The notes under the pieces: generated by a model
Seen by the model: the letters and a program-made list of their open reading frames with translations, nothing else
Databases searched by the model: none
Told to the model about the DNA's origin: nothing
In this document: one piece after another, positions 1 to 51,286 of the stretch
Numbering within the stretch: position 1 is the stretch's first letter
How the letters are laid out: each line of letters opens with the position of its first letter
Source: Deltaproteobacteria bacterium
Lineage (GTDB): Bacteria > UBA10199 > 2-02-FULL-44-16 > JAAZCA01
DNA length: 51,286 bases
NCBI GenBank assembly: GCA_018645265.1
Contig: JABGOS010000070.1
Span: 1 to 51,286, forward strand
Direction of reading: 5' to 3'
Position numbers and translations under genes: made by a program

Positions 1-127
1 AAGTAACAGGAAAAGAAAGACGAAGCACGGGTTTCGCAATAGGATGAAAACCGCAGCCGGAAAGAAGACAATTGCCCGAAGGCGTGCGAAAGGTCGCGCG
101 AAGCTCTCTGTCAGCAGCGAGAAGTAG
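1..127 (+). CDS. rpmH: 50S ribosomal protein L34 (5' end cut by window)
   Basis: The first 42 codons, in the frame starting at base 2 and ending with TAG at 125-127, give a very basic peptide that ends [12 protein letters not shown] and contains [12 protein letters not shown]. This matches the second part of bacterial L34, a roughly 45-residue protein of the large ribosomal subunit; only the first few residues (MKRTYQP-like) lie outside the window. The stop codon directly abuts the rnpA start at 128, the usual rpmH-rnpA coupling near the replication origin. Identification is by motif and context and is firm. Confidence 0.96.
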
Positions 128-487
128 ATGAATGATGAAAAACACTGTTTTTCAAAATCGTCTAGGATCATCAAGCCGGAAGACTTCCTAAAGGTTAAGA
201 CCGATGGCGTTTCAGCAAGGACGAGAGTGCTTGTCGTATCTTGTTTGCCTGGCCGCACAAGACGGTTAGGTATAGTCGTTTCACGCAAGGTTGGAAATGC
301 CGTGCAGAGAAACAGGCTTAAACGCATAACGAGAGAGTTCTTTAGGATAAAGAGGAAAACGTTTCCTTCCGGTGACAACGTGGTCATTATGTCGCATGCT
401 GCATCGAGACTCGACAACGCTCAAGTAAGAGCGGAGCTTAGCAAGACACTCTGTAAACTTGAAGGTTTGTTAAACGAAATACGGTGA
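128..487 (+). CDS. rnpA: Ribonuclease P protein component
   Basis: This 119-aa basic protein is the protein subunit of RNase P, which helps the catalytic RNA remove 5' leaders from pre-tRNAs. The family signature is visible in the middle: RKVGNAVQRNRLKRITREFF, the conserved RNR helix that binds RNA, preceded by LGIVVS. Length is normal for RnpA (110-130 aa). The ATG directly follows the rpmH stop and yidD begins 3 bases after its own stop, so the three are very likely one transcript. Confidence 0.96.
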   Translation: MNDEKHCFSKSSRIIKPEDFLKVKTDGVSARTRVLVVSCLPGRTRRLGIVVSRKVGNAVQRNRLKRITREFFRIKRKTFPSGDNVVIMSHAASRLDNAQVRAELSKTLCKLEGLLNEIR

Positions 488-490
488 AAA

Positions 491-715
491 GTGTTTAAAA
501 GATCTGCACTTGCATTTATTTCGATTTACAGAATGGTGTTTTCACCAATTCTTAGCGGTTTGGGCGCTAACTGTAGGTTTCATCCGACATGTTCCGATTA
601 TGCGAGAGAGGCGTTTCAGAAAAAGAGCTCGAAGCAGGCGGTGGCTCTCATTCTGAAACGCCTTATGCGTTGTGGTCCGTGGCACCCAGGCGGCGTGGAT
701 AAAGTTCCGAATTAG
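491..715 (+). CDS. yidD: Membrane protein insertion efficiency factor YidD
   Basis: This 74-aa protein has the YidD signature: a hydrophobic N-terminal amphipathic segment (ISIYRMVFSPIL), then NCRFHPTCSDYAREAF and, near the end, RLMRCGPWHPGGVDKVP. The family is associated with the inner membrane and assists YidC-dependent insertion. The start is GTG at 491, 3 bases after the rnpA stop. No clear Shine-Dalgarno sequence is visible, so translational coupling to rnpA is likely. The neighbour yidC 15 bases downstream fits the role. Confidence 0.94.
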   Translation: MFKRSALAFISIYRMVFSPILSGLGANCRFHPTCSDYAREAFQKKSSKQAVALILKRLMRCGPWHPGGVDKVPN

Positions 716-730
716 ATAGGGGAGAGATAG

Positions 731-2434
731 ATGAAGACAGAACACCGCACATTATTAGCTGTAGTAATTTCGGTAATATTTTTTATTCTTTGGTATACGG
801 TTATCAATCCTCAGAAGACTCCTGAGGCCACCAGCAAGAACGACACTGTCGCAAAAACAGAAACATCCGATAAGGCTGACGAAACCATAAAAACCGAGAA
901 GGAAGCCCCGGAAGCAAATAGAGAAGTTTTGGCTTCAACGAGCGCTGATCCGCAGTCGGACCTTCCTGTAAAGACCTGGTCGATACAGAACGACCTTATT
1001 AAAGCCAACTTTACAAGCGACGGCGGAAATCCTGTAAACTGGCTGACAAAAAAATATCATACAAAGACCGATCCGCAGAGCCCATTGATCGATCTCGTTA
1101 AGAGCGGCAATGGAGTTGTTCCTGCACTAGCTCTTTCATTTGAAGATGCGGACTTTCAATTCCCGGAGAACCCTAAATACGAGATGGTATCTGCGGACGA
1201 AAGCCACGTGAGCTATAGGTGGCGCTCAAAAGATGTTGAAGTTGTAAAAACAGTCAAGATCAACCCAAAGAGCTATCTCGCTGAAGTGTCGGCGAGCGTT
1301 AAGAACTTGAGCAATAAAACGCTTAAGGGAAAACCAACGCTCAAATGGGGCGGAAAGAATCTTCCAGCAAAGGGTGGTGGCCTGCTTGGTTTTATGAAGC
1401 AACCGCAGATAGATAGCGCCAGCCCGGTCTATTTTATGGATGGAGAGGCTCACCGCGAAAAAAGCGTGGCGAAGATGGGAACGCTGAACGAGAATGTCGG
1501 CTCCGTCTATTGGTCAGGACTTGAGAGTAGATATTTCTTTTCGGCGATAATCCCACGTACACAGGCTATGGGAATTGCCGCTGAGTATGGGGCAAAAGCC
1601 CTCCAGGGTGAAGAGCCGGGAACGGTTGGCGTGTGGGCAGGTGTCTCGATGCCGTCGGTTGTAATACCTATAGGGGATACGGAAATTACGAACTTCTCCG
1701 TTTATGTAGGGCCAAAAGAGATCAGTCAACTGAAGGCGGTTGGTGTAAATCTTGAAAAATCTATCGACTACGGTTGGTTTACAATTATATCGGTTCCAAT
1801 CCTCTACCTGTTGCACTTCTTCTATAATATTATTCACAACTACGGTGTGGCGATTATTCTGATGACGATGTTCGTGAAGCTCCTTCTACATCCAATCAAC
1901 GCGAAGTCGCTGAAATCAATGAAGGCAATGCAGCAGGTGCAGCCACAGCTTAAGGAACTCCAGAAGAAATATAAGGATGACAAACAGCGATTGAACCAGG
2001 AGACGATGGCCCTTTTTAAAGCCCACAAGGTAAATCCGATGGGTGGGTGTCTGCCGATGCTCGCGCAGTTTCCAATATACATCGCTCTATATAAAGTGCT
2101 TTGGAACTCAATCGAGCTTTTTCACGCTCCATTCTTTTGGTTCTACAAAGATCTTTCAGCGCCGGATCCATATTATATTACACCAGTGTTGTTAGGTCTT
2201 TTTATGGTGGCACAGCAGAAGCTTATGCCATCCACTAGCGCAGATCCCGCACAGAAGAAGATGATGATGATTATGCCAGTCATGTTCAGTGTCTTCATGC
2301 TCTTCTTGCCGGTGGGGCTCGTCGTCTACATCCTCGTGAACACTGTAATGAGCGTCACACAGCAATATCTTTACAACAAGGGGATAAGGATGAGGGATCT
2401 CATAAGAGGAAAGTGGCTGCCTTCTAGCGTATAG
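731..2434 (+). CDS. yidC: Membrane protein insertase YidC
   Basis: This 567-aa inner-membrane insertase has a first transmembrane segment at about residues 7-24 (LLAVVISVIFFILWYTV), a long low-complexity Lys/Glu/Thr linker, a large periplasmic beta domain (about 75-340), and the C-terminal five-helix 60-kDa insertase domain from about residue 350. That domain contains NYGVAIILMTMFVKLLLHP, the coiled-coil loop MQQVQPQLKELQKKYK and NPMGGCLPMLAQFPI. The long periplasmic domain is typical of Gram-negative YidC. The ATG at 731 has GGGGAGAG upstream. The gene is followed directly by a strong terminator, so the rpmH-rnpA-yidD-yidC unit ends here without the usual jag and mnmE. Confidence 0.97.
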   Translation: MKTEHRTLLAVVISVIFFILWYTVINPQKTPEATSKNDTVAKTETSDKADETIKTEKEAPEANREVLASTSADPQSDLPVKTWSIQNDLIKANFTSDGGNPVNWLTKKYHTKTDPQSPLIDLVKSGNGVVPALALSFEDADFQFPENPKYEMVSADESHVSYRWRSKDVEVVKTVKINPKSYLAEVSASVKNLSNKTLKGKPTLKWGGKNLPAKGGGLLGFMKQPQIDSASPVYFMDGEAHREKSVAKMGTLNENVGSVYWSGLESRYFFSAIIPRTQAMGIAAEYGAKALQGEEPGTVGVWAGVSMPSVVIPIGDTEITNFSVYVGPKEISQLKAVGVNLEKSIDYGWFTIISVPILYLLHFFYNIIHNYGVAIILMTMFVKLLLHPINAKSLKSMKAMQQVQPQLKELQKKYKDDKQRLNQETMALFKAHKVNPMGGCLPMLAQFPIYIALYKVLWNSIELFHAPFFWFYKDLSAPDPYYITPVLLGLFMVAQQKLMPSTSADPAQKKMMMIMPVMFSVFMLFLPVGLVVYILVNTVMSVTQQYLYNKGIRMRDLIRGKWLPSSV

Positions 2435-2461
2435 TGTGTTGTGAGAAAAAAAGATAAACGA

Positions 2462-2506
2462 AACCCCCGGTGATAGAAACATCTAATCATCGGGGGTTGT
2501 TTTTTA
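2462..2506 (+). terminator. Rho-independent terminator after yidC, possibly bidirectional
   Basis: A 13-bp stem pairs AACCCCCGGTGAT (2462-2474) with ATCATCGGGGGTT (2486-2498), with one G-T wobble and an 11-base loop. It is followed by GTTTTTT. The hairpin lies between the convergent ends of yidC and the minus-strand transporter gene ending at 2504, so it may stop transcripts from both sides. Confidence 0.9.
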
Positions 2507-3220
2507 TAATCCTAAAACAATCAATACGCCACAAAGTGCGATAGTAGCTCCCGCCAGTGCATGTGAATAACGCTCAATTCTTTTAATAGGAATAAAACTA
2601 ATACCTAGAGATCCGAAAAAAACAGCGGCCATCATTGTGGCTATTGTTACGACAGCGAATACGGACGTTACGAAGATGAGACCAAAGTAGCTTTTCATTG
2701 CCGCGGGATACATCAAAATGGGAATGAGCGGTTCACATGGGCCGAAGACGAATACTGTAAAGAGAACCCACGGAGTAATGCTCACTTTTTCAGGGGAGTC
2801 ATGTACATGCATATGTTTGCCATTGTGCGTATGTTCGTGTGCATGGTCCGGATCGTCTGAGCCAAAATGTGCGTGTGTGTGCGGTTTATTTCTTATTGCG
2901 CGACGAACACCCCATACGAAATACGCGAGGCCGAACGCTATAAAAAGATATGCCGCGATATCACCGCGAACGCTTTCGATGGAGGTTAACCTGCTTACCG
3001 CCACCCCAAGCGCAACGCCCACAAAACCTAGAACGACCGAGCTTCCAACATGACCCAAGCCGCAAAGAAATGTGATAAAGGCGGTCTTCGGTTTAGACCA
3101 GCCCCTGGCCCGAGACATGACGATGAACGGCAAATAATGGTCAGGTCCCAGTATCGTATGAATAAATCCGATTGAGGCGGCAAGGCCAGCTAAGGCCATT
3201 ATAGTTGTTTCCTGCGGCAT
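2504..3220 (-). CDS. NicO/UreH-like polytopic membrane transporter with histidine-rich loop
   Basis: This 238-aa integral membrane protein has about six hydrophobic segments. An early motif GPDHYLPF and a GHVGSSVVLG motif resemble the nickel/cobalt transporter (NicO, RcnA) and UreH/SafE-like families. The central loop (about residues 113-142) is rich in His and Asp (HTHAHFGSDDPDHAHEHTH, then GKHMHVHD), typical of divalent-metal handling. The later FGPCEPLIPIL motif is also family-like. The ATG at 3220 has GGAGG four bases upstream. The likely role is export or uptake of Ni/Co or another transition metal; the substrate is not decided by sequence. It stands alone between yidC and gatE. Confidence 0.75.
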   Translation of the reverse strand: MPQETTIMALAGLAASIGFIHTILGPDHYLPFIVMSRARGWSKPKTAFITFLCGLGHVGSSVVLGFVGVALGVAVSRLTSIESVRGDIAAYLFIAFGLAYFVWGVRRAIRNKPHTHAHFGSDDPDHAHEHTHNGKHMHVHDSPEKVSITPWVLFTVFVFGPCEPLIPILMYPAAMKSYFGLIFVTSVFAVVTIATMMAAVFFGSLGISFIPIKRIERYSHALAGATIALCGVLIVLGL

Positions 3221-3448
3221 AATTCCTCCGTTGTTAGGGCGTCAGAGAATATTTATGCACCCCTGAAAGTCAATTGAATTCAAAATAAAGTGTTGTTTGT
3301 AAAAATGCGCCAAAAAGAAGTTAAATATATCGATAAATAGTAATAATAGGTATTATTTGCTGCATATAATGATAAATAATGCCTTTTTTGAAAGGAAAGG
3401 CCGTTATCATTAAAATAATGCGATGATGTTCGATATAGTTTGGGCTTA

Positions 3449-5185
3449 TTAGGATGGTGCGGGAATCTTTTCGCAGACGGAGAGAACGATATCTTCAACC
3501 GAACGTTCCGGATATGCTACGAGATTGGTCACCAGACCCTCAATGTGCTTCGAGGGTATTTTTTTCTCATCGCAGGCTGTAATTAACTCTGCCCACCTGT
3601 CGCCTGTGACTTTATCCGATTCTACACCCTGTCTTTTGAGACTTCTTACGGTTTGGCCAAGAATTCGTCCTACAAGTTTCATGTCCCTGCCCTCTTTGTG
3701 AAGCTTGTCGATCAGGGCGATATAATCTGAGATGGCCAGGCTCTTAAGAGTATCTTTGGGAACGCCATGTTCTTCGAGCCTTTTTTCAACCTCATATGTT
3801 GGTTCGGGTAATGCGTCTTTGATTTTCAAAACGCGATCGTTTGCGATCCTAACTGGGGGATGGTCGGTATCGGGATACATGCGATCCGCTCCAGGGAGAA
3901 TTCTTTCAAAATCTGAGAGGCCATTTCTGAGTGATTGCCGCGTTTCGCAAGGCACCCCGTCGAACGCTTCGAAAATACGATTACGAATTTCATTTATAGC
4001 CGTAACGGTATCTGCATCAGGTCCCCACACGACTATGCCGACATCCGAATCATCACAGTTTAATTTTAAAGAGAGCCTGAGGGTTTTTAAGTCGATGTGG
4101 TTGCGCGGATATTCGGGGTAGCTGTCCGTATGATAGATGTTCGGGATTTCATCGAGACAGGCTATCACGCGAACACGACCAGCGAGTTCAGATGCAAATG
4201 TCTTACCGGGCTGTGTTGGATGTCTTAGTATTCCAGAGAGTTTTTCAAACTTAATGCCGCGTATGCGATGTCCGTTTCTGATTGCGTCTCTAAGGGGGGG
4301 AGATGCTGAGTTCTTAAGTTCATCTGTCAGGTCGCAATCGAAGAATTTCAGATTATCCTTCGTGAGCTTTCTCTTTTTTAGCTCTTTTCGAATGTCGAGA
4401 AGGGCTTTCTGGCGAAGGGCTTCATTTCTCGTGAGTGCGGGGATGAGCTGATACCTTGGAACACCCTTAATTTCCACGCGTGATCCACCTTCTATCGATA
4501 CATTTACATCCTGCCGTACCGCACCAAGCCCCCTTCTAACATGTCCGGTTGCGCGGAGTAATCTCCCGATATGGCGCACGCCCTCCCCGGCTTCTTCTGG
4601 CGTTTTGAAACAAGCATCTGTAACCACCTCTATGAGTGGCATACCTAGGCGGTCAGTTCTAAATTTTATAAGATGTTTATCGTCGGAGCGCTCACGACAA
4701 CTATCCTCCTCTATGGAGAGTTGTGTCACTTCGATTTTTTTATTTCCAAAGGGAATACTGCCGTTAATTCCTACGATACCGGTTCTTTGAAATCCGGTTG
4801 GTATGGAACCGTCGAGATACTGTTTTCTAGCTATATGCATTTCGTCAACGATCGAACATCCCGTTAAGAGCGCAATTTCGATCGCGACGTCTAATGCTTG
4901 TTGGTTAATTGGAAATGGTGGGGTGTCGTCCATCTCATATGTGCAAACCGTTTTCTTGTTTAGAAGGTAGAGTATATCCTTCTTCGTTTTAAACTCCATC
5001 AGTGCGCAGCCATCGTAAACGCCCATCTCGGAGAGAGTCGGTCGCATATGACGCAAAACTTCCGCATGATGATCCGTTGAATAGAGTCCGGCGGGACATC
5101 TACAGAAGAGCTTCTTCTCTGTAAGGAGTTGTTGGTGGATCTCCATTCCGCATTTGAAGCCCAGCTTTTTCATTTCATCGGTCAT
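3449..5185 (-). CDS. gatE: Archaeal-type Glu-tRNA(Gln) amidotransferase subunit E, lacking the C-terminal tail
   Basis: GatE is the kinase/transamidase subunit of the archaeal GatDE complex, which converts Glu-tRNA(Gln) to Gln-tRNA(Gln). The GatB-like cradle is clear: LGFKCGMEIHQQL, LFCRCP (zinc cysteines), IARKQYLDGSIPTGFQRTG, LSIEEDSCRE and DRLGMPLIEVVTD. What makes it GatE rather than GatB is the AspRS-like insert at about residues 260-390, followed by PGADRMYPDTDHPPVRI. The helical domain follows, but the protein stops soon after ERSVEDIVLS, so the YqeY-like tail of archaeal GatE is missing: 578 aa here against about 620. ATG at 5185 is chosen from the family alignment; it has no good Shine-Dalgarno, and the open frame extends to a TTG at 5266. 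Divergent to gatD. Confidence 0.93.
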   Translation of the reverse strand: MTDEMKKLGFKCGMEIHQQLLTEKKLFCRCPAGLYSTDHHAEVLRHMRPTLSEMGVYDGCALMEFKTKKDILYLLNKKTVCTYEMDDTPPFPINQQALDVAIEIALLTGCSIVDEMHIARKQYLDGSIPTGFQRTGIVGINGSIPFGNKKIEVTQLSIEEDSCRERSDDKHLIKFRTDRLGMPLIEVVTDACFKTPEEAGEGVRHIGRLLRATGHVRRGLGAVRQDVNVSIEGGSRVEIKGVPRYQLIPALTRNEALRQKALLDIRKELKKRKLTKDNLKFFDCDLTDELKNSASPPLRDAIRNGHRIRGIKFEKLSGILRHPTQPGKTFASELAGRVRVIACLDEIPNIYHTDSYPEYPRNHIDLKTLRLSLKLNCDDSDVGIVVWGPDADTVTAINEIRNRIFEAFDGVPCETRQSLRNGLSDFERILPGADRMYPDTDHPPVRIANDRVLKIKDALPEPTYEVEKRLEEHGVPKDTLKSLAISDYIALIDKLHKEGRDMKLVGRILGQTVRSLKRQGVESDKVTGDRWAELITACDEKKIPSKHIEGLVTNLVAYPERSVEDIVLSVCEKIPAPS

Positions 5186-5368
5186 GAGGGGGCTTAGATA
5201 GGCCAAAAGCGCTTGACAACGCAAGGAAAAACAATTGGTTATGCTGAACCAAAAAGAGGGCAACAATTTTTAAAATTCTACGAAAAAGATATTGGTATGG
5301 CGATTATTTTGTAGATATAAAAAATTTAGAAGCGAACATAGGGTGTATTGAATTTTTTGGAGGTAGAA

Positions 5369-5593
5369 ATGGCAAGCGAGACTGTAACATTCAAGTTCGG
5401 TGGTTCCTGCAGGTCTGACAGGGAGGTCAGGGGGGCTGTGATTACTAACACAGACGCATACTGCAGGGCTAACAAGAAGGGCCATGAAGCGTCGGTGCTT
5501 GAGATAAGGCCTGGCGAACGTCATGGATCCAAGGATGTCTATAAGTGCACTGACGGTTGGTTTGAAGTGTGGGTCAAGTTTCGCTGTAAATAA
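5369..5593 (+). CDS. Small conserved-looking protein of unknown function between gatE and gatD
   Basis: The 74-aa product begins MASETVTFKFGG and ends GWFEVWVKFRCK. The start ATG at 5369 has an excellent GGAGG Shine-Dalgarno 4-8 bases upstream, which argues for a real gene. Four cysteines (residues about 14, 32, 58 and 73) and alternating hydrophobic/polar residues suggest a small beta-rich fold, possibly metal-binding. I recognise no family. It lies 33 bases before gatD on the same strand and diverges from gatE, so it is probably co-transcribed with gatD. A role linked to GatDE is only positional inference. Confidence 0.7.
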   Translation: MASETVTFKFGGSCRSDREVRGAVITNTDAYCRANKKGHEASVLEIRPGERHGSKDVYKCTDGWFEVWVKFRCK

Positions 5594-5626
5594 ACCAATT
5601 GAGATAAGCCTTCTTGGCTGAGCCGT

Positions 5627-7054
5627 ATGGAGTTGACTTCCCATCCCCCGCATGTCAAACAGCCGGCCATGTCGGAAGATATACATCAGGGTTATAGAGA
5701 TCCAGGGCTTGCCGTACTCAAGAAGTACGATATCGCAGTTTGGGATCGAGTGGAGATCGAAACCACAAAAGGACTCTTCACAGGACTTATCCTTCCCCGC
5801 TCCAAGACGGAAGACGCCGAACATATCGTTATAAAAATGCCAAGCGGTTACAATACCGGCGTTCATGTGGAATCAATAACAAAGATTAAACGAATCGGAA
5901 GGCGTGAGGGACACTACTCCATTCCTGAGAAGGAATTTCCGTACGATAAGCGAAAGAAAAACGTAACCCTTCTCGGCACGGGTGGTACTATAGCATCACG
6001 ACTCGACTATACTACGGGCGCTGTAGTTCCTGCATTTTCACCGGGCGAGCTCTATGGGGCGGTGCCGGAGTTGGCTGATATCTGCAACCTTACCACAACA
6101 AAACTCTTCGGTGTGTTTTCGGAGAACATGGGTCCAGAGCAGTATGTAGTTCTTGCGAAAGAGATTGAAAGGCTTATTCGCGAGGAGGATATTGACGGGA
6201 TAGTGATAGGTCATGGAACCGATACAATGCACCATACGGGGTCGGTGCTTTCATATATGATACAGAACACCCCTATTCCGATTGTGCTTGTCGGTTCGCA
6301 GCGCTCAAGCGACCGCCCGAGTTCAGATGCAGCAAGAAACTTGATCAATGCGGTCTACACAGCGGCACATTCCGATATAGCTGAGATTATGGTGTGTATG
6401 TTTGGCCCAACCTCCGATGATTATGGATTGTTACACGTTGGGACGAGAGTTAGAAAAATGCATTCGAGCTATCGCTCAACATTTAGAACCCTTTCAGACG
6501 TGCCGATCGCGATGGTCTGGCCGGACAGATATGTTCCGCTTCGTGAATATAAGAAGAGAAGGAAGGATAAAGATGTTATCGTAAACCCTGCGTATGACGA
6601 TAGGGTTACGATACTTTACTACTATCCAGGAATGAAGCCGGATGTAATCGATTCCCTCATCGATAATGGCTATAGGGGTATTGTCATAGCTGGCACTGGC
6701 CTGGGTCATGTAAACTCCGCGTTGAATAAATCGCTCAAGCGGGCGGTCGATAAGGGTATTACAGTAGTGATGACGGTGCAGACGCTTTGGGGCTATGTCC
6801 ATATGAACGTATATGATGTCGGGCGATACCTGTTAGAGCTTGGAGTTATTCCTTGTGAAAACATGTTGCCGGAAGCGGCATACATGAAGCTCTGTTGGGT
6901 TTTGGGACAAACCCAGGATCAGAAAGAAGCAAAAGAGATGATGCTTAAAACAATTGCACACGAGATTACCGAGCGGGAACCTCACAACGGCTACCTCGTA
7001 TATCAGGGAGGTATTCCAGAAGTCGAAAAATTTCTCTCCACCTATAAGAAGTAA
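5627..7054 (+). CDS. gatD: Archaeal-type Glu-tRNA(Gln) amidotransferase subunit D
   Basis: GatD is the asparaginase-like subunit that releases ammonia from Gln or Asn for GatE. The N-terminal GatD-specific barrel (about residues 35-92: WDRVEIETTKGLFTGLILPR, HIVIKMPSGYNTGVHV) separates it from plain L-asparaginases. The asparaginase core follows with both threonine-centred motifs: LLGTGGTIASR (Thr121) and GHGTDTMHHT (Thr198, Asp199). SQRSSDRPSSDAARN and GITVVMTVQT follow, then the C-terminal AYMKLCWVLG. Length (475 aa) is slightly above archaeal GatD (about 435), because of the N-terminus. The ATG at 5627 lacks a clear ribosome site; ATG at 5669 is an alternative. Confidence 0.94.
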   Translation: MELTSHPPHVKQPAMSEDIHQGYRDPGLAVLKKYDIAVWDRVEIETTKGLFTGLILPRSKTEDAEHIVIKMPSGYNTGVHVESITKIKRIGRREGHYSIPEKEFPYDKRKKNVTLLGTGGTIASRLDYTTGAVVPAFSPGELYGAVPELADICNLTTTKLFGVFSENMGPEQYVVLAKEIERLIREEDIDGIVIGHGTDTMHHTGSVLSYMIQNTPIPIVLVGSQRSSDRPSSDAARNLINAVYTAAHSDIAEIMVCMFGPTSDDYGLLHVGTRVRKMHSSYRSTFRTLSDVPIAMVWPDRYVPLREYKKRRKDKDVIVNPAYDDRVTILYYYPGMKPDVIDSLIDNGYRGIVIAGTGLGHVNSALNKSLKRAVDKGITVVMTVQTLWGYVHMNVYDVGRYLLELGVIPCENMLPEAAYMKLCWVLGQTQDQKEAKEMMLKTIAHEITEREPHNGYLVYQGGIPEVEKFLSTYKK

Positions 7055-7217
7055 GTACGTCCAATTTCGAAGCTTTTAGCGTGTCCGCAGTACTTCAACT
7101 TTTATCAGCGCACTTCAATAATCGACATAAGAACCAACAACCATATGAACTGGGGGCTGTTGAGTCGTTGGCGGAAAAGACTTTACTAATTTTTCCTGAA
7201 CATTCAAAATTCACGTC

Positions 7218-7826
7218 GTGAATGAAAAAATTAAAAAGTATTATGAGTTGTTTGAGAAGTGGAATGCGAAAATGAATCTCATGTCCATTTCGAGTGAAGC
7301 GGAGTTTGTTGATAAACACGTTAAGGATGTTGAAAAGCTTATTCCGTATTTGAAAGAGGTAAAGACGCTAGTAGATCTCGGTTCCGGTGCAGGGGTTCCT
7401 GGTATTTTGATTAAGATCATGAAGCCTAAGGTAGATGTTACCCTGGTAGAGGCGACTAGAAAGAAGGTGTCCTTTTGTGAGGAGGTTGTTAGGTCGTTGA
7501 AATTAAAGGAAATATTGCCAATATGGGGGCGGGCTGAAGATGAGGGGTTGATGAGGGGGCTTGGTGCGTTCGGCGCAGTTGTCTCCAGGGCAACCTGGGA
7601 CTTGAAGAAATATCTAATGATTGCAGATAGATACGCTGATGGAGGTGGTCTTTGCATTGCCATGAAGGGAAGTCGGTGGTCTGAGGAGCTTCGGGAGGCC
7701 GGTGAGTTCATTGAAAAGTCAGATCTCGACCTCATTGAAACATCTGAGTATAAACTGGAGGGGGGTGAGAAAAGGGCTATCTTAATCTTTAAAAAAGCCC
7801 TCCTGCAGCCACCTGAAAAAGAATAA
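7218..7826 (+). CDS. rsmG: 16S rRNA m7G527 methyltransferase RsmG (GidB)
   Basis: This 202-aa SAM-dependent methyltransferase modifies G527 of 16S rRNA. Visible features are the N-terminal YYELFEKWNAKMNLMSI, the glycine-rich SAM loop VDLGSGAGVPGI (about residues 53-64), VTLVEATRKKVSFCEEV and SRATWDLKKYL. This order is typical of RsmG. The start is a GTG at 7218 with no strong ribosome site. The rsmG-parA-parB order is common near bacterial origins. The 163 bases between gatD and this gene hold nothing I can identify. Confidence 0.94.
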   Translation: MNEKIKKYYELFEKWNAKMNLMSISSEAEFVDKHVKDVEKLIPYLKEVKTLVDLGSGAGVPGILIKIMKPKVDVTLVEATRKKVSFCEEVVRSLKLKEILPIWGRAEDEGLMRGLGAFGAVVSRATWDLKKYLMIADRYADGGGLCIAMKGSRWSEELREAGEFIEKSDLDLIETSEYKLEGGEKRAILIFKKALLQPPEKE

Positions 7827-7879
7827 GTACATGATATCATTGTATAATAGTTGATATTTAAGTTGGCACGCTTGTTGAA

Positions 7880-7895
7880 TGTTTCACGTGAAACA
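7880..7895. promoter_or_regulatory. parS: parS centromere site 1
   Basis: TGTTTCACGTGAAACA is a perfect match to the 16-bp bacterial parS consensus. The palindrome extends by two further bases on each side (7878-7897). It is intergenic, between rsmG and parA. ParB, encoded 1 kb downstream, would nucleate here for chromosome segregation. Confidence 0.96.
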
Positions 7896-8030
7896 TTCTC
7901 TATTTCGCCCACAAACGTTGTATTTTTGATTTTACCCGCAAGATTACCCACCGCTTTTTTAATCAAGCCCTTATCTCCTTGCACTTTTTGAAGATTGGAA
8001 ATAAAGATCAGTGCAACAGGGGAGTCAAAT

Positions 8031-8876
8031 ATGGCTGAGATCATTGCCATCTGTAATCAAAAAGGTGGAGTTGGTAAGACTACGACATCTATAAATCTAT
8101 CTGCCGCACTCGCTGCAGCGGAGAAAAGAACACTCCTCATAGACCTTGATTCTCAGGGGAATGCCACCACGGGGCTTGGTTTTGATAAGCACAAGGTCGA
8201 ATATAGCATATATAACGCCCTGATCGATGGGGTGGATATAACCTCAATACTTCTCTCCACAGATCTCAAATATCTGAAGGTGGTCCCTTCAAACACATCT
8301 TTGGTTGGTGCTGAGGTGGAGCTCGTCGGTGTTGTTTCACGTGAAACGCGATTGAAGCATCTTCTTCAGGCCGTTGACGATGAATTTGATTATATCATCA
8401 TCGATACACCGCCTTCGCTGGGGCTTTTAACTTTAAATGCCCTTTCAGCTGCAAACTCGGTGATTGTTCCAGTTCAATGTGAATACTATGCCCTCGAGGG
8501 TATTGCAGACCTTCAGAGAACAATAAGCCTGGTTCAGGATAGAATCAATCCGGAGCTTAAGATCTTTGGTATAGTCCTGACGATGTTTGATTCTAGGAAT
8601 AATCTTTCACACCAAGTCTTAACAGAGGTGAAGACTCATTTTAAAGAGGTTGTCTTTCATTCTGTAATTCCGAGGAATGTTCGTTTGAGCGAGGCACCAA
8701 GTTATGGCAAGCCTATATTGTTATACGATGTTAATTCTAAGGGGGCGGTAAGTTATTTTGAGTTGGCGAAAGAGGTTCTGATGTCAGAGGGTGGGTCGCT
8801 TAAGGATGATGTACCGGCCGATACTACACAGAATGTTCAGGAAGAAGTTATGCAGGTATTCAATAATAGTCAATAA
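8031..8876 (+). CDS. parA: Chromosome partitioning ATPase ParA (Soj)
   Basis: This 281-aa deviant-Walker P-loop ATPase moves ParB-parS complexes over the nucleoid. The Walker A motif is KGGVGKTTTS at residues 11-20, with the signature first lysine; FDYIIIDTPPSLGLLT is Walker B, and VPVQCEYYALEG follows. ATG at 8031 is chosen because GGGGAG lies 8-13 bases upstream and MAEIIAICNQKGGVGKT is the normal N-terminus; the frame is open further upstream. parB follows after 23 bases. A parS site lies inside the coding sequence. Confidence 0.96.
   Translation: MAEIIAICNQKGGVGKTTTSINLSAALAAAEKRTLLIDLDSQGNATTGLGFDKHKVEYSIYNALIDGVDITSILLSTDLKYLKVVPSNTSLVGAEVELVGVVSRETRLKHLLQAVDDEFDYIIIDTPPSLGLLTLNALSAANSVIVPVQCEYYALEGIADLQRTISLVQDRINPELKIFGIVLTMFDSRNNLSHQVLTEVKTHFKEVVFHSVIPRNVRLSEAPSYGKPILLYDVNSKGAVSYFELAKEVLMSEGGSLKDDVPADTTQNVQEEVMQVFNNSQ
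8333..8348. promoter_or_regulatory. parS: parS centromere site 2, inside parA
   Basis: TGTTTCACGTGAAACG matches 15 of 16 bases of the parS consensus. It lies within the parA coding sequence, encoding the residues GVVSRETR, about 450 bp from the intergenic site. Intragenic parS sites in par operons are known in other bacteria. Confidence 0.92.
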
Positions 8877-8899
8877 TTACAACAACATGGAGGGAGTAG

Positions 8900-9757
8900 A
8901 TGCAATTAAAGAGAGGGCTTGGAAGGGGTTTGGAATCACTTATTCCGCCTCCCGTTGAAAAGAGCAGCGAGATGGATAGGAAGATGAGGACATTACCTAT
9001 AGAGCAAATTACTCCCAACAGATTGCAGCCGAGGACTGTATTTGATGAAGAGAAGATCAGGGAGCTTGCGAATTCGATAAAGGAGCAGGGAATCATTCAG
9101 CCTCTCGCGGTTTCACCGATAAGGGAGGGTAAGTATGAGCTGATTGCTGGTGAGAGAAGATTGCGCGCCTCGAAGCTCGCCGGTCTGACTGAGGTCCCGG
9201 TATTCATAAAAAGCGTGGATGATGAACAGCTCTTGGCTCTTTCGCTCCTCGAAAATATTCAGAGGGAAGATTTAAATCCCATAGAGGAATCAAGGGCATA
9301 TCAGGAGTTGGTCGAACAGTTTGATTACACGCAGGAGGAGGTCGCTCAGAAACTTGGGAAATCCAGGTCGGCAGTTGCAAACAGTTTGAGACTTTTAAAA
9401 CTCCCCCACCTTATTCAGGAGGATGTTGCAAACGAACGGTATTCGTCCGGTCACGCAAGGGCCCTCCTATCGCTTGGCAGTCTTCATGATCAGTTGAAAC
9501 TTCGCGAGAAGATGATGCATGAGTTGCCTACGGTGCGCGATATCGAGCGCATGGTTCATGAGTTTTCAAACGGTAAAAAGAAAAAGGCTCAGAAAAAAAC
9601 TATTCTTTCGGCGCACATGAACGATCTTATAGAAAAGATGAAACAAGCCTTAGGAACGAAGGTAAAGGTTGAGCAAAAGGGAAATAGCGGAAAGGTAATA
9701 ATTGAATATTATAACGCGCAGGATTTGGACCGCATTTTTAGATCAATAGTAAAATAG
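8900..9757 (+). CDS. parB: Chromosome partitioning protein ParB (Spo0J), CTP-dependent clamp
   Basis: This 285-aa DNA-binding protein has the N-terminal KRGLGRGLESLIPP (ParA-stimulating segment), then the ParB/Srx nucleotide-binding core. The core contains QPLAVSPIREGKYELIAGERRLRASKLAG (GERR motif binding CTP) and ALSLLENIQREDLNPIEESRAY. The helix-turn-helix LGKSRSAVANSLRLL follows, then a Lys-rich linker and a C-terminal dimerisation segment. ATG at 8900 is preceded by GGAGGGAG. It is in an operon with parA, and both parS sites are within 1.1 kb. Confidence 0.96.
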   Translation: MQLKRGLGRGLESLIPPPVEKSSEMDRKMRTLPIEQITPNRLQPRTVFDEEKIRELANSIKEQGIIQPLAVSPIREGKYELIAGERRLRASKLAGLTEVPVFIKSVDDEQLLALSLLENIQREDLNPIEESRAYQELVEQFDYTQEEVAQKLGKSRSAVANSLRLLKLPHLIQEDVANERYSSGHARALLSLGSLHDQLKLREKMMHELPTVRDIERMVHEFSNGKKKKAQKKTILSAHMNDLIEKMKQALGTKVKVEQKGNSGKVIIEYYNAQDLDRIFRSIVK

Positions 9758-9767
9758 GGAGAAAGTT

Positions 9768-10193
9768 ATGGCTAAGCATGAAGCTGCAGATGGAAAGATA
9801 AATGGGTTGATCGATAGGGGCTGTAGTATGGAGGGAAGGCTTACGTTTGATGGCGCCGTCCAGATCAATGGTGATTTTCGAGGGGATATCATTTCTGACG
9901 GAATGCTCGTGATAGGACCTGAGGCGAAGGTTGAGGGCAATATTCAGGTTGGAGCAATGATCATCGAGGGTAATGTCGAGGGCGTTGTGGAGATAAAGGA
10001 TAAGGTGGAGTTAAGGCGCGGAGCCAAGCTTGTCGCAAGTATCAACACCCCGTCCATCGTCATTGAAGAGGGTGCAACGTTCCAAGGACAGTGCATAATG
10101 CTTCCTGATTCGAGAGTCGACGTTGCCGGTGATCAAGTCGTGATGCAGCAGGAAGTTTCCTCAGCTGAAGAGGGCGATTCGCTCATGATGTAG
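9768..10193 (+). CDS. Bactofilin family cytoskeletal protein
   Basis: The 141-aa protein has the repetitive right-handed beta-helix pattern of bactofilins (DUF583), with alternating glycine and short hydrophobic strands: GRLTFDGAVQINGDFRGDI, LVIGPEAKVEGNIQVGAMIIEGNVEGVV, then LRRGAKLVASINTPSIVIEEGA. Bactofilins polymerise without nucleotide and act in cell shape, stalks or ParABS positioning. It lies 10 bases after parB and upstream of the ATP synthase genes, a neighbourhood seen in deltaproteobacterial-type genomes. Confidence 0.9.
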   Translation: MAKHEAADGKINGLIDRGCSMEGRLTFDGAVQINGDFRGDIISDGMLVIGPEAKVEGNIQVGAMIIEGNVEGVVEIKDKVELRRGAKLVASINTPSIVIEEGATFQGQCIMLPDSRVDVAGDQVVMQQEVSSAEEGDSLMM

Positions 10194-10303
10194 TTTTAAA
10201 GAACTGAAAGTGATCGTTATCAAGCCAAACCGAACACAACCTCTGAGTTGTGAACGGTTGTTGCTTTTAGGTGGGACTAAAAGACAATTTTTTTGGGGGG
10301 GGA

Positions 10304-10747
10304 ATGCTTCTTAAAGTATCGTCAGAGATACATCTTTTGCCTAATTGGACGATATTCGTTCAGTTAGGCATTTTTTTGACAGCATCGGCCGTGATGTATT
10401 TCATGATGGTGCGCCCAATCATTCGAATTCTAAATACCAGAAAGATTTATACCGTTGAGAGTGAGGCGAACGCAGAGACTCTCCAGATGGAAGCGGATGC
10501 TCTAAACTGTGAGAGGATAGAAAGATTGGAGTGTGCACTTCGTGATGCTCATGTTGAAAGAGGGCAGCGCATTGAGCGGATAGGGATAGAAGCGGAAAAG
10601 ATAAAAATAGATGCAAAAATAGATGCCAGGCTTTTGATTGATGATACGGAAATATCCATAGATTCATCGGAAAGATCGATCTTCGATGAAATGAATTTTC
10701 AGGTTGAACATTTGGCCGATGAGATAGTTGAAAAGGTTTCCAGTTGA
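10304..10747 (+). CDS. ATP synthase F0 subunit b-like (first of two)
   Basis: The 147-aa product has one N-terminal membrane helix (NWTIFVQLGIFLTASAVMYF), then a charged alpha-helical stalk of about 110 residues. This is the architecture of F0 b or b', the peripheral stalk. Sequence identity to known b is not obvious; the call rests on architecture and position directly before the second b and delta. ATG at 10304 follows a run of eight G; an in-frame GTG at 10271 is possible. It overlaps the next open frame, whose ATG is 11 bases after its stop. Confidence 0.75.
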   Translation: MLLKVSSEIHLLPNWTIFVQLGIFLTASAVMYFMMVRPIIRILNTRKIYTVESEANAETLQMEADALNCERIERLECALRDAHVERGQRIERIGIEAEKIKIDAKIDARLLIDDTEISIDSSERSIFDEMNFQVEHLADEIVEKVSS

Positions 10748-10757
10748 TGGAGTCTTT

Positions 10758-11297
10758 ATGAGTATGGGAATGCAGTTAGCGTTTGGCTTGATAAACTTTA
10801 TTTTGTTTTTTGCACTGCTCTATCTAATTTTAAAACCGATCGCTCGCGAATTCTTTTATGCTAGGCGTGAAAGGATAAAGAAGGATATTGCTCAGTCGGC
10901 GTGGAAGCTGAGGCGGGCTAGCCAACACTATAAAGAAGCCCGAAGTGAGTATGACAACCTCACCAACGATATTGAATCGAGAAAAAAGGCCATATCAATC
11001 GACTGCGAAAAGGAGTGCGGCGCAATCATAAAGGAGGCTGAGTACCGTAGGGATTATCTCATAATGGGGGCCAGAAAGATCGCCGAAGAGGAAATAAAGG
11101 AATCGTCAGGTGCTATAAAGGATAGGCTCGTTAAGACGGCAATTGATAGGGCAAGTGTCAAGTTGTCATCAGGTGCACATGAAGCCGCAAATAAAAGCGC
11201 TATCAAAAAAGGTCTTGGTGATCTTGCAGCCGAGATAGCAAGTGGTGCATTTAAAAAAATAGGAATTAATTCAAGGGACGAGGCATCCATACCATGA
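10758..11297 (+). CDS. atpF: ATP synthase F0 subunit b (second of two)
   Basis: The 179-aa protein has a membrane helix at about residues 5-26 (LAFGLINFILFFALLYLILK) followed by ARRERIKKDIAQSAWKLRRA and a long coiled-coil stalk, the standard layout of subunit b. ATG at 10758 is favoured because GGAG lies 5-6 bases upstream; the frame is open to 10728. Its stop overlaps the delta start in an ATGA. Two consecutive b-type genes suggest a heterodimeric b/b' stalk. Confidence 0.85.
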   Translation: MSMGMQLAFGLINFILFFALLYLILKPIAREFFYARRERIKKDIAQSAWKLRRASQHYKEARSEYDNLTNDIESRKKAISIDCEKECGAIIKEAEYRRDYLIMGARKIAEEEIKESSGAIKDRLVKTAIDRASVKLSSGAHEAANKSAIKKGLGDLAAEIASGAFKKIGINSRDEASIP

Positions 11298-11854
11298 AAA
11301 GATTGAAAACCATAGTAAGGAACTATTCCTCATCTGCGTTTGAAGTGGCAGTTGAATCAGGCCAGCTTGATTTGTTGGGTCGGGATGTCCAGATATTGCG
11401 AGATCTGATTGAAGGCGGAAGGGGTTTTGTGAAGGCCCTCGATGACAAGTTCGTCGATAAGAGAAAAAGGTTTTTTGCTTTAGACGATATCGCGGGTAGG
11501 CTTAACCTTCTCGATACGACAAAAAATCTTCTTAAGGTTTTGGTTCAGGATGAAAGAGGGTTTCTTCTTCCCGAGATTGCCGATGATTTTGAAAGACTCC
11601 TTTGTGAATCTCAAAGCATTTCTGTTATAGAGGTGTCGGTATCACAAGAGGGCGACGTTGATAAGCTGCAAAAAGATCTACGGAGTCTTTTTGAAAGCGG
11701 ACATGGGGATGGTCAGAGCTTTAGGTTTCAGTTTAAAATAGATAAAAGCTTGGTTGGGGGTTTCATCTTAAATTCTGGTAGTTATACATTTGATGCGAGC
11801 ATAAAAAATAAGCTCCGGAGTTTAGAGAAAGAGATGATCGGTAAAGATGTTTAA
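11294..11854 (+). CDS. atpH: ATP synthase F1 subunit delta (OSCP-like)
   Basis: The 186-aa protein has the expected delta pattern: an N-terminal six-helix domain starting [16 protein letters not shown], then helical [19 protein letters not shown], and a C-terminal domain with [29 protein letters not shown], the conserved delta/OSCP ending. It joins the peripheral stalk to F1. It overlaps the preceding b gene by 4 bases and is 23 bases upstream of alpha. Confidence 0.9.
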
Positions 11855-11877
11855 GGTTCAATACAAAAGGTTTTAGC

Positions 11878-13395
11878 ATGGACATAAAGATAGATGAGAT
11901 TAGCAAAATAATTAAAGAGAGGATTCGCGATTACGATCTCTCCTCCAAGCATGAAGAAACTGGTACCATCATATCCGTTGGGGATGGAATCGCTAATGTG
12001 TATGGGTTGAGCAGCGTAATGGCGGGTGAGCTTGTCGAGTTTCCGCGCGGCGTATTTGGCATTGCGTTAAATCTTGAGGAGGACATCGTCGGTATAGCGG
12101 TTATGGGCGATGACTACCTTCTGAAGGAGGGCGATGAGGTCAAAAGGACGGGCAGGATTGCAAGCGCGCCTGTAGGCGAAAAAATTGTAGGAAGGGTAGT
12201 TAATGCGCTTGGCGTTCCAATAGATGGTGGCGGCGAGATAGGAACTTCGAAATTGAGAAGGGTTGAGGCTAGAGCTCCAGGCGTCGTTGAAAGAAGCCCT
12301 ATTTGCGAGCCTCTTTATACCGGAATAAAAGCTATAGATGCGATGATGCCAATTGGTCGCGGACAGCGCGAATTGATAATAGGCGACAGGCAAACCGGAA
12401 AGACTGCAATAGCCATCGATACGATTATCAATCAGAAAGGCAAGGATGTTTTTTGCATATACGTAGCAATAGGACAGAAGACATCCACGGTCGCTAGGGT
12501 GGTCGATAGGCTGAGGTCACAAGGAGCCATGCAGTACACCACGGTAGTGATGGCGGGTGCTGCAGAGCCTGCGCCATTACAATATCTTGCTCCATATAGT
12601 GGTGTGACGATGGGAGAATACTTTAGGGATACAGGACGGCACGCCCTCGTTATATACGACGATCTTTCGAAACACGCCGTGGCCTATAGGCAGATGTCGC
12701 TTCTTCTTCGCAGACCACCAGGTCGGGAAGCTTACCCCGGGGATATATTCTATCTTCATGCTAGGTTGCTTGAGCGTTCGGCAAAGCTATCAAGTGAACA
12801 TGGAGGGGGGTCACTAACGGCCCTTCCGATAGTTGAAACTTTAAACGGTGATATCTCAGCATATATTCCGACTAATATAATATCAATTACGGATGGTCAG
12901 ATTTATTTAGAATCGGATCTCTTCCATGCCGGTATCAGGCCGGCCGTCAATGTTGGTCTTTCGGTTTCGAGAGTGGGGGCGGCAGCACAGTCGGAGGCGA
13001 TGAAAAGTATTTCATCATCACTTCGGGTAGACCTTGCTCAGTATAGAGAGCTCGTATCGTTCGCACAGTTCGGTGCAGAATTGGATGATATTACGAAGAG
13101 ACAAATCGTTCGCGGTGAAAGGTTGGTAGAGCTCTTAAAACAGGAGCAATACAAACCCATGTCGCTGCTGGATCAAGTGATACAGATCTTTGCTGGGATA
13201 TCTGGTGAGCTGGATACGATCAAGCCTAGACAGGTTAAAATATTCTTGTCGGGATTGATAAGGTTTATGGATGAACGCTCACCAACGTTCCTGAAAAAAA
13301 TTCAGGAAGAGGGAAAGCTCGACAACGAGGATAAGGTCGAAATGAAGGATATTATAACCACATATAAAAGACAGTTTGTTCCACATTCTGGATGA
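11878..13395 (+). CDS. atpA: ATP synthase F1 subunit alpha
   Basis: This 505-aa nucleotide-binding but non-catalytic F1 subunit has Walker A GDRQTGKT at residues 169-176, [22 protein letters not shown], the Walker B region [25 protein letters not shown], and the alpha signature [17 protein letters not shown]. It is full length and looks intact. ATG at 11878 follows a short 23-base gap after delta. It is part of one operon through epsilon. Confidence 0.97.
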
Positions 13396-13401
13396 TAACA
13401 T

Positions 13402-14265
13402 ATGCAATCATTAAAGGATTTGAGAAGAAGGATTCTTGCGACGCGCGATACGCTAAAGATAGTGCGTTCTATGAAGCTAATTGCTGCAGCAAAACTGCGA
13501 GGAGCACAAGCCGCTGCAACTAAGGGAAGACCGTATGCGCTGGAACTCCACCGCTCTGTCCAACGGATATCTGGCAGATTAGGTGCGGATGCCCCCGAGA
13601 TGTGGCGGCGACCAGACCACATAGGTTGCTTGGATACATTGGTGATAACCTCCGACAGGGGAATGTGTGGTGGTTTCAACGAAAATCTTCTCAGGTTTGT
13701 TGAGTGGGGATGCTATGAACATGAGACTCACAATATTCCGGTTAAGCTATATGTGATAGGAAGAAAGGGACGGCAGTTTTTAAAAACGAGTGGATACGAT
13801 GTGGAACGAGTTCCATCCGAAGGCGGCACCGAAAAGGCAGTGAGGTGGGTTGTAAATAATATGATGCTCAGATTCTTGTCGGGCGAAAGCTCTGGTGGGT
13901 TTGTAGTATTTAATAAATATCTAAGTTCTACAAAATATGAGGTTACGTCGTGGAACCTGCTCCCTCTCTATACTAGGAACTGGGGTAGGGGTGACGATGT
14001 AGAATATATCTTTGAGCCTGAAAGGGATCTGGCGCTGGACTTTTTTGCCTCTGAATTTCTTATGGAAACCGTGAGACAGGCTATCGTAGAATCCTATGCG
14101 GCAGAACAGGTAGCTAGAATAATGGCGATGAGTTCAGCTACGAAGAACGCTGACGATATGATTGCGCATTTGACTTCATTATATAATAAGGCTCGCCAGG
14201 AGGCTATAACCTCTGAACTCATGGATATAGTTGGCGGTGCTGAGGCCCTTGGTAAATGTAGTTGA
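13402..14265 (+). CDS. atpG: ATP synthase F1 subunit gamma
   Basis: The 287-aa rotor shaft subunit has both conserved ends: QSLKDLRRRILATRDTLKIVRSMKLIAAAKL at the N-terminus and AAEQVARIMAMSSATKNADDMI with ARQEAITSELMDIVGGAEAL at the C-terminus. DTLVITSDRGMCGGFNENLL sits in the middle. Length is normal. It begins 6 bases after alpha. Confidence 0.96.
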   Translation: MQSLKDLRRRILATRDTLKIVRSMKLIAAAKLRGAQAAATKGRPYALELHRSVQRISGRLGADAPEMWRRPDHIGCLDTLVITSDRGMCGGFNENLLRFVEWGCYEHETHNIPVKLYVIGRKGRQFLKTSGYDVERVPSEGGTEKAVRWVVNNMMLRFLSGESSGGFVVFNKYLSSTKYEVTSWNLLPLYTRNWGRGDDVEYIFEPERDLALDFFASEFLMETVRQAIVESYAAEQVARIMAMSSATKNADDMIAHLTSLYNKARQEAITSELMDIVGGAEALGKCS

Positions 14266-14283
14266 TAGATACTGAAAGGATGA

Positions 14284-15983
<1,700 letters not shown>

Positions 15984-16012
<29 letters not shown>

Positions 16013-16637
16013 TGAACTTGCGAACCTTATTGGAGCTTTGAGACAGGACGGTGTCGAAAAGGGAAATGAGGAGGCATTGAAGATAATTGAAGATGCCAAA
16101 AAGGAATCTGCGCGTATGCTCGATGAAGGTAGATCAAAGGCGGATCAGGTTTTGAAAGATGCCAGGGATAATGCAAAAAACACGCTGGAACGACTTGAAA
16201 CTCAGCTCGATCTAGCGCTTCGGGATTTTATATTGAAAGCAAAGGGCGAGCTTCAGGACCTTATCGCATTAAAACCGATTCGTGAATTTACGGATAAATC
16301 ACTTTCGGATCCTGAATTCATTAAGAAGTTAATCCTTGAGATGCTCTCCGAAGATATGAAAGCAAAGAGCGCTAGTGAATCGAGGGGGGCGAGCATTACG
16401 ATTCCCAAGAGTATGGAGAAAGAGTTTACCGAAGAATGGATTGGAATGATGAAGAAGGAGTTGAATCTTCTTGTTAAGGTTCATGCTGAGGATGGTATCT
16501 TAGGTTTTAAAATTTCCATGGAGGGTGAGGGCGGTATGCAGATAGTAGATCCTAAGGCCATCGTGGAATCGTTGAAACCGTTTGTTTCGGAGAAGTTTCA
16601 GTACATACTTGAGAGAAGCGCGCTGCCCAAGGAGTAA
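15984..16637 (+). CDS. V-type ATPase subunit E
   Basis: The 217-aa protein forms the peripheral stalk of V/A-type ATPases. Residues about 1-90 are a charged coiled coil (NEEALKIIEDAKKESARMLDEG, KADQVLKDARDNAKNTLERLE), followed by a compact C-terminal domain ending in VDPKAIVESLKPFVSEKFQYILE. The layout fits E (NtpE/AtpE). ATG at 15984 has GGAGG 7-11 bases upstream, inside the epsilon gene. This overlap links the F-type and V-type gene sets into one transcription unit. Confidence 0.88.
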
Positions 16638-16638
16638 G

Positions 16639-17346
16639 ATGGCGTACGAATATCTATTTTCAGCCTTACCCGTCCTTCCTGAAAGGTTGGGGGATAAGGT
16701 TTCAATTGAGCCCCGTGAACTTTGGCAGATCGTCAAGGCTGAAGGAGGGGTGTGCGAGTTTCTATCCCAGGCAATTCTCTACGCCAACGATATAAAGAGT
16801 TTGGAAAGATCTTCTATGGGCTTAGAGGCACAAGATGGCGCTATTCACTCAAAGGAGGAGTTGCAGGATAAATCACAGCTACCCTCGTGGCTGCACTCTT
16901 CATTGATGGCTATTGAAAGGGAGAAGGGAGGCTATGAATTTCGAAAAGTATGGACCTCCTATTACGAAAACTTGTTTGCAGTTGCCGATCTCTGTGGATG
17001 TTCCTTTTTAAACGAGTGGACATGTTGGGATCTAGGCTTTAGGGACGCGCTTGCACAGTTTAGAGCTCACCTGGAATACGTCGATGTGAGCTACGATGGC
17101 ATTGACTATTTTGAGGGTCATCCGCCAGCGTCTGAATATAAACCGATTGTTGAGGCGTTGGTTTCGCTGAAGGAGAGAGGCTCTGATCAGTGGCGCGATA
17201 TGGATAAATTGATTGGGAAAAACAGAATTGAAAAGGCGAGACAGTTAGCTCCGGGATATCAATTCGATCTCAATGAACTGATAAGTTATGTAATCCAATA
17301 TACGGTGTTTAAGGAGTTTGAGTACTTGCAGGAAGGCGTCAGATGA
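16639..17346 (+). CDS. DUF2764 protein of bacterial V-ATPase operons
   Basis: The 235-aa product begins MAYEYLFSALPVLPERLGDKV, which resembles the N-terminus of DUF2764 proteins. These sit between E and A in the V-ATPase operons of Chlamydia and spirochaetes. The body is helical with many aromatic and acidic residues. Those operons lack a recognisable subunit C, and DUF2764 is thought to fill that place; that is inference for this gene too. ATG at 16639 lies one base after the E stop, with GGAG inside the E end. Confidence 0.82.
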   Translation: MAYEYLFSALPVLPERLGDKVSIEPRELWQIVKAEGGVCEFLSQAILYANDIKSLERSSMGLEAQDGAIHSKEELQDKSQLPSWLHSSLMAIEREKGGYEFRKVWTSYYENLFAVADLCGCSFLNEWTCWDLGFRDALAQFRAHLEYVDVSYDGIDYFEGHPPASEYKPIVEALVSLKERGSDQWRDMDKLIGKNRIEKARQLAPGYQFDLNELISYVIQYTVFKEFEYLQEGVR

Positions 17347-17381
17347 TATTCGTTGTCTGATCTCTGATCAAGGAGGCTGAA

Positions 17382-19166
17382 TTGAAGGAACGAAAAGTTA
17401 AAATCATTATGGTCGATGACAACCTCGTAGTCGTCACACTTAAGGACGATGGCGGAAATGATGTCCCGTGTATGATGAACGAGGAGTCGTTTATCGGTGG
17501 ATTGCACTTAAGGGGTGAGGTCATAAGGGTTAGGGGTAATGAGGCGGATCTGCAATGTTATGAGGATACCACCGAACTCATGGTTGGAGATGAGGTAACC
17601 CTCAGCGGTAGCCTGATTCAAATTGAAATGGGGCCTGGCTTGGTCGGATCAACCTTGGATGGCCTTGGAAATAAGCTGGAGGGTTATGGTGATTTTTTGC
17701 CAAGGGGAGTGATGATTCCCGCGCTCGATCGTGAGAAGAAGTGGAAATTCAAACCCACAGTTAAGAGTGGTGAAGAGGTTGCTCCTGGCGACATCATAGG
17801 GGAGGTCGACGAGACAGAACTCGTAGTTCATAAAATCATGATTCCCGCCGATTATCCCAAAGGTAAAATTATCGATATCAAAGATGGTGATTTTACAGTT
17901 GAGGATAAGATCGCTGAACTCGAAGGTGAGGATGGAAAGAAATACGATCTTAAGATGCTGCAGCGATGGCCGATCAGAAGACCCAGGCCAGCCAAGAAAA
18001 GACTTCAACTTACAGATGTTCTGAATACGGGCATAAGAATTATCGATGGATTCAATCCTGTGATGCTCGGGGGGACGGCATGTGTGCCAGGTGATTTTGG
18101 AACTGGAAAGACTATGTGCCAGCATGATCTTGCAAGGCACAGCAGGGTAAAGATAGTTGTGTATGTCGGTTGTGGAGAGCGAGCAGGTGAGATGGTTGAG
18201 TTGATGCATGAATTTCCGAAACTCATAGATCCCGATTCCGGAAGACCCCTTGTTGAGAGAACGGTATTGTTCGTCAATACGAGCGCTATGCCGGTTGCTG
18301 CTAGGGAGGGATCCATTCTAGTCGGTGCTACCGTTGGAGAATATTTTAGGGATATGGGTTACGATGTTCTGCTTCTAACGGATAGCCTTTCGAGGCAGGC
18401 GCAGGGAATGCGTGAGATGAGTGGAAGGTTGGGTGAGATTCCGGGTCCTCAAGCGTTTCCTGCATATATGAACGCGTATCTGACGAGATGGTTTGAGAGG
18501 GCAGGTAGGGTTGTCTGTTGTGGTGAAATGGGTGAGGAAAGGTTTGGGAGTATGACGACTATCGCAGCCCTATCTCCTGATGGTGGGGATATCGCGGGTG
18601 ATCCTCCGACACAGGCGGCCATTCAAACCGCCAAAGTTGCGCTGATACTTTCCAGAAAACGCGCATCAGCGAGGCTCTTCCCAGCATTTGATCCACTTGA
18701 ATGCCATTCAAAATACCTCGACACCTCTACAGAGGTTTTGCAGAAGCAGTTTGAGGAAAGAAAATTTCCACTCTGGCTAGACTATGTAAAAAAAATAAAA
18801 CACTCGGTTGTCGATGGTGAGAGAATTAAGGAACAGATGGATATTTTAGGTGAGAAGGGCATTGGAGGTCAGGAATATAGAAGATATCTTCTTGGAGATA
18901 TAGTTCAAAAAGCTTATCTCAATCAAAATACATTCGATGAGCACGATAGGTCGACTAAGCTAGATAGACATTATGAGATGATGAGGTTTATGATCCATCT
19001 TATGGACATATTCCCAACTGATGAGAAGCAGGCGATGCGCCGCGCGCAAGAGGATTTGGTATTCAACATCGTTCAGGCGAATTACTCTGAGGACTATAAG
19101 ACTGAATATGACAAGATCCTGAAGTCGATACATGGTGGTGAAAAGGAGAACGGAGGTAACAATTGA
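17382..19166 (+). CDS. V-type ATPase catalytic subunit A
   Basis: The 594-aa catalytic subunit has the V/A-type non-homologous insert (about residues 115-190, GYGDFLPRGVMIPALDREKKW), absent from F1 beta. It has a P-loop GDFGTGKT at 237-244, where archaeal/V enzymes usually read GPFGSGKT. The catalytic segment VGCGERAGEMVELMHEFP and DSLSRQAQGMREMSGRLGEIPGPQAFPAYMNAYL follow. The start is TTG at 17382 with a strong AAGGAGG upstream. Its stop overlaps the B start (TTGA). Confidence 0.96.
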   Translation: MKERKVKIIMVDDNLVVVTLKDDGGNDVPCMMNEESFIGGLHLRGEVIRVRGNEADLQCYEDTTELMVGDEVTLSGSLIQIEMGPGLVGSTLDGLGNKLEGYGDFLPRGVMIPALDREKKWKFKPTVKSGEEVAPGDIIGEVDETELVVHKIMIPADYPKGKIIDIKDGDFTVEDKIAELEGEDGKKYDLKMLQRWPIRRPRPAKKRLQLTDVLNTGIRIIDGFNPVMLGGTACVPGDFGTGKTMCQHDLARHSRVKIVVYVGCGERAGEMVELMHEFPKLIDPDSGRPLVERTVLFVNTSAMPVAAREGSILVGATVGEYFRDMGYDVLLLTDSLSRQAQGMREMSGRLGEIPGPQAFPAYMNAYLTRWFERAGRVVCCGEMGEERFGSMTTIAALSPDGGDIAGDPPTQAAIQTAKVALILSRKRASARLFPAFDPLECHSKYLDTSTEVLQKQFEERKFPLWLDYVKKIKHSVVDGERIKEQMDILGEKGIGGQEYRRYLLGDIVQKAYLNQNTFDEHDRSTKLDRHYEMMRFMIHLMDIFPTDEKQAMRRAQEDLVFNIVQANYSEDYKTEYDKILKSIHGGEKENGGNN

Positions 19167-20467
19167 AGGTTGTCTACTGTGATATAGAAAATATCGATGG
19201 TCCAATTCTGCAGGTTAAGGGTGTTACCGGAGTTGGTATGGGCGAAGAGGCCCTCTTGCCAGGATATGGTTATGCGAAGGTTGTAAAAATCCACGGTGAT
19301 ACTGTTTACATGCAATCGCTTCAGGGAAGTCTGGGGGTTCAGACAACTCAGAAGACTGAATTTATGGGAAAGCCATTCGAGCTTCCATTTCATCCTGAAT
19401 ATGTCATGGGCAGAATCTTCGACGGAATTGGAAAGCCGAGAGATGGCAGACCTGAAATTCAAGGTAAGATGGTTCCGGTTGAAGGTCCGGTCGTCAATCC
19501 GTCGCGGAGAGCGATGGGACAGGGCTATATTGAAACAGGAATTCCATCAATAGATGGTGCAAATACGATCGTAAGGGGACAGAAGATTCCGATCTATAAA
19601 CTCCCTGGCGAGGATGTTAATAATATCGTGGCTCGTATCATCAGACAGGCGAGGGTTGCGGGTCAGGAAAATTTTAGCGTTGTGTTTGGAGGTTTGGGTC
19701 TTCTCAATGAGGAGTACATCTTCTTTCGCGAGGTGTTGGAGGAAGCTGCAGAGAGAACCATAATGTGTGTTAACCTTGGGAGCGAATCACCTATCGAGAG
19801 ATTGAACGTTCCCCATATATGCTGTGCCTTTGCTGAACAACTAGCGCTAATCGGACAACACGTCCTTGTTGTGATAACCGACATGCTTCGTTATGCGGAT
19901 GCCCTTATGGAGGTTTCCAATGCACAGGGAAAGATTCCAAGTCGTGATGGATATCCAGGCGATCTATATAGTAGGCTTGCAAGAATTTATGAGCGAGCTG
20001 TTAACTTCGGTGGGGAAAGAGGATCGGTTACGATCATAGGCGTTAATTCTGTTCCGGATAACGATCTTTCGCATATCGTTGCGAACCTTACAGGTTACAT
20101 TACAGAGGGGCAGTTGCCGGTTGAGCGGGGTGGCTTTGTAATTATGAAATGTCTTTCTCGCCTCAAGGGCCTGGTCGTAGGTAAGGAGACGAGATCGGAT
20201 CATGGTCCGATTATGGATGCGTGCGTGTCGGCTTATGCCAATGCTCTGGGTTTGAGAGAACAGAAGGAGATGGGCTTTTCCATTACCGATGAGGTCGATC
20301 TAGCATATCTCAAATTTGCGGATGAGTTTGAGAGTCGTTTTTTACCAGCCAGCCAGAATCTCAGTTTGAATGAGACGCTCGACTTGGGTTGGGAGCTTAT
20401 AAGAATCCTGCCAAAAAGGGTTATCAGAATTAAAAAAGAAGTATTGGATGAATACTATAAGGGGTAG
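19163..20467 (+). CDS. V-type ATPase subunit B
   Basis: The 434-aa non-catalytic subunit has the expected features: GRIFDGIGKPRDGRP, GQGYIETGIPSIDGANTIVRGQKIPIYKLPG with the degenerate P-loop typical of B, VLVVITDMLRYADALMEVSNAQGKIPSRDGYPGDLYSRLARIYERAV and FVIMKCLSRLKGLVVGKETR. The start is TTG at 19163 with GGAGG 7 bases upstream, overlapping the A stop by 4 bases. Subunit D follows 13 bases downstream. Confidence 0.95.
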   Translation: MKVVYCDIENIDGPILQVKGVTGVGMGEEALLPGYGYAKVVKIHGDTVYMQSLQGSLGVQTTQKTEFMGKPFELPFHPEYVMGRIFDGIGKPRDGRPEIQGKMVPVEGPVVNPSRRAMGQGYIETGIPSIDGANTIVRGQKIPIYKLPGEDVNNIVARIIRQARVAGQENFSVVFGGLGLLNEEYIFFREVLEEAAERTIMCVNLGSESPIERLNVPHICCAFAEQLALIGQHVLVVITDMLRYADALMEVSNAQGKIPSRDGYPGDLYSRLARIYERAVNFGGERGSVTIIGVNSVPDNDLSHIVANLTGYITEGQLPVERGGFVIMKCLSRLKGLVVGKETRSDHGPIMDACVSAYANALGLREQKEMGFSITDEVDLAYLKFADEFESRFLPASQNLSLNETLDLGWELIRILPKRVIRIKKEVLDEYYKG

Positions 20468-20480
20468 GAACTAAACTAGC

Positions 20481-21053
20481 ATGGCTACAGTTTCGAAGGG
20501 ACAGGTTAGGACTTACAAACAGCGCACAGAGCGTTTGCTACGCGCTGTGCCTACGCTTGATCTACGCAGAAAACAGCTCAACCGGGAAATATTGGTGTGG
20601 GAGGAGGAGCTCGAGGAGATCAAGAGGAGATATGAAATCTTGCTCGAAAGCGTAAAGTCAAATCCCCATCCTGAAGTGGACGTGATGGTTCAGGTAAGAA
20701 ATGTTTCAACTAAGGAGGTCAACATAGCGGGTGTTATGCTCGACGTTGTTGATTCGGTGGAATTCGAAGATATTAATTACAGTCTCTTCATAACACCCCC
20801 CTCCTTTGATATCTTCGTGATGCTTAAGAGGGACCTGCTTGAAACGGAAGCGAGGCTAGAGGCAAAGCAGAAGGCGCTAGATGCCCTTCTTGAAGAGCTT
20901 GAAATTACCACGCAGAGGATCAACCTCTTTGAGAAGCGCTTGATACCAGAATATCAGGACTTGATAAGATATATAAAGGGTCGGCTTGAGGACAACGAAA
21001 GGTCCTCCGTTATGATAGCAAAGATTGCACAGGCTGGGATGCTGGCCGATTAA
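20481..21053 (+). CDS. V-type ATPase subunit D (central shaft)
   Basis: The 190-aa protein is coiled-coil at both ends with a small middle segment, the pattern of the V/A-type D shaft: TERLLRAVPTLDLRRKQLNREI near the start and LFEKRLIPEYQDLIRYIKGRLEDNERS near the end. ATG at 20481 follows the B stop by 13 bases. No F (V-type) gene is present between B/D and I, as in chlamydial operons. Confidence 0.88.
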   Translation: MATVSKGQVRTYKQRTERLLRAVPTLDLRRKQLNREILVWEEELEEIKRRYEILLESVKSNPHPEVDVMVQVRNVSTKEVNIAGVMLDVVDSVEFEDINYSLFITPPSFDIFVMLKRDLLETEARLEAKQKALDALLEELEITTQRINLFEKRLIPEYQDLIRYIKGRLEDNERSSVMIAKIAQAGMLAD

Positions 21054-21072
21054 TGAATTGTAGGAAACGACG

Positions 21073-22830
21073 ATGGCTATAGTTTCGATGAAAAAAGTAC
21101 TTTTCGTTACCCTCGCCAGGGAGGGTGAGGCACTCCTTCGTAAGATGCAGGAGCTGGGCGTTCTTCATCCTGAGCATATAAAGGAGCCCATCGAAAGCGA
21201 TAAGCTCGTCAGAATGGAGCATAAGCTTCATGTGCAGGGTGCGGTGATAAGGTGTCTCGAAAATAGGAAGATGAGTTCAAAAAAAACCCCCACACCACAG
21301 AGTCCCCCAAAGATATGGGAGGTTGAAAGTTGGATAGCGGATGAGAAGAAGGCTCATGAGCGAATTGCACATCTGGAGAGGGAGATAGGTAAACAGACGG
21401 TGTGGGGTGACTTCGATCCTGATGGTATAAAATTCTTGGAGGATAAAGGGGTTTTTATTCAGCTGTGGAGTGTTGGGATAAAGGCCTTTGAAAAGATTGC
21501 CATACCAGATGGCATACATCTTCATGAAATATATCGAGGTAAGACCATATTCTTTTCCACCGTGAATTACGGAGAAAAAATTGAGATTGCTGGCGCGGAG
21601 GAAAACCAGATTCCGGAACATGCCCTCTCATACCTATATAATGATATAGATAAGGTGAAGAAGGAGCTTGCGACTATCTCCGAGCGGATAGATCTAGCAG
21701 CTCAATATTTAAAGAGATTTAGAGGAAAAAACGTTCTCCTGAAGGAGGAGAGGGATTTTTTTGAAACCCTCGATAGATCTTTTGAGGATAATTCATTGGT
21801 GGCGTTTGCAGGCTGGCTGCCAGTGGATGACGTGGAGGGTGTAAGGAAGGGCATTAACGATAGTTTTAGCAGATCATACATGCAGGTTAGGGATCCAATA
21901 GATGGCGAAATTCCCCCGGTGAAAACAAAAAATCCCTGGTTCGTTGGTGCTTTTGAGCCACTTCTACACCTCCTTGGGTTTCCAAAATATGGAGGGTTGG
22001 ACCCCGCGCTATTCTTTGCACCATTTATGATGGTCTTCTTCGGTATATGCCTTGGAGATGCAGGGTACGGATTGATCATGATCATTGCCGCAATCCTCAT
22101 GAGAAAATTTTTGAAGGAGAGGGTTCCCGGCATCTCATTTGTATCCAATATGTGCATACTCTTCGGATCGATGACTGTCGTGTGGGGGCTTCTAACCGGT
22201 ACGATATTTGGGATCAGTTTTAAGAACAGAGGGTGGATTCCTATCGATGTGACTCCTGGCGTGGGAGATCCGATGCTTCTCTTTAAAATCGCCATAGGTG
22301 CAGGTATAATTCATCTGACGATCGCCCTGCTTATGTCCTTTTTCAATCTCAGGAAGCTTGGTGATAGACTGTGTAAACTTGGGGTAATCGCTGTGATGTG
22401 GGGTGGGCTGCTCGGTGTTTTGAAAGTTCCGTACTGGTATCTCCTTTTAGGAATAGGCCTTGGTGTTATTCTCTTCTTTTCATCAGATTCAAGAAACCCT
22501 GCAAAGAGAATTGGTATAGGGATGTGGAATATATATGGACTTACCGGCTTGCTCGGCGATGTGATGTCATATGCCAGGCTCTTCGGTCTTGGAATAGCAA
22601 GTGCTGCCATTGCGTCGGTCGTCAATATGCTTGCTGGCGATGTTAGAGCGGCGGTTCCAGCGCTTGGAGATGTCTTTGCAATTTTAGTTCTATTGGGGGG
22701 ACATAGTTTTAACTTTGCCATGGGAATAATTGGCGCGCTCGTTCATCCGGCTAGGCTTCATGCGGTCGAGGCTTTTCCGAAGTGTGTTGAACTCACGGGC
22801 ACACCTTATAAGCCGTTGTCCAAGGCGTAA
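21073..22830 (+). CDS. V-type ATPase membrane subunit I (a-subunit)
   Basis: The 585-aa stator subunit starts MAIVSMKKVLFVTLAREGEALLRKMQELGVLHPEH, the usual N-terminus, with a cytoplasmic domain to about residue 290. About seven membrane helices follow: ALFFAPFMMVFFGICLGDAGYG, then GDVMSYARLFGLGIASAAIASVVN, where the Arg is the expected ion-path residue, then GGHSFNFAMGIIGALVHPARLHAVEAF. It is shorter than many archaeal I proteins (about 650), mainly in the soluble part. K follows. Confidence 0.93.
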   Translation: MAIVSMKKVLFVTLAREGEALLRKMQELGVLHPEHIKEPIESDKLVRMEHKLHVQGAVIRCLENRKMSSKKTPTPQSPPKIWEVESWIADEKKAHERIAHLEREIGKQTVWGDFDPDGIKFLEDKGVFIQLWSVGIKAFEKIAIPDGIHLHEIYRGKTIFFSTVNYGEKIEIAGAEENQIPEHALSYLYNDIDKVKKELATISERIDLAAQYLKRFRGKNVLLKEERDFFETLDRSFEDNSLVAFAGWLPVDDVEGVRKGINDSFSRSYMQVRDPIDGEIPPVKTKNPWFVGAFEPLLHLLGFPKYGGLDPALFFAPFMMVFFGICLGDAGYGLIMIIAAILMRKFLKERVPGISFVSNMCILFGSMTVVWGLLTGTIFGISFKNRGWIPIDVTPGVGDPMLLFKIAIGAGIIHLTIALLMSFFNLRKLGDRLCKLGVIAVMWGGLLGVLKVPYWYLLLGIGLGVILFFSSDSRNPAKRIGIGMWNIYGLTGLLGDVMSYARLFGLGIASAAIASVVNMLAGDVRAAVPALGDVFAILVLLGGHSFNFAMGIIGALVHPARLHAVEAFPKCVELTGTPYKPLSKA

Positions 22831-22874
22831 TTGTTGTATTTAAATAATTAATAATAACGTAAGGGGGTAATATA

Positions 22875-23282
22875 ATGGATCATTCAGTGTTGAATCAGTT
22901 GTCATTCTATCTCGGAATCGGTTTGGGTCTGGCGGGTTCCGCATGGGGATTGTCGGTAGCATTTCAGGCTGCGCTTGGTATAGGGGATAAGCAGTTCTTC
23001 TCTGTGATGCCTCTTGCCGTTCTTCCGAGTACGCAGGGTATCTATGCTCTACTAGGTGGCATTCTCAAGAAGGATGCATTCGCGGCAAACCCGGAGATTG
23101 GTGGTGTGCTGCTTTTAGTAGGCGTCGCCTGTCTTATCAGCGGTATATATCAGGGTAAAGTCTGCGCTGCGGGAATCAGGGCGATAGGTGAAGGCCGAAA
23201 TACATTAGGAAACGGTATCGTAGCTGCGGCTATGCCTGAGACGTATGCGGTATTCTCGTTTGTCTGCTTGTTTTTACTGTAA
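22875..23282 (+). CDS. V-type ATPase K (proteolipid) subunit with Na+-binding signature
   Basis: The 135-aa rotor-ring proteolipid has four hydrophobic helices as two hairpins. The second hairpin bears the ion carboxylate Glu122 (AAMPETYAVFSF); the first has none. Leu50, Thr53 and Gln54 (LPSTQGIYAL), Gln93 (SGIYQGKVCAAGI) and Glu122 line up with Leu61, Thr64, Gln65, Gln110 and Glu139 of Enterococcus hirae NtpK, the residues that bind Na+ there. ATG at 22875 has AAGGGGG upstream. It closes the V-type gene set. Confidence 0.94.
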   Translation: MDHSVLNQLSFYLGIGLGLAGSAWGLSVAFQAALGIGDKQFFSVMPLAVLPSTQGIYALLGGILKKDAFAANPEIGGVLLLVGVACLISGIYQGKVCAAGIRAIGEGRNTLGNGIVAAAMPETYAVFSFVCLFLL

Positions 23283-23325
23283 ACCGATGCATTGTGTACG
23301 AAGTTATTGTATAGGTGAATGAAGA

Positions 23326-23400
23326 ATTAAAATTAGGAATTAAACGTAAAACAACTCTTAAATCTTAATTTTTCATTGCTAATTTTTAATTATACTTCAA
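23326..23400. repeat. AT-rich imperfect inverted repeat between V-type K and the pyrophosphatase gene
   Basis: The segment TGAAGAATTAAAATTAGG near 23329 is mirrored by the complement of CTAATTTTTAATTATACTTCA near 23379-23399, with mismatches and a small insertion. The two arms enclose about 30 bases. It could fold into a weak RNA hairpin that processes or attenuates the transcript, or be a small dispersed repeat. Only one copy is visible here. Confidence 0.5.
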
Positions 23401-23415
23401 GAAAGGAGCTTTAAA

Positions 23416-25491
23416 ATGTCCGAAAGTATTTACATCGCCTGGGTGGCCATAGGCGGAGCTGTTTTAGCTTTAATCTATGCCGCATTCCTGGCGTCTAAGG
23501 TGTCGGCATGCGATACTGGAACTGATCGTATGCGTGAAGTTGCAAGCGCTATACGCGAAGGTGCGATGGCCTTCATATCTAGGGAGTATAAGGTCCTCGC
23601 AATCTTTGTTGTTGTTGCCGCCATTATATTTGCGGTGGTTAACAAGGGTCCCGTAAGGCTCGTGTCCTTAGCCTTCGTGGTTGGAGCTTTCTGTTCCGGT
23701 CTTGCAGGTTTTCTTGGAATGCGTGTAGCCACAAAGGCAAATGTGAGGACAGCAAATGCCGCACGCACAAGTTTGAACAAGGCGCTTGATGTTGCCTTCA
23801 AGGGTGGGGCGGTCATGGGTATGAGCGTTGTTGGCCTTGGTGTTTTAGGTCTCAGTTCACTCTTTTTAATTCTGACATATATGTATGGAGCACATACCGA
23901 AGCCTTGAAGAATACTGTGCTGCCGATTCTCGCCGGATTTTCATTCGGCGCATCATCGATTGCTCTCTTTGCTAGGGTGGGCGGTGGTATCTATACGAAG
24001 GCCGCTGATGTAGGGGCGGATTTGGTCGGAAAAGTTGAGCAGGGTATTCCTGAAGATGATCCAAGAAATCCAGCTACCATTGCGGACAATGTAGGTGACA
24101 ATGTAGGTGATGTTTGCGGGATGGGTGCCGATCTCTTTGAATCGTATGTGGGCTCACTCGTCAGTTCTATGGTGCTTGGAATATCAGCGGGCTTCACAGC
24201 TGTTATGCTCCCAATCGCACTGGCGGCAGTTGGAATTATCGCATCTATTATAGGAACTTTCTTCGTCAAGACGAAGGAGGGCGGCAATCCACAGAAGGCG
24301 CTCAATATGGGCACTTTTCTTGCCGCTATAATATTTGTAGTAGCTGCATATTTTATTATAAATTTCTTGGCTCCAGATGGTCTTACGTTTGGTGGAATGT
24401 ATGTGTGCGCTGCGAAACTTTGGGGTGCTGTAGTAGTCGGCCTTGGTGCAGGCGTAGCTGTTGGTCTTTTGACGGAACATTACTGTGCTATGAAGAAAGG
24501 GCCAGTTGAGGAGATAGTCTCAGCATCGAAAACTGGTGCAGCCACCAGCATCATTGCAGGACTTTCGGTGGGAATGCGTTCTACCGCCTTACCGCTCTTT
24601 GCTATAGTGATAGCAATAATTGTCAGTTATTCACTGGCGGGGCTCTACGGAATAGCGATTGCGGCATTTGGCATGCTTTCAACAACCGGTATTCAGCTCG
24701 CCGTCGATGCATATGGGCCTATCGCCGATAATGCAGGAGGCATCACGGAGATGAGCGATCTAGGTGAAGAGGTTCGCGAGAGAACTGATGCACTGGACTC
24801 AGTTGGAAATACTACCGCTGCGATCGGAAAGGGTTTTGCAATTGGTTCGGCAGCGCTTACCGCACTTTCACTATTTGCTGCGTTTCGTGAACAGGCCGGT
24901 CTTACGAGAATCGATATTACGAGGCCTGATGTGATGGCCGGACTTCTCGTCGGCGGAATGCTTCCGTTTCTCTTCAGTTCCATGGCTATGAAGGCTGTTG
25001 GTAAGGCAGCAAACAGCATGATCGAAGAGGTGAGAAGACAATTTCGTTCCATCCCTGGCTTGATGGAGGGTACGGCCAAGGCAGATTACGCCAAGTGCGT
25101 CGATATATCGACCGGTGCGGCAATAAGGGAAATGATATTGCCAGGGCTTTTGGCGATATTGACTCCGATCATAGTCGGCTTTGGGTCGAAGTGGATCTGG
25201 GGTGATGCGGCTGCGCTCGGTGGACTTCTTGCTGGCGTCACCGTCTCCGGTGTAATGATGGCGATCTTCATGTCGAACGCAGGGGGGGCGTGGGATAATG
25301 CCAAAAAGCAGATCGAGGGTGAGGTTAAGGATCCTGAAAACAATACAGGTAAAGGAAGCGCTAGGCATGCAGCTGCAGTAATTGGGGATACGGTGGGAGA
25401 TCCGTTTAAGGATACGGCGGGGCCATCACTCAATATACTAATAAAGCTTATGAGTGTGCTTTCGCTCGTAATTTCACCGCTATTGATGTAA
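23416..25491 (+). CDS. hppA: Membrane-bound ion-translocating pyrophosphatase, K+-dependent type
   Basis: This 691-aa integral membrane enzyme couples PPi hydrolysis to Na+ or H+ pumping. The substrate motif [35 protein letters not shown] is intact, as are the C-terminal [21 protein letters not shown] and [13 protein letters not shown]. At the K+ site, NTTAAIGKG (Ala468, Gly471) is the K+-dependent form; K+-independent enzymes have Lys at the first position after [11 protein letters not shown] has Glu242 where Na+-pumping enzymes have their gate glutamate, which some K+-dependent H+ pumps also share. ATG at 23416 follows AAAGGAG. It may share the ATPase transcript. Confidence 0.96.
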
Positions 25492-25510
25492 ATATAGCTA
25501 AATATAATAA

Positions 25511-25547
25511 AAAAACGGCAAAATCATTACGATTTTGCCGTTTTTTA
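25511..25547 (+). terminator. Strong Rho-independent terminator after hppA
   Basis: AAAAAACGGCAAAATC pairs perfectly with GATTTTGCCGTTTTTT around a 5-base loop (ATTAC). The symmetric A and T runs allow termination on both strands. It closes the ATPase/pyrophosphatase island and faces the small minus-strand gene that ends at 25572. Confidence 0.93.
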
Positions 25548-25571
25548 TTCACTTCAGTCCCCTTCTTGGGC

Positions 25572-25739
25572 TTATAGAAGGTCTATCACGATAACCCTAG
25601 AGCGTTCCCTTTTCTCCTCATCTTCTGCAGGGGTATCATATTCAATAATTTCAGGTAGATGGAGGGTTAACTCCTGCATAGCAGGTATTTGCCTATCCCG
25701 TTCTTTATTCAAGCGATCTATAATTTCCGGTGTCAGCAT
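25572..25739 (-). CDS. Small acidic/basic protein of unknown function (55 aa)
   Basis: This short frame reads MLTPEIIDRLNKERDRQI, continues with LHLPEIIEYDTP, and ends RERSRVIVIDLL. The LTPEII-(D/E)-x-L-x-x-x-R start, the proline-rich middle and the VIVIDL ending recall small conserved proteins of unknown function that I have seen in many bacteria, but I cannot name a family. A GGAAGGAA sequence lies about 8-15 bases before the ATG. It is flanked downstream by the bidirectional hppA terminator. Confidence 0.6.
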   Translation of the reverse strand: MLTPEIIDRLNKERDRQIPAMQELTLHLPEIIEYDTPAEDEEKRERSRVIVIDLL

Positions 25740-25845
25740 GTTAAGAGTTTCCTTCCATTACTATTATCGGTCGAAACGCGTAAAAGTTGCCATAAAAGTT
25801 CGCAACAATTTTTTGGGTAAAGCGATAATCAGATGAAATATTTGG

Positions 25846-25899
25846 GATGTACAGGCTCTCAGAGATGATTTCGTCAAATCTGGGGCATTCCTGTACGTC
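25846..25899 (+). other. Possible structured leader RNA upstream of the 1130-aa protein gene
   Basis: GATGTACAGG (25846-25855) can pair with CCTGTACGTC (25890-25899), ten pairs with one G-U, enclosing 34 bases. Inside, AGATGA and TCAAATCT can form a second small stem around TTTCG. The structure begins about 150 bases before the start at 26000. No U-run follows, so it is not a terminator. The surrounding 25740-25999 holds no other feature I can identify. Confidence 0.3.
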
Positions 25900-25999
25900 T
25901 AATAATATTAATCAGCTTGATTGTGAATCGGAAGGGAGATAGAGAGAAGTGCGTCTCGTTGATGCATTTTTTCTATAATTCATCTTTCGGAGGGCAGTG

Positions 26000-28900
26000 A
26001 TGGTCAGTGATTCAACTGTTAGAACCAGGCCGGTTGTTATTTTACCCTTTCAAAGGGGTGATGAAGGTGAAATTCCGCATAGGTTGACCCCTGGCGAGGC
26101 AGGATCTCATACCAAATTGAACTTCAGTGGGGTGCAGTGGGCATGGCTTGCTGCGAGAAGGCCAAGGCTTGCCAGGGCCTATATGGATAACGCCGATAAT
26201 CCGGGCGTTCTCGGCACGCTGATTGCCCAGATGGCGGAGGCAGTCGCAACGATGCCGGACTTAAGTGCCCTTCCAGATGAAGATCTACCACCATGGTTTC
26301 AAACTTTTGATTCAAACGATTATGTCGATATTACTACAAGGCCTGCGGGAGAACTGCTTCAAGTTTTAAGACGTGTGAATGCTGAAAGATTCGTCCTGCA
26401 CTCTGTATCAAATCCGAATGAAGGCAGGTGGCGTGTTGAGCTCCATAAAATTTCTGAGCAGGTTACGGAAGTTGCATTGAATGCGTGGAGACATAGTTCG
26501 CTGCATATGTTGGGCCAAGACGCTGCAAGCGTTTTGCGCGACATGCTGACCGATCGTGAGGTCGCCGATACATTTCACGAGGGGGCAAGGGTGTTTATCG
26601 CTCCCCATGGAGATACGTTAGCACTCCCTCATATTTTGAACGTGTCTAGGGGGGGTAATGGTGGCGATGAATTTTTCATATCTAAACCGGGCGCTTCCCC
26701 TAACGGTTCTTCCGTTGAGCTCGTTCTTCCCGATTCAGTTAGGGAGAGATTTAGAATTATAGATATCATTGACCGACTCGAGGCGCTTGCAGTGGAAGCG
26801 TATGAAGAGAACGGTACGATACCCACATTATTCTTAGATCTCGATGGAACCTTGTTCAGTGTTAGACAGTTTGTCTTAAATTTATTTTTGGAGTGGATGG
26901 ATCAATCAACCAATCCGAAGGTCGATATGGTGAGGGAAACGCTTGAAGCCTATCTCGCCACAGGTAAGCCACTTACAACCTGGGATGCGGAGACGATTTT
27001 TGCAGATCTTGGAATAAAGGATCGAGAGATCATTGATGAAGCTCAAAAATATCACAAGGCAAATTTTTCAGATGCTGTTCGTAGTATAGAGGAGAAAGAA
27101 AAAATAGAGGGTATGGTTCATTTTGTTAGATTTCTGAAGCGCCGATTGAAGGCGAGGGGCGTGCCACTAAAAACTATATTCGCATCCATACGTAACAAGC
27201 ATAAGGATATGTTGATAAATGGAGCTTCTGCATCGTATTTGGCTCTCGTCGCTGCCGGCCTTTGGGATGAGCTGAGTGAGGCCATGCTTGATGATGGTGA
27301 GAGGAATGCTATACACGATGGTGCGCATGGTGAACCGAAGAAGGCAGATACGATTGAATTGTTCATGGATAAACGCCCGGAGCTTTATTATCTTGGATTA
27401 GCTGACAATACTACCGAACAAACGAACAGATGTTTTCATCATCCTAAAGGCAAGAGGAGTGTCGTAATTCACGTTAAGCGTGATGATCCCCCAGATTCTA
27501 CAGATAGCCTTCAGGCTGGTGCTCTTTCAATGGATCCATTTGAAGCATATGATGAACTTGCTGTCATGAATGAAAACAGAACGGTAGATTTTGCAGATCT
27601 TCCACTTATCCTCAGGCATGAAGCGTTTGCTCCAATAATTAGAGGAATCAGACAGGCTTCTGAGCTAGGGAAAAGACCTGTTGTAACAATTAATCTAGAT
27701 GATTCTGCTATCACAACATCTACAAGGGTAAAAAAGATCTTACTCGATTTTCTAGATGAGCGATTTGAATGGGGGACATCAAAGGAATGGGTTTTGGATA
27801 TCGCAAGAAAGTTCAACCCTGTGGAGGTGGAGTACTTGGGTGCTGGAGATGTTCTTCGTGACGCAGGGCTCGAGGGCTTGGGTCTTGAGGATGAGTTTGA
27901 AACGTATTTAGCAGAACATTTTTTGAGCGACGTCCATCTTAAAAAGGCCTCCTTGAAAGGTGAGGTCCTGACATTTCTTCATAGCCTGAGAGCGTTGAAT
28001 GTAAAGATAGCGTATATTTCTGGAAGACTTCACACTCTAGCCGATGGAACAAGAAGCAATATGAGGCTCAGCGGTTTTCCCGTTCTGGATCGAAATGCAG
28101 CTTTTGCCTTTAGGTCTGAGCCGGAAGAATCTGCTCGTGTATTTAAGGGGCATGCCATACCGACCCTTGTCGGAAGCGATCATCTAGTAGCAGCTATCGA
28201 CAGTAATCCGGAGGGTTTGAGTGTAGCGGCAAAACGCAATCCGGATGCAGCTCTGTACCTAGTCGGCGAACGTTATCGTGTGGAGAGAGCCGCTCCACCG
28301 AAGGGTACAATTTTCATAAATGGTTTTTCAGGTGCAATCAACGCTCAACCACACAGGCCGAAACCTCTTGTTGGAGATAAGATAAGGGGTAAGGGCTCTA
28401 GGCTGGCCGGATATATTAAAGGCGGTTTGAATGATCTTGGAAATGCATCTATGAGGAGGGATCTCGTAAAGATGCTTGGTGAGCTTGCAGGGCTTGATAC
28501 CGATCACCCGAAATCAATAGCTGCTTTTGCAGAATTAAATCGTCTAATCAGAGATGACGGGCGAGGTGCGTATGCCAGATTTGATCACGCGCTTCGTGAA
28601 TTAAATGGGATGATCGATGTGAGCTTTGCAGCGCTGCGTTCCAACGTGGGTGTCGGTCACTTCTTGAGATCGTCCAATGGGTTTCGCCTCCCTGATGATA
28701 TCACCCCGATCGTGTCTGGGGGTATGACAGCCGCAAGATGTGTTACTCCGGTTGCACATGAAAACAACAGTTGGATATCTGGCGCACTACAGGCAATTCA
28801 GGCGGGTCCAGACCTTTCACAGGTGGATGAGTCTGAGTTGGTTGATCTATTAGTGCGTGGTGGACTCAAAGGAACGTTTGCCAGGGCTGATCTCGCTATA

Positions 28901-29392
28901 GGGGCGTTGATTGGTGGAATACAAAAGTTTACCGGTAAGGCTGTGGCTGACATCTCAGTGCTTGAGGATAATCCGGGGTTTGCAATATCGAGTATGACGA
29001 CGCTTGCTCAGATGGGTGCGAAGGTTTCCTGGAGTTCAGATGATTCCATAGATGCTATTCATACGGAACATGCCCTCTTAGGTCTACCTGGTGAGGTAAG
29101 GAGTAATATCGAGCGCGCTGGTTCCGAAGCGACGATCGATGCAAAACTGGTGGTTGGTGCAGGTGGTGATTTAACATTGGATCAGCTGGGCGCCTCTGCA
29201 AATTTTTTGATACTTCAGGGACACAGGTTGCCAGATTATTATAGTGGTCGGATGGGTTCCAGTAAGAATTGGAACCTTCAGGTTCACGTGCCTATTCAGC
29301 CAGGCAGCTATGTTCTTCCATTTATGCAGACGAACCCTGCGTTCGTCACCCCGACATCATTTCAAATATGGCAGGCTGCAAGGATGGTGTAG
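26000..29392 (+). CDS. Giant protein with two HAD-like domains, function unknown
   Basis: The 1130-aa protein has no signal peptide or membrane helix. The first HAD-like domain has TLFLDLDGTLF (nucleophile Asp280, Asp282) and later LKTIFASIRN and YYLGLADNTTE as candidate motifs II and IV. A second begins VVTINLDDSAI, where the nucleophile position is Asn565, so it may be inactive; VKIAYISGRL would be its motif II. The N-terminal 250 residues contain VTEVALNAWRH and a Gly-rich NVSRGGNGGDEF, faintly like a degenerate GHKL ATPase. The C-terminal 200 residues (ISVLEDNPGFAISSMTTLAQMGAKVSW) look Rossmann-like, perhaps a degenerate methyltransferase; both are guesses. ATG at 26000 has GGAGG six bases upstream; GTG at 25997 is possible. 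Confidence 0.85.
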   Translation: MVSDSTVRTRPVVILPFQRGDEGEIPHRLTPGEAGSHTKLNFSGVQWAWLAARRPRLARAYMDNADNPGVLGTLIAQMAEAVATMPDLSALPDEDLPPWFQTFDSNDYVDITTRPAGELLQVLRRVNAERFVLHSVSNPNEGRWRVELHKISEQVTEVALNAWRHSSLHMLGQDAASVLRDMLTDREVADTFHEGARVFIAPHGDTLALPHILNVSRGGNGGDEFFISKPGASPNGSSVELVLPDSVRERFRIIDIIDRLEALAVEAYEENGTIPTLFLDLDGTLFSVRQFVLNLFLEWMDQSTNPKVDMVRETLEAYLATGKPLTTWDAETIFADLGIKDREIIDEAQKYHKANFSDAVRSIEEKEKIEGMVHFVRFLKRRLKARGVPLKTIFASIRNKHKDMLINGASASYLALVAAGLWDELSEAMLDDGERNAIHDGAHGEPKKADTIELFMDKRPELYYLGLADNTTEQTNRCFHHPKGKRSVVIHVKRDDPPDSTDSLQAGALSMDPFEAYDELAVMNENRTVDFADLPLILRHEAFAPIIRGIRQASELGKRPVVTINLDDSAITTSTRVKKILLDFLDERFEWGTSKEWVLDIARKFNPVEVEYLGAGDVLRDAGLEGLGLEDEFETYLAEHFLSDVHLKKASLKGEVLTFLHSLRALNVKIAYISGRLHTLADGTRSNMRLSGFPVLDRNAAFAFRSEPEESARVFKGHAIPTLVGSDHLVAAIDSNPEGLSVAAKRNPDAALYLVGERYRVERAAPPKGTIFINGFSGAINAQPHRPKPLVGDKIRGKGSRLAGYIKGGLNDLGNASMRRDLVKMLGELAGLDTDHPKSIAAFAELNRLIRDDGRGAYARFDHALRELNGMIDVSFAALRSNVGVGHFLRSSNGFRLPDDITPIVSGGMTAARCVTPVAHENNSWISGALQAIQAGPDLSQVDESELVDLLVRGGLKGTFARADLAIGALIGGIQKFTGKAVADISVLEDNPGFAISSMTTLAQMGAKVSWSSDDSIDAIHTEHALLGLPGEVRSNIERAGSEATIDAKLVVGAGGDLTLDQLGASANFLILQGHRLPDYYSGRMGSSKNWNLQVHVPIQPGSYVLPFMQTNPAFVTPTSFQIWQAARMV

Positions 29393-29394
29393 TT

Positions 29395-29553
29395 ATGTCC
29401 GTGTTAATGCCGGATAGTTTAATCGTTCCAAATATGTTGACTATAAATGCACGGCTGGATGCTGTAATGCAATCAGTCGGCATCTCCGCCTTCCCAATGT
29501 GCACAGGATATGGAACTATGGATGGGGTTGTCGTCCGATACGAGGGCGCATAG
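29395..29553 (+). CDS. Possible small protein (52 aa), weak support
   Basis: An ATG two bases after the stop of the giant gene opens a 52-codon frame beginning MSVLMPDSLIVPNML and ending VVVRYEGA. There is no clear Shine-Dalgarno, though translational coupling is possible. I recognise no family. The remaining sequence to 29688 shows no gene. It may be chance. Confidence 0.25.
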   Translation: MSVLMPDSLIVPNMLTINARLDAVMQSVGISAFPMCTGYGTMDGVVVRYEGA

Positions 29554-29688
29554 TTCCACGCTTATACTGGGCGATATTGTGCGAAGACATAGCTTCGATT
29601 CTATACAGTTGAGAGAAGGGAGCGCTTTCTTGAAGACGGAACATATTAGGGATGTCACCTATTCCCTGATTCACGGCGGAGTCGAATG

Positions 29689-29711
29689 AAAAAAGTGTCC
29701 GACACTTTTTT
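29689..29711. repeat. GTGTC-C-GACAC palindromic repeat, copy 1
   Basis: The 23-bp element is six A, GTGTC, one C, GACAC, six T: a perfect palindrome around a central base. It lies between the 1130-aa gene and the convergent phosphodiesterase gene. It could act as a compact terminator, but the identical core recurs at 35904 and 38267, so it is a dispersed repeat. Confidence 0.85.
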
Positions 29712-29749
29712 GAATTTTCTGCATGGCGGATCATTTTAGTCGATCTGGT

Positions 29750-30313
29750 TTACTCATTCCTGATCGAGGCCTCTTTTAGATCAAAGAATTCCTCTCCGAG
29801 CAGGGTGTTATCTAGTCCGATAAATTTAACGGAGAGGTTCCCTTTATTCACATCAATGATGGCAAAGCTAGCCGGTGAATTTCGATCGTGTGCATCCTTC
29901 AGGTGACCAGGATTGATCACGATTAAACCGTCATCCGCTGATTCCACTGCCCTGTGTCTATGCGTATGTCCATGTAGAAGAACATCTGCCTTGAACTTGC
30001 TTCTAGCGCGTTCGGGGTTCATATCCCCCTTTCTATCATGGCTGTCGCGTGTAGAGGTGTGGCTGATGAGAAAGGTTACGCCGTCAAACTCCTTTATCAT
30101 GCGATGCTGGACATTCTTATCATTCCAAGCATCTTCGTACATCCCTGGCACAGCATAGAGTTTTTTGCCATCCGTGTTCAATAGCTCCGTATCCTTCATG
30201 TCGTCGCCAAGGTGAATAATGCTATCTACATGAAATTCATGTAACATCCTATCGGCAACGCTCTGCATGGTGCCTATGTTGCCGTGTGTATCGCTCATAA
30301 TGCCAAGTCGCAT
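29750..30313 (-). CDS. Metallophosphoesterase, YfcE/MJ0936-like phosphodiesterase
   Basis: The 187-aa calcineurin-like phosphoesterase has MSDTHGN (Asp8, His10), HLGDD (Asp37), FLISHTS and LLHGHTHRHRA, followed by INPGHLKD, the YfcE-family ending. Where the family usually has GN(C/H)D, this protein reads VPGMYED, so the asparagine ligand is replaced or shifted. That is odd and may alter activity. It probably hydrolyses small phosphodiesters in the cytoplasm; the substrate is unknown. ATG at 30313. Confidence 0.88.
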   Translation of the reverse strand: MRLGIMSDTHGNIGTMQSVADRMLHEFHVDSIIHLGDDMKDTELLNTDGKKLYAVPGMYEDAWNDKNVQHRMIKEFDGVTFLISHTSTRDSHDRKGDMNPERARSKFKADVLLHGHTHRHRAVESADDGLIVINPGHLKDAHDRNSPASFAIIDVNKGNLSVKFIGLDNTLLGEEFFDLKEASIRNE

Positions 30314-30367
30314 ATATCCTCCAAAATTTTACGAAACATATTGAATGCGGTTTTAAAGATCAACTGC

Positions 30368-31270
30368 TCACTTCTTTATGTAGAACTCATTGGAATACAT
30401 GGGGGAATCGCCCTTAGATTTGTTAGGAAATATTACTAGGCGATATTTACCATACGACTGTGTGTGCGGGATCGTCCAACCGACATTTGTCTTTTCACCC
30501 ACATTAAGACGCTTACCCCCACCTCTTACCTGTATTCTTTCATGCTCTGACCAGCGGCCCTTTTTGAAGCGTTCCAGCCACATGCTTTTAGTTGTAAATT
30601 TCTGTTTTTCATAGCCGTTATTTGTAATCACAACGTCAAGTGAGTTGCCCCTGTCGTAGATATTCTTGTCGGTAACTGCTGTCCAGGTAAGATTTGGATT
30701 GTTCTCCGTTCCTACCAGGATTCTCTTTGGCCACGCCTTCTCACCCCACGTCCTAACCGGCCCTGTGTCGACATGGATGAATGCGTATCTAGGATATAGA
30801 CCTGCACCGCCAATTTTCAGGGATTTTGCGTAATCGAATAGCTCTTCCTCATGAATTTCATCGAGATGAATATCTGCAGCGAGTCCTTTCGTGTGTAAAC
30901 TTTCGCTAGCAGCTCCGCGTCCGTCAGCCCTTAGCATGTTGTTAAATGCCTTGCTTCGGTAACCTGAAATTATTTCTACGGTCTCGGCATTAAAATGATC
31001 TTGGATCTGATCGAGCATCTCGATCAAGTTGATATCGATTTTATGACTCTTGCCGTCGCGTGATCTAAAGACATTTTCGATCTTTGCCAGCGCCTCCTTG
31101 TCGTATTTCCCATCATTTCTATATTCAACCTCTATATATTCCTTCAGATGGTAGCTGAAGAGGGATAGCCGGCCATCCCCCTTTTTCGGTGTTTTGACCG
31201 TATCCGCCGAGAGGCTTGTGAAAGAAAATAGGCAAACGACAAAAAAGCTAATGATATTAAGTGTTTTCAT
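30368..31270 (-). CDS. DUF882/M15-like peptidoglycan peptidase with C-terminal beta domain
   Basis: This 300-aa exported protein starts with a signal peptide (MKTLNIISFFVV, hydrophobic to Ala22). The YcbK/DUF882 domain spans about 35-180 and has the M15 zinc motif SLHTKGLAADIHLD (His126, Asp133) and HVDTG (His166). The last 110 residues form an all-beta segment (Ig-like, inferred). DUF882 proteins are related to D-Ala-D-Ala carboxypeptidases and act on the cell wall. ATG at 31270 has AAGGATGG upstream; the longer frame to 31429 has no ribosome site. It is divergent from a paralogue. Confidence 0.88.
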   Translation of the reverse strand: MKTLNIISFFVVCLFSFTSLSADTVKTPKKGDGRLSLFSYHLKEYIEVEYRNDGKYDKEALAKIENVFRSRDGKSHKIDINLIEMLDQIQDHFNAETVEIISGYRSKAFNNMLRADGRGAASESLHTKGLAADIHLDEIHEEELFDYAKSLKIGGAGLYPRYAFIHVDTGPVRTWGEKAWPKRILVGTENNPNLTWTAVTDKNIYDRGNSLDVVITNNGYEKQKFTTKSMWLERFKKGRWSEHERIQVRGGGKRLNVGEKTNVGWTIPHTQSYGKYRLVIFPNKSKGDSPMYSNEFYIKK

Positions 31271-31339
31271 GTGCCATCCTTTTAAAAAAACGCGAAACTT
31301 ATCCACCCATGCGGTCGATAATAATATTGAGGAGTTACG

Positions 31340-31894
31340 ATGGCAAGGTTTGTCCGAACCATAGCTTTTTTGGTCTTTTTGATTGTCGTATCGTTTCCAG
31401 CTAGCCGCCTGGAAACCGCGATCAATCATGGTTCTCCATTTCGCTTCACCGGTGATGGAAAGATCAATTTAATCGACACCCATACATTTGAAAGACTTGT
31501 GATAGTCTATCGGGATAAAGATGGATTCTATGACGATCTGACTTTACGTGCTGTTAATCATACTTTGAGGTGTCACGGGAAGAGTGAAAAATATCCGATA
31601 TCGCTGAAGCTTATAGAGCTCATTGATCACCTGCAGGATAATTTTGGTGTGGAAGAGGTCCAGGTTATTTCCGGCTATAGAAGCCCCGAATACAATGCAG
31701 CGCTTACAAGGCGTTCGGGCAGGGTGGCGCACAACAGCCTTCATATGCGAGGCCTTGCAATGGATATCAGGATGCCCGGAGTCGACAAACATAAGCTCGG
31801 ACAGTACGCCAGATCACTCCGAACTGGCGGTGTTGGCGTATACGGTGGAAGTGGTTTCGTGCATGTAGATGTTGGTCCGGTACGTTCCTGGTAG
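31340..31894 (+). CDS. DUF882/M15-like peptidoglycan peptidase, single-domain paralogue
   Basis: The 184-aa protein has an N-terminal signal or anchor (RTIAFLVFLIVVSFPA) and the same catalytic domain as the divergent neighbour: VQVISGYRSPEYNAAL, SLHMRGLAMDIRMP (His135, Asp142) and FVHVDVGPVRSW (His175), where it ends. Motif spacing is the same as in the neighbour, so the two look like a duplication, with the extra C-terminal domain lost or gained. ATG at 31340 has GAGGAG five bases upstream. The two genes share a 69-bp divergent promoter region. Confidence 0.88.
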   Translation: MARFVRTIAFLVFLIVVSFPASRLETAINHGSPFRFTGDGKINLIDTHTFERLVIVYRDKDGFYDDLTLRAVNHTLRCHGKSEKYPISLKLIELIDHLQDNFGVEEVQVISGYRSPEYNAALTRRSGRVAHNSLHMRGLAMDIRMPGVDKHKLGQYARSLRTGGVGVYGGSGFVHVDVGPVRSW

Positions 31895-31926
31895 AGTCGC
31901 AATATACAAATTTCAAAAATTAGCGG

Positions 31927-33384
31927 TTAGGTATTTGGCGCTTCAAAAATATTTCCCCTACCCAATATCCAATTTGGATCGTATTCACGCTTCCACGCCT
32001 TCATTTTATTTATAATATCGTGAGAATATTGGATCGGCATGAGGTCAGTGTGAATTTTGCCTATACCGTGTTCGCCAGCTACACCACCTCCCAGTTCAAC
32101 CGCCTTTCTACAACAGGAGGCTAACGCTTCCAACGCCTTTTGTTTCTCAACGGCGTTCTGTGAGAGGAAGTTTGTATGCGGATGTCCGCAGCCTATGTGT
32201 GCATAACCCATATATGGAAGTCCTGATGCGTCTGCTACCAAATAGAAGTGTCTCATCATTTCAGCAAGCTTGTCCATCGGTGCCCACCAATCGCTTCCTA
32301 TCTTTCCACCAGCATTTTTCCAGTATTTTCTACCGATTTCATTTGCTGCTTCGGGAATTCTGTGTCGCCACAATCTGAATATCTCCTGGTCGTTATATGT
32401 AAATGCGACCATCGTCTGGTCGGCAAGATCTTTTCCGCATGTATGAGTTATTTTCTTCAACCAGACCTCTATCCATCTTACAAAATCTTCATCGTCATCG
32501 TACTCCTGCTTTATGTAGAGTAATGAACCGATCTCTTCATCAATTTCTGGAAAAGTCCTGGATGTCTTCATCAACTTAAGTGCACCACTATCTATAAGTT
32601 CGAGCGTCCTAGGATTTAAATCTTTGTCATTGAGGTTTGTATCGATTGCGAAATTGAGAGCATCCCAGTTCGATCTGAATGGAATCAATGCGGAGAAGAA
32701 CGGCCTCGCTTTCGGCAGCAATTTTATCGTCGCTCTAGAAATAAATCCAAGCGTACCTTCTGATCCTATTATAAGGTCTATCGGGTTTCCCCATTCTACC
32801 AGATAGCCAGCTTTATTTCTTACCCACGTTGGGTGTTCGCCTGGCTCCCTGGTTAATACCCTCTTCGATCCATCCGGCATTATAATGTCGATCGATTGAA
32901 CATATTCTCTGACTGGACCATACTTATACGAATCTTCGCCGGTGGCATTTGTTGATATGTTTGAGCCGATCCTGCACTGATCTCTGGAGGTCGGGGCTAC
33001 TGGATAAAAATAACCAGCATTGGCAACTTCCTTTTGAAATAAAGCAGTTACAGTCCCGGGCTTGACTACGGCGAAGGTTCCATTCTCATTTTGATAGATA
33101 TCCTCAACCCCTTCAATGAGTTCCGTCGAAACCAGCAACCCCTCATCCGGAACGGAGGCACCTGTCATCGATGTTTGTGTCCCGCAAAAGGTTATAGGTA
33201 CCTTGTTTTTATTGCAGAATTTGAGTGTCTCTGTAATTTCCCTCTCATCCCTGGCTATCAGGACAGCATCGGGAGAGCCTCTATACATCGTATCTTCAGA
33301 GTAGGTTTCGATACGCTCATCATCTTTAGGGATGACCGGTGTATTAACTTCAAGTGATTTCAATACTTTGTAATTCCAAACCAT
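31927..33384 (-). CDS. FAD-linked oxidase, GlcD/lactate dehydrogenase-like
   Basis: The 485-aa protein belongs to the FAD-binding type 4 / PCMH family (GlcD, D-lactate dehydrogenase). The FAD domain shows the PITFCGTQTSMTGASVP loop, VKPGTV, PVAPTSRDQCRIGSNISTNATGEDSYKYGPVREYV and LIIGSEGTLGFISRATIKLLP. The C-terminal cap ends GGVAGEHGIGKIHTDLMP, typical of GlcD, then WILGRGNIF. The substrate is probably a D-2-hydroxy acid. ATG at 33384 is preferred because GGAG lies about 10 bases upstream; the frame is open to 33420. No iron-sulfur partner (GlcF) is adjacent. Confidence 0.87.
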   Translation of the reverse strand: MVWNYKVLKSLEVNTPVIPKDDERIETYSEDTMYRGSPDAVLIARDEREITETLKFCNKNKVPITFCGTQTSMTGASVPDEGLLVSTELIEGVEDIYQNENGTFAVVKPGTVTALFQKEVANAGYFYPVAPTSRDQCRIGSNISTNATGEDSYKYGPVREYVQSIDIIMPDGSKRVLTREPGEHPTWVRNKAGYLVEWGNPIDLIIGSEGTLGFISRATIKLLPKARPFFSALIPFRSNWDALNFAIDTNLNDKDLNPRTLELIDSGALKLMKTSRTFPEIDEEIGSLLYIKQEYDDDEDFVRWIEVWLKKITHTCGKDLADQTMVAFTYNDQEIFRLWRHRIPEAANEIGRKYWKNAGGKIGSDWWAPMDKLAEMMRHFYLVADASGLPYMGYAHIGCGHPHTNFLSQNAVEKQKALEALASCCRKAVELGGGVAGEHGIGKIHTDLMPIQYSHDIINKMKAWKREYDPNWILGRGNIFEAPNT

Positions 33385-33603
33385 ATGCGGATATCTCCAG
33401 ATCGTAGGTGTGAGGGACAATAGATAAGGTTGAAGCCTCTTTCAACCGAAATCGATCCATGTTGGTTTTCTGACTGTATGCTTAGAAAGGTATCAAAATG
33501 AGAAGGGATAGTAGTTGTAAAAAACGTAAAATCAAGGGGTTAGCTCCATTTTTTATGGCTCATTTGTTGCATCATTATATTTCTACCAACCAAGGGGGCA
33601 CAA

Positions 33604-35319
33604 ATGAGATACCAAAAAATATCATTAATATTCATATCAATCATGCTGGTCTTTACCTTCTCTGCATGTTCTGAGGAGGCATTTCAGGCAGAATTGGAGA
33701 ATGGCACCCCTACAGCCGCAATTGTGGCCTGTGATGGTTGTATATCCCAGATACACCCAAGCGTAGAGCTTGCAGGTAGCATCGATGCCAGCAAGCTGTA
33801 CCAGTCAGAGTTGCTTCAGCTCTTTGGGATAGGTGCGGCCAATGAGTTGATTTCAGAATTTACACCATTTCAAAATCCGGAAACACAAATTCGTTCCGCA
33901 TGCTTTGGAGCGATCTTTCCTGATTTTGAGGAGAGCAGTTCCAATTCAACAGCTGCAAAATCACTTAAGATGACGGTCAAGTCCAGTGCCGTTCATGCCA
34001 AGAGTAGTTTAGCGGCAGTATCTGGTATGAATAGTGTTTCAGATGGTAGTGATCAGACCACGCCCAGTGACAATTCTAATAATGATGACAAGGATGATGA
34101 TGAGTTTCCACCATTTCCTGCCGTGCTTGTCGTGGAAGGTGATTTAGGGGAGGGTTTTAATCTGAATGCGTTTCTATCATCGAAGAATCCTGAAGGTTTA
34201 GAATTTGTTGAGGACTATGCCATCATACCAATTGGCGAGGATGGCTCTGAGAGCTTATATGTCGGAGCTGCCAGTGGAAAGTATGTCATGGCTACCAGCA
34301 AAGAGTTCTTCGATTATGCCAGAGGTATTTCAGATGAATCTCAGGATGTTTGTCCTCAGCGTGCCATTTGGCAGAAGATGATGCCAACCGCTGCAATTAA
34401 GATCGTGCTGGCAAAGAATGTGCCTGCGATTTCAGATGTACAGGCGGGCTTGGCGACAGCCTTTACGGCAGTTCCGTCCGGTATAAAGGGTACTTATTCA
34501 TTGGATTTTGGTGATGTCGTATCGGGAAATAGAATATCGATGGAATCCAAAATGTATAAAGGTACTCTGGAAAGTGAAGAGTACGATGATCCGTTCATGG
34601 AATCCAACTTCAAGCTTAATGTTACAGCGCTAAATTTAAAGCTTGATGATGTTACACAGTGGCTTGCTGTAAATTTTAAAACCGTTGCGGAAATATCCGA
34701 GTGCGATGGTTATGATATGGATAAGCTGTTGGGTGATAGCAAGTTCGGTGGTTTGGATAAAGCCCCTGAGTGTGAACTGATAAGCGCTTTTCATGATATA
34801 AGTTACTCGGATATGGATGGTCTGTATGAAATAAGCTCTGCACAGGTTCAAGATTATGTAAACAACGGCTATCTTCCTGAGGGTATACATGGTGATATCA
34901 TGAAGACGATAGATAAGTTTGGCCTGAGTGCCCAAGCCCTGGCAGGATTACGCAGCTCATTAACTTCTGCAGAGGCCAGGTGTGTAAGGGATTATTTCCG
35001 CGATCATCATGATGCGGCAAGCTTCTGTAATGAACAGACGACTCAGACATATAGTAATGACTATAATGACACCACCCCTCAATGTTATAATGAAATTATG
35101 GCGATACTATTAAATGATCTAGATCTTAATGAGGGGCAACGAGAACTTACAGCCGAGAAGTTGTGCGGTGGTGAGACTCCCCAAGGTATAATATTAGATG
35201 AAGGCTATCAAGTATGTTACGATAGAATTTATGGAATCTTAGATAGTACTGAAGCATATGAAGTCTACGAACTTGAACAGGTAGCCGGTGCGTTATGTTC
35301 AACCGATGGTGTTAATTAA
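33604..35319 (+). CDS. Large lipoprotein of unknown function with cysteine-containing repeats
   Basis: The 571-aa product has a lipoprotein signal: MRYQKISLIFIS, a hydrophobic core, then FSAC with Cys22 as the lipid site. Residues about 145-170 form an Asp/Asn-rich linker (DNSNNDDKDDDE). A central globular part follows. The last 110 residues contain two related units, CYNEIMAILLNDLDLNEGQRELTAEKLCGG and CYDRIYGILDSTEAYEVYELEQVAGALCS, with a third weaker one earlier (CVRDYFRDHHDAASFC). I do not recognise a family. AAGGGGG precedes the ATG; a terminator follows. It stands alone in its transcription unit. Confidence 0.85.
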   Translation: MRYQKISLIFISIMLVFTFSACSEEAFQAELENGTPTAAIVACDGCISQIHPSVELAGSIDASKLYQSELLQLFGIGAANELISEFTPFQNPETQIRSACFGAIFPDFEESSSNSTAAKSLKMTVKSSAVHAKSSLAAVSGMNSVSDGSDQTTPSDNSNNDDKDDDEFPPFPAVLVVEGDLGEGFNLNAFLSSKNPEGLEFVEDYAIIPIGEDGSESLYVGAASGKYVMATSKEFFDYARGISDESQDVCPQRAIWQKMMPTAAIKIVLAKNVPAISDVQAGLATAFTAVPSGIKGTYSLDFGDVVSGNRISMESKMYKGTLESEEYDDPFMESNFKLNVTALNLKLDDVTQWLAVNFKTVAEISECDGYDMDKLLGDSKFGGLDKAPECELISAFHDISYSDMDGLYEISSAQVQDYVNNGYLPEGIHGDIMKTIDKFGLSAQALAGLRSSLTSAEARCVRDYFRDHHDAASFCNEQTTQTYSNDYNDTTPQCYNEIMAILLNDLDLNEGQRELTAEKLCGGETPQGIILDEGYQVCYDRIYGILDSTEAYEVYELEQVAGALCSTDGVN

Positions 35320-35342
35320 GATTGCAGCCAGTCATTGGTTTG

Positions 35343-35374
35343 AAATGCCGAACATTCTTATGTTCGGCATTTTT
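35343..35374 (+). terminator. Rho-independent terminator after the lipoprotein gene
   Basis: AAATGCCGAACA pairs with TGTTCGGCATTT around a short TTCTTA loop and is followed by further T residues (TTTTTG). It lies 24 bases after the stop codon and in front of the convergent dtd gene. Confidence 0.88.
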
Positions 35375-35411
35375 GTATTAGAGTGAGTACAGCCTCATCT
35401 AATGAATTATA

Positions 35412-35858
35412 CTAGAGAAAAGCACTATCCAGAATGATCGTAACCGGTCCATCGTTTGTCAGTTCGATATTCATCAGGGCTGCGAACTGGCCGGTTTCTA
35501 CTTTCAATCCACAATCTCTACATTCACTGCAGAAGAGTTCGTAAAGCTGTATGGCTGTGTCAGGAGGTGCAGCATCGTCGAACGAAGGCCTTCTTCCCTT
35601 CCTGCAGTTTGCAGCCAGGGTAAATTGAGAGACGACGAGAACTGAACCCTTAATATCATTTACGGAGAGGTTCATCTTACCTTTATCATCCTCAAAAATT
35701 CTGAGCTCGCAGCACTTCTTGGCGAGGAGCTTTGCATCCTCTTCGGTATCCCCCTCAACTACCCCGAGCAGTATCAGCAGTCCCCATCCAATCTTGCCGA
35801 CGACTTTTTCATCAACAGTAACGCTTGCCTTCGAAACCCTCTGAATTACAGCCTTCAT
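35412..35858 (-). CDS. dtd: D-aminoacyl-tRNA deacylase
   Basis: The 148-aa cytosolic enzyme removes D-amino acids wrongly attached to tRNA. It has the full DTD1 pattern: [16 protein letters not shown], the SQFTL motif at [19 protein letters not shown], and the NxGPVT motif at [14 protein letters not shown]. Length is typical. ATG at 35858 is followed at once by the invariant KAVIQRV, which fixes the start. Confidence 0.96.
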
Positions 35859-35903
35859 AGCAACCCTCCGATTACAGATATACGGCTTTTCTCCCAGTGC
35901 GTC

Positions 35904-35926
35904 AAAAAAGTGTCCGACACTTTTTT
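35904..35926. repeat. GTGTC-C-GACAC palindromic repeat, copy 2
   Basis: This is the same 23-bp sequence as at 29689 and in the same orientation: six A, GTGTC, C, GACAC, six T. It lies between divergent genes (dtd and an exonuclease), where a terminator would serve neither neighbour. That speaks for a mobile or dispersed repeat rather than a plain terminator. Confidence 0.85.
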
Positions 35927-35977
35927 GAGGGATACAAAGACTCTTGCATAATGGCCCTTCTATGATAGTTGGGCTCC

Positions 35978-36568
35978 ATGGGTAAGAATATCATAGTGTT
36001 CGACATTGAAACAAAGAACGCCTTCTCCGATGTGGGTGGAAGGGATAACTTCAAAAAACTCGGGATATCGGTTCTTGGTGCATACGACTATCAGAATGAA
36101 GATTTCATTATATATGAGGAATCCGAGTTAGGTAAATTTTCCGAGCGTCTACAAGGGAATCCACTCCTTGTAGGTTTTAACAGTAGACGCTTTGATGTGC
36201 CGATACTTCAGGAATATGTGCCATTTAGTCTATCCAAACATCCACAGCTTGATATTATGGAGGAGCTGGTGAAGGTTCTTGGGCATAGGGTGAGCTTGGA
36301 CAGCGTAGCTCAGGCGACGTTGGGCACCAGCAAGAGCGGAAGCGGTCTTGATGCCATCCGGTATTACAGGGATGGTATGATGGATGAGCTAAAAAAATAC
36401 TGTTTAGATGATGTAAGGATAACCCGCGACATCTTTGAATATGCAGCAAATAAGGGTGAGTTGTTCTTCACCTCCAAATACGGTCCTGGAAAGAGGAGGG
36501 CAGGGGTCAGCTGGAAGATCGCCCATCCGGAAGAATTGGAGCCGGATCCTCAACAGAGCCTCTTCTAA
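35978..36568 (+). CDS. DEDD-type 3'-5' exonuclease (RNase H-like, YprB-like)
   Basis: The 196-aa protein starts [16 protein letters not shown] with the DxE motif of DEDD exonucleases. It continues with [14 protein letters not shown], containing the second motif Asp, then [26 protein letters not shown] and [16 protein letters not shown], the third motif. The family includes YprB-like and DNA polymerase B exonuclease-like proteins acting on DNA or RNA 3' ends. ATG at 35978 is chosen over an upstream TTG. It has no evident operon partner; the next gene starts 110 bases downstream. Confidence 0.88.
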
Positions 36569-36677
36569 ATCTCATCAGTTCCGAGGTTTGATATCATCTA
36601 TCCTCTCAATAAAGCGTTATTTGACAACGCATCGGCTCACATATAGCATCAGGTTCTTCAATCTGGGGTGAATCTAT

Positions 36678-37598
36678 ATGCAGAGTAACTACGATGTTAT
36701 TGTAATCGGTGGTGGGCCAGCTGGATGCTCAGCGGCGATGTTTATCGCAAGGTGTAAGTGGAAGGTCCTGATCATCGATATGGATAATTCGAAGGGCTAC
36801 CTGAGTGGCCTTGGGAATATCAGTTGCTTTCCAGGTTTTCCGGAATCCTTGAAGGGGCGCGAGCTTTTGGAGAGGATGAGGAAACAAGCAGAGCTGGAAG
36901 GTGTTAAATTTCAAAAAGATAAGGTTTCTGCGATAGCCGCTGATAACGCGCCTATCAAAATCATGACTGATAATAATGGTGAATTCACGTCCAGTGCCGT
37001 GGTTGTTGCTACCGGTGCAGCTTCCAGATCGAACTACCTTCACGGTGAGAAGGAGCTTCTTGGAAAGGGTGTGTCGCACGATGCACTTGCAGATGCACCA
37101 TCCATAGCCAAGAGAATTACAGCTGTTATTGGTAGAAATAAAAGGTCTGCGGAGGCGACGCTTTTTCTGTCACGTTTTGCAGAGAAGGTTCATTTCGTTA
37201 TTCCGTCGAGCAAGCTGGATGTAAGCGACCATCTTTTGGATAAATTACAGAACAACAAAGCTGTAGAGATGCACTTTTCCACAAGCCTCAAACGAATTAA
37301 CGGAAGCGATCATGTGAAATCGATCAACATCCTTTCCTCTGGGCAGGAGAAGGAGCTCGATGTTGCAGGTGTCTTCACATACGTGCATGACTATCAGCCG
37401 ACGACAGCGTTCTTGGAAAAGATTGTGGATCTATCGGAAAGCGGTTCAGTTAAGGTCGATCAGAACATGGCGACATCCATTGAGGGTATCTTTGCATGTG
37501 GTGATGCGCTCTGTGGAAGGCCTCAGCTCCCCGCTATCTCGGCTGCGCAGGGCGTGCTGACCGGTGTAAACATAGATGGATATCTTTCAAAAAAATGA
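36678..37598 (+). CDS. Thioredoxin-reductase-like flavoprotein lacking the redox cysteines
   Basis: The 306-aa protein aligns with thioredoxin reductase: FAD motif VIVIGGGPAGCSAAMF (residues 7-22), VVVATGAASR, and the FAD-closing motif IFACGDALCGRPQLPAISAAQG. But the segment that is GVSYCATCDG in true enzymes reads GVSHDALADA (131-140), so both cysteines are replaced (Asp135, Ala138). The NADPH loop GGGNSA reads GRNKRSA, so NADPH binding is doubtful. It may be a flavin-binding regulator or use another donor. It overlaps the next HAD gene by an ATGA, so the two are co-translated. Confidence 0.88.
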   Translation: MQSNYDVIVIGGGPAGCSAAMFIARCKWKVLIIDMDNSKGYLSGLGNISCFPGFPESLKGRELLERMRKQAELEGVKFQKDKVSAIAADNAPIKIMTDNNGEFTSSAVVVATGAASRSNYLHGEKELLGKGVSHDALADAPSIAKRITAVIGRNKRSAEATLFLSRFAEKVHFVIPSSKLDVSDHLLDKLQNNKAVEMHFSTSLKRINGSDHVKSINILSSGQEKELDVAGVFTYVHDYQPTTAFLEKIVDLSESGSVKVDQNMATSIEGIFACGDALCGRPQLPAISAAQGVLTGVNIDGYLSKK

Positions 37599-38263
37599 CA
37601 CTCAAAGCCATAATATTTGATTTCGATGGTATCATTACTGATACGGAACCTGTCCACATGGAGGCGTGGCTCTCCGCACTTGAGCCGCTCGGGATATCGT
37701 TCGACGAGGATGAGTTCCACGATAACTATATAGGCATGAATGACCGCGACATGCTCGATGTTCTTGGTAGGATCCATCAGCATCACTTCGCCGATTCTGA
37801 GAAGGCTGATTTAATAGAGGCAAAGCTTTTGGCGAGCATGAATATGTTGGAACACAACATCCCCCTGATTCCAGGTGTATCCGAAGTTGTGCCGAAACTC
37901 GCTCAGAAATATCTCCTCTCGATATGCAGTGGCGCTATGCGCAGTGAGATCGAGTTTATACTGCGCCATCTAAAATGGTCTGAGTTTTTCAACCCTATAG
38001 TAGCATCCGATTTCGTGAAGAGGGGGAAACCTGACCCGGAAGGATATATAAGGGCAGTGGAGGGGTTAGTCGATAGGAGTGAGGAACTTCTGTTGCCTGA
38101 GAACGTCATAGCGATTGAAGATTCACCTAAGGGTATACGCGCGGCGAAGAGCGCTGGGCTCACCTGTATAGCGATCAGCACAACACATGTCATTGAGCAG
38201 CTAAAAGGTGCTGACCGAATCTATTCATCACTTGCAGATGTAATCTTCGACGAAATTTGCTAA
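37595..38263 (+). CDS. HAD-superfamily hydrolase, beta-phosphoglucomutase-like
   Basis: The 222-aa protein has all four HAD motifs: IIFDFDGIITDTEP (Asp9, Asp11), ICSGA, KRGKPDPEGY and AIEDSPKGIRAAKSAG. The small helical cap between motifs I and II is of the PGMB/phosphatase type. Candidates are beta-phosphoglucomutase, phosphoglycolate phosphatase or a sugar-phosphatase; sequence alone does not decide. ATG at 37595 overlaps the flavoprotein stop by 4 bases, and a palindromic repeat follows the stop. Confidence 0.9.
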   Translation: MTLKAIIFDFDGIITDTEPVHMEAWLSALEPLGISFDEDEFHDNYIGMNDRDMLDVLGRIHQHHFADSEKADLIEAKLLASMNMLEHNIPLIPGVSEVVPKLAQKYLLSICSGAMRSEIEFILRHLKWSEFFNPIVASDFVKRGKPDPEGYIRAVEGLVDRSEELLLPENVIAIEDSPKGIRAAKSAGLTCIAISTTHVIEQLKGADRIYSSLADVIFDEIC

Positions 38264-38266
38264 CCC

Positions 38267-38287
38267 AAAAAGTGTCGGACACTTTTT
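38267..38287. repeat. GTGTC-G-GACAC palindromic repeat, copy 3
   Basis: This 21-bp copy is five A, GTGTC, G, GACAC, five T. Its centre is the complement of copies 1 and 2, so it is inserted in the opposite orientation. It lies in the 28-base gap between the convergent HAD gene and the methionine-enzyme gene, where it may also serve as their terminator. Confidence 0.85.
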
Positions 38288-38291
38288 GAAT

Positions 38292-40130
38292 CTACTTCAA
38301 AACCTTTATTAAATCCTTAATCATCCCGTACTTACCAAAAGGTGGAAAGATATAGGCGCCGTTTACTCCATCGTTGTTGCGTGCTGCCCTTAGTGATTCC
38401 TTTGCTACTGAAAGTCCGATATCCTGCTGGGCTTCGTGAGTCGCTGCTTTCCCTAGCTTGTCTAAGACGTGCTTGGGAATTTGCATACCAGGGACCTCAT
38501 TATGCAGAAATTCGGCATTTCTAAGGCTAGCGAGTGGTAGAATACCTATGAAGAATGGGATTTTCGGTATATCAGCGGTCCTGTTGAAAAAATCTTCAAG
38601 AAGCTTAGGGTCGTATATGGGTTGTGAGAAGACGAATTCTGCTCCAGATTCCACCTTCTGCTTATAGCGCTCAACTTCCAGGTCGATATCTACAGCTCCA
38701 GGATTGACTCCGCATCCGATCAAAAATTTGGTGGCCTGCTTTATCGGCCGTCTGGCGAAGTCGAGGCCCCTATTTAAATTCGACACGAACCTGATGAGAC
38801 CAACGGAGTCGATGTCGAATACAGCAGAGGCCTCTGGGTAGTGTCCCATTTTGGGGGGATCACCGGTTACGAGCAGAACGTTATTCAAACCTAGCGCGGA
38901 TGCGCCTATTAAATCCATTTGAATACCGAGTAGATTTCTATCGCGACAGCAGTAATGTACGATCGATTCGATTCCGACCTTTTCCTTGATAAGCACTGCA
39001 AGTGCTAGAGGGCTCATTCTGGCCATCGCCCTTGGACCATCGGCGATATTTACCGCATCGATGCCCATATCCTGTAGAATTTTTGCGCCATCGAGTGCTT
39101 TTTTTGGATCGATTCCAAGGGGAGGATCCACTTCGACGGAGAGTGAAAACTTCTTTCCAAGTGTTTTTCCAAACTCGCTTTTTTCCGAGGCGGGTATAGC
39201 GGAGACTACAATCCGTTCTTCATGCTGTGAAGCGGTTCCTCCGATTCTCGTCGCGGGCTTCATTGCCTTTAAGAATCTCTTCATTTCACGAATATGCTCA
39301 GGGGTGGTTCCGCAACAACCTCCGATTAACGCTACTCCAAGTTGTGCGTATCTACGTGCGTATTCAGCAAGGTATTCCGGACTGGCGAGGTATAGAAGTC
39401 TTCCTTGAACCATCTGCGGAAGCCCTGCATTTGGCATTGCGGATAGTGGCTTATGTGTGACCGCTGCCATCCTCTTCACAGCTTCGAATACACCCTGAGG
39501 GCCATCGCAACAGTTTACACCTATAACATCCGCACCCCAGTGATCCATGGCGACAGCTGCATATTCTGGAAGAACTCCTTCGAAATCACCTTCGCCGACA
39601 TACTTCAACGAAACTTGTGTGATGATTGGGGTATCACCTACGGCGCGAGCAGCTTGATATGCTATATGAAGTTCATCAAGATGTGTGAAAGTTTCCAGAA
39701 GTATGGCATCGACGCCCTCATCAGTTAACACCTTGATCTGTTCGCTGAATATGGAGACCATCTCCTCGCGCTCCATGCCGCCTGTATCCTTCTTTGTCCA
39801 GGAGATGGGACCAACCGATCCTGCGACATACGCCTTCGATCCTGCAGCCTCGCGAGCGAGTTTCACACCCGCCCGGTTTATCTCGTCGACCCTATTCTCA
39901 AATCCGTGAGCGGCGAGTGCCGGTCTGTTTGCAGTGAAGGTGTTTGTTTCTATTATTCCAGAACCCGCATTTACATAATCCTGATGTATATCCCTTATTA
40001 TAGAGGGGTTTGAAACGTTCAGCTCATCGAAACATCTGTTGATGAATATGCCGCGCTTGTAGATCTCAGTTCCTATTGCACCGTCGGCGAGTAAGCCCTC
40101 GTCCGTAAGAACTTCCAGGAATGGTTTCAT
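38292..40130 (-). CDS. Bifunctional homocysteine S-methyltransferase / methylenetetrahydrofolate reductase (YitJ-like)
   Basis: The 612-aa fusion has an N-terminal betaine-homocysteine methyltransferase-type domain (about 1-300). It shows LLADGAIGTEIYKRG, GVNCCDGPQG and LIGGCCGTTPEHI, whose three cysteines bind the zinc that activates homocysteine. The C-terminal MetF domain (about 330-612) shows SVEVDPPLGIDP, VNIADGPRAMARMSPLALAVLI, LLVTGDPPKMGHYPEASAVFDIDS and EFVFSQPIYDP. It would make 5-methyl-THF and methionine. The same fusion is known in Bacillus YitJ. ATG at 40130 has AGGATG upstream. It follows the MBL gene by 7 bases on the minus strand. Confidence 0.93.
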   Translation of the reverse strand: MKPFLEVLTDEGLLADGAIGTEIYKRGIFINRCFDELNVSNPSIIRDIHQDYVNAGSGIIETNTFTANRPALAAHGFENRVDEINRAGVKLAREAAGSKAYVAGSVGPISWTKKDTGGMEREEMVSIFSEQIKVLTDEGVDAILLETFTHLDELHIAYQAARAVGDTPIITQVSLKYVGEGDFEGVLPEYAAVAMDHWGADVIGVNCCDGPQGVFEAVKRMAAVTHKPLSAMPNAGLPQMVQGRLLYLASPEYLAEYARRYAQLGVALIGGCCGTTPEHIREMKRFLKAMKPATRIGGTASQHEERIVVSAIPASEKSEFGKTLGKKFSLSVEVDPPLGIDPKKALDGAKILQDMGIDAVNIADGPRAMARMSPLALAVLIKEKVGIESIVHYCCRDRNLLGIQMDLIGASALGLNNVLLVTGDPPKMGHYPEASAVFDIDSVGLIRFVSNLNRGLDFARRPIKQATKFLIGCGVNPGAVDIDLEVERYKQKVESGAEFVFSQPIYDPKLLEDFFNRTADIPKIPFFIGILPLASLRNAEFLHNEVPGMQIPKHVLDKLGKAATHEAQQDIGLSVAKESLRAARNNDGVNGAYIFPPFGKYGMIKDLIKVLK

Positions 40131-40137
40131 AATCATC

Positions 40138-40755
40138 CTATAGCAGCGCTCCTTCGGAATTCGCATTCATATAAGGGTTCTTTTTTTTCTGATCCCCAAT
40201 GGTTGAGCGTTCCGAGGAGCCGTAGTTATGTCCGGGATAGACGGTTATTCCATCGTCTAGGGAGGCGAGCCTCTTGAGGGAGGTCAACATTTCCCCAGGA
40301 TTTCCGCCCGGGAGGTCAACGCGTCCGCATCCGTCTACAAATAAGGTGTCCCCTGTGAATATTGAATCGTTTACTAAAAAGCATTGAGAACCGGGTGTAT
40401 GACCCGGCGTGTGGAGGCATTCGATATTGAGTCCTGCGAGTTCAATCTTATAACCGTCGCCGGTTTCAACTTTCTCTATTCCACTAGGAATTTCTGCGGC
40501 CTCCGCAACGTTTACGAAGACAGATGCGTGGGTTTTATTAAAAAGCGGCTCAAGAGCGTTTGCATGATCGAAGTGTGTGTGTGTTAGAAGTATCTTCTCT
40601 ATCTTGAGCCCCACCTTGTCGGCTTCCAAGAAGATGGTTTCTGCGTCCCAGCAGGGGTCAACTACAGCACATACCCCGGCTTGCTCATCCGCTATGAGAT
40701 ATGTGTAGTTCATCATCGGGCCTATCGGGATCTGTTTTATCGTAGGTTTTGGCAT
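40138..40755 (-). CDS. Metallo-beta-lactamase-fold hydrolase, glyoxalase II-like
   Basis: The 205-aa protein has the MBL zinc motif LTHTHFDHA, then LHTPGHTPGSQCF, FTGDTLFVDGCGRVDLPGG and VYPGHNYG, the complete ligand set of hydroxyacylglutathione hydrolase/ETHE1-like enzymes. The GDTLFVDGCGRVDLPGG segment is typical of glyoxalase II or persulfide dioxygenase relatives. ATG at 40755 has GAGGAG seven bases upstream. It is tightly linked to the downstream methionine-cycle gene, which suggests a link to sulfur metabolism, by inference. Confidence 0.9.
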   Translation of the reverse strand: MPKPTIKQIPIGPMMNYTYLIADEQAGVCAVVDPCWDAETIFLEADKVGLKIEKILLTHTHFDHANALEPLFNKTHASVFVNVAEAAEIPSGIEKVETGDGYKIELAGLNIECLHTPGHTPGSQCFLVNDSIFTGDTLFVDGCGRVDLPGGNPGEMLTSLKRLASLDDGITVYPGHNYGSSERSTIGDQKKKNPYMNANSEGALL

Positions 40756-40826
40756 ATAGACACTCCTCGTTTTGCAAGGGCGATCATTTCTCAAGCCTCA
40801 GAGGTTGTCCTATAGGGTCTTTCCGG

Positions 40827-41198
40827 TCAAGTGGGAAGTTCTTCTGAAAAAAGTGCTCTGTCGATTGAGAATTTATGAGAGTGAAAGAAGTTGAGCCCAT
40901 CATCGCCGAATCGCCAGGAGAACCACCCTTCTCCGGCATCAAAATCGACGAGCCAAATCCCCCTAGGTTCACATCCGAGGCGTGATATCTTCGTCGCCCA
41001 TATCTTTACTGTGCTTTCGATCTTGTTAGAGAGCCTTTTGTAAAGGGGTTCCTCCTGAGGCGTCCAGCGCAACTGTTCCTGGAGGTCCGTAACTGTAGTC
41101 GCAGCTCGTTCCGTCAGCCTCTTAACTACAGGAAGCAGCTCTTCAGCATCATCCTGTGTGAATATCCGGCTGGAATTGATTGGTATGACACTCCCCAT
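40827..41198 (-). CDS. DUF2203 family protein
   Basis: The 123-aa protein matches DUF2203 by its pattern: RIFTQDDAEELLPVVKRLTERA at the start, then LGCEPRGIWLVDFDAGEGWFSWRFGDDGLNFFHSH. The family has a helical N-terminal half and a short beta end; its function is unknown. ATG at 41198 is chosen since it places the conserved start near the N-terminus; an ATG at 41237 would add 13 residues, and neither has a strong ribosome site. It is divergent from greA and precedes the MBL gene by 71 bases. Confidence 0.8.
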   Translation of the reverse strand: MGSVIPINSSRIFTQDDAEELLPVVKRLTERAATTVTDLQEQLRWTPQEEPLYKRLSNKIESTVKIWATKISRLGCEPRGIWLVDFDAGEGWFSWRFGDDGLNFFHSHKFSIDRALFSEELPT

Positions 41199-41246
41199 AT
41201 TCTTTAATTTAAACTTGTTGAAAAAATTGTCAATCATTCAACCGTC

Positions 41247-41275
41247 TTGACTAATGTTTTTCTACGGTGTTTAGT
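41247..41275 (+). promoter_or_regulatory. Probable sigma-70 promoter of greA
   Basis: TTGACT (41247-41252) and TTTAGT (41270-41275) are separated by exactly 17 bases. The transcript would start near 41282, about 10 bases before a terminator-like hairpin. The promoter drives greA and the short leader. Confidence 0.55.
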
Positions 41276-41281
41276 CGTTTT

Positions 41282-41336
41282 ATTGATAATGAAATACCGC
41301 CTTCAGCTTTTTAAAACTGAGGGCGGTATTGTTTTT
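41282..41336 (+). ncRNA. greA leader with terminator-like hairpin (GraL-like candidate)
   Basis: AATACCGCCTTCAG (41293-41306) pairs with CTGAGGGCGGTATT (41317-41330), a 14-bp stem with one G-U, followed by GTTTTTG. The hairpin lies 7 bases before the ribosome site of greA and between divergent genes, so it cannot terminate an upstream gene. Premature stopping here would give an RNA of about 50 bases, like the GraL RNAs from the Escherichia coli greA leader. The RNA itself is inferred. Confidence 0.55.
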
Positions 41337-41353
41337 GATCGTGAGGTGTCTTT

Positions 41354-41830
41354 ATGACTCAAAGAGTACCGATGACCCCCGAGGGTCAAAGAGTTTTGAT
41401 GGCAAAGTTGAAACACCTAAAGTCTGTTGAACGTCCGAAGAATGTTCAAGATATAGAAGAGGCGAGGGAGAAGGGTGATCTCTCTGAGAATGCAGAATAC
41501 GATGCGGCGAAGGAGAGACAGTCCCTGATCAGTCAACAGATGCAGGAGATTGAACATAAGTTGTCGCTTGCACAGATTATAGACCCTAAGAGTATAAAAT
41601 CAGATAAGGTTACATTCGGTGCTACCGTTACAATTGAGGATCTGGATAACGATGAACATTTGACATATTTCATCGTCGGGACTGATGAATCGGATATCTC
41701 CAAGGGTAAGCTCTCTATCGAGTCCCCAATTGCCCGCGCGCTCATCGGTAAGGAGGAGGGTGACGAGGCGAAGGTGAAAACTCCAAAAGGGCTTAGAACG
41801 TTTGAGATAGTAAGTGTGGAATATAAATAG
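41354..41830 (+). CDS. greA: Transcription elongation factor GreA
   Basis: The 158-aa factor rescues backtracked RNA polymerase by stimulating cleavage of the transcript 3' end. The N-terminal coiled coil carries the acidic tip at EEAREKGDLSENAEYDAAKERQ, and the C-terminal FKBP-like domain contains VTFGATVTIEDLDNDEHLTYFIVG and SPIARALIGKEEGDEAKVKTPKG. Everything is standard. ATG at 41354 has GAGGTG 6 bases upstream. It is preceded by its own promoter and terminator-like leader, and followed by a terminator. Confidence 0.97.
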   Translation: MTQRVPMTPEGQRVLMAKLKHLKSVERPKNVQDIEEAREKGDLSENAEYDAAKERQSLISQQMQEIEHKLSLAQIIDPKSIKSDKVTFGATVTIEDLDNDEHLTYFIVGTDESDISKGKLSIESPIARALIGKEEGDEAKVKTPKGLRTFEIVSVEYK

Positions 41831-41883
41831 TTCGAGAGTGAAAATAAGTGCGTGGTACTTATTGTTAATTTTAAATGCGAATT

Positions 41884-41919
41884 ATCCCCAAGCGAGTTCT
41901 TCTTGTTTGGGGATTTTTT
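41884..41919 (+). terminator. Rho-independent terminator after greA
   Basis: ATCCCCAA (41884-41891) pairs with TTGGGGAT (41907-41914), followed by a T run to 41919. It begins 54 bases after the greA stop. Confidence 0.85.
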
Positions 41920-42095
41920 AAACTGTCAGATACCCCACGTGCAGGTGACTTATCCCCTCAAAATGGCGTTTATAGCATTCAAACAACATATCTGAAGGCT
42001 TGTAACATCTTGTATTCATTAGGTATAACCAGGCCGCATCTTATAGCACCACTTGGCACCCTTTATGCAAATATCTATGGGTGGAGGCAAAGACG

Positions 42096-42242
42096 ATGAT
42101 ACGCGGAACGATAACAGCAAGACACATTCTCTTTCATCCGCTGACCCTTATATCCTGCTTTGGAATAACGGGTTATGTCAGGCTTCTATTTAAATGTATG
42201 GATTCTGCACCGCATTGCTTTACCGACTTTTTACTTCGATAA
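42096..42242 (+). CDS. Possible small membrane-type protein (48 aa), unknown
   Basis: The frame begins MIRGTITARHILFHPLTL and continues ISCFGITGYVRLLF, ending DFLLR. An ideal GGAGG lies 8 bases before the ATG, the best argument that it is translated. One hydrophobic stretch suggests membrane association. I know no family. It lies in the otherwise empty 410-base gap between the greA terminator and the TRAP operon, in which I see nothing else firm. A weak inverted repeat (ACAGAAT / ATTCTGT near 42270-42312) could be a terminator for it or for dctM. Confidence 0.45.
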   Translation: MIRGTITARHILFHPLTLISCFGITGYVRLLFKCMDSAPHCFTDFLLR

Positions 42243-42331
42243 CTATCCTTTAAAAATCAGAGAACAAAAGACAGAATGCTATGGTTCGCTTTCTTTGATC
42301 TGTATTCTGTTTTCCGACTTCTGTCCTTCAT

Positions 42332-43606
42332 TTATCTCCCAAAGAGTCTCACAAGCCACAATGAGAGATCAGGCACATATGTGATTATTATCAGTGCAAC
42401 GAGGAGTACTCCGAGAAATGGAAGTGACGCGCGATAGAGTTCGGGAATAGGTTTTTTGAATCTAAAGCTTGAAATAAAGAGGTTCATTCCTACCGGAGGG
42501 GTGGAATAACCGATCTCTAAGTTCGTGAGAAAGATTATTCCAAGATGTATTGGGTTTACGCCGAATTCCTTCGCTATAGGTACTATCAATGGAACAACCA
42601 CGATCGTTGCGGAGAAGATATCCATGAGGCAGCCGACGACGAGCAGAAAGATATTTAGCACGGCTAGGAACATGAATTTACTGGTGATAAAAGTCTTCAT
42701 TACCCCCAAGATCTTCATGGGGATCTGTTCATCGACGAGGTAATTCGTAAGACCTAACGCACATCCTAGAATTATCAACACACCGCCTACGAGGATCATC
42801 GAGTTTGCCGCGATCTTCGGTATGTCTCTATGTATGCTTATATCCTTGTAGATTAGCACCTCAATGATCAAAACATATACGACTGCTATGGCAGCTGCTT
42901 CAGAGGCAGTGAAGATTCCTCCGTATATACCGCCGAGTATTACTAGTGGAAGTGGCACAATCCATGCTGCATTCCAAAAAGCCTTTTTGACACGTGCCAA
43001 CTCAAAGGGTTGCCGCGTGACACCGGATTTTACTCCAGCCCTTATGCTGAACAGGGATAGTAGTGCTATTAATAGTATTCCCGGAATGATTCCTGCGAGA
43101 AACAACGCATCAACATTTACCTGTGCGATGATTGCAAAAAGAATCAGCGGAAGGCTGGGGGGGAAAAGAAGGCCCAGGCTCCCGCCAGTTGTCAGAAGGC
43201 CTAGAGAAAACTTCTCTGAATATTTTTCCTTTATGAGTATCGGATAGAGGAGTCCACCAAGCGCGATGATAGTAACGCCGGAGGCACCAGTAAATGCTGT
43301 AAAGAATGCGCAGGCTACGAATGATACAATGGCGAGTCCACCCGGCATCCATCCAAATAATGCACGATATAGCTCAACCATCCTTTCAGGCGACTTAGAT
43401 TCCGCAAGTAGATATCCAGCAAATGTGAAGAGGGGGATTGCTATGAGCATGGGTGCGGATGCAAGTCGATATAGCTCGATGATCACTGCCTGCGGGTCGA
43501 TTCCGGTTGCCGCGAATAAAGCAAGGGCCAATCCACCTATTATTATAAAGAGGGGAGCGCCGCATATAGCGCAGAGCAGGAGTGCTATGACATAGAAAGT
43601 TGTCAC
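42332..43606 (-). CDS. dctM: TRAP transporter large permease (DctM)
   Basis: The 424-aa protein has about twelve hydrophobic segments and DctM signatures: PLFTFAGYLLAES, FTAFTGASGVTIIALGGLLYPILIK, SLGLLFPPSLPLILFAIIAQVN and EIGYSTPPVGMNLFISS. This subunit forms the ion-coupled channel of the tripartite transporter; in known systems it uses Na+. Its start overlaps dctQ by 4 bases (43603-43606), so the two are co-translated. Substrates of this family are usually organic acids; the one here is not evident. Confidence 0.94.
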   Translation of the reverse strand: MTTFYVIALLLCAICGAPLFIIIGGLALALFAATGIDPQAVIIELYRLASAPMLIAIPLFTFAGYLLAESKSPERMVELYRALFGWMPGGLAIVSFVACAFFTAFTGASGVTIIALGGLLYPILIKEKYSEKFSLGLLTTGGSLGLLFPPSLPLILFAIIAQVNVDALFLAGIIPGILLIALLSLFSIRAGVKSGVTRQPFELARVKKAFWNAAWIVPLPLVILGGIYGGIFTASEAAAIAVVYVLIIEVLIYKDISIHRDIPKIAANSMILVGGVLIILGCALGLTNYLVDEQIPMKILGVMKTFITSKFMFLAVLNIFLLVVGCLMDIFSATIVVVPLIVPIAKEFGVNPIHLGIIFLTNLEIGYSTPPVGMNLFISSFRFKKPIPELYRASLPFLGVLLVALIIITYVPDLSLWLVRLFGR

Positions 43607-44133
43607 TCACGCCCCTTTCCGGCAACGTGTCTATCGCCATCCTTTACGATACGATGGATGTCTAGACATACGCCGATAGCATATTCTATCGCTATCATAG
43701 CAAAACCAAATGGTATGATGACCTGCGCGACCCACGTCGGAATACCTATGAAAAGCTCTGCACCCATGGCCCTCTCTTCCAAAACGAATGCAAGGGCAGC
43801 CTTAGCCAATATAATTGAGACGACACACGAGAGCATATCAAGCGCTATTCTTACGGCGTTTCTAGCTTTGCGTGGAATCATCCTGGTGAGTGCATCTATT
43901 GAGATATGCTGCCTGCTTCTTGTGGCAAGCATGGCGCCTAGGAAGGCAACCCAAAGGACCATGTGTCTTGTGGCGACATCGGCCCATGATATTCCACTAT
44001 AAAAGACGTTTCGCAGTACCACCTGCAGAACGACGAATCCAACCATCGAAAGAAGGATTACAATCAGCAAGCTCTTAACGAACTTTGCAAATACCCGATC
44101 AACGCCGCTGAAAAAATTGATGATTTTCTGCAA
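43603..44133 (-). CDS. dctQ: TRAP transporter small permease (DctQ)
   Basis: The 176-aa membrane protein has four predicted helices, with the DctQ pattern GISWADVATRHMVLWVAFLGAMLATRSRQHISIDAL and, later, a final helix VAQVIIPFGFAMIAIEY. It binds DctM in the inner membrane. It is downstream of dctP by 18 bases on the minus strand and overlaps dctM. A short charged C-terminal tail (VKDGDRHVAGKGRE) follows. Confidence 0.92.
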   Translation of the reverse strand: MQKIINFFSGVDRVFAKFVKSLLIVILLSMVGFVVLQVVLRNVFYSGISWADVATRHMVLWVAFLGAMLATRSRQHISIDALTRMIPRKARNAVRIALDMLSCVVSIILAKAALAFVLEERAMGAELFIGIPTWVAQVIIPFGFAMIAIEYAIGVCLDIHRIVKDGDRHVAGKGRE

Positions 44134-44151
44134 GGCTTCTCCTGAGGAGGG

Positions 44152-45153
44152 TTATTTATTTTTAGCTCTGTATTCCTCTACTGCAGCGATTGCCTCATCT
44201 AACAGTTGCTTCGAGTAGAGTTTGCCGACTAGTGCGTTCCAGACTTTCTTGCTCGTTTCCTTGATCTTTTCAACCTCTGCAGGTGGAACTACCACAGACT
44301 TAAGCCCTGTGCTAATAAGGGTCGAATATGATTTCCTGTTGTCCGCTCTGATTTTACCGACGAGAATCTTGGAATACTTCTTGGAAGTTGCTTTTAGGAT
44401 ACCTTGATCTGCCGGTGAGATCATTGCGAGCGCCTTTTTCGTTATCAATATTCCGCCGGTTGAATCTGCGAGTTTGAGATCGGTGATGTATTTTGTCTGT
44501 GTAAACCACTGAAGGGCGATTGCAGCCAACGGCGGTGCGTACACGGCATCTATAAGATGCGTCTGCAATGAAGTTAAGACATCTGTAAGTGGTAGTGGGA
44601 TCGGAACGATCTTAAATTCCCTGTACATCGTTTCGACGAGAGGATCCCCCTCCCACGCCCACATCTTCTTGCCGTCCATATCCTTTCTGGACGCAATTGG
44701 TTTGTTAGAGAGGATGTTTACAAAGCCAGTTTCTGCCCATCCTAGGAGTTCAAACCCCTTCTTCTTGAAGCCGGCCTCTATCTTCGGTTGAATCCTTGCT
44801 GCCACGGCATCCGCTTCTTCATAGCTTGAAACGAGCATGGGAAGTTCCAGGACGCGCACGGCTGGGTTTACTATCCCGAGACCAAGTCCGGTAAATGCGC
44901 CGGCATGGACCTGACCGATACGCATCTTCCTGATCACATCGCGTTCATCACCTAAAACGCCGCCCGCATAAATTTTCAGTTTCACGCGCCCGGACGTTTT
45001 TTTCTTAAGTTCTTCATCCATGGCAGTTATAACGTTATGCCAGGTGGAGTTTTCGGGGGCGAGTATCGCAATTTTGATATCAGTAGCTTGCACGATTCTA
45101 CACGTGAAAATTCCAAAGAGTATAAGCAGTGTGGAAAATATCTTTTTTTTCAT
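44152..45153 (-). CDS. dctP: TRAP transporter solute-binding protein (DctP)
   Basis: The 333-aa periplasmic protein has a signal peptide (LLILFGIFTCRIVQA) and the DctP fold: IKIAILAPENSTWHN near the start, KLKIYAGGVLGDERDVIRKMRIGQVHAG, and the SNKPIASRKDMDGKKMWAWEGDP ligand-binding segment with DVLTSLQTHLIDAVYAPPLAAIALQWF. The carboxylate-binding Arg (about residue 175 in other DctP proteins) is not obvious: the equivalent region reads KKMWAWEG instead of the usual K(I/L)R. An acidic substrate is therefore uncertain. It touches the TatT stop codon. Confidence 0.92.
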   Translation of the reverse strand: MKKKIFSTLLILFGIFTCRIVQATDIKIAILAPENSTWHNVITAMDEELKKKTSGRVKLKIYAGGVLGDERDVIRKMRIGQVHAGAFTGLGLGIVNPAVRVLELPMLVSSYEEADAVAARIQPKIEAGFKKKGFELLGWAETGFVNILSNKPIASRKDMDGKKMWAWEGDPLVETMYREFKIVPIPLPLTDVLTSLQTHLIDAVYAPPLAAIALQWFTQTKYITDLKLADSTGGILITKKALAMISPADQGILKATSKKYSKILVGKIRADNRKSYSTLISTGLKSVVVPPAEVEKIKETSKKVWNALVGKLYSKQLLDEAIAAVEEYRAKNK

Positions 45154-46055
45154 CAGAATAATCCCTTCTTCATATTTAGGAGGATTTGGGCTCTTCTCTT
45201 TGCCAGCTTATTTGCGAGCATCTGGCTCTGCAGAAGGGCTAAGTCCGCCGTAATAACTTCGTTTAGTGTAGTTTCGAATAGATTCTCATCATTGATTCTC
45301 CTTGCGTAATACTGTGAGTAGAGAACCTTCGTCATGAGATAGTTTGGTTCGATTGAAATTGCCTCATTGAACTCCTTGCCGGCCAATTCCGGATTGCCAC
45401 CCAACATCTTGGGACGTGAGGATAATATAGTTGCGATAAGGGCGTGTGCTGAGCCATAGCAGAAAGTTCCATCTAATTCTAAAACGCGATTTACAACCGC
45501 CTCGATCCTTGGAAGATCCACAATCGCCATGGGATCATCCGCCTTTAAGTTCAGCCAGTTGGCCCAGTTGAAGGCCGTCCAAAAAAGCGCTGGAACATAT
45601 TTTTTACCTAGACCTTGCAGGGCCCTCTTGAATTCGGGAAAGGGCCCCTTAAAACCCTTTTTCATGCCAGAGTTCCCAATTAATGCTGCTATTCCATGCT
45701 CCTTACCCCTTCTATAGAACAGTTCCGCTCGTTCCCTGGCTTTGATGTATTCCTTGGAACCACGCTTATATTTCAGCATATCCTCTTCGAGGAATCCAAA
45801 GGCATACTGACCGTAGGCCTTCGCTAGCAGGGTGAGGGTGTCGCGGTTCTTCTTATTGCCATAACGAAGCACCTCCATCGTTTTTATGAGGGCAGGTGCA
45901 GACTCCCTAGCAAATTCCACGTCAGACTCATTTTCAAAGGATGCCATCCCCGCGGTGGCGATTTTCCCAATCGTGTCGGTTGCGATCTTTTTCGCGCTAC
46001 ACCCGAAAGTTGCGATTAAGGATAAAGACAGCACTATTAGGATGATTTTCTTCAT
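45153..46055 (-). CDS. TRAP-associated TatT/TPAT lipoprotein
   Basis: The 300-aa protein starts with a lipoprotein signal (LIATFGCSAKK; Cys19). The mature part is all helical with TPR-like repeats (YIKARERAELFYRRGKEHGIAAL, ALFWTAFNWANWLN, LIATILSSRPKMLGGNPELAGKEFNEAISIEPNYLMTKVLYSQYYA). This matches the TatT/TPAT family, of which Treponema Tp0956 is the type; those proteins partner the solute-binding protein in TRAP systems, perhaps for hydrophobic ligands. It is the first gene of the operon and overlaps the dctP start by a base. Confidence 0.9.
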   Translation of the reverse strand: MKKIILIVLSLSLIATFGCSAKKIATDTIGKIATAGMASFENESDVEFARESAPALIKTMEVLRYGNKKNRDTLTLLAKAYGQYAFGFLEEDMLKYKRGSKEYIKARERAELFYRRGKEHGIAALIGNSGMKKGFKGPFPEFKRALQGLGKKYVPALFWTAFNWANWLNLKADDPMAIVDLPRIEAVVNRVLELDGTFCYGSAHALIATILSSRPKMLGGNPELAGKEFNEAISIEPNYLMTKVLYSQYYARRINDENLFETTLNEVITADLALLQSQMLANKLAKRRAQILLNMKKGLF

Positions 46056-46162
46056 AGGTCGATTTTTCTACCAACTACAAATATGGAAATCAACCAATGA
46101 CTACGCGAAGTTATGACGCACCGCGCTACGGCGTTATGTGACTGAAAAAGAAAATAATAAAT

Positions 46163-46999
46163 TTAGACGCTTGGGTTGTCCTCTGTTGTCTGCGACCCAA
46201 GGTCTTCCGAGGGTGGCCCAACATAGAATTCAATGGCTGAGATGAGTTCTTTCATGTCGATGTGGGTGTTTTTACAAGGTCCGTCAGGACGTTTGTTTGG
46301 AATTCCTATAAGCGACAATTTTTTACCTACATCACGAATTCCGCTTACGAGATCGCGTTCGCAGGCTACGCCTATTACCGCAGAAGGCATCAGTTCCTTG
46401 ATGTGTTTTCTAGCGAGTTCTCCGCCTGAGACTGTTTTAATGTGAATAGGATATAGGTTCTTTAATGAGGTTATCTCCTTAAGCTGTTCTTTAGCAAGGC
46501 ACCTTGGAAGGAGGATTAGCAACCTCTCCTTTCTACCCTTTGGTTTTGTAGCTTTAGAGATCCTGTTATACGAGCGTACGAATGAATGCCCCATCCTATC
46601 CCTTGATATGCCAAACAACTTAGCCACTCTAAATGTTCCATTGAATATCAGGTCAAAGATCGGATTGATGGGATTTTTTAGAACTAGAAAATCTTTTCCT
46701 GTCGATATGGTTAGGGCGAATTGTAGAAACCACGTAAGTGTAAAAGCTATGAATATAAACGCAGAGACCCATGCTATTGTTGGTATCCAAACATGCCACT
46801 CTGTAAGACGTGGTGATATGAGGTATACGAATACGCAAAGTGCGATATTCAATAGCATAACAACCGAGGCAGCAGTTATGAGAAAGAGAAAGTTTCCCTC
46901 CTGGAGGTCGCTGTCATCGGCGCCGTTCCAGTTCTCCCATTCATCACCCAAAACCCTTTTGTTTTCTGACGAAGTTTTTTTTGTTTCCCCTGAATCCAT
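46163..46999 (-). CDS. DUF116 membrane protein
   Basis: The 278-aa protein has an acidic N-terminus, two membrane helices (about 39-61 and 75-98) and a cytosolic DUF116 domain. The DUF116 pattern is clear: LLILLPRCL, AVIGVACERDLVSGIRDVGKKLSLIGIPNKRPDGPCKNTHIDM. Three conserved cysteines (in RCL, ACE and PCKNT) suggest metal or redox function; the family role is unknown. ATG at 46999 is close to a poor ribosome site. It is divergent from nrdJ across a 485-base regulatory gap, whose left part (47000-47240) holds AT-rich sequence without clear features. Confidence 0.85.
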   Translation of the reverse strand: MDSGETKKTSSENKRVLGDEWENWNGADDSDLQEGNFLFLITAASVVMLLNIALCVFVYLISPRLTEWHVWIPTIAWVSAFIFIAFTLTWFLQFALTISTGKDFLVLKNPINPIFDLIFNGTFRVAKLFGISRDRMGHSFVRSYNRISKATKPKGRKERLLILLPRCLAKEQLKEITSLKNLYPIHIKTVSGGELARKHIKELMPSAVIGVACERDLVSGIRDVGKKLSLIGIPNKRPDGPCKNTHIDMKELISAIEFYVGPPSEDLGSQTTEDNPSV

Positions 47000-47243
47000 A
47001 ATCTCACTTCTAATTTTTTAAGTGTTCATAAAATGGTAAAAAAATATTTTTATATTGGCTAGCGCTTATATTTAAAGCGTTTAAATCGGTCGTCCACCTT
47101 AAATATCGATAACATCTAGCTTTGCTCGTTATAAGTATTCATCAGTAATTTTCATCACAATTATTAGCATAATCCAGAGAGAGGTCTATATCGGCAATTT
47201 ATATGGAGAAGCAAGCTTAAACCTTTTTTATCCCCTTTTTTGT

Positions 47244-47272
47244 TTGACACCACTATATATAGTGGTTATTTC
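47244..47272 (+). promoter_or_regulatory. Probable nrdJ promoter
   Basis: TTGACA (47244-47249), a perfect -35 element, is followed after 17 bases by TATTTC (47267-47272). The first NrdR box exactly fills the spacer between the two elements, which fits promoter repression. The nrdJ start codon is about 205 bases from the expected transcript start, so the leader is long. Confidence 0.6.
47250..47265. promoter_or_regulatory. NrdR box 1
   Basis: CCACTATATATAGTGG is a perfect palindrome (18 bp with flanking A and T) and matches the NrdR consensus of the type ACACTATATATAGTGT. NrdR is the ATP/dATP-sensing zinc repressor of ribonucleotide reductase genes. Paired with box 2 with 33 bp between centres, about three helical turns. 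Confidence 0.8.
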
Positions 47273-47282
47273 TTTAATCAGC

Positions 47283-47298
47283 ACACAATATCTTGTGG
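47283..47298. promoter_or_regulatory. NrdR box 2
   Basis: ACACAATATCTTGTGG fits the NrdR consensus with a mismatch near the centre and at one end. It is centred 33 bp after box 1, the spacing expected for NrdR pairs. It partly overlaps a DnaA-box-like site (47294-47302). Confidence 0.72.
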
Positions 47299-47378
47299 AT
47301 AAAGAGTTAGTGATTTGTGGAAAACCGATGTAACCTGTTGAATATTCAAAGTTATATTCATTTTATGAGTTATCCACA
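47294..47378. promoter_or_regulatory. DnaA-box-like cluster upstream of nrdJ
   Basis: Three sites fit DnaA boxes. TGTGGATAA at 47294-47302 is the complement of TTATCCACA, the perfect consensus. TGTGGAAAA at 47316-47324 is the complement of TTTTCCACA, a known variant. TTATCCACA at 47370-47378 is again perfect. Two of the three are exact. DnaA control of nrd genes is established in Escherichia coli nrdAB. Confidence 0.65.
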
Positions 47379-47484
47379 GAAAAACAGCGATAAAAATTTA
47401 ACATAGCACTTGGTTTTTTGACTTATCCGACGTATCTCTTTCTGTCACAGATCTTGAAGGAAGGGATGATCAAAAGGGGGATCG

Positions 47485-50400
47485 ATGACGGAAAAGGCGG
47501 CTCAGAAGGCAGTGAAGGAAAAGAAAAAAGCAGCACTTGAGGCTACGAAAAAGGGAGTCTCGATACCCCGGAAATTTACACGAACTAGCACGAACCCTCT
47601 GGATGAAATCAAGTATATCAAAAGGGATAGCCTGATCACCAATTCCGATGGCTCCATAGTGTTTAAGATGGATGGTGCGGAAGTTCCGGAAGCCTGGTCG
47701 CAGCTCGCCACCGATATTCTTGTTTCAAAATATTTCCGAAAAAACGGTGTTCCTAAGACTACTCACGAAACTTCGTTGAGACAGGTGGTCGAAAGAATTG
47801 TAAAGGCGATTAGGTGGGCGGGTGAGGAGAGCGGAAAGTATTTTGCCTCTAAGGATGATGCCGAAACTTTTGAAGCGGAACTTTCCTATATGCTCGCCAA
47901 TCAGATAGGCGCTTTCAATTCGCCGGTTTGGTTTAATTGTGGTCTCTATCACTCATATGGAATTGAGGGTAGCGGGGGTAATTGGTATTGGGATCCAGCT
48001 GAAAAAGATTATAAACAGACTGACAACTCATATAAAAAACCTCAGTGCTCTGCATGTTTCATCCAATCTATAGACGATGATTTGATGTCAATCTTTGAGC
48101 TCGCAAAGAATGAAGCGAAGCTCTTTAAATACGGTTCTGGAACCGGCACAAATTTTTCCAACCTTCGCTCTAGATTCGAGAAACTATCAGGCGGTGGAAC
48201 GAGTTCCGGCCTTATGAGCTTTTTGGAAGTTTTGGATCGTGGTGCTGGGGCAACGAAGTCGGGTGGTACAACAAGGCGTGCCGCGAAGATGGTGTGTCTA
48301 GATATAGACCATCCCGAGATTGTCGATTTTATTTCCTGGAAGGTGAATGAGGAGAAGAAGGTAGCGGCTCTTATCGAGGCGGGCTATCCGGCAGACTTCA
48401 ACGGTGAAGCCTATAAGACTGTGTCCGGCCAAAATTCAAACAACTCCGTCAGGGTTGCTGATAAGTTTATGTACTCCTATCTGAACGATGAAGATTGGAA
48501 GACGAAACTTCGTACCAGCGATGAAGATTGTGAAACACATTCAGCCAGAAAACTCATGCATATGATTTCTGATGCGACGTGGAATTGTGCGGATCCAGGG
48601 TTGCAGTTCGATTCTACAATCAATAAATGGCACACCTGTAAAAAATCTGGACGGATTAACGCATCCAATCCTTGCAGTGAATTTATGTTCGTGGATGACA
48701 GTGCGTGTAATCTAGCGTCGGTAAATCTGATGAAATTTTACGATGAGGTTACTGGCGTATTCGACGTTGAAGGCTTTATGCACGCCTGCAGGTTATTCGT
48801 AATTGCACAGGAAATTCTTGTAGATTTCTCCTCATACCCTACTGCAAAGATTACACAGAACAGCCATCTCTTTCGTCCTCTGGGTCTTGGATACGCAAAT
48901 TTGGGAACGCTTCTCATGGTAAACGGTCTTCCTTATGATTCAGATGAAGGCCGGGCGCTCTGTGCTACACTGACAGCTATCATGACCGGTACAGCATATT
49001 CTACATCCGCTGAAATAGCATCGCAGATAGGAGCGTTCGAGGAGTATGCGAAAAACCGTGAGTCTATGCTAGAGGTGATGCGGATGCATAGGGATTTGGC
49101 ATATGACATCTCCGAAGATCACGGACAGATGGCGCTTACCAAGGTAGCAAAAGATGTTTGGGATAAATGTATCGCTGACGGTGAAAGGTGGGGTTATAGA
49201 AATTCACAGGTTACAGTTCTCGCACCCACAGGGACCATAGGTCTTTTGATGGATTGTGATACGACCGGTATAGAGCCTGACTTTGCACTGATGAAATTTA
49301 AGAAGCTCGCTGGCGGTGGTTGCTTTAAGATCGTAAACCAATCCGTTCCCATGGCTCTTAGGAGGCTTGGCTACTCTCAGGAGCAGATCAACGATATTAT
49401 CACGTATGTAAAAGGAACGAATATTCTCAACGGCGTACCTCATATAAATGAACACAGTCTTCGAGATAAGGGTTTTGGGGATGAGGATCTGGCTAGGGTT
49501 GAGAAGGCGCTTCCCGGTGTCTTTGATATCTCCTATGCGTTTAGCGTGAACGTCCTTGGCAAAGAGGCGATGGCGAGGTTTGGAATTTCAGAGGAACAGT
49601 ATACCGCTCCGGAGTTTAACCTCTTACACGCCCTTGGTTTTTCTGACGAGCAGATTGAGGATGCAGGGTACACAACTTGTGGTAGGATGACGATTGAGGG
49701 TGCGCCACATCTGAAAGATCAGCACCTTCCTATATTCGACTGTGCGAATAGATGTGGAAAATTGGGTGAGAGATTTTTAGCGCCGATGGCACACATCAAA
49801 ATGATGTCCGCTGCACAACATTTTATATCTGGTGCAATATCTAAGACGATCAATCTCACGAATGAATGTACAGTTGAGGAGATTGAAAAGCTCTATCTTG
49901 AATCTTGGAGATTGGGTTTGAAATCGGTTGCGCTATATAGGGATGGGTCGAAACATGCACAACCGCTTGTTTCTATTTCCAGAAGAAAAAAGAAGGATGC
50001 AGAAAAGACTGTTGCCGAAGATATTGCTGACGGTATAGCTGCTAAGGATGAGATGCCAAGGCCGAAGAGAAGAAGATTGCCGAGAAAGCGAATAGGCTTT
50101 ACTCAGGAGGCAAGGGTTGGAGGGCAGAAGGTATATCTTAGGACTGGTGAATATGAAGATGGTACGTTGGGCGAGCTGTTCGTTGACATGCACAAGGAAG
50201 GAGCTGCTTTCAGAAGCATGATGAACTGTTTCGCTATAGCTATTTCACTTGGTCTGCAGTACGGAGTTCCACTTGAAGAGTATGTCGACTGTTTTACATT
50301 TACCAGGTTTGAGCCGCAGGGGATAGTAGACCATCCGAATATAAAGATGGCCACATCAGTTATCGATTATGCTTTCAGACTCCTGGGGATGGAGTATCTT

Positions 50401-50799
50401 GGCAGGACTGATTTTGTTCAGGTGAAACCAACGAAGGATGATGATGTGAAGATGGAACTTGAGAGTTCCACGGCTGTTGAAAAAGCTGCGAAGAAGGATG
50501 AGAGGGAGAAGAAGGAAAAGGCCGATGGAGGTGCGATGCCGGCAATATCGAAGGTCGTATCTACAAAATCTGCAGCGGCTGGTATGGGTGCGCAGGTTGC
50601 TACAACGTCTAACGTTGTCGTAAGTATCTCAGAGGCTACTGGTAAGCAGGGCACGAAGCATATGTCGAATGCTAGCAATGCACAGCTCTCCGGTATGATG
50701 AGGGATGCTCCCTTCTGTGATCAGTGTGGGCATGTTACAGTCCGAAATGGAGCATGTTATAAATGTTTGAATTGTGGTAATTCGATGGGGTGTTCGTAA
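47485..50799 (+). CDS. nrdJ: Adenosylcobalamin-dependent (class II) ribonucleoside-diphosphate reductase
   Basis: The 1104-aa enzyme makes deoxyribonucleotides without oxygen, using vitamin B12. Class II features are [54 protein letters not shown] (active-site Cys and Glu in NPCSE), [25 protein letters not shown] and the C-terminal cysteine ribbon CDQC...[13 protein letters not shown]. The long Lys/Ala-rich N-terminus (about 30 residues) and the low-complexity linker at about 985-1060 are unusual in length but not in type. No intein or partner subunit gene is present. ATG at 47485 has GGGGG upstream. NrdR and DnaA sites precede it; thyX follows 52 bases on. Confidence 0.96.
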
Positions 50800-50851
50800 T
50801 TAAATCTATATAATTCAAGAAACAGGTGTGTGCTTTTGAGGGTACGAGTTC

Positions 50852-51286
50852 ATGAAGAAAAATAAAATAATCACAGAGCCTAGAGTATACTTGGTTGGAA
50901 AACAGATTCTCGATAAGGATATGCTGAATGCCTTCCTTGATGATGAGGGGATGGCCTTCAAGACTGATACTGAAGTCCCTGCGGAAGTTATCGCAGAGGC
51001 TGCTGGAAGAACCTGTTACATGTCCTTCGGTAAAGGCAGAAAGACAAATGCGGAATACTTGGATAGAATCATATCCAGCCATCACGGGTCAGTGTTGGAA
51101 CACGCTGTGTGGAATTTTCTAATAACTGGAATCAGCAGGTCTCTCACTCACGAACTCATAAGGCACCGCGCTGGATGGGGATATTCGCAGCTCAGCCAAA
51201 GATATGTCGATGAGAGCGACGCGCAGTTTGTGGTGCCACCTTTCTATCGTGAGCATGAAGAGCTCTATGAACAATGGCTCGGTGCG
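50852..51286 (+). CDS. thyX: Flavin-dependent thymidylate synthase ThyX (3' end cut by window)
   Basis: The first 145 codons are open to the window end. They show the ThyX fold start and AAGRTCYMSFGKG, SSHHGSVLEHAVWNFLITGISRSLTHELIRHRAGWGYSQLSQRYV. The ThyX signature is RHR-x7-S; here RHRAGWGYSQLS has one more residue before the serine that precedes QRY, a minor variant. ThyX makes dTMP from dUMP with FAD and methylene-THF. With nrdJ it forms a deoxynucleotide unit. ATG at 50852; the stop lies beyond the window. Confidence 0.93.
   Translation, partial: MKKNKIITEPRVYLVGKQILDKDMLNAFLDDEGMAFKTDTEVPAEVIAEAAGRTCYMSFGKGRKTNAEYLDRIISSHHGSVLEHAVWNFLITGISRSLTHELIRHRAGWGYSQLSQRYVDESDAQFVVPPFYREHEELYEQWLGA

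Follow-up and report, generated by a model that had tools for sequence, protein, structure and literature searches.

A GatDE amidotransferase pair in a deltaproteobacterial chromosome points to a large bacterial clade of this presumed archaeal enzyme

The DNA analysed in the current work, a stretch of 51,286 nucleotides from a Deltaproteobacteria genome (contig JABGOS010000070.1, here named "the window"), contains gatE and gatD genes which are confirmed to encode a real two-subunit GatDE, the E subunit being GatE and not GatB as judged by HMM scores and fold. Reviews describe GatDE as confined to archaea (PMC9499178, 2022; PMC8007984, 2021). GatDE is not an archaea-only enzyme, and a large bacterial clade of it has been overlooked in the literature. 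A description of bacterial GatDE was not found in the literature searched, which lay mostly outside subscription journals, and an earlier report is possible; automated annotation with the HMMs used here would already label such proteins as GatE. The features of the locus are collected in Table 1.

Table 1. Genes and open reading frames at the gatE/gatD locus (positions in the window)
Feature	Position	Strand	Length and start	Remarks
rnpA	128-487	+		Bacterial flank
yidC	731-2434	+		Bacterial flank; adjoins gatE in related genomes
Membrane protein gene	2504-3220	-		Loop rich in His; weak match to DsbD_2
gatE (Glu-tRNA(Gln) amidotransferase subunit E)	3449-5185	-	578 aa; best start ATG 5185	Contains the GatB/E catalytic domain, the AspRS-like insert region and the helical domain; no C-terminal YqeY tail
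Small ORF	5369-5593	+	74 aa	Between the divergent gatE and gatD
gatD (subunit D)	5669-7054	+	461 aa; start ATG 5669; open frame from 5627	GatD_N domain and type I asparaginase-like domain; Thr/Thr-Asp/Lys catalytic residues intact
rsmG	7218-7826	+		Bacterial flank
parA and parB	7995-9757	+		Bacterial flank

Against the NCBIfam equivalog HMMs, GatE scored 517.6 bits with NF003107/PRK04028 (cut-off 456) and 432.4 bits with TIGR00134 (cut-off 319.55), the GatE models being the best scoring among those for GatB and GatE, whereas the best GatB models gave 124-139 bits, far under cut-offs of about 315-338 (lowest 314.8), and by this measure of GatCAB membership the protein is not a GatB. GatD scored 503.5 bits with NF003217 (cut-off 310) and 497.2 bits with TIGR02153 (cut-off 324), and its GatD_N domain was recognised by PF18195 (51.7 bits, cut-off 25.7). 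The archaeal GatDE structures of Pyrococcus abyssi (1ZQ1) and Methanothermobacter thermautotrophicus (2D6F) are the best sequence relatives of both subunits in the PDB, and the AlphaFold model of GatE (mean pLDDT 90.3) matched 1ZQ1 first (E 3.6e-48), followed by 2D6F and then by GatB structures. In an alignment of 16 GatD sequences, archaeal rows included, residues T104/T107, T184, D185 and K263 are invariant, and the catalytic cradle of GatE (E15, H17, E159, E160 and E186) is invariant or nearly so in an alignment that also includes archaeal sequences. With equivalog cut-offs passed, catalytic residues intact and a GatE-like fold, the claim of the first-pass annotation that an archaeal-type GatDE resides in a bacterial chromosome is borne out. 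The genes it called are real, with starts that were slightly long and are now placed at the ATG codons of Table 1, and of the architecture it described, the AspRS-like insert, the N-terminal domain of GatD and the catalytic threonines were found. GatE lacks the C-terminal tail that other GatE proteins have.

The window pair resembles archaeal GatDE in its equivalog scores, in having both subunits with the same fold and AspRS-like insert region, and in the catalytic residues at each of the two active sites, and differs from it in its bacterial host, in its placement in a deep separate clade, in its coexistence with GlnRS and, within the order to which the window genome belongs, in the tail-less GatE; in addition, bacterial-type GatD ends in a conserved ERExNGYL..QGGxPEVExF segment that the archaeal rows of the GatD alignment lack. 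With bacterial GatCAB it has in common the catalytic domain (GatB_N) shared by GatB and GatE and the amidation chemistry, yet there is no GatA-type amidase and the glutaminase is the asparaginase-like GatD. The core fold of GatD and its Thr and Asp-Lys residues are those of type I L-asparaginase, from which it is distinguished by an extra N-terminal domain and by its gatE partner. Staphylococcal MurT-GatD, which we take to be an unrelated amidotransferase of a different family that acts on lipid II, presumably shares only the gene name.

When GTDB genomes were scanned with ten aligned GatE proteins as query, at least 583 relatives were retrieved, and nearly all of the best 80 of these are labelled as bacteria, from Ignavibacteriota, Acidobacteriota, Planctomycetota, Myxococcota, KSB1, Zixibacteria, Aminicenantes, Kapabacteria, Calditrichota and other phyla. 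In most bacterial loci gatE and gatD lie side by side, mostly in an operon-like arrangement, and apart from this pair no conserved neighbour genes were found in GatDE loci. A survey of 46 genomes of the class found GatD over cut-off in seven, these being every one of the four genomes in the window family, the single genome of family f2 and both of family f21; within the same survey GatD over cut-off was absent from family f3, which belongs to the same order as the window. In an unrooted GatE tree the bacterial sequences lie on one side of a fully supported branch and 19 archaeal sequences on the other, with three Thermoplasmatota sequences among the bacterial ones, near their base; the archaeal sampling is limited and the tree shows this split without settling the direction of transfer. 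As far as the sequences allow a judgement, bacterial GatE makes up a single deep clade, distinct from its archaeal counterparts. One bacterial locus (L004, genome G051) has a GatE that groups with archaea on a long branch and may represent a separate transfer. The GatD tree gave the same archaeal/bacterial split, with long archaeal branches. Both window proteins were placed with bacterial and not archaeal sequences. The old transfer proposed at first pass is too narrow a view, the window pair being no isolated transfer and instead one branch of a large bacterial clade. An argument on the amidotransferase of the last common ancestor leans on an archaea-only GatDE, a distribution which the bacterial clade changes. 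As a separate observation, genome G062 (locus L036) carries two gatE-like fragments on different contigs, one of them 70% identical to window GatE, which reflects a mixed bin or a recent transfer.

The window genome was also expected at first pass to make Gln-tRNA in the archaeal way if GlnRS and GatCAB were both absent. A GlnRS scoring 726.5 bits with TIGR00440 (cut-off 425.8) is encoded on contig C35, directly beside a bacterial GluRS gene, and an AsnRS scoring 470 bits is also present; no GatB over cut-off was detected in this 95.6% complete genome, in which the sole GatB_N match is the GatE described here, and gatB is likely, but not proven, to be absent. The expectation therefore fails for the window organism, in which GatDE constitutes an extra or second route because GlnRS is present and GatB absent; since AsnRS is present, GatCAB is not needed for Asn-tRNA either. 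Classical archaeal users of GatDE lack GlnRS, whereas the window host has it, a trait of the host and not of the enzyme family. The three other members of the family (G001, G002 and G003) show the reverse of the window genome (G000), GatB being present and GlnRS absent, and in all four genomes of the family GatDE accordingly stands beside another Gln-tRNA route.

Scoring for GlnRS and GatB was extended to 56 GatE-bearing genomes, 55 of them bacterial and one from Thermoplasmatota. One or both were over cut-off in 47 (GlnRS and GatB in 13, GlnRS only in 25, GatB only in nine), and neither in the remaining nine, five of which hold fragments suggestive of GlnRS or GatB. No sign of either was found in G004 (83% complete), G043 (97% complete), G066 and G092, the last three of which possess AsnRS, and these four organisms may, judging from gene content, rely on GatDE for Gln-tRNA. 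The combination anticipated for the window genome thus seemingly occurs in a few others, the best case being G043, and bacteria devoid of both GlnRS and GatB would form a class of Gln-tRNA synthesis that published schemes for bacteria do not include. The tRNA(Gln) genes of G043 and G092 have U1-A72, whereas recognition of A1-U72 has been reported for archaeal GatDE (PMC9499178); bacterial GatDE, if active there, must therefore accept the bacterial pair. Across its many phyla the bacterial clade occurs mostly beside GlnRS or GatCAB, which raises the question of what its job is there.

Two features of the window-order proteins bear on that job, namely the loss of a domain and the conservation of the remainder. 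GatE of this order ends approximately 67 residues early, the YqeY-like tail being absent in all five genomes (PF02637 matched only at positions 4-80 of 148, or was unmatched), and no frameshifted remnant of the tail was found downstream of gatE in any frame. Full-length GatE of other lineages, archaeal and bacterial, carries this tail with its LMGxxMxxxRG motif; the tail, a tRNA anchor, is part of the working parts of the enzyme and not of its HMM definition. Both frames are nonetheless open, with identities to relatives of about 70% for GatE and 82-84% for GatD. Values of dN are 0.12-0.15 (gatD) and about 0.25 (gatE) as compared to 0.31-0.37 for yidC, and both are also below that of rsmG; as dN is lower than in these neighbouring genes, purifying selection probably acts on both, a reading made from dN with dS saturated.

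In the explanation which is preferred here, by a slender balance of probability, GatDE would be a tRNA-dependent amidotransferase of a deep bacterial branch that acts in the window organism as a second route or in the repair of Glu-tRNA(Gln). GatD would split glutamine (or asparagine) at its Thr/Thr-Asp/Lys site and release ammonia to GatE, which, using ATP, would activate the glutamate side chain on tRNA(Gln) and then amidate it. The main supply of Gln-tRNA would come from GlnRS, with GatDE serving as a backup or correcting the Glu-tRNA(Gln) that is formed when GluRS mischarges tRNA(Gln). The equivalog scores, the GatE fold, the invariant residues, the adjacency of gatE and gatD, the low dN and the presence of GlnRS and AsnRS without GatB are consistent with this explanation. 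Against it, GlnRS should make the amidation reaction unnecessary, and a genome with GlnRS and without GatB is expected to possess a discriminating GluRS (PMC3927822), which would leave little substrate for GatDE. Furthermore, the GatE tail is missing throughout the five genomes of the order, and removal of the YqeY domain left the GatB of yeast mitochondria with no measurable activity (PMC4027206).

That loss, set beside the retention of the tail in full-length archaeal and bacterial GatE elsewhere, is one reason to consider, as a tentative and rather unlikely alternative, that the tail-less GatDE of the window order has been repurposed, having kept its ammonia-dependent amidation chemistry while acquiring a new substrate or a new choice of tRNA or tRNA feature, with GlnRS or GatCAB supplying Gln-tRNA; window-order GatDE would then no longer be an ordinary Gln-tRNA enzyme. 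The strong conservation of the pair although a complete alternative route exists, and the divergent, non-operonic arrangement of gatE and gatD (separated by 483 bp in the window), would agree with such a change, but the search for an added domain, a partner gene or a conserved neighbour yielded none, the catalytic core is unchanged, and the free-standing YqeY proteins detected in three relatives (G001, G003 and G004) might replace the lost GatE domain. An improbable reading is that GatDE is a relic of an indirect pathway which the genome, having GlnRS, is in the course of losing. The occurrence of GlnRS in the window genome and not in its family members, together with the lost tail, would fit decay, yet the tail is equally missing from GlnRS-free relatives, and the open frames, the identity to relatives and dN values below those of yidC and rsmG are at odds with it.

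The genomic setting agrees with a bacterial gene pair, as the first-pass annotation had held. The rnpA, yidC, rsmG and parAB genes surround gatE and gatD, and the arrangement is kept in related genomes: gatE lies beside rnpA-yidC in the window genome, in its three family members and in G004 (a MAG of the same order labelled Bdellovibrio sp. (DYJF01), on the same contig as locus L034), gatD is near gatE in G000, G001 and G003, and rsmG and parAB follow beyond gatD in G000 and G003. That archaeal DNA was joined to a bacterial contig by faulty assembly or binning, a possibility named at first pass and to which the MAG-like assembly of 161 contigs lends itself, is refuted by synteny, the locus and its flanks being shared with related assemblies; the base composition of the window is even throughout, the contamination estimate is 0.34%, and GatE and GatD group with bacterial and not archaeal sequences.

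Three unrelated loci have a tRNA gene within about 250 bp of gatE, namely tRNA-Gln(CUG) in a bacterial locus (L046:4795-4866, minus strand) and in an archaeal locus (L039:3692-3765, plus strand), and tRNA-Glu(CUC) at L051:4726-4802 (plus strand), an adjacency that fits a role of GatDE on tRNA(Gln). In the 483-bp gap of the window no tRNA was found by Rfam or ARAGORN. A low-threshold ARAGORN run gave noise only. In many genomes with GatDE the ordinary tRNA-Gln(UUG) is accompanied by a tRNA-Gln(CUG) whose D-arm is Glu-like, and this second tRNA was considered as a private substrate of GatDE; roughly 70% of 42 GatE-positive genomes carry it versus roughly 60% of 38 GatE-negative ones, and the link was dropped because these controls possess it nearly as often. 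More generally, bacterial tRNA-Gln occurs in two body types, the ordinary UUG type and a CUG (sometimes UUG) type with a Glu-like D-arm and a 4-nt variable loop, both having U1-A72 and both being widespread with or without GatDE (loci L215, L217, L219, L221, L228, L230, L232, L234, L236, L240 and others). A 55-nt odd tRNA on contig C152 of the window genome proved to be a truncated copy of tRNA-Asp.

A side observation concerns the archaeal Thermoplasmata MAG of locus L039; of 30 genomes treated as its relatives, 12 have GlnRS over cut-off (loci L285-L296; genomes G109, G112, G113, G116, G117, G120, G122, G123, G126, G129, G119 and G065), nearly all of these with an archaeal-type GluRS and most without GatE. 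Reviews hold that no archaeon has GlnRS.

Within the window, the small ORF between gatE and gatD is preceded by a good ribosome-binding sequence; it had no Pfam match, and no counterpart in the loci of relatives at E 1e-5. The membrane protein encoded between yidC and gatE, with its His-rich loop HTHAHFG..HAHEHTHNGKHMHVH, is possibly a metal transporter, and a cbiM-like gene occupies the corresponding position in G003 and G004.
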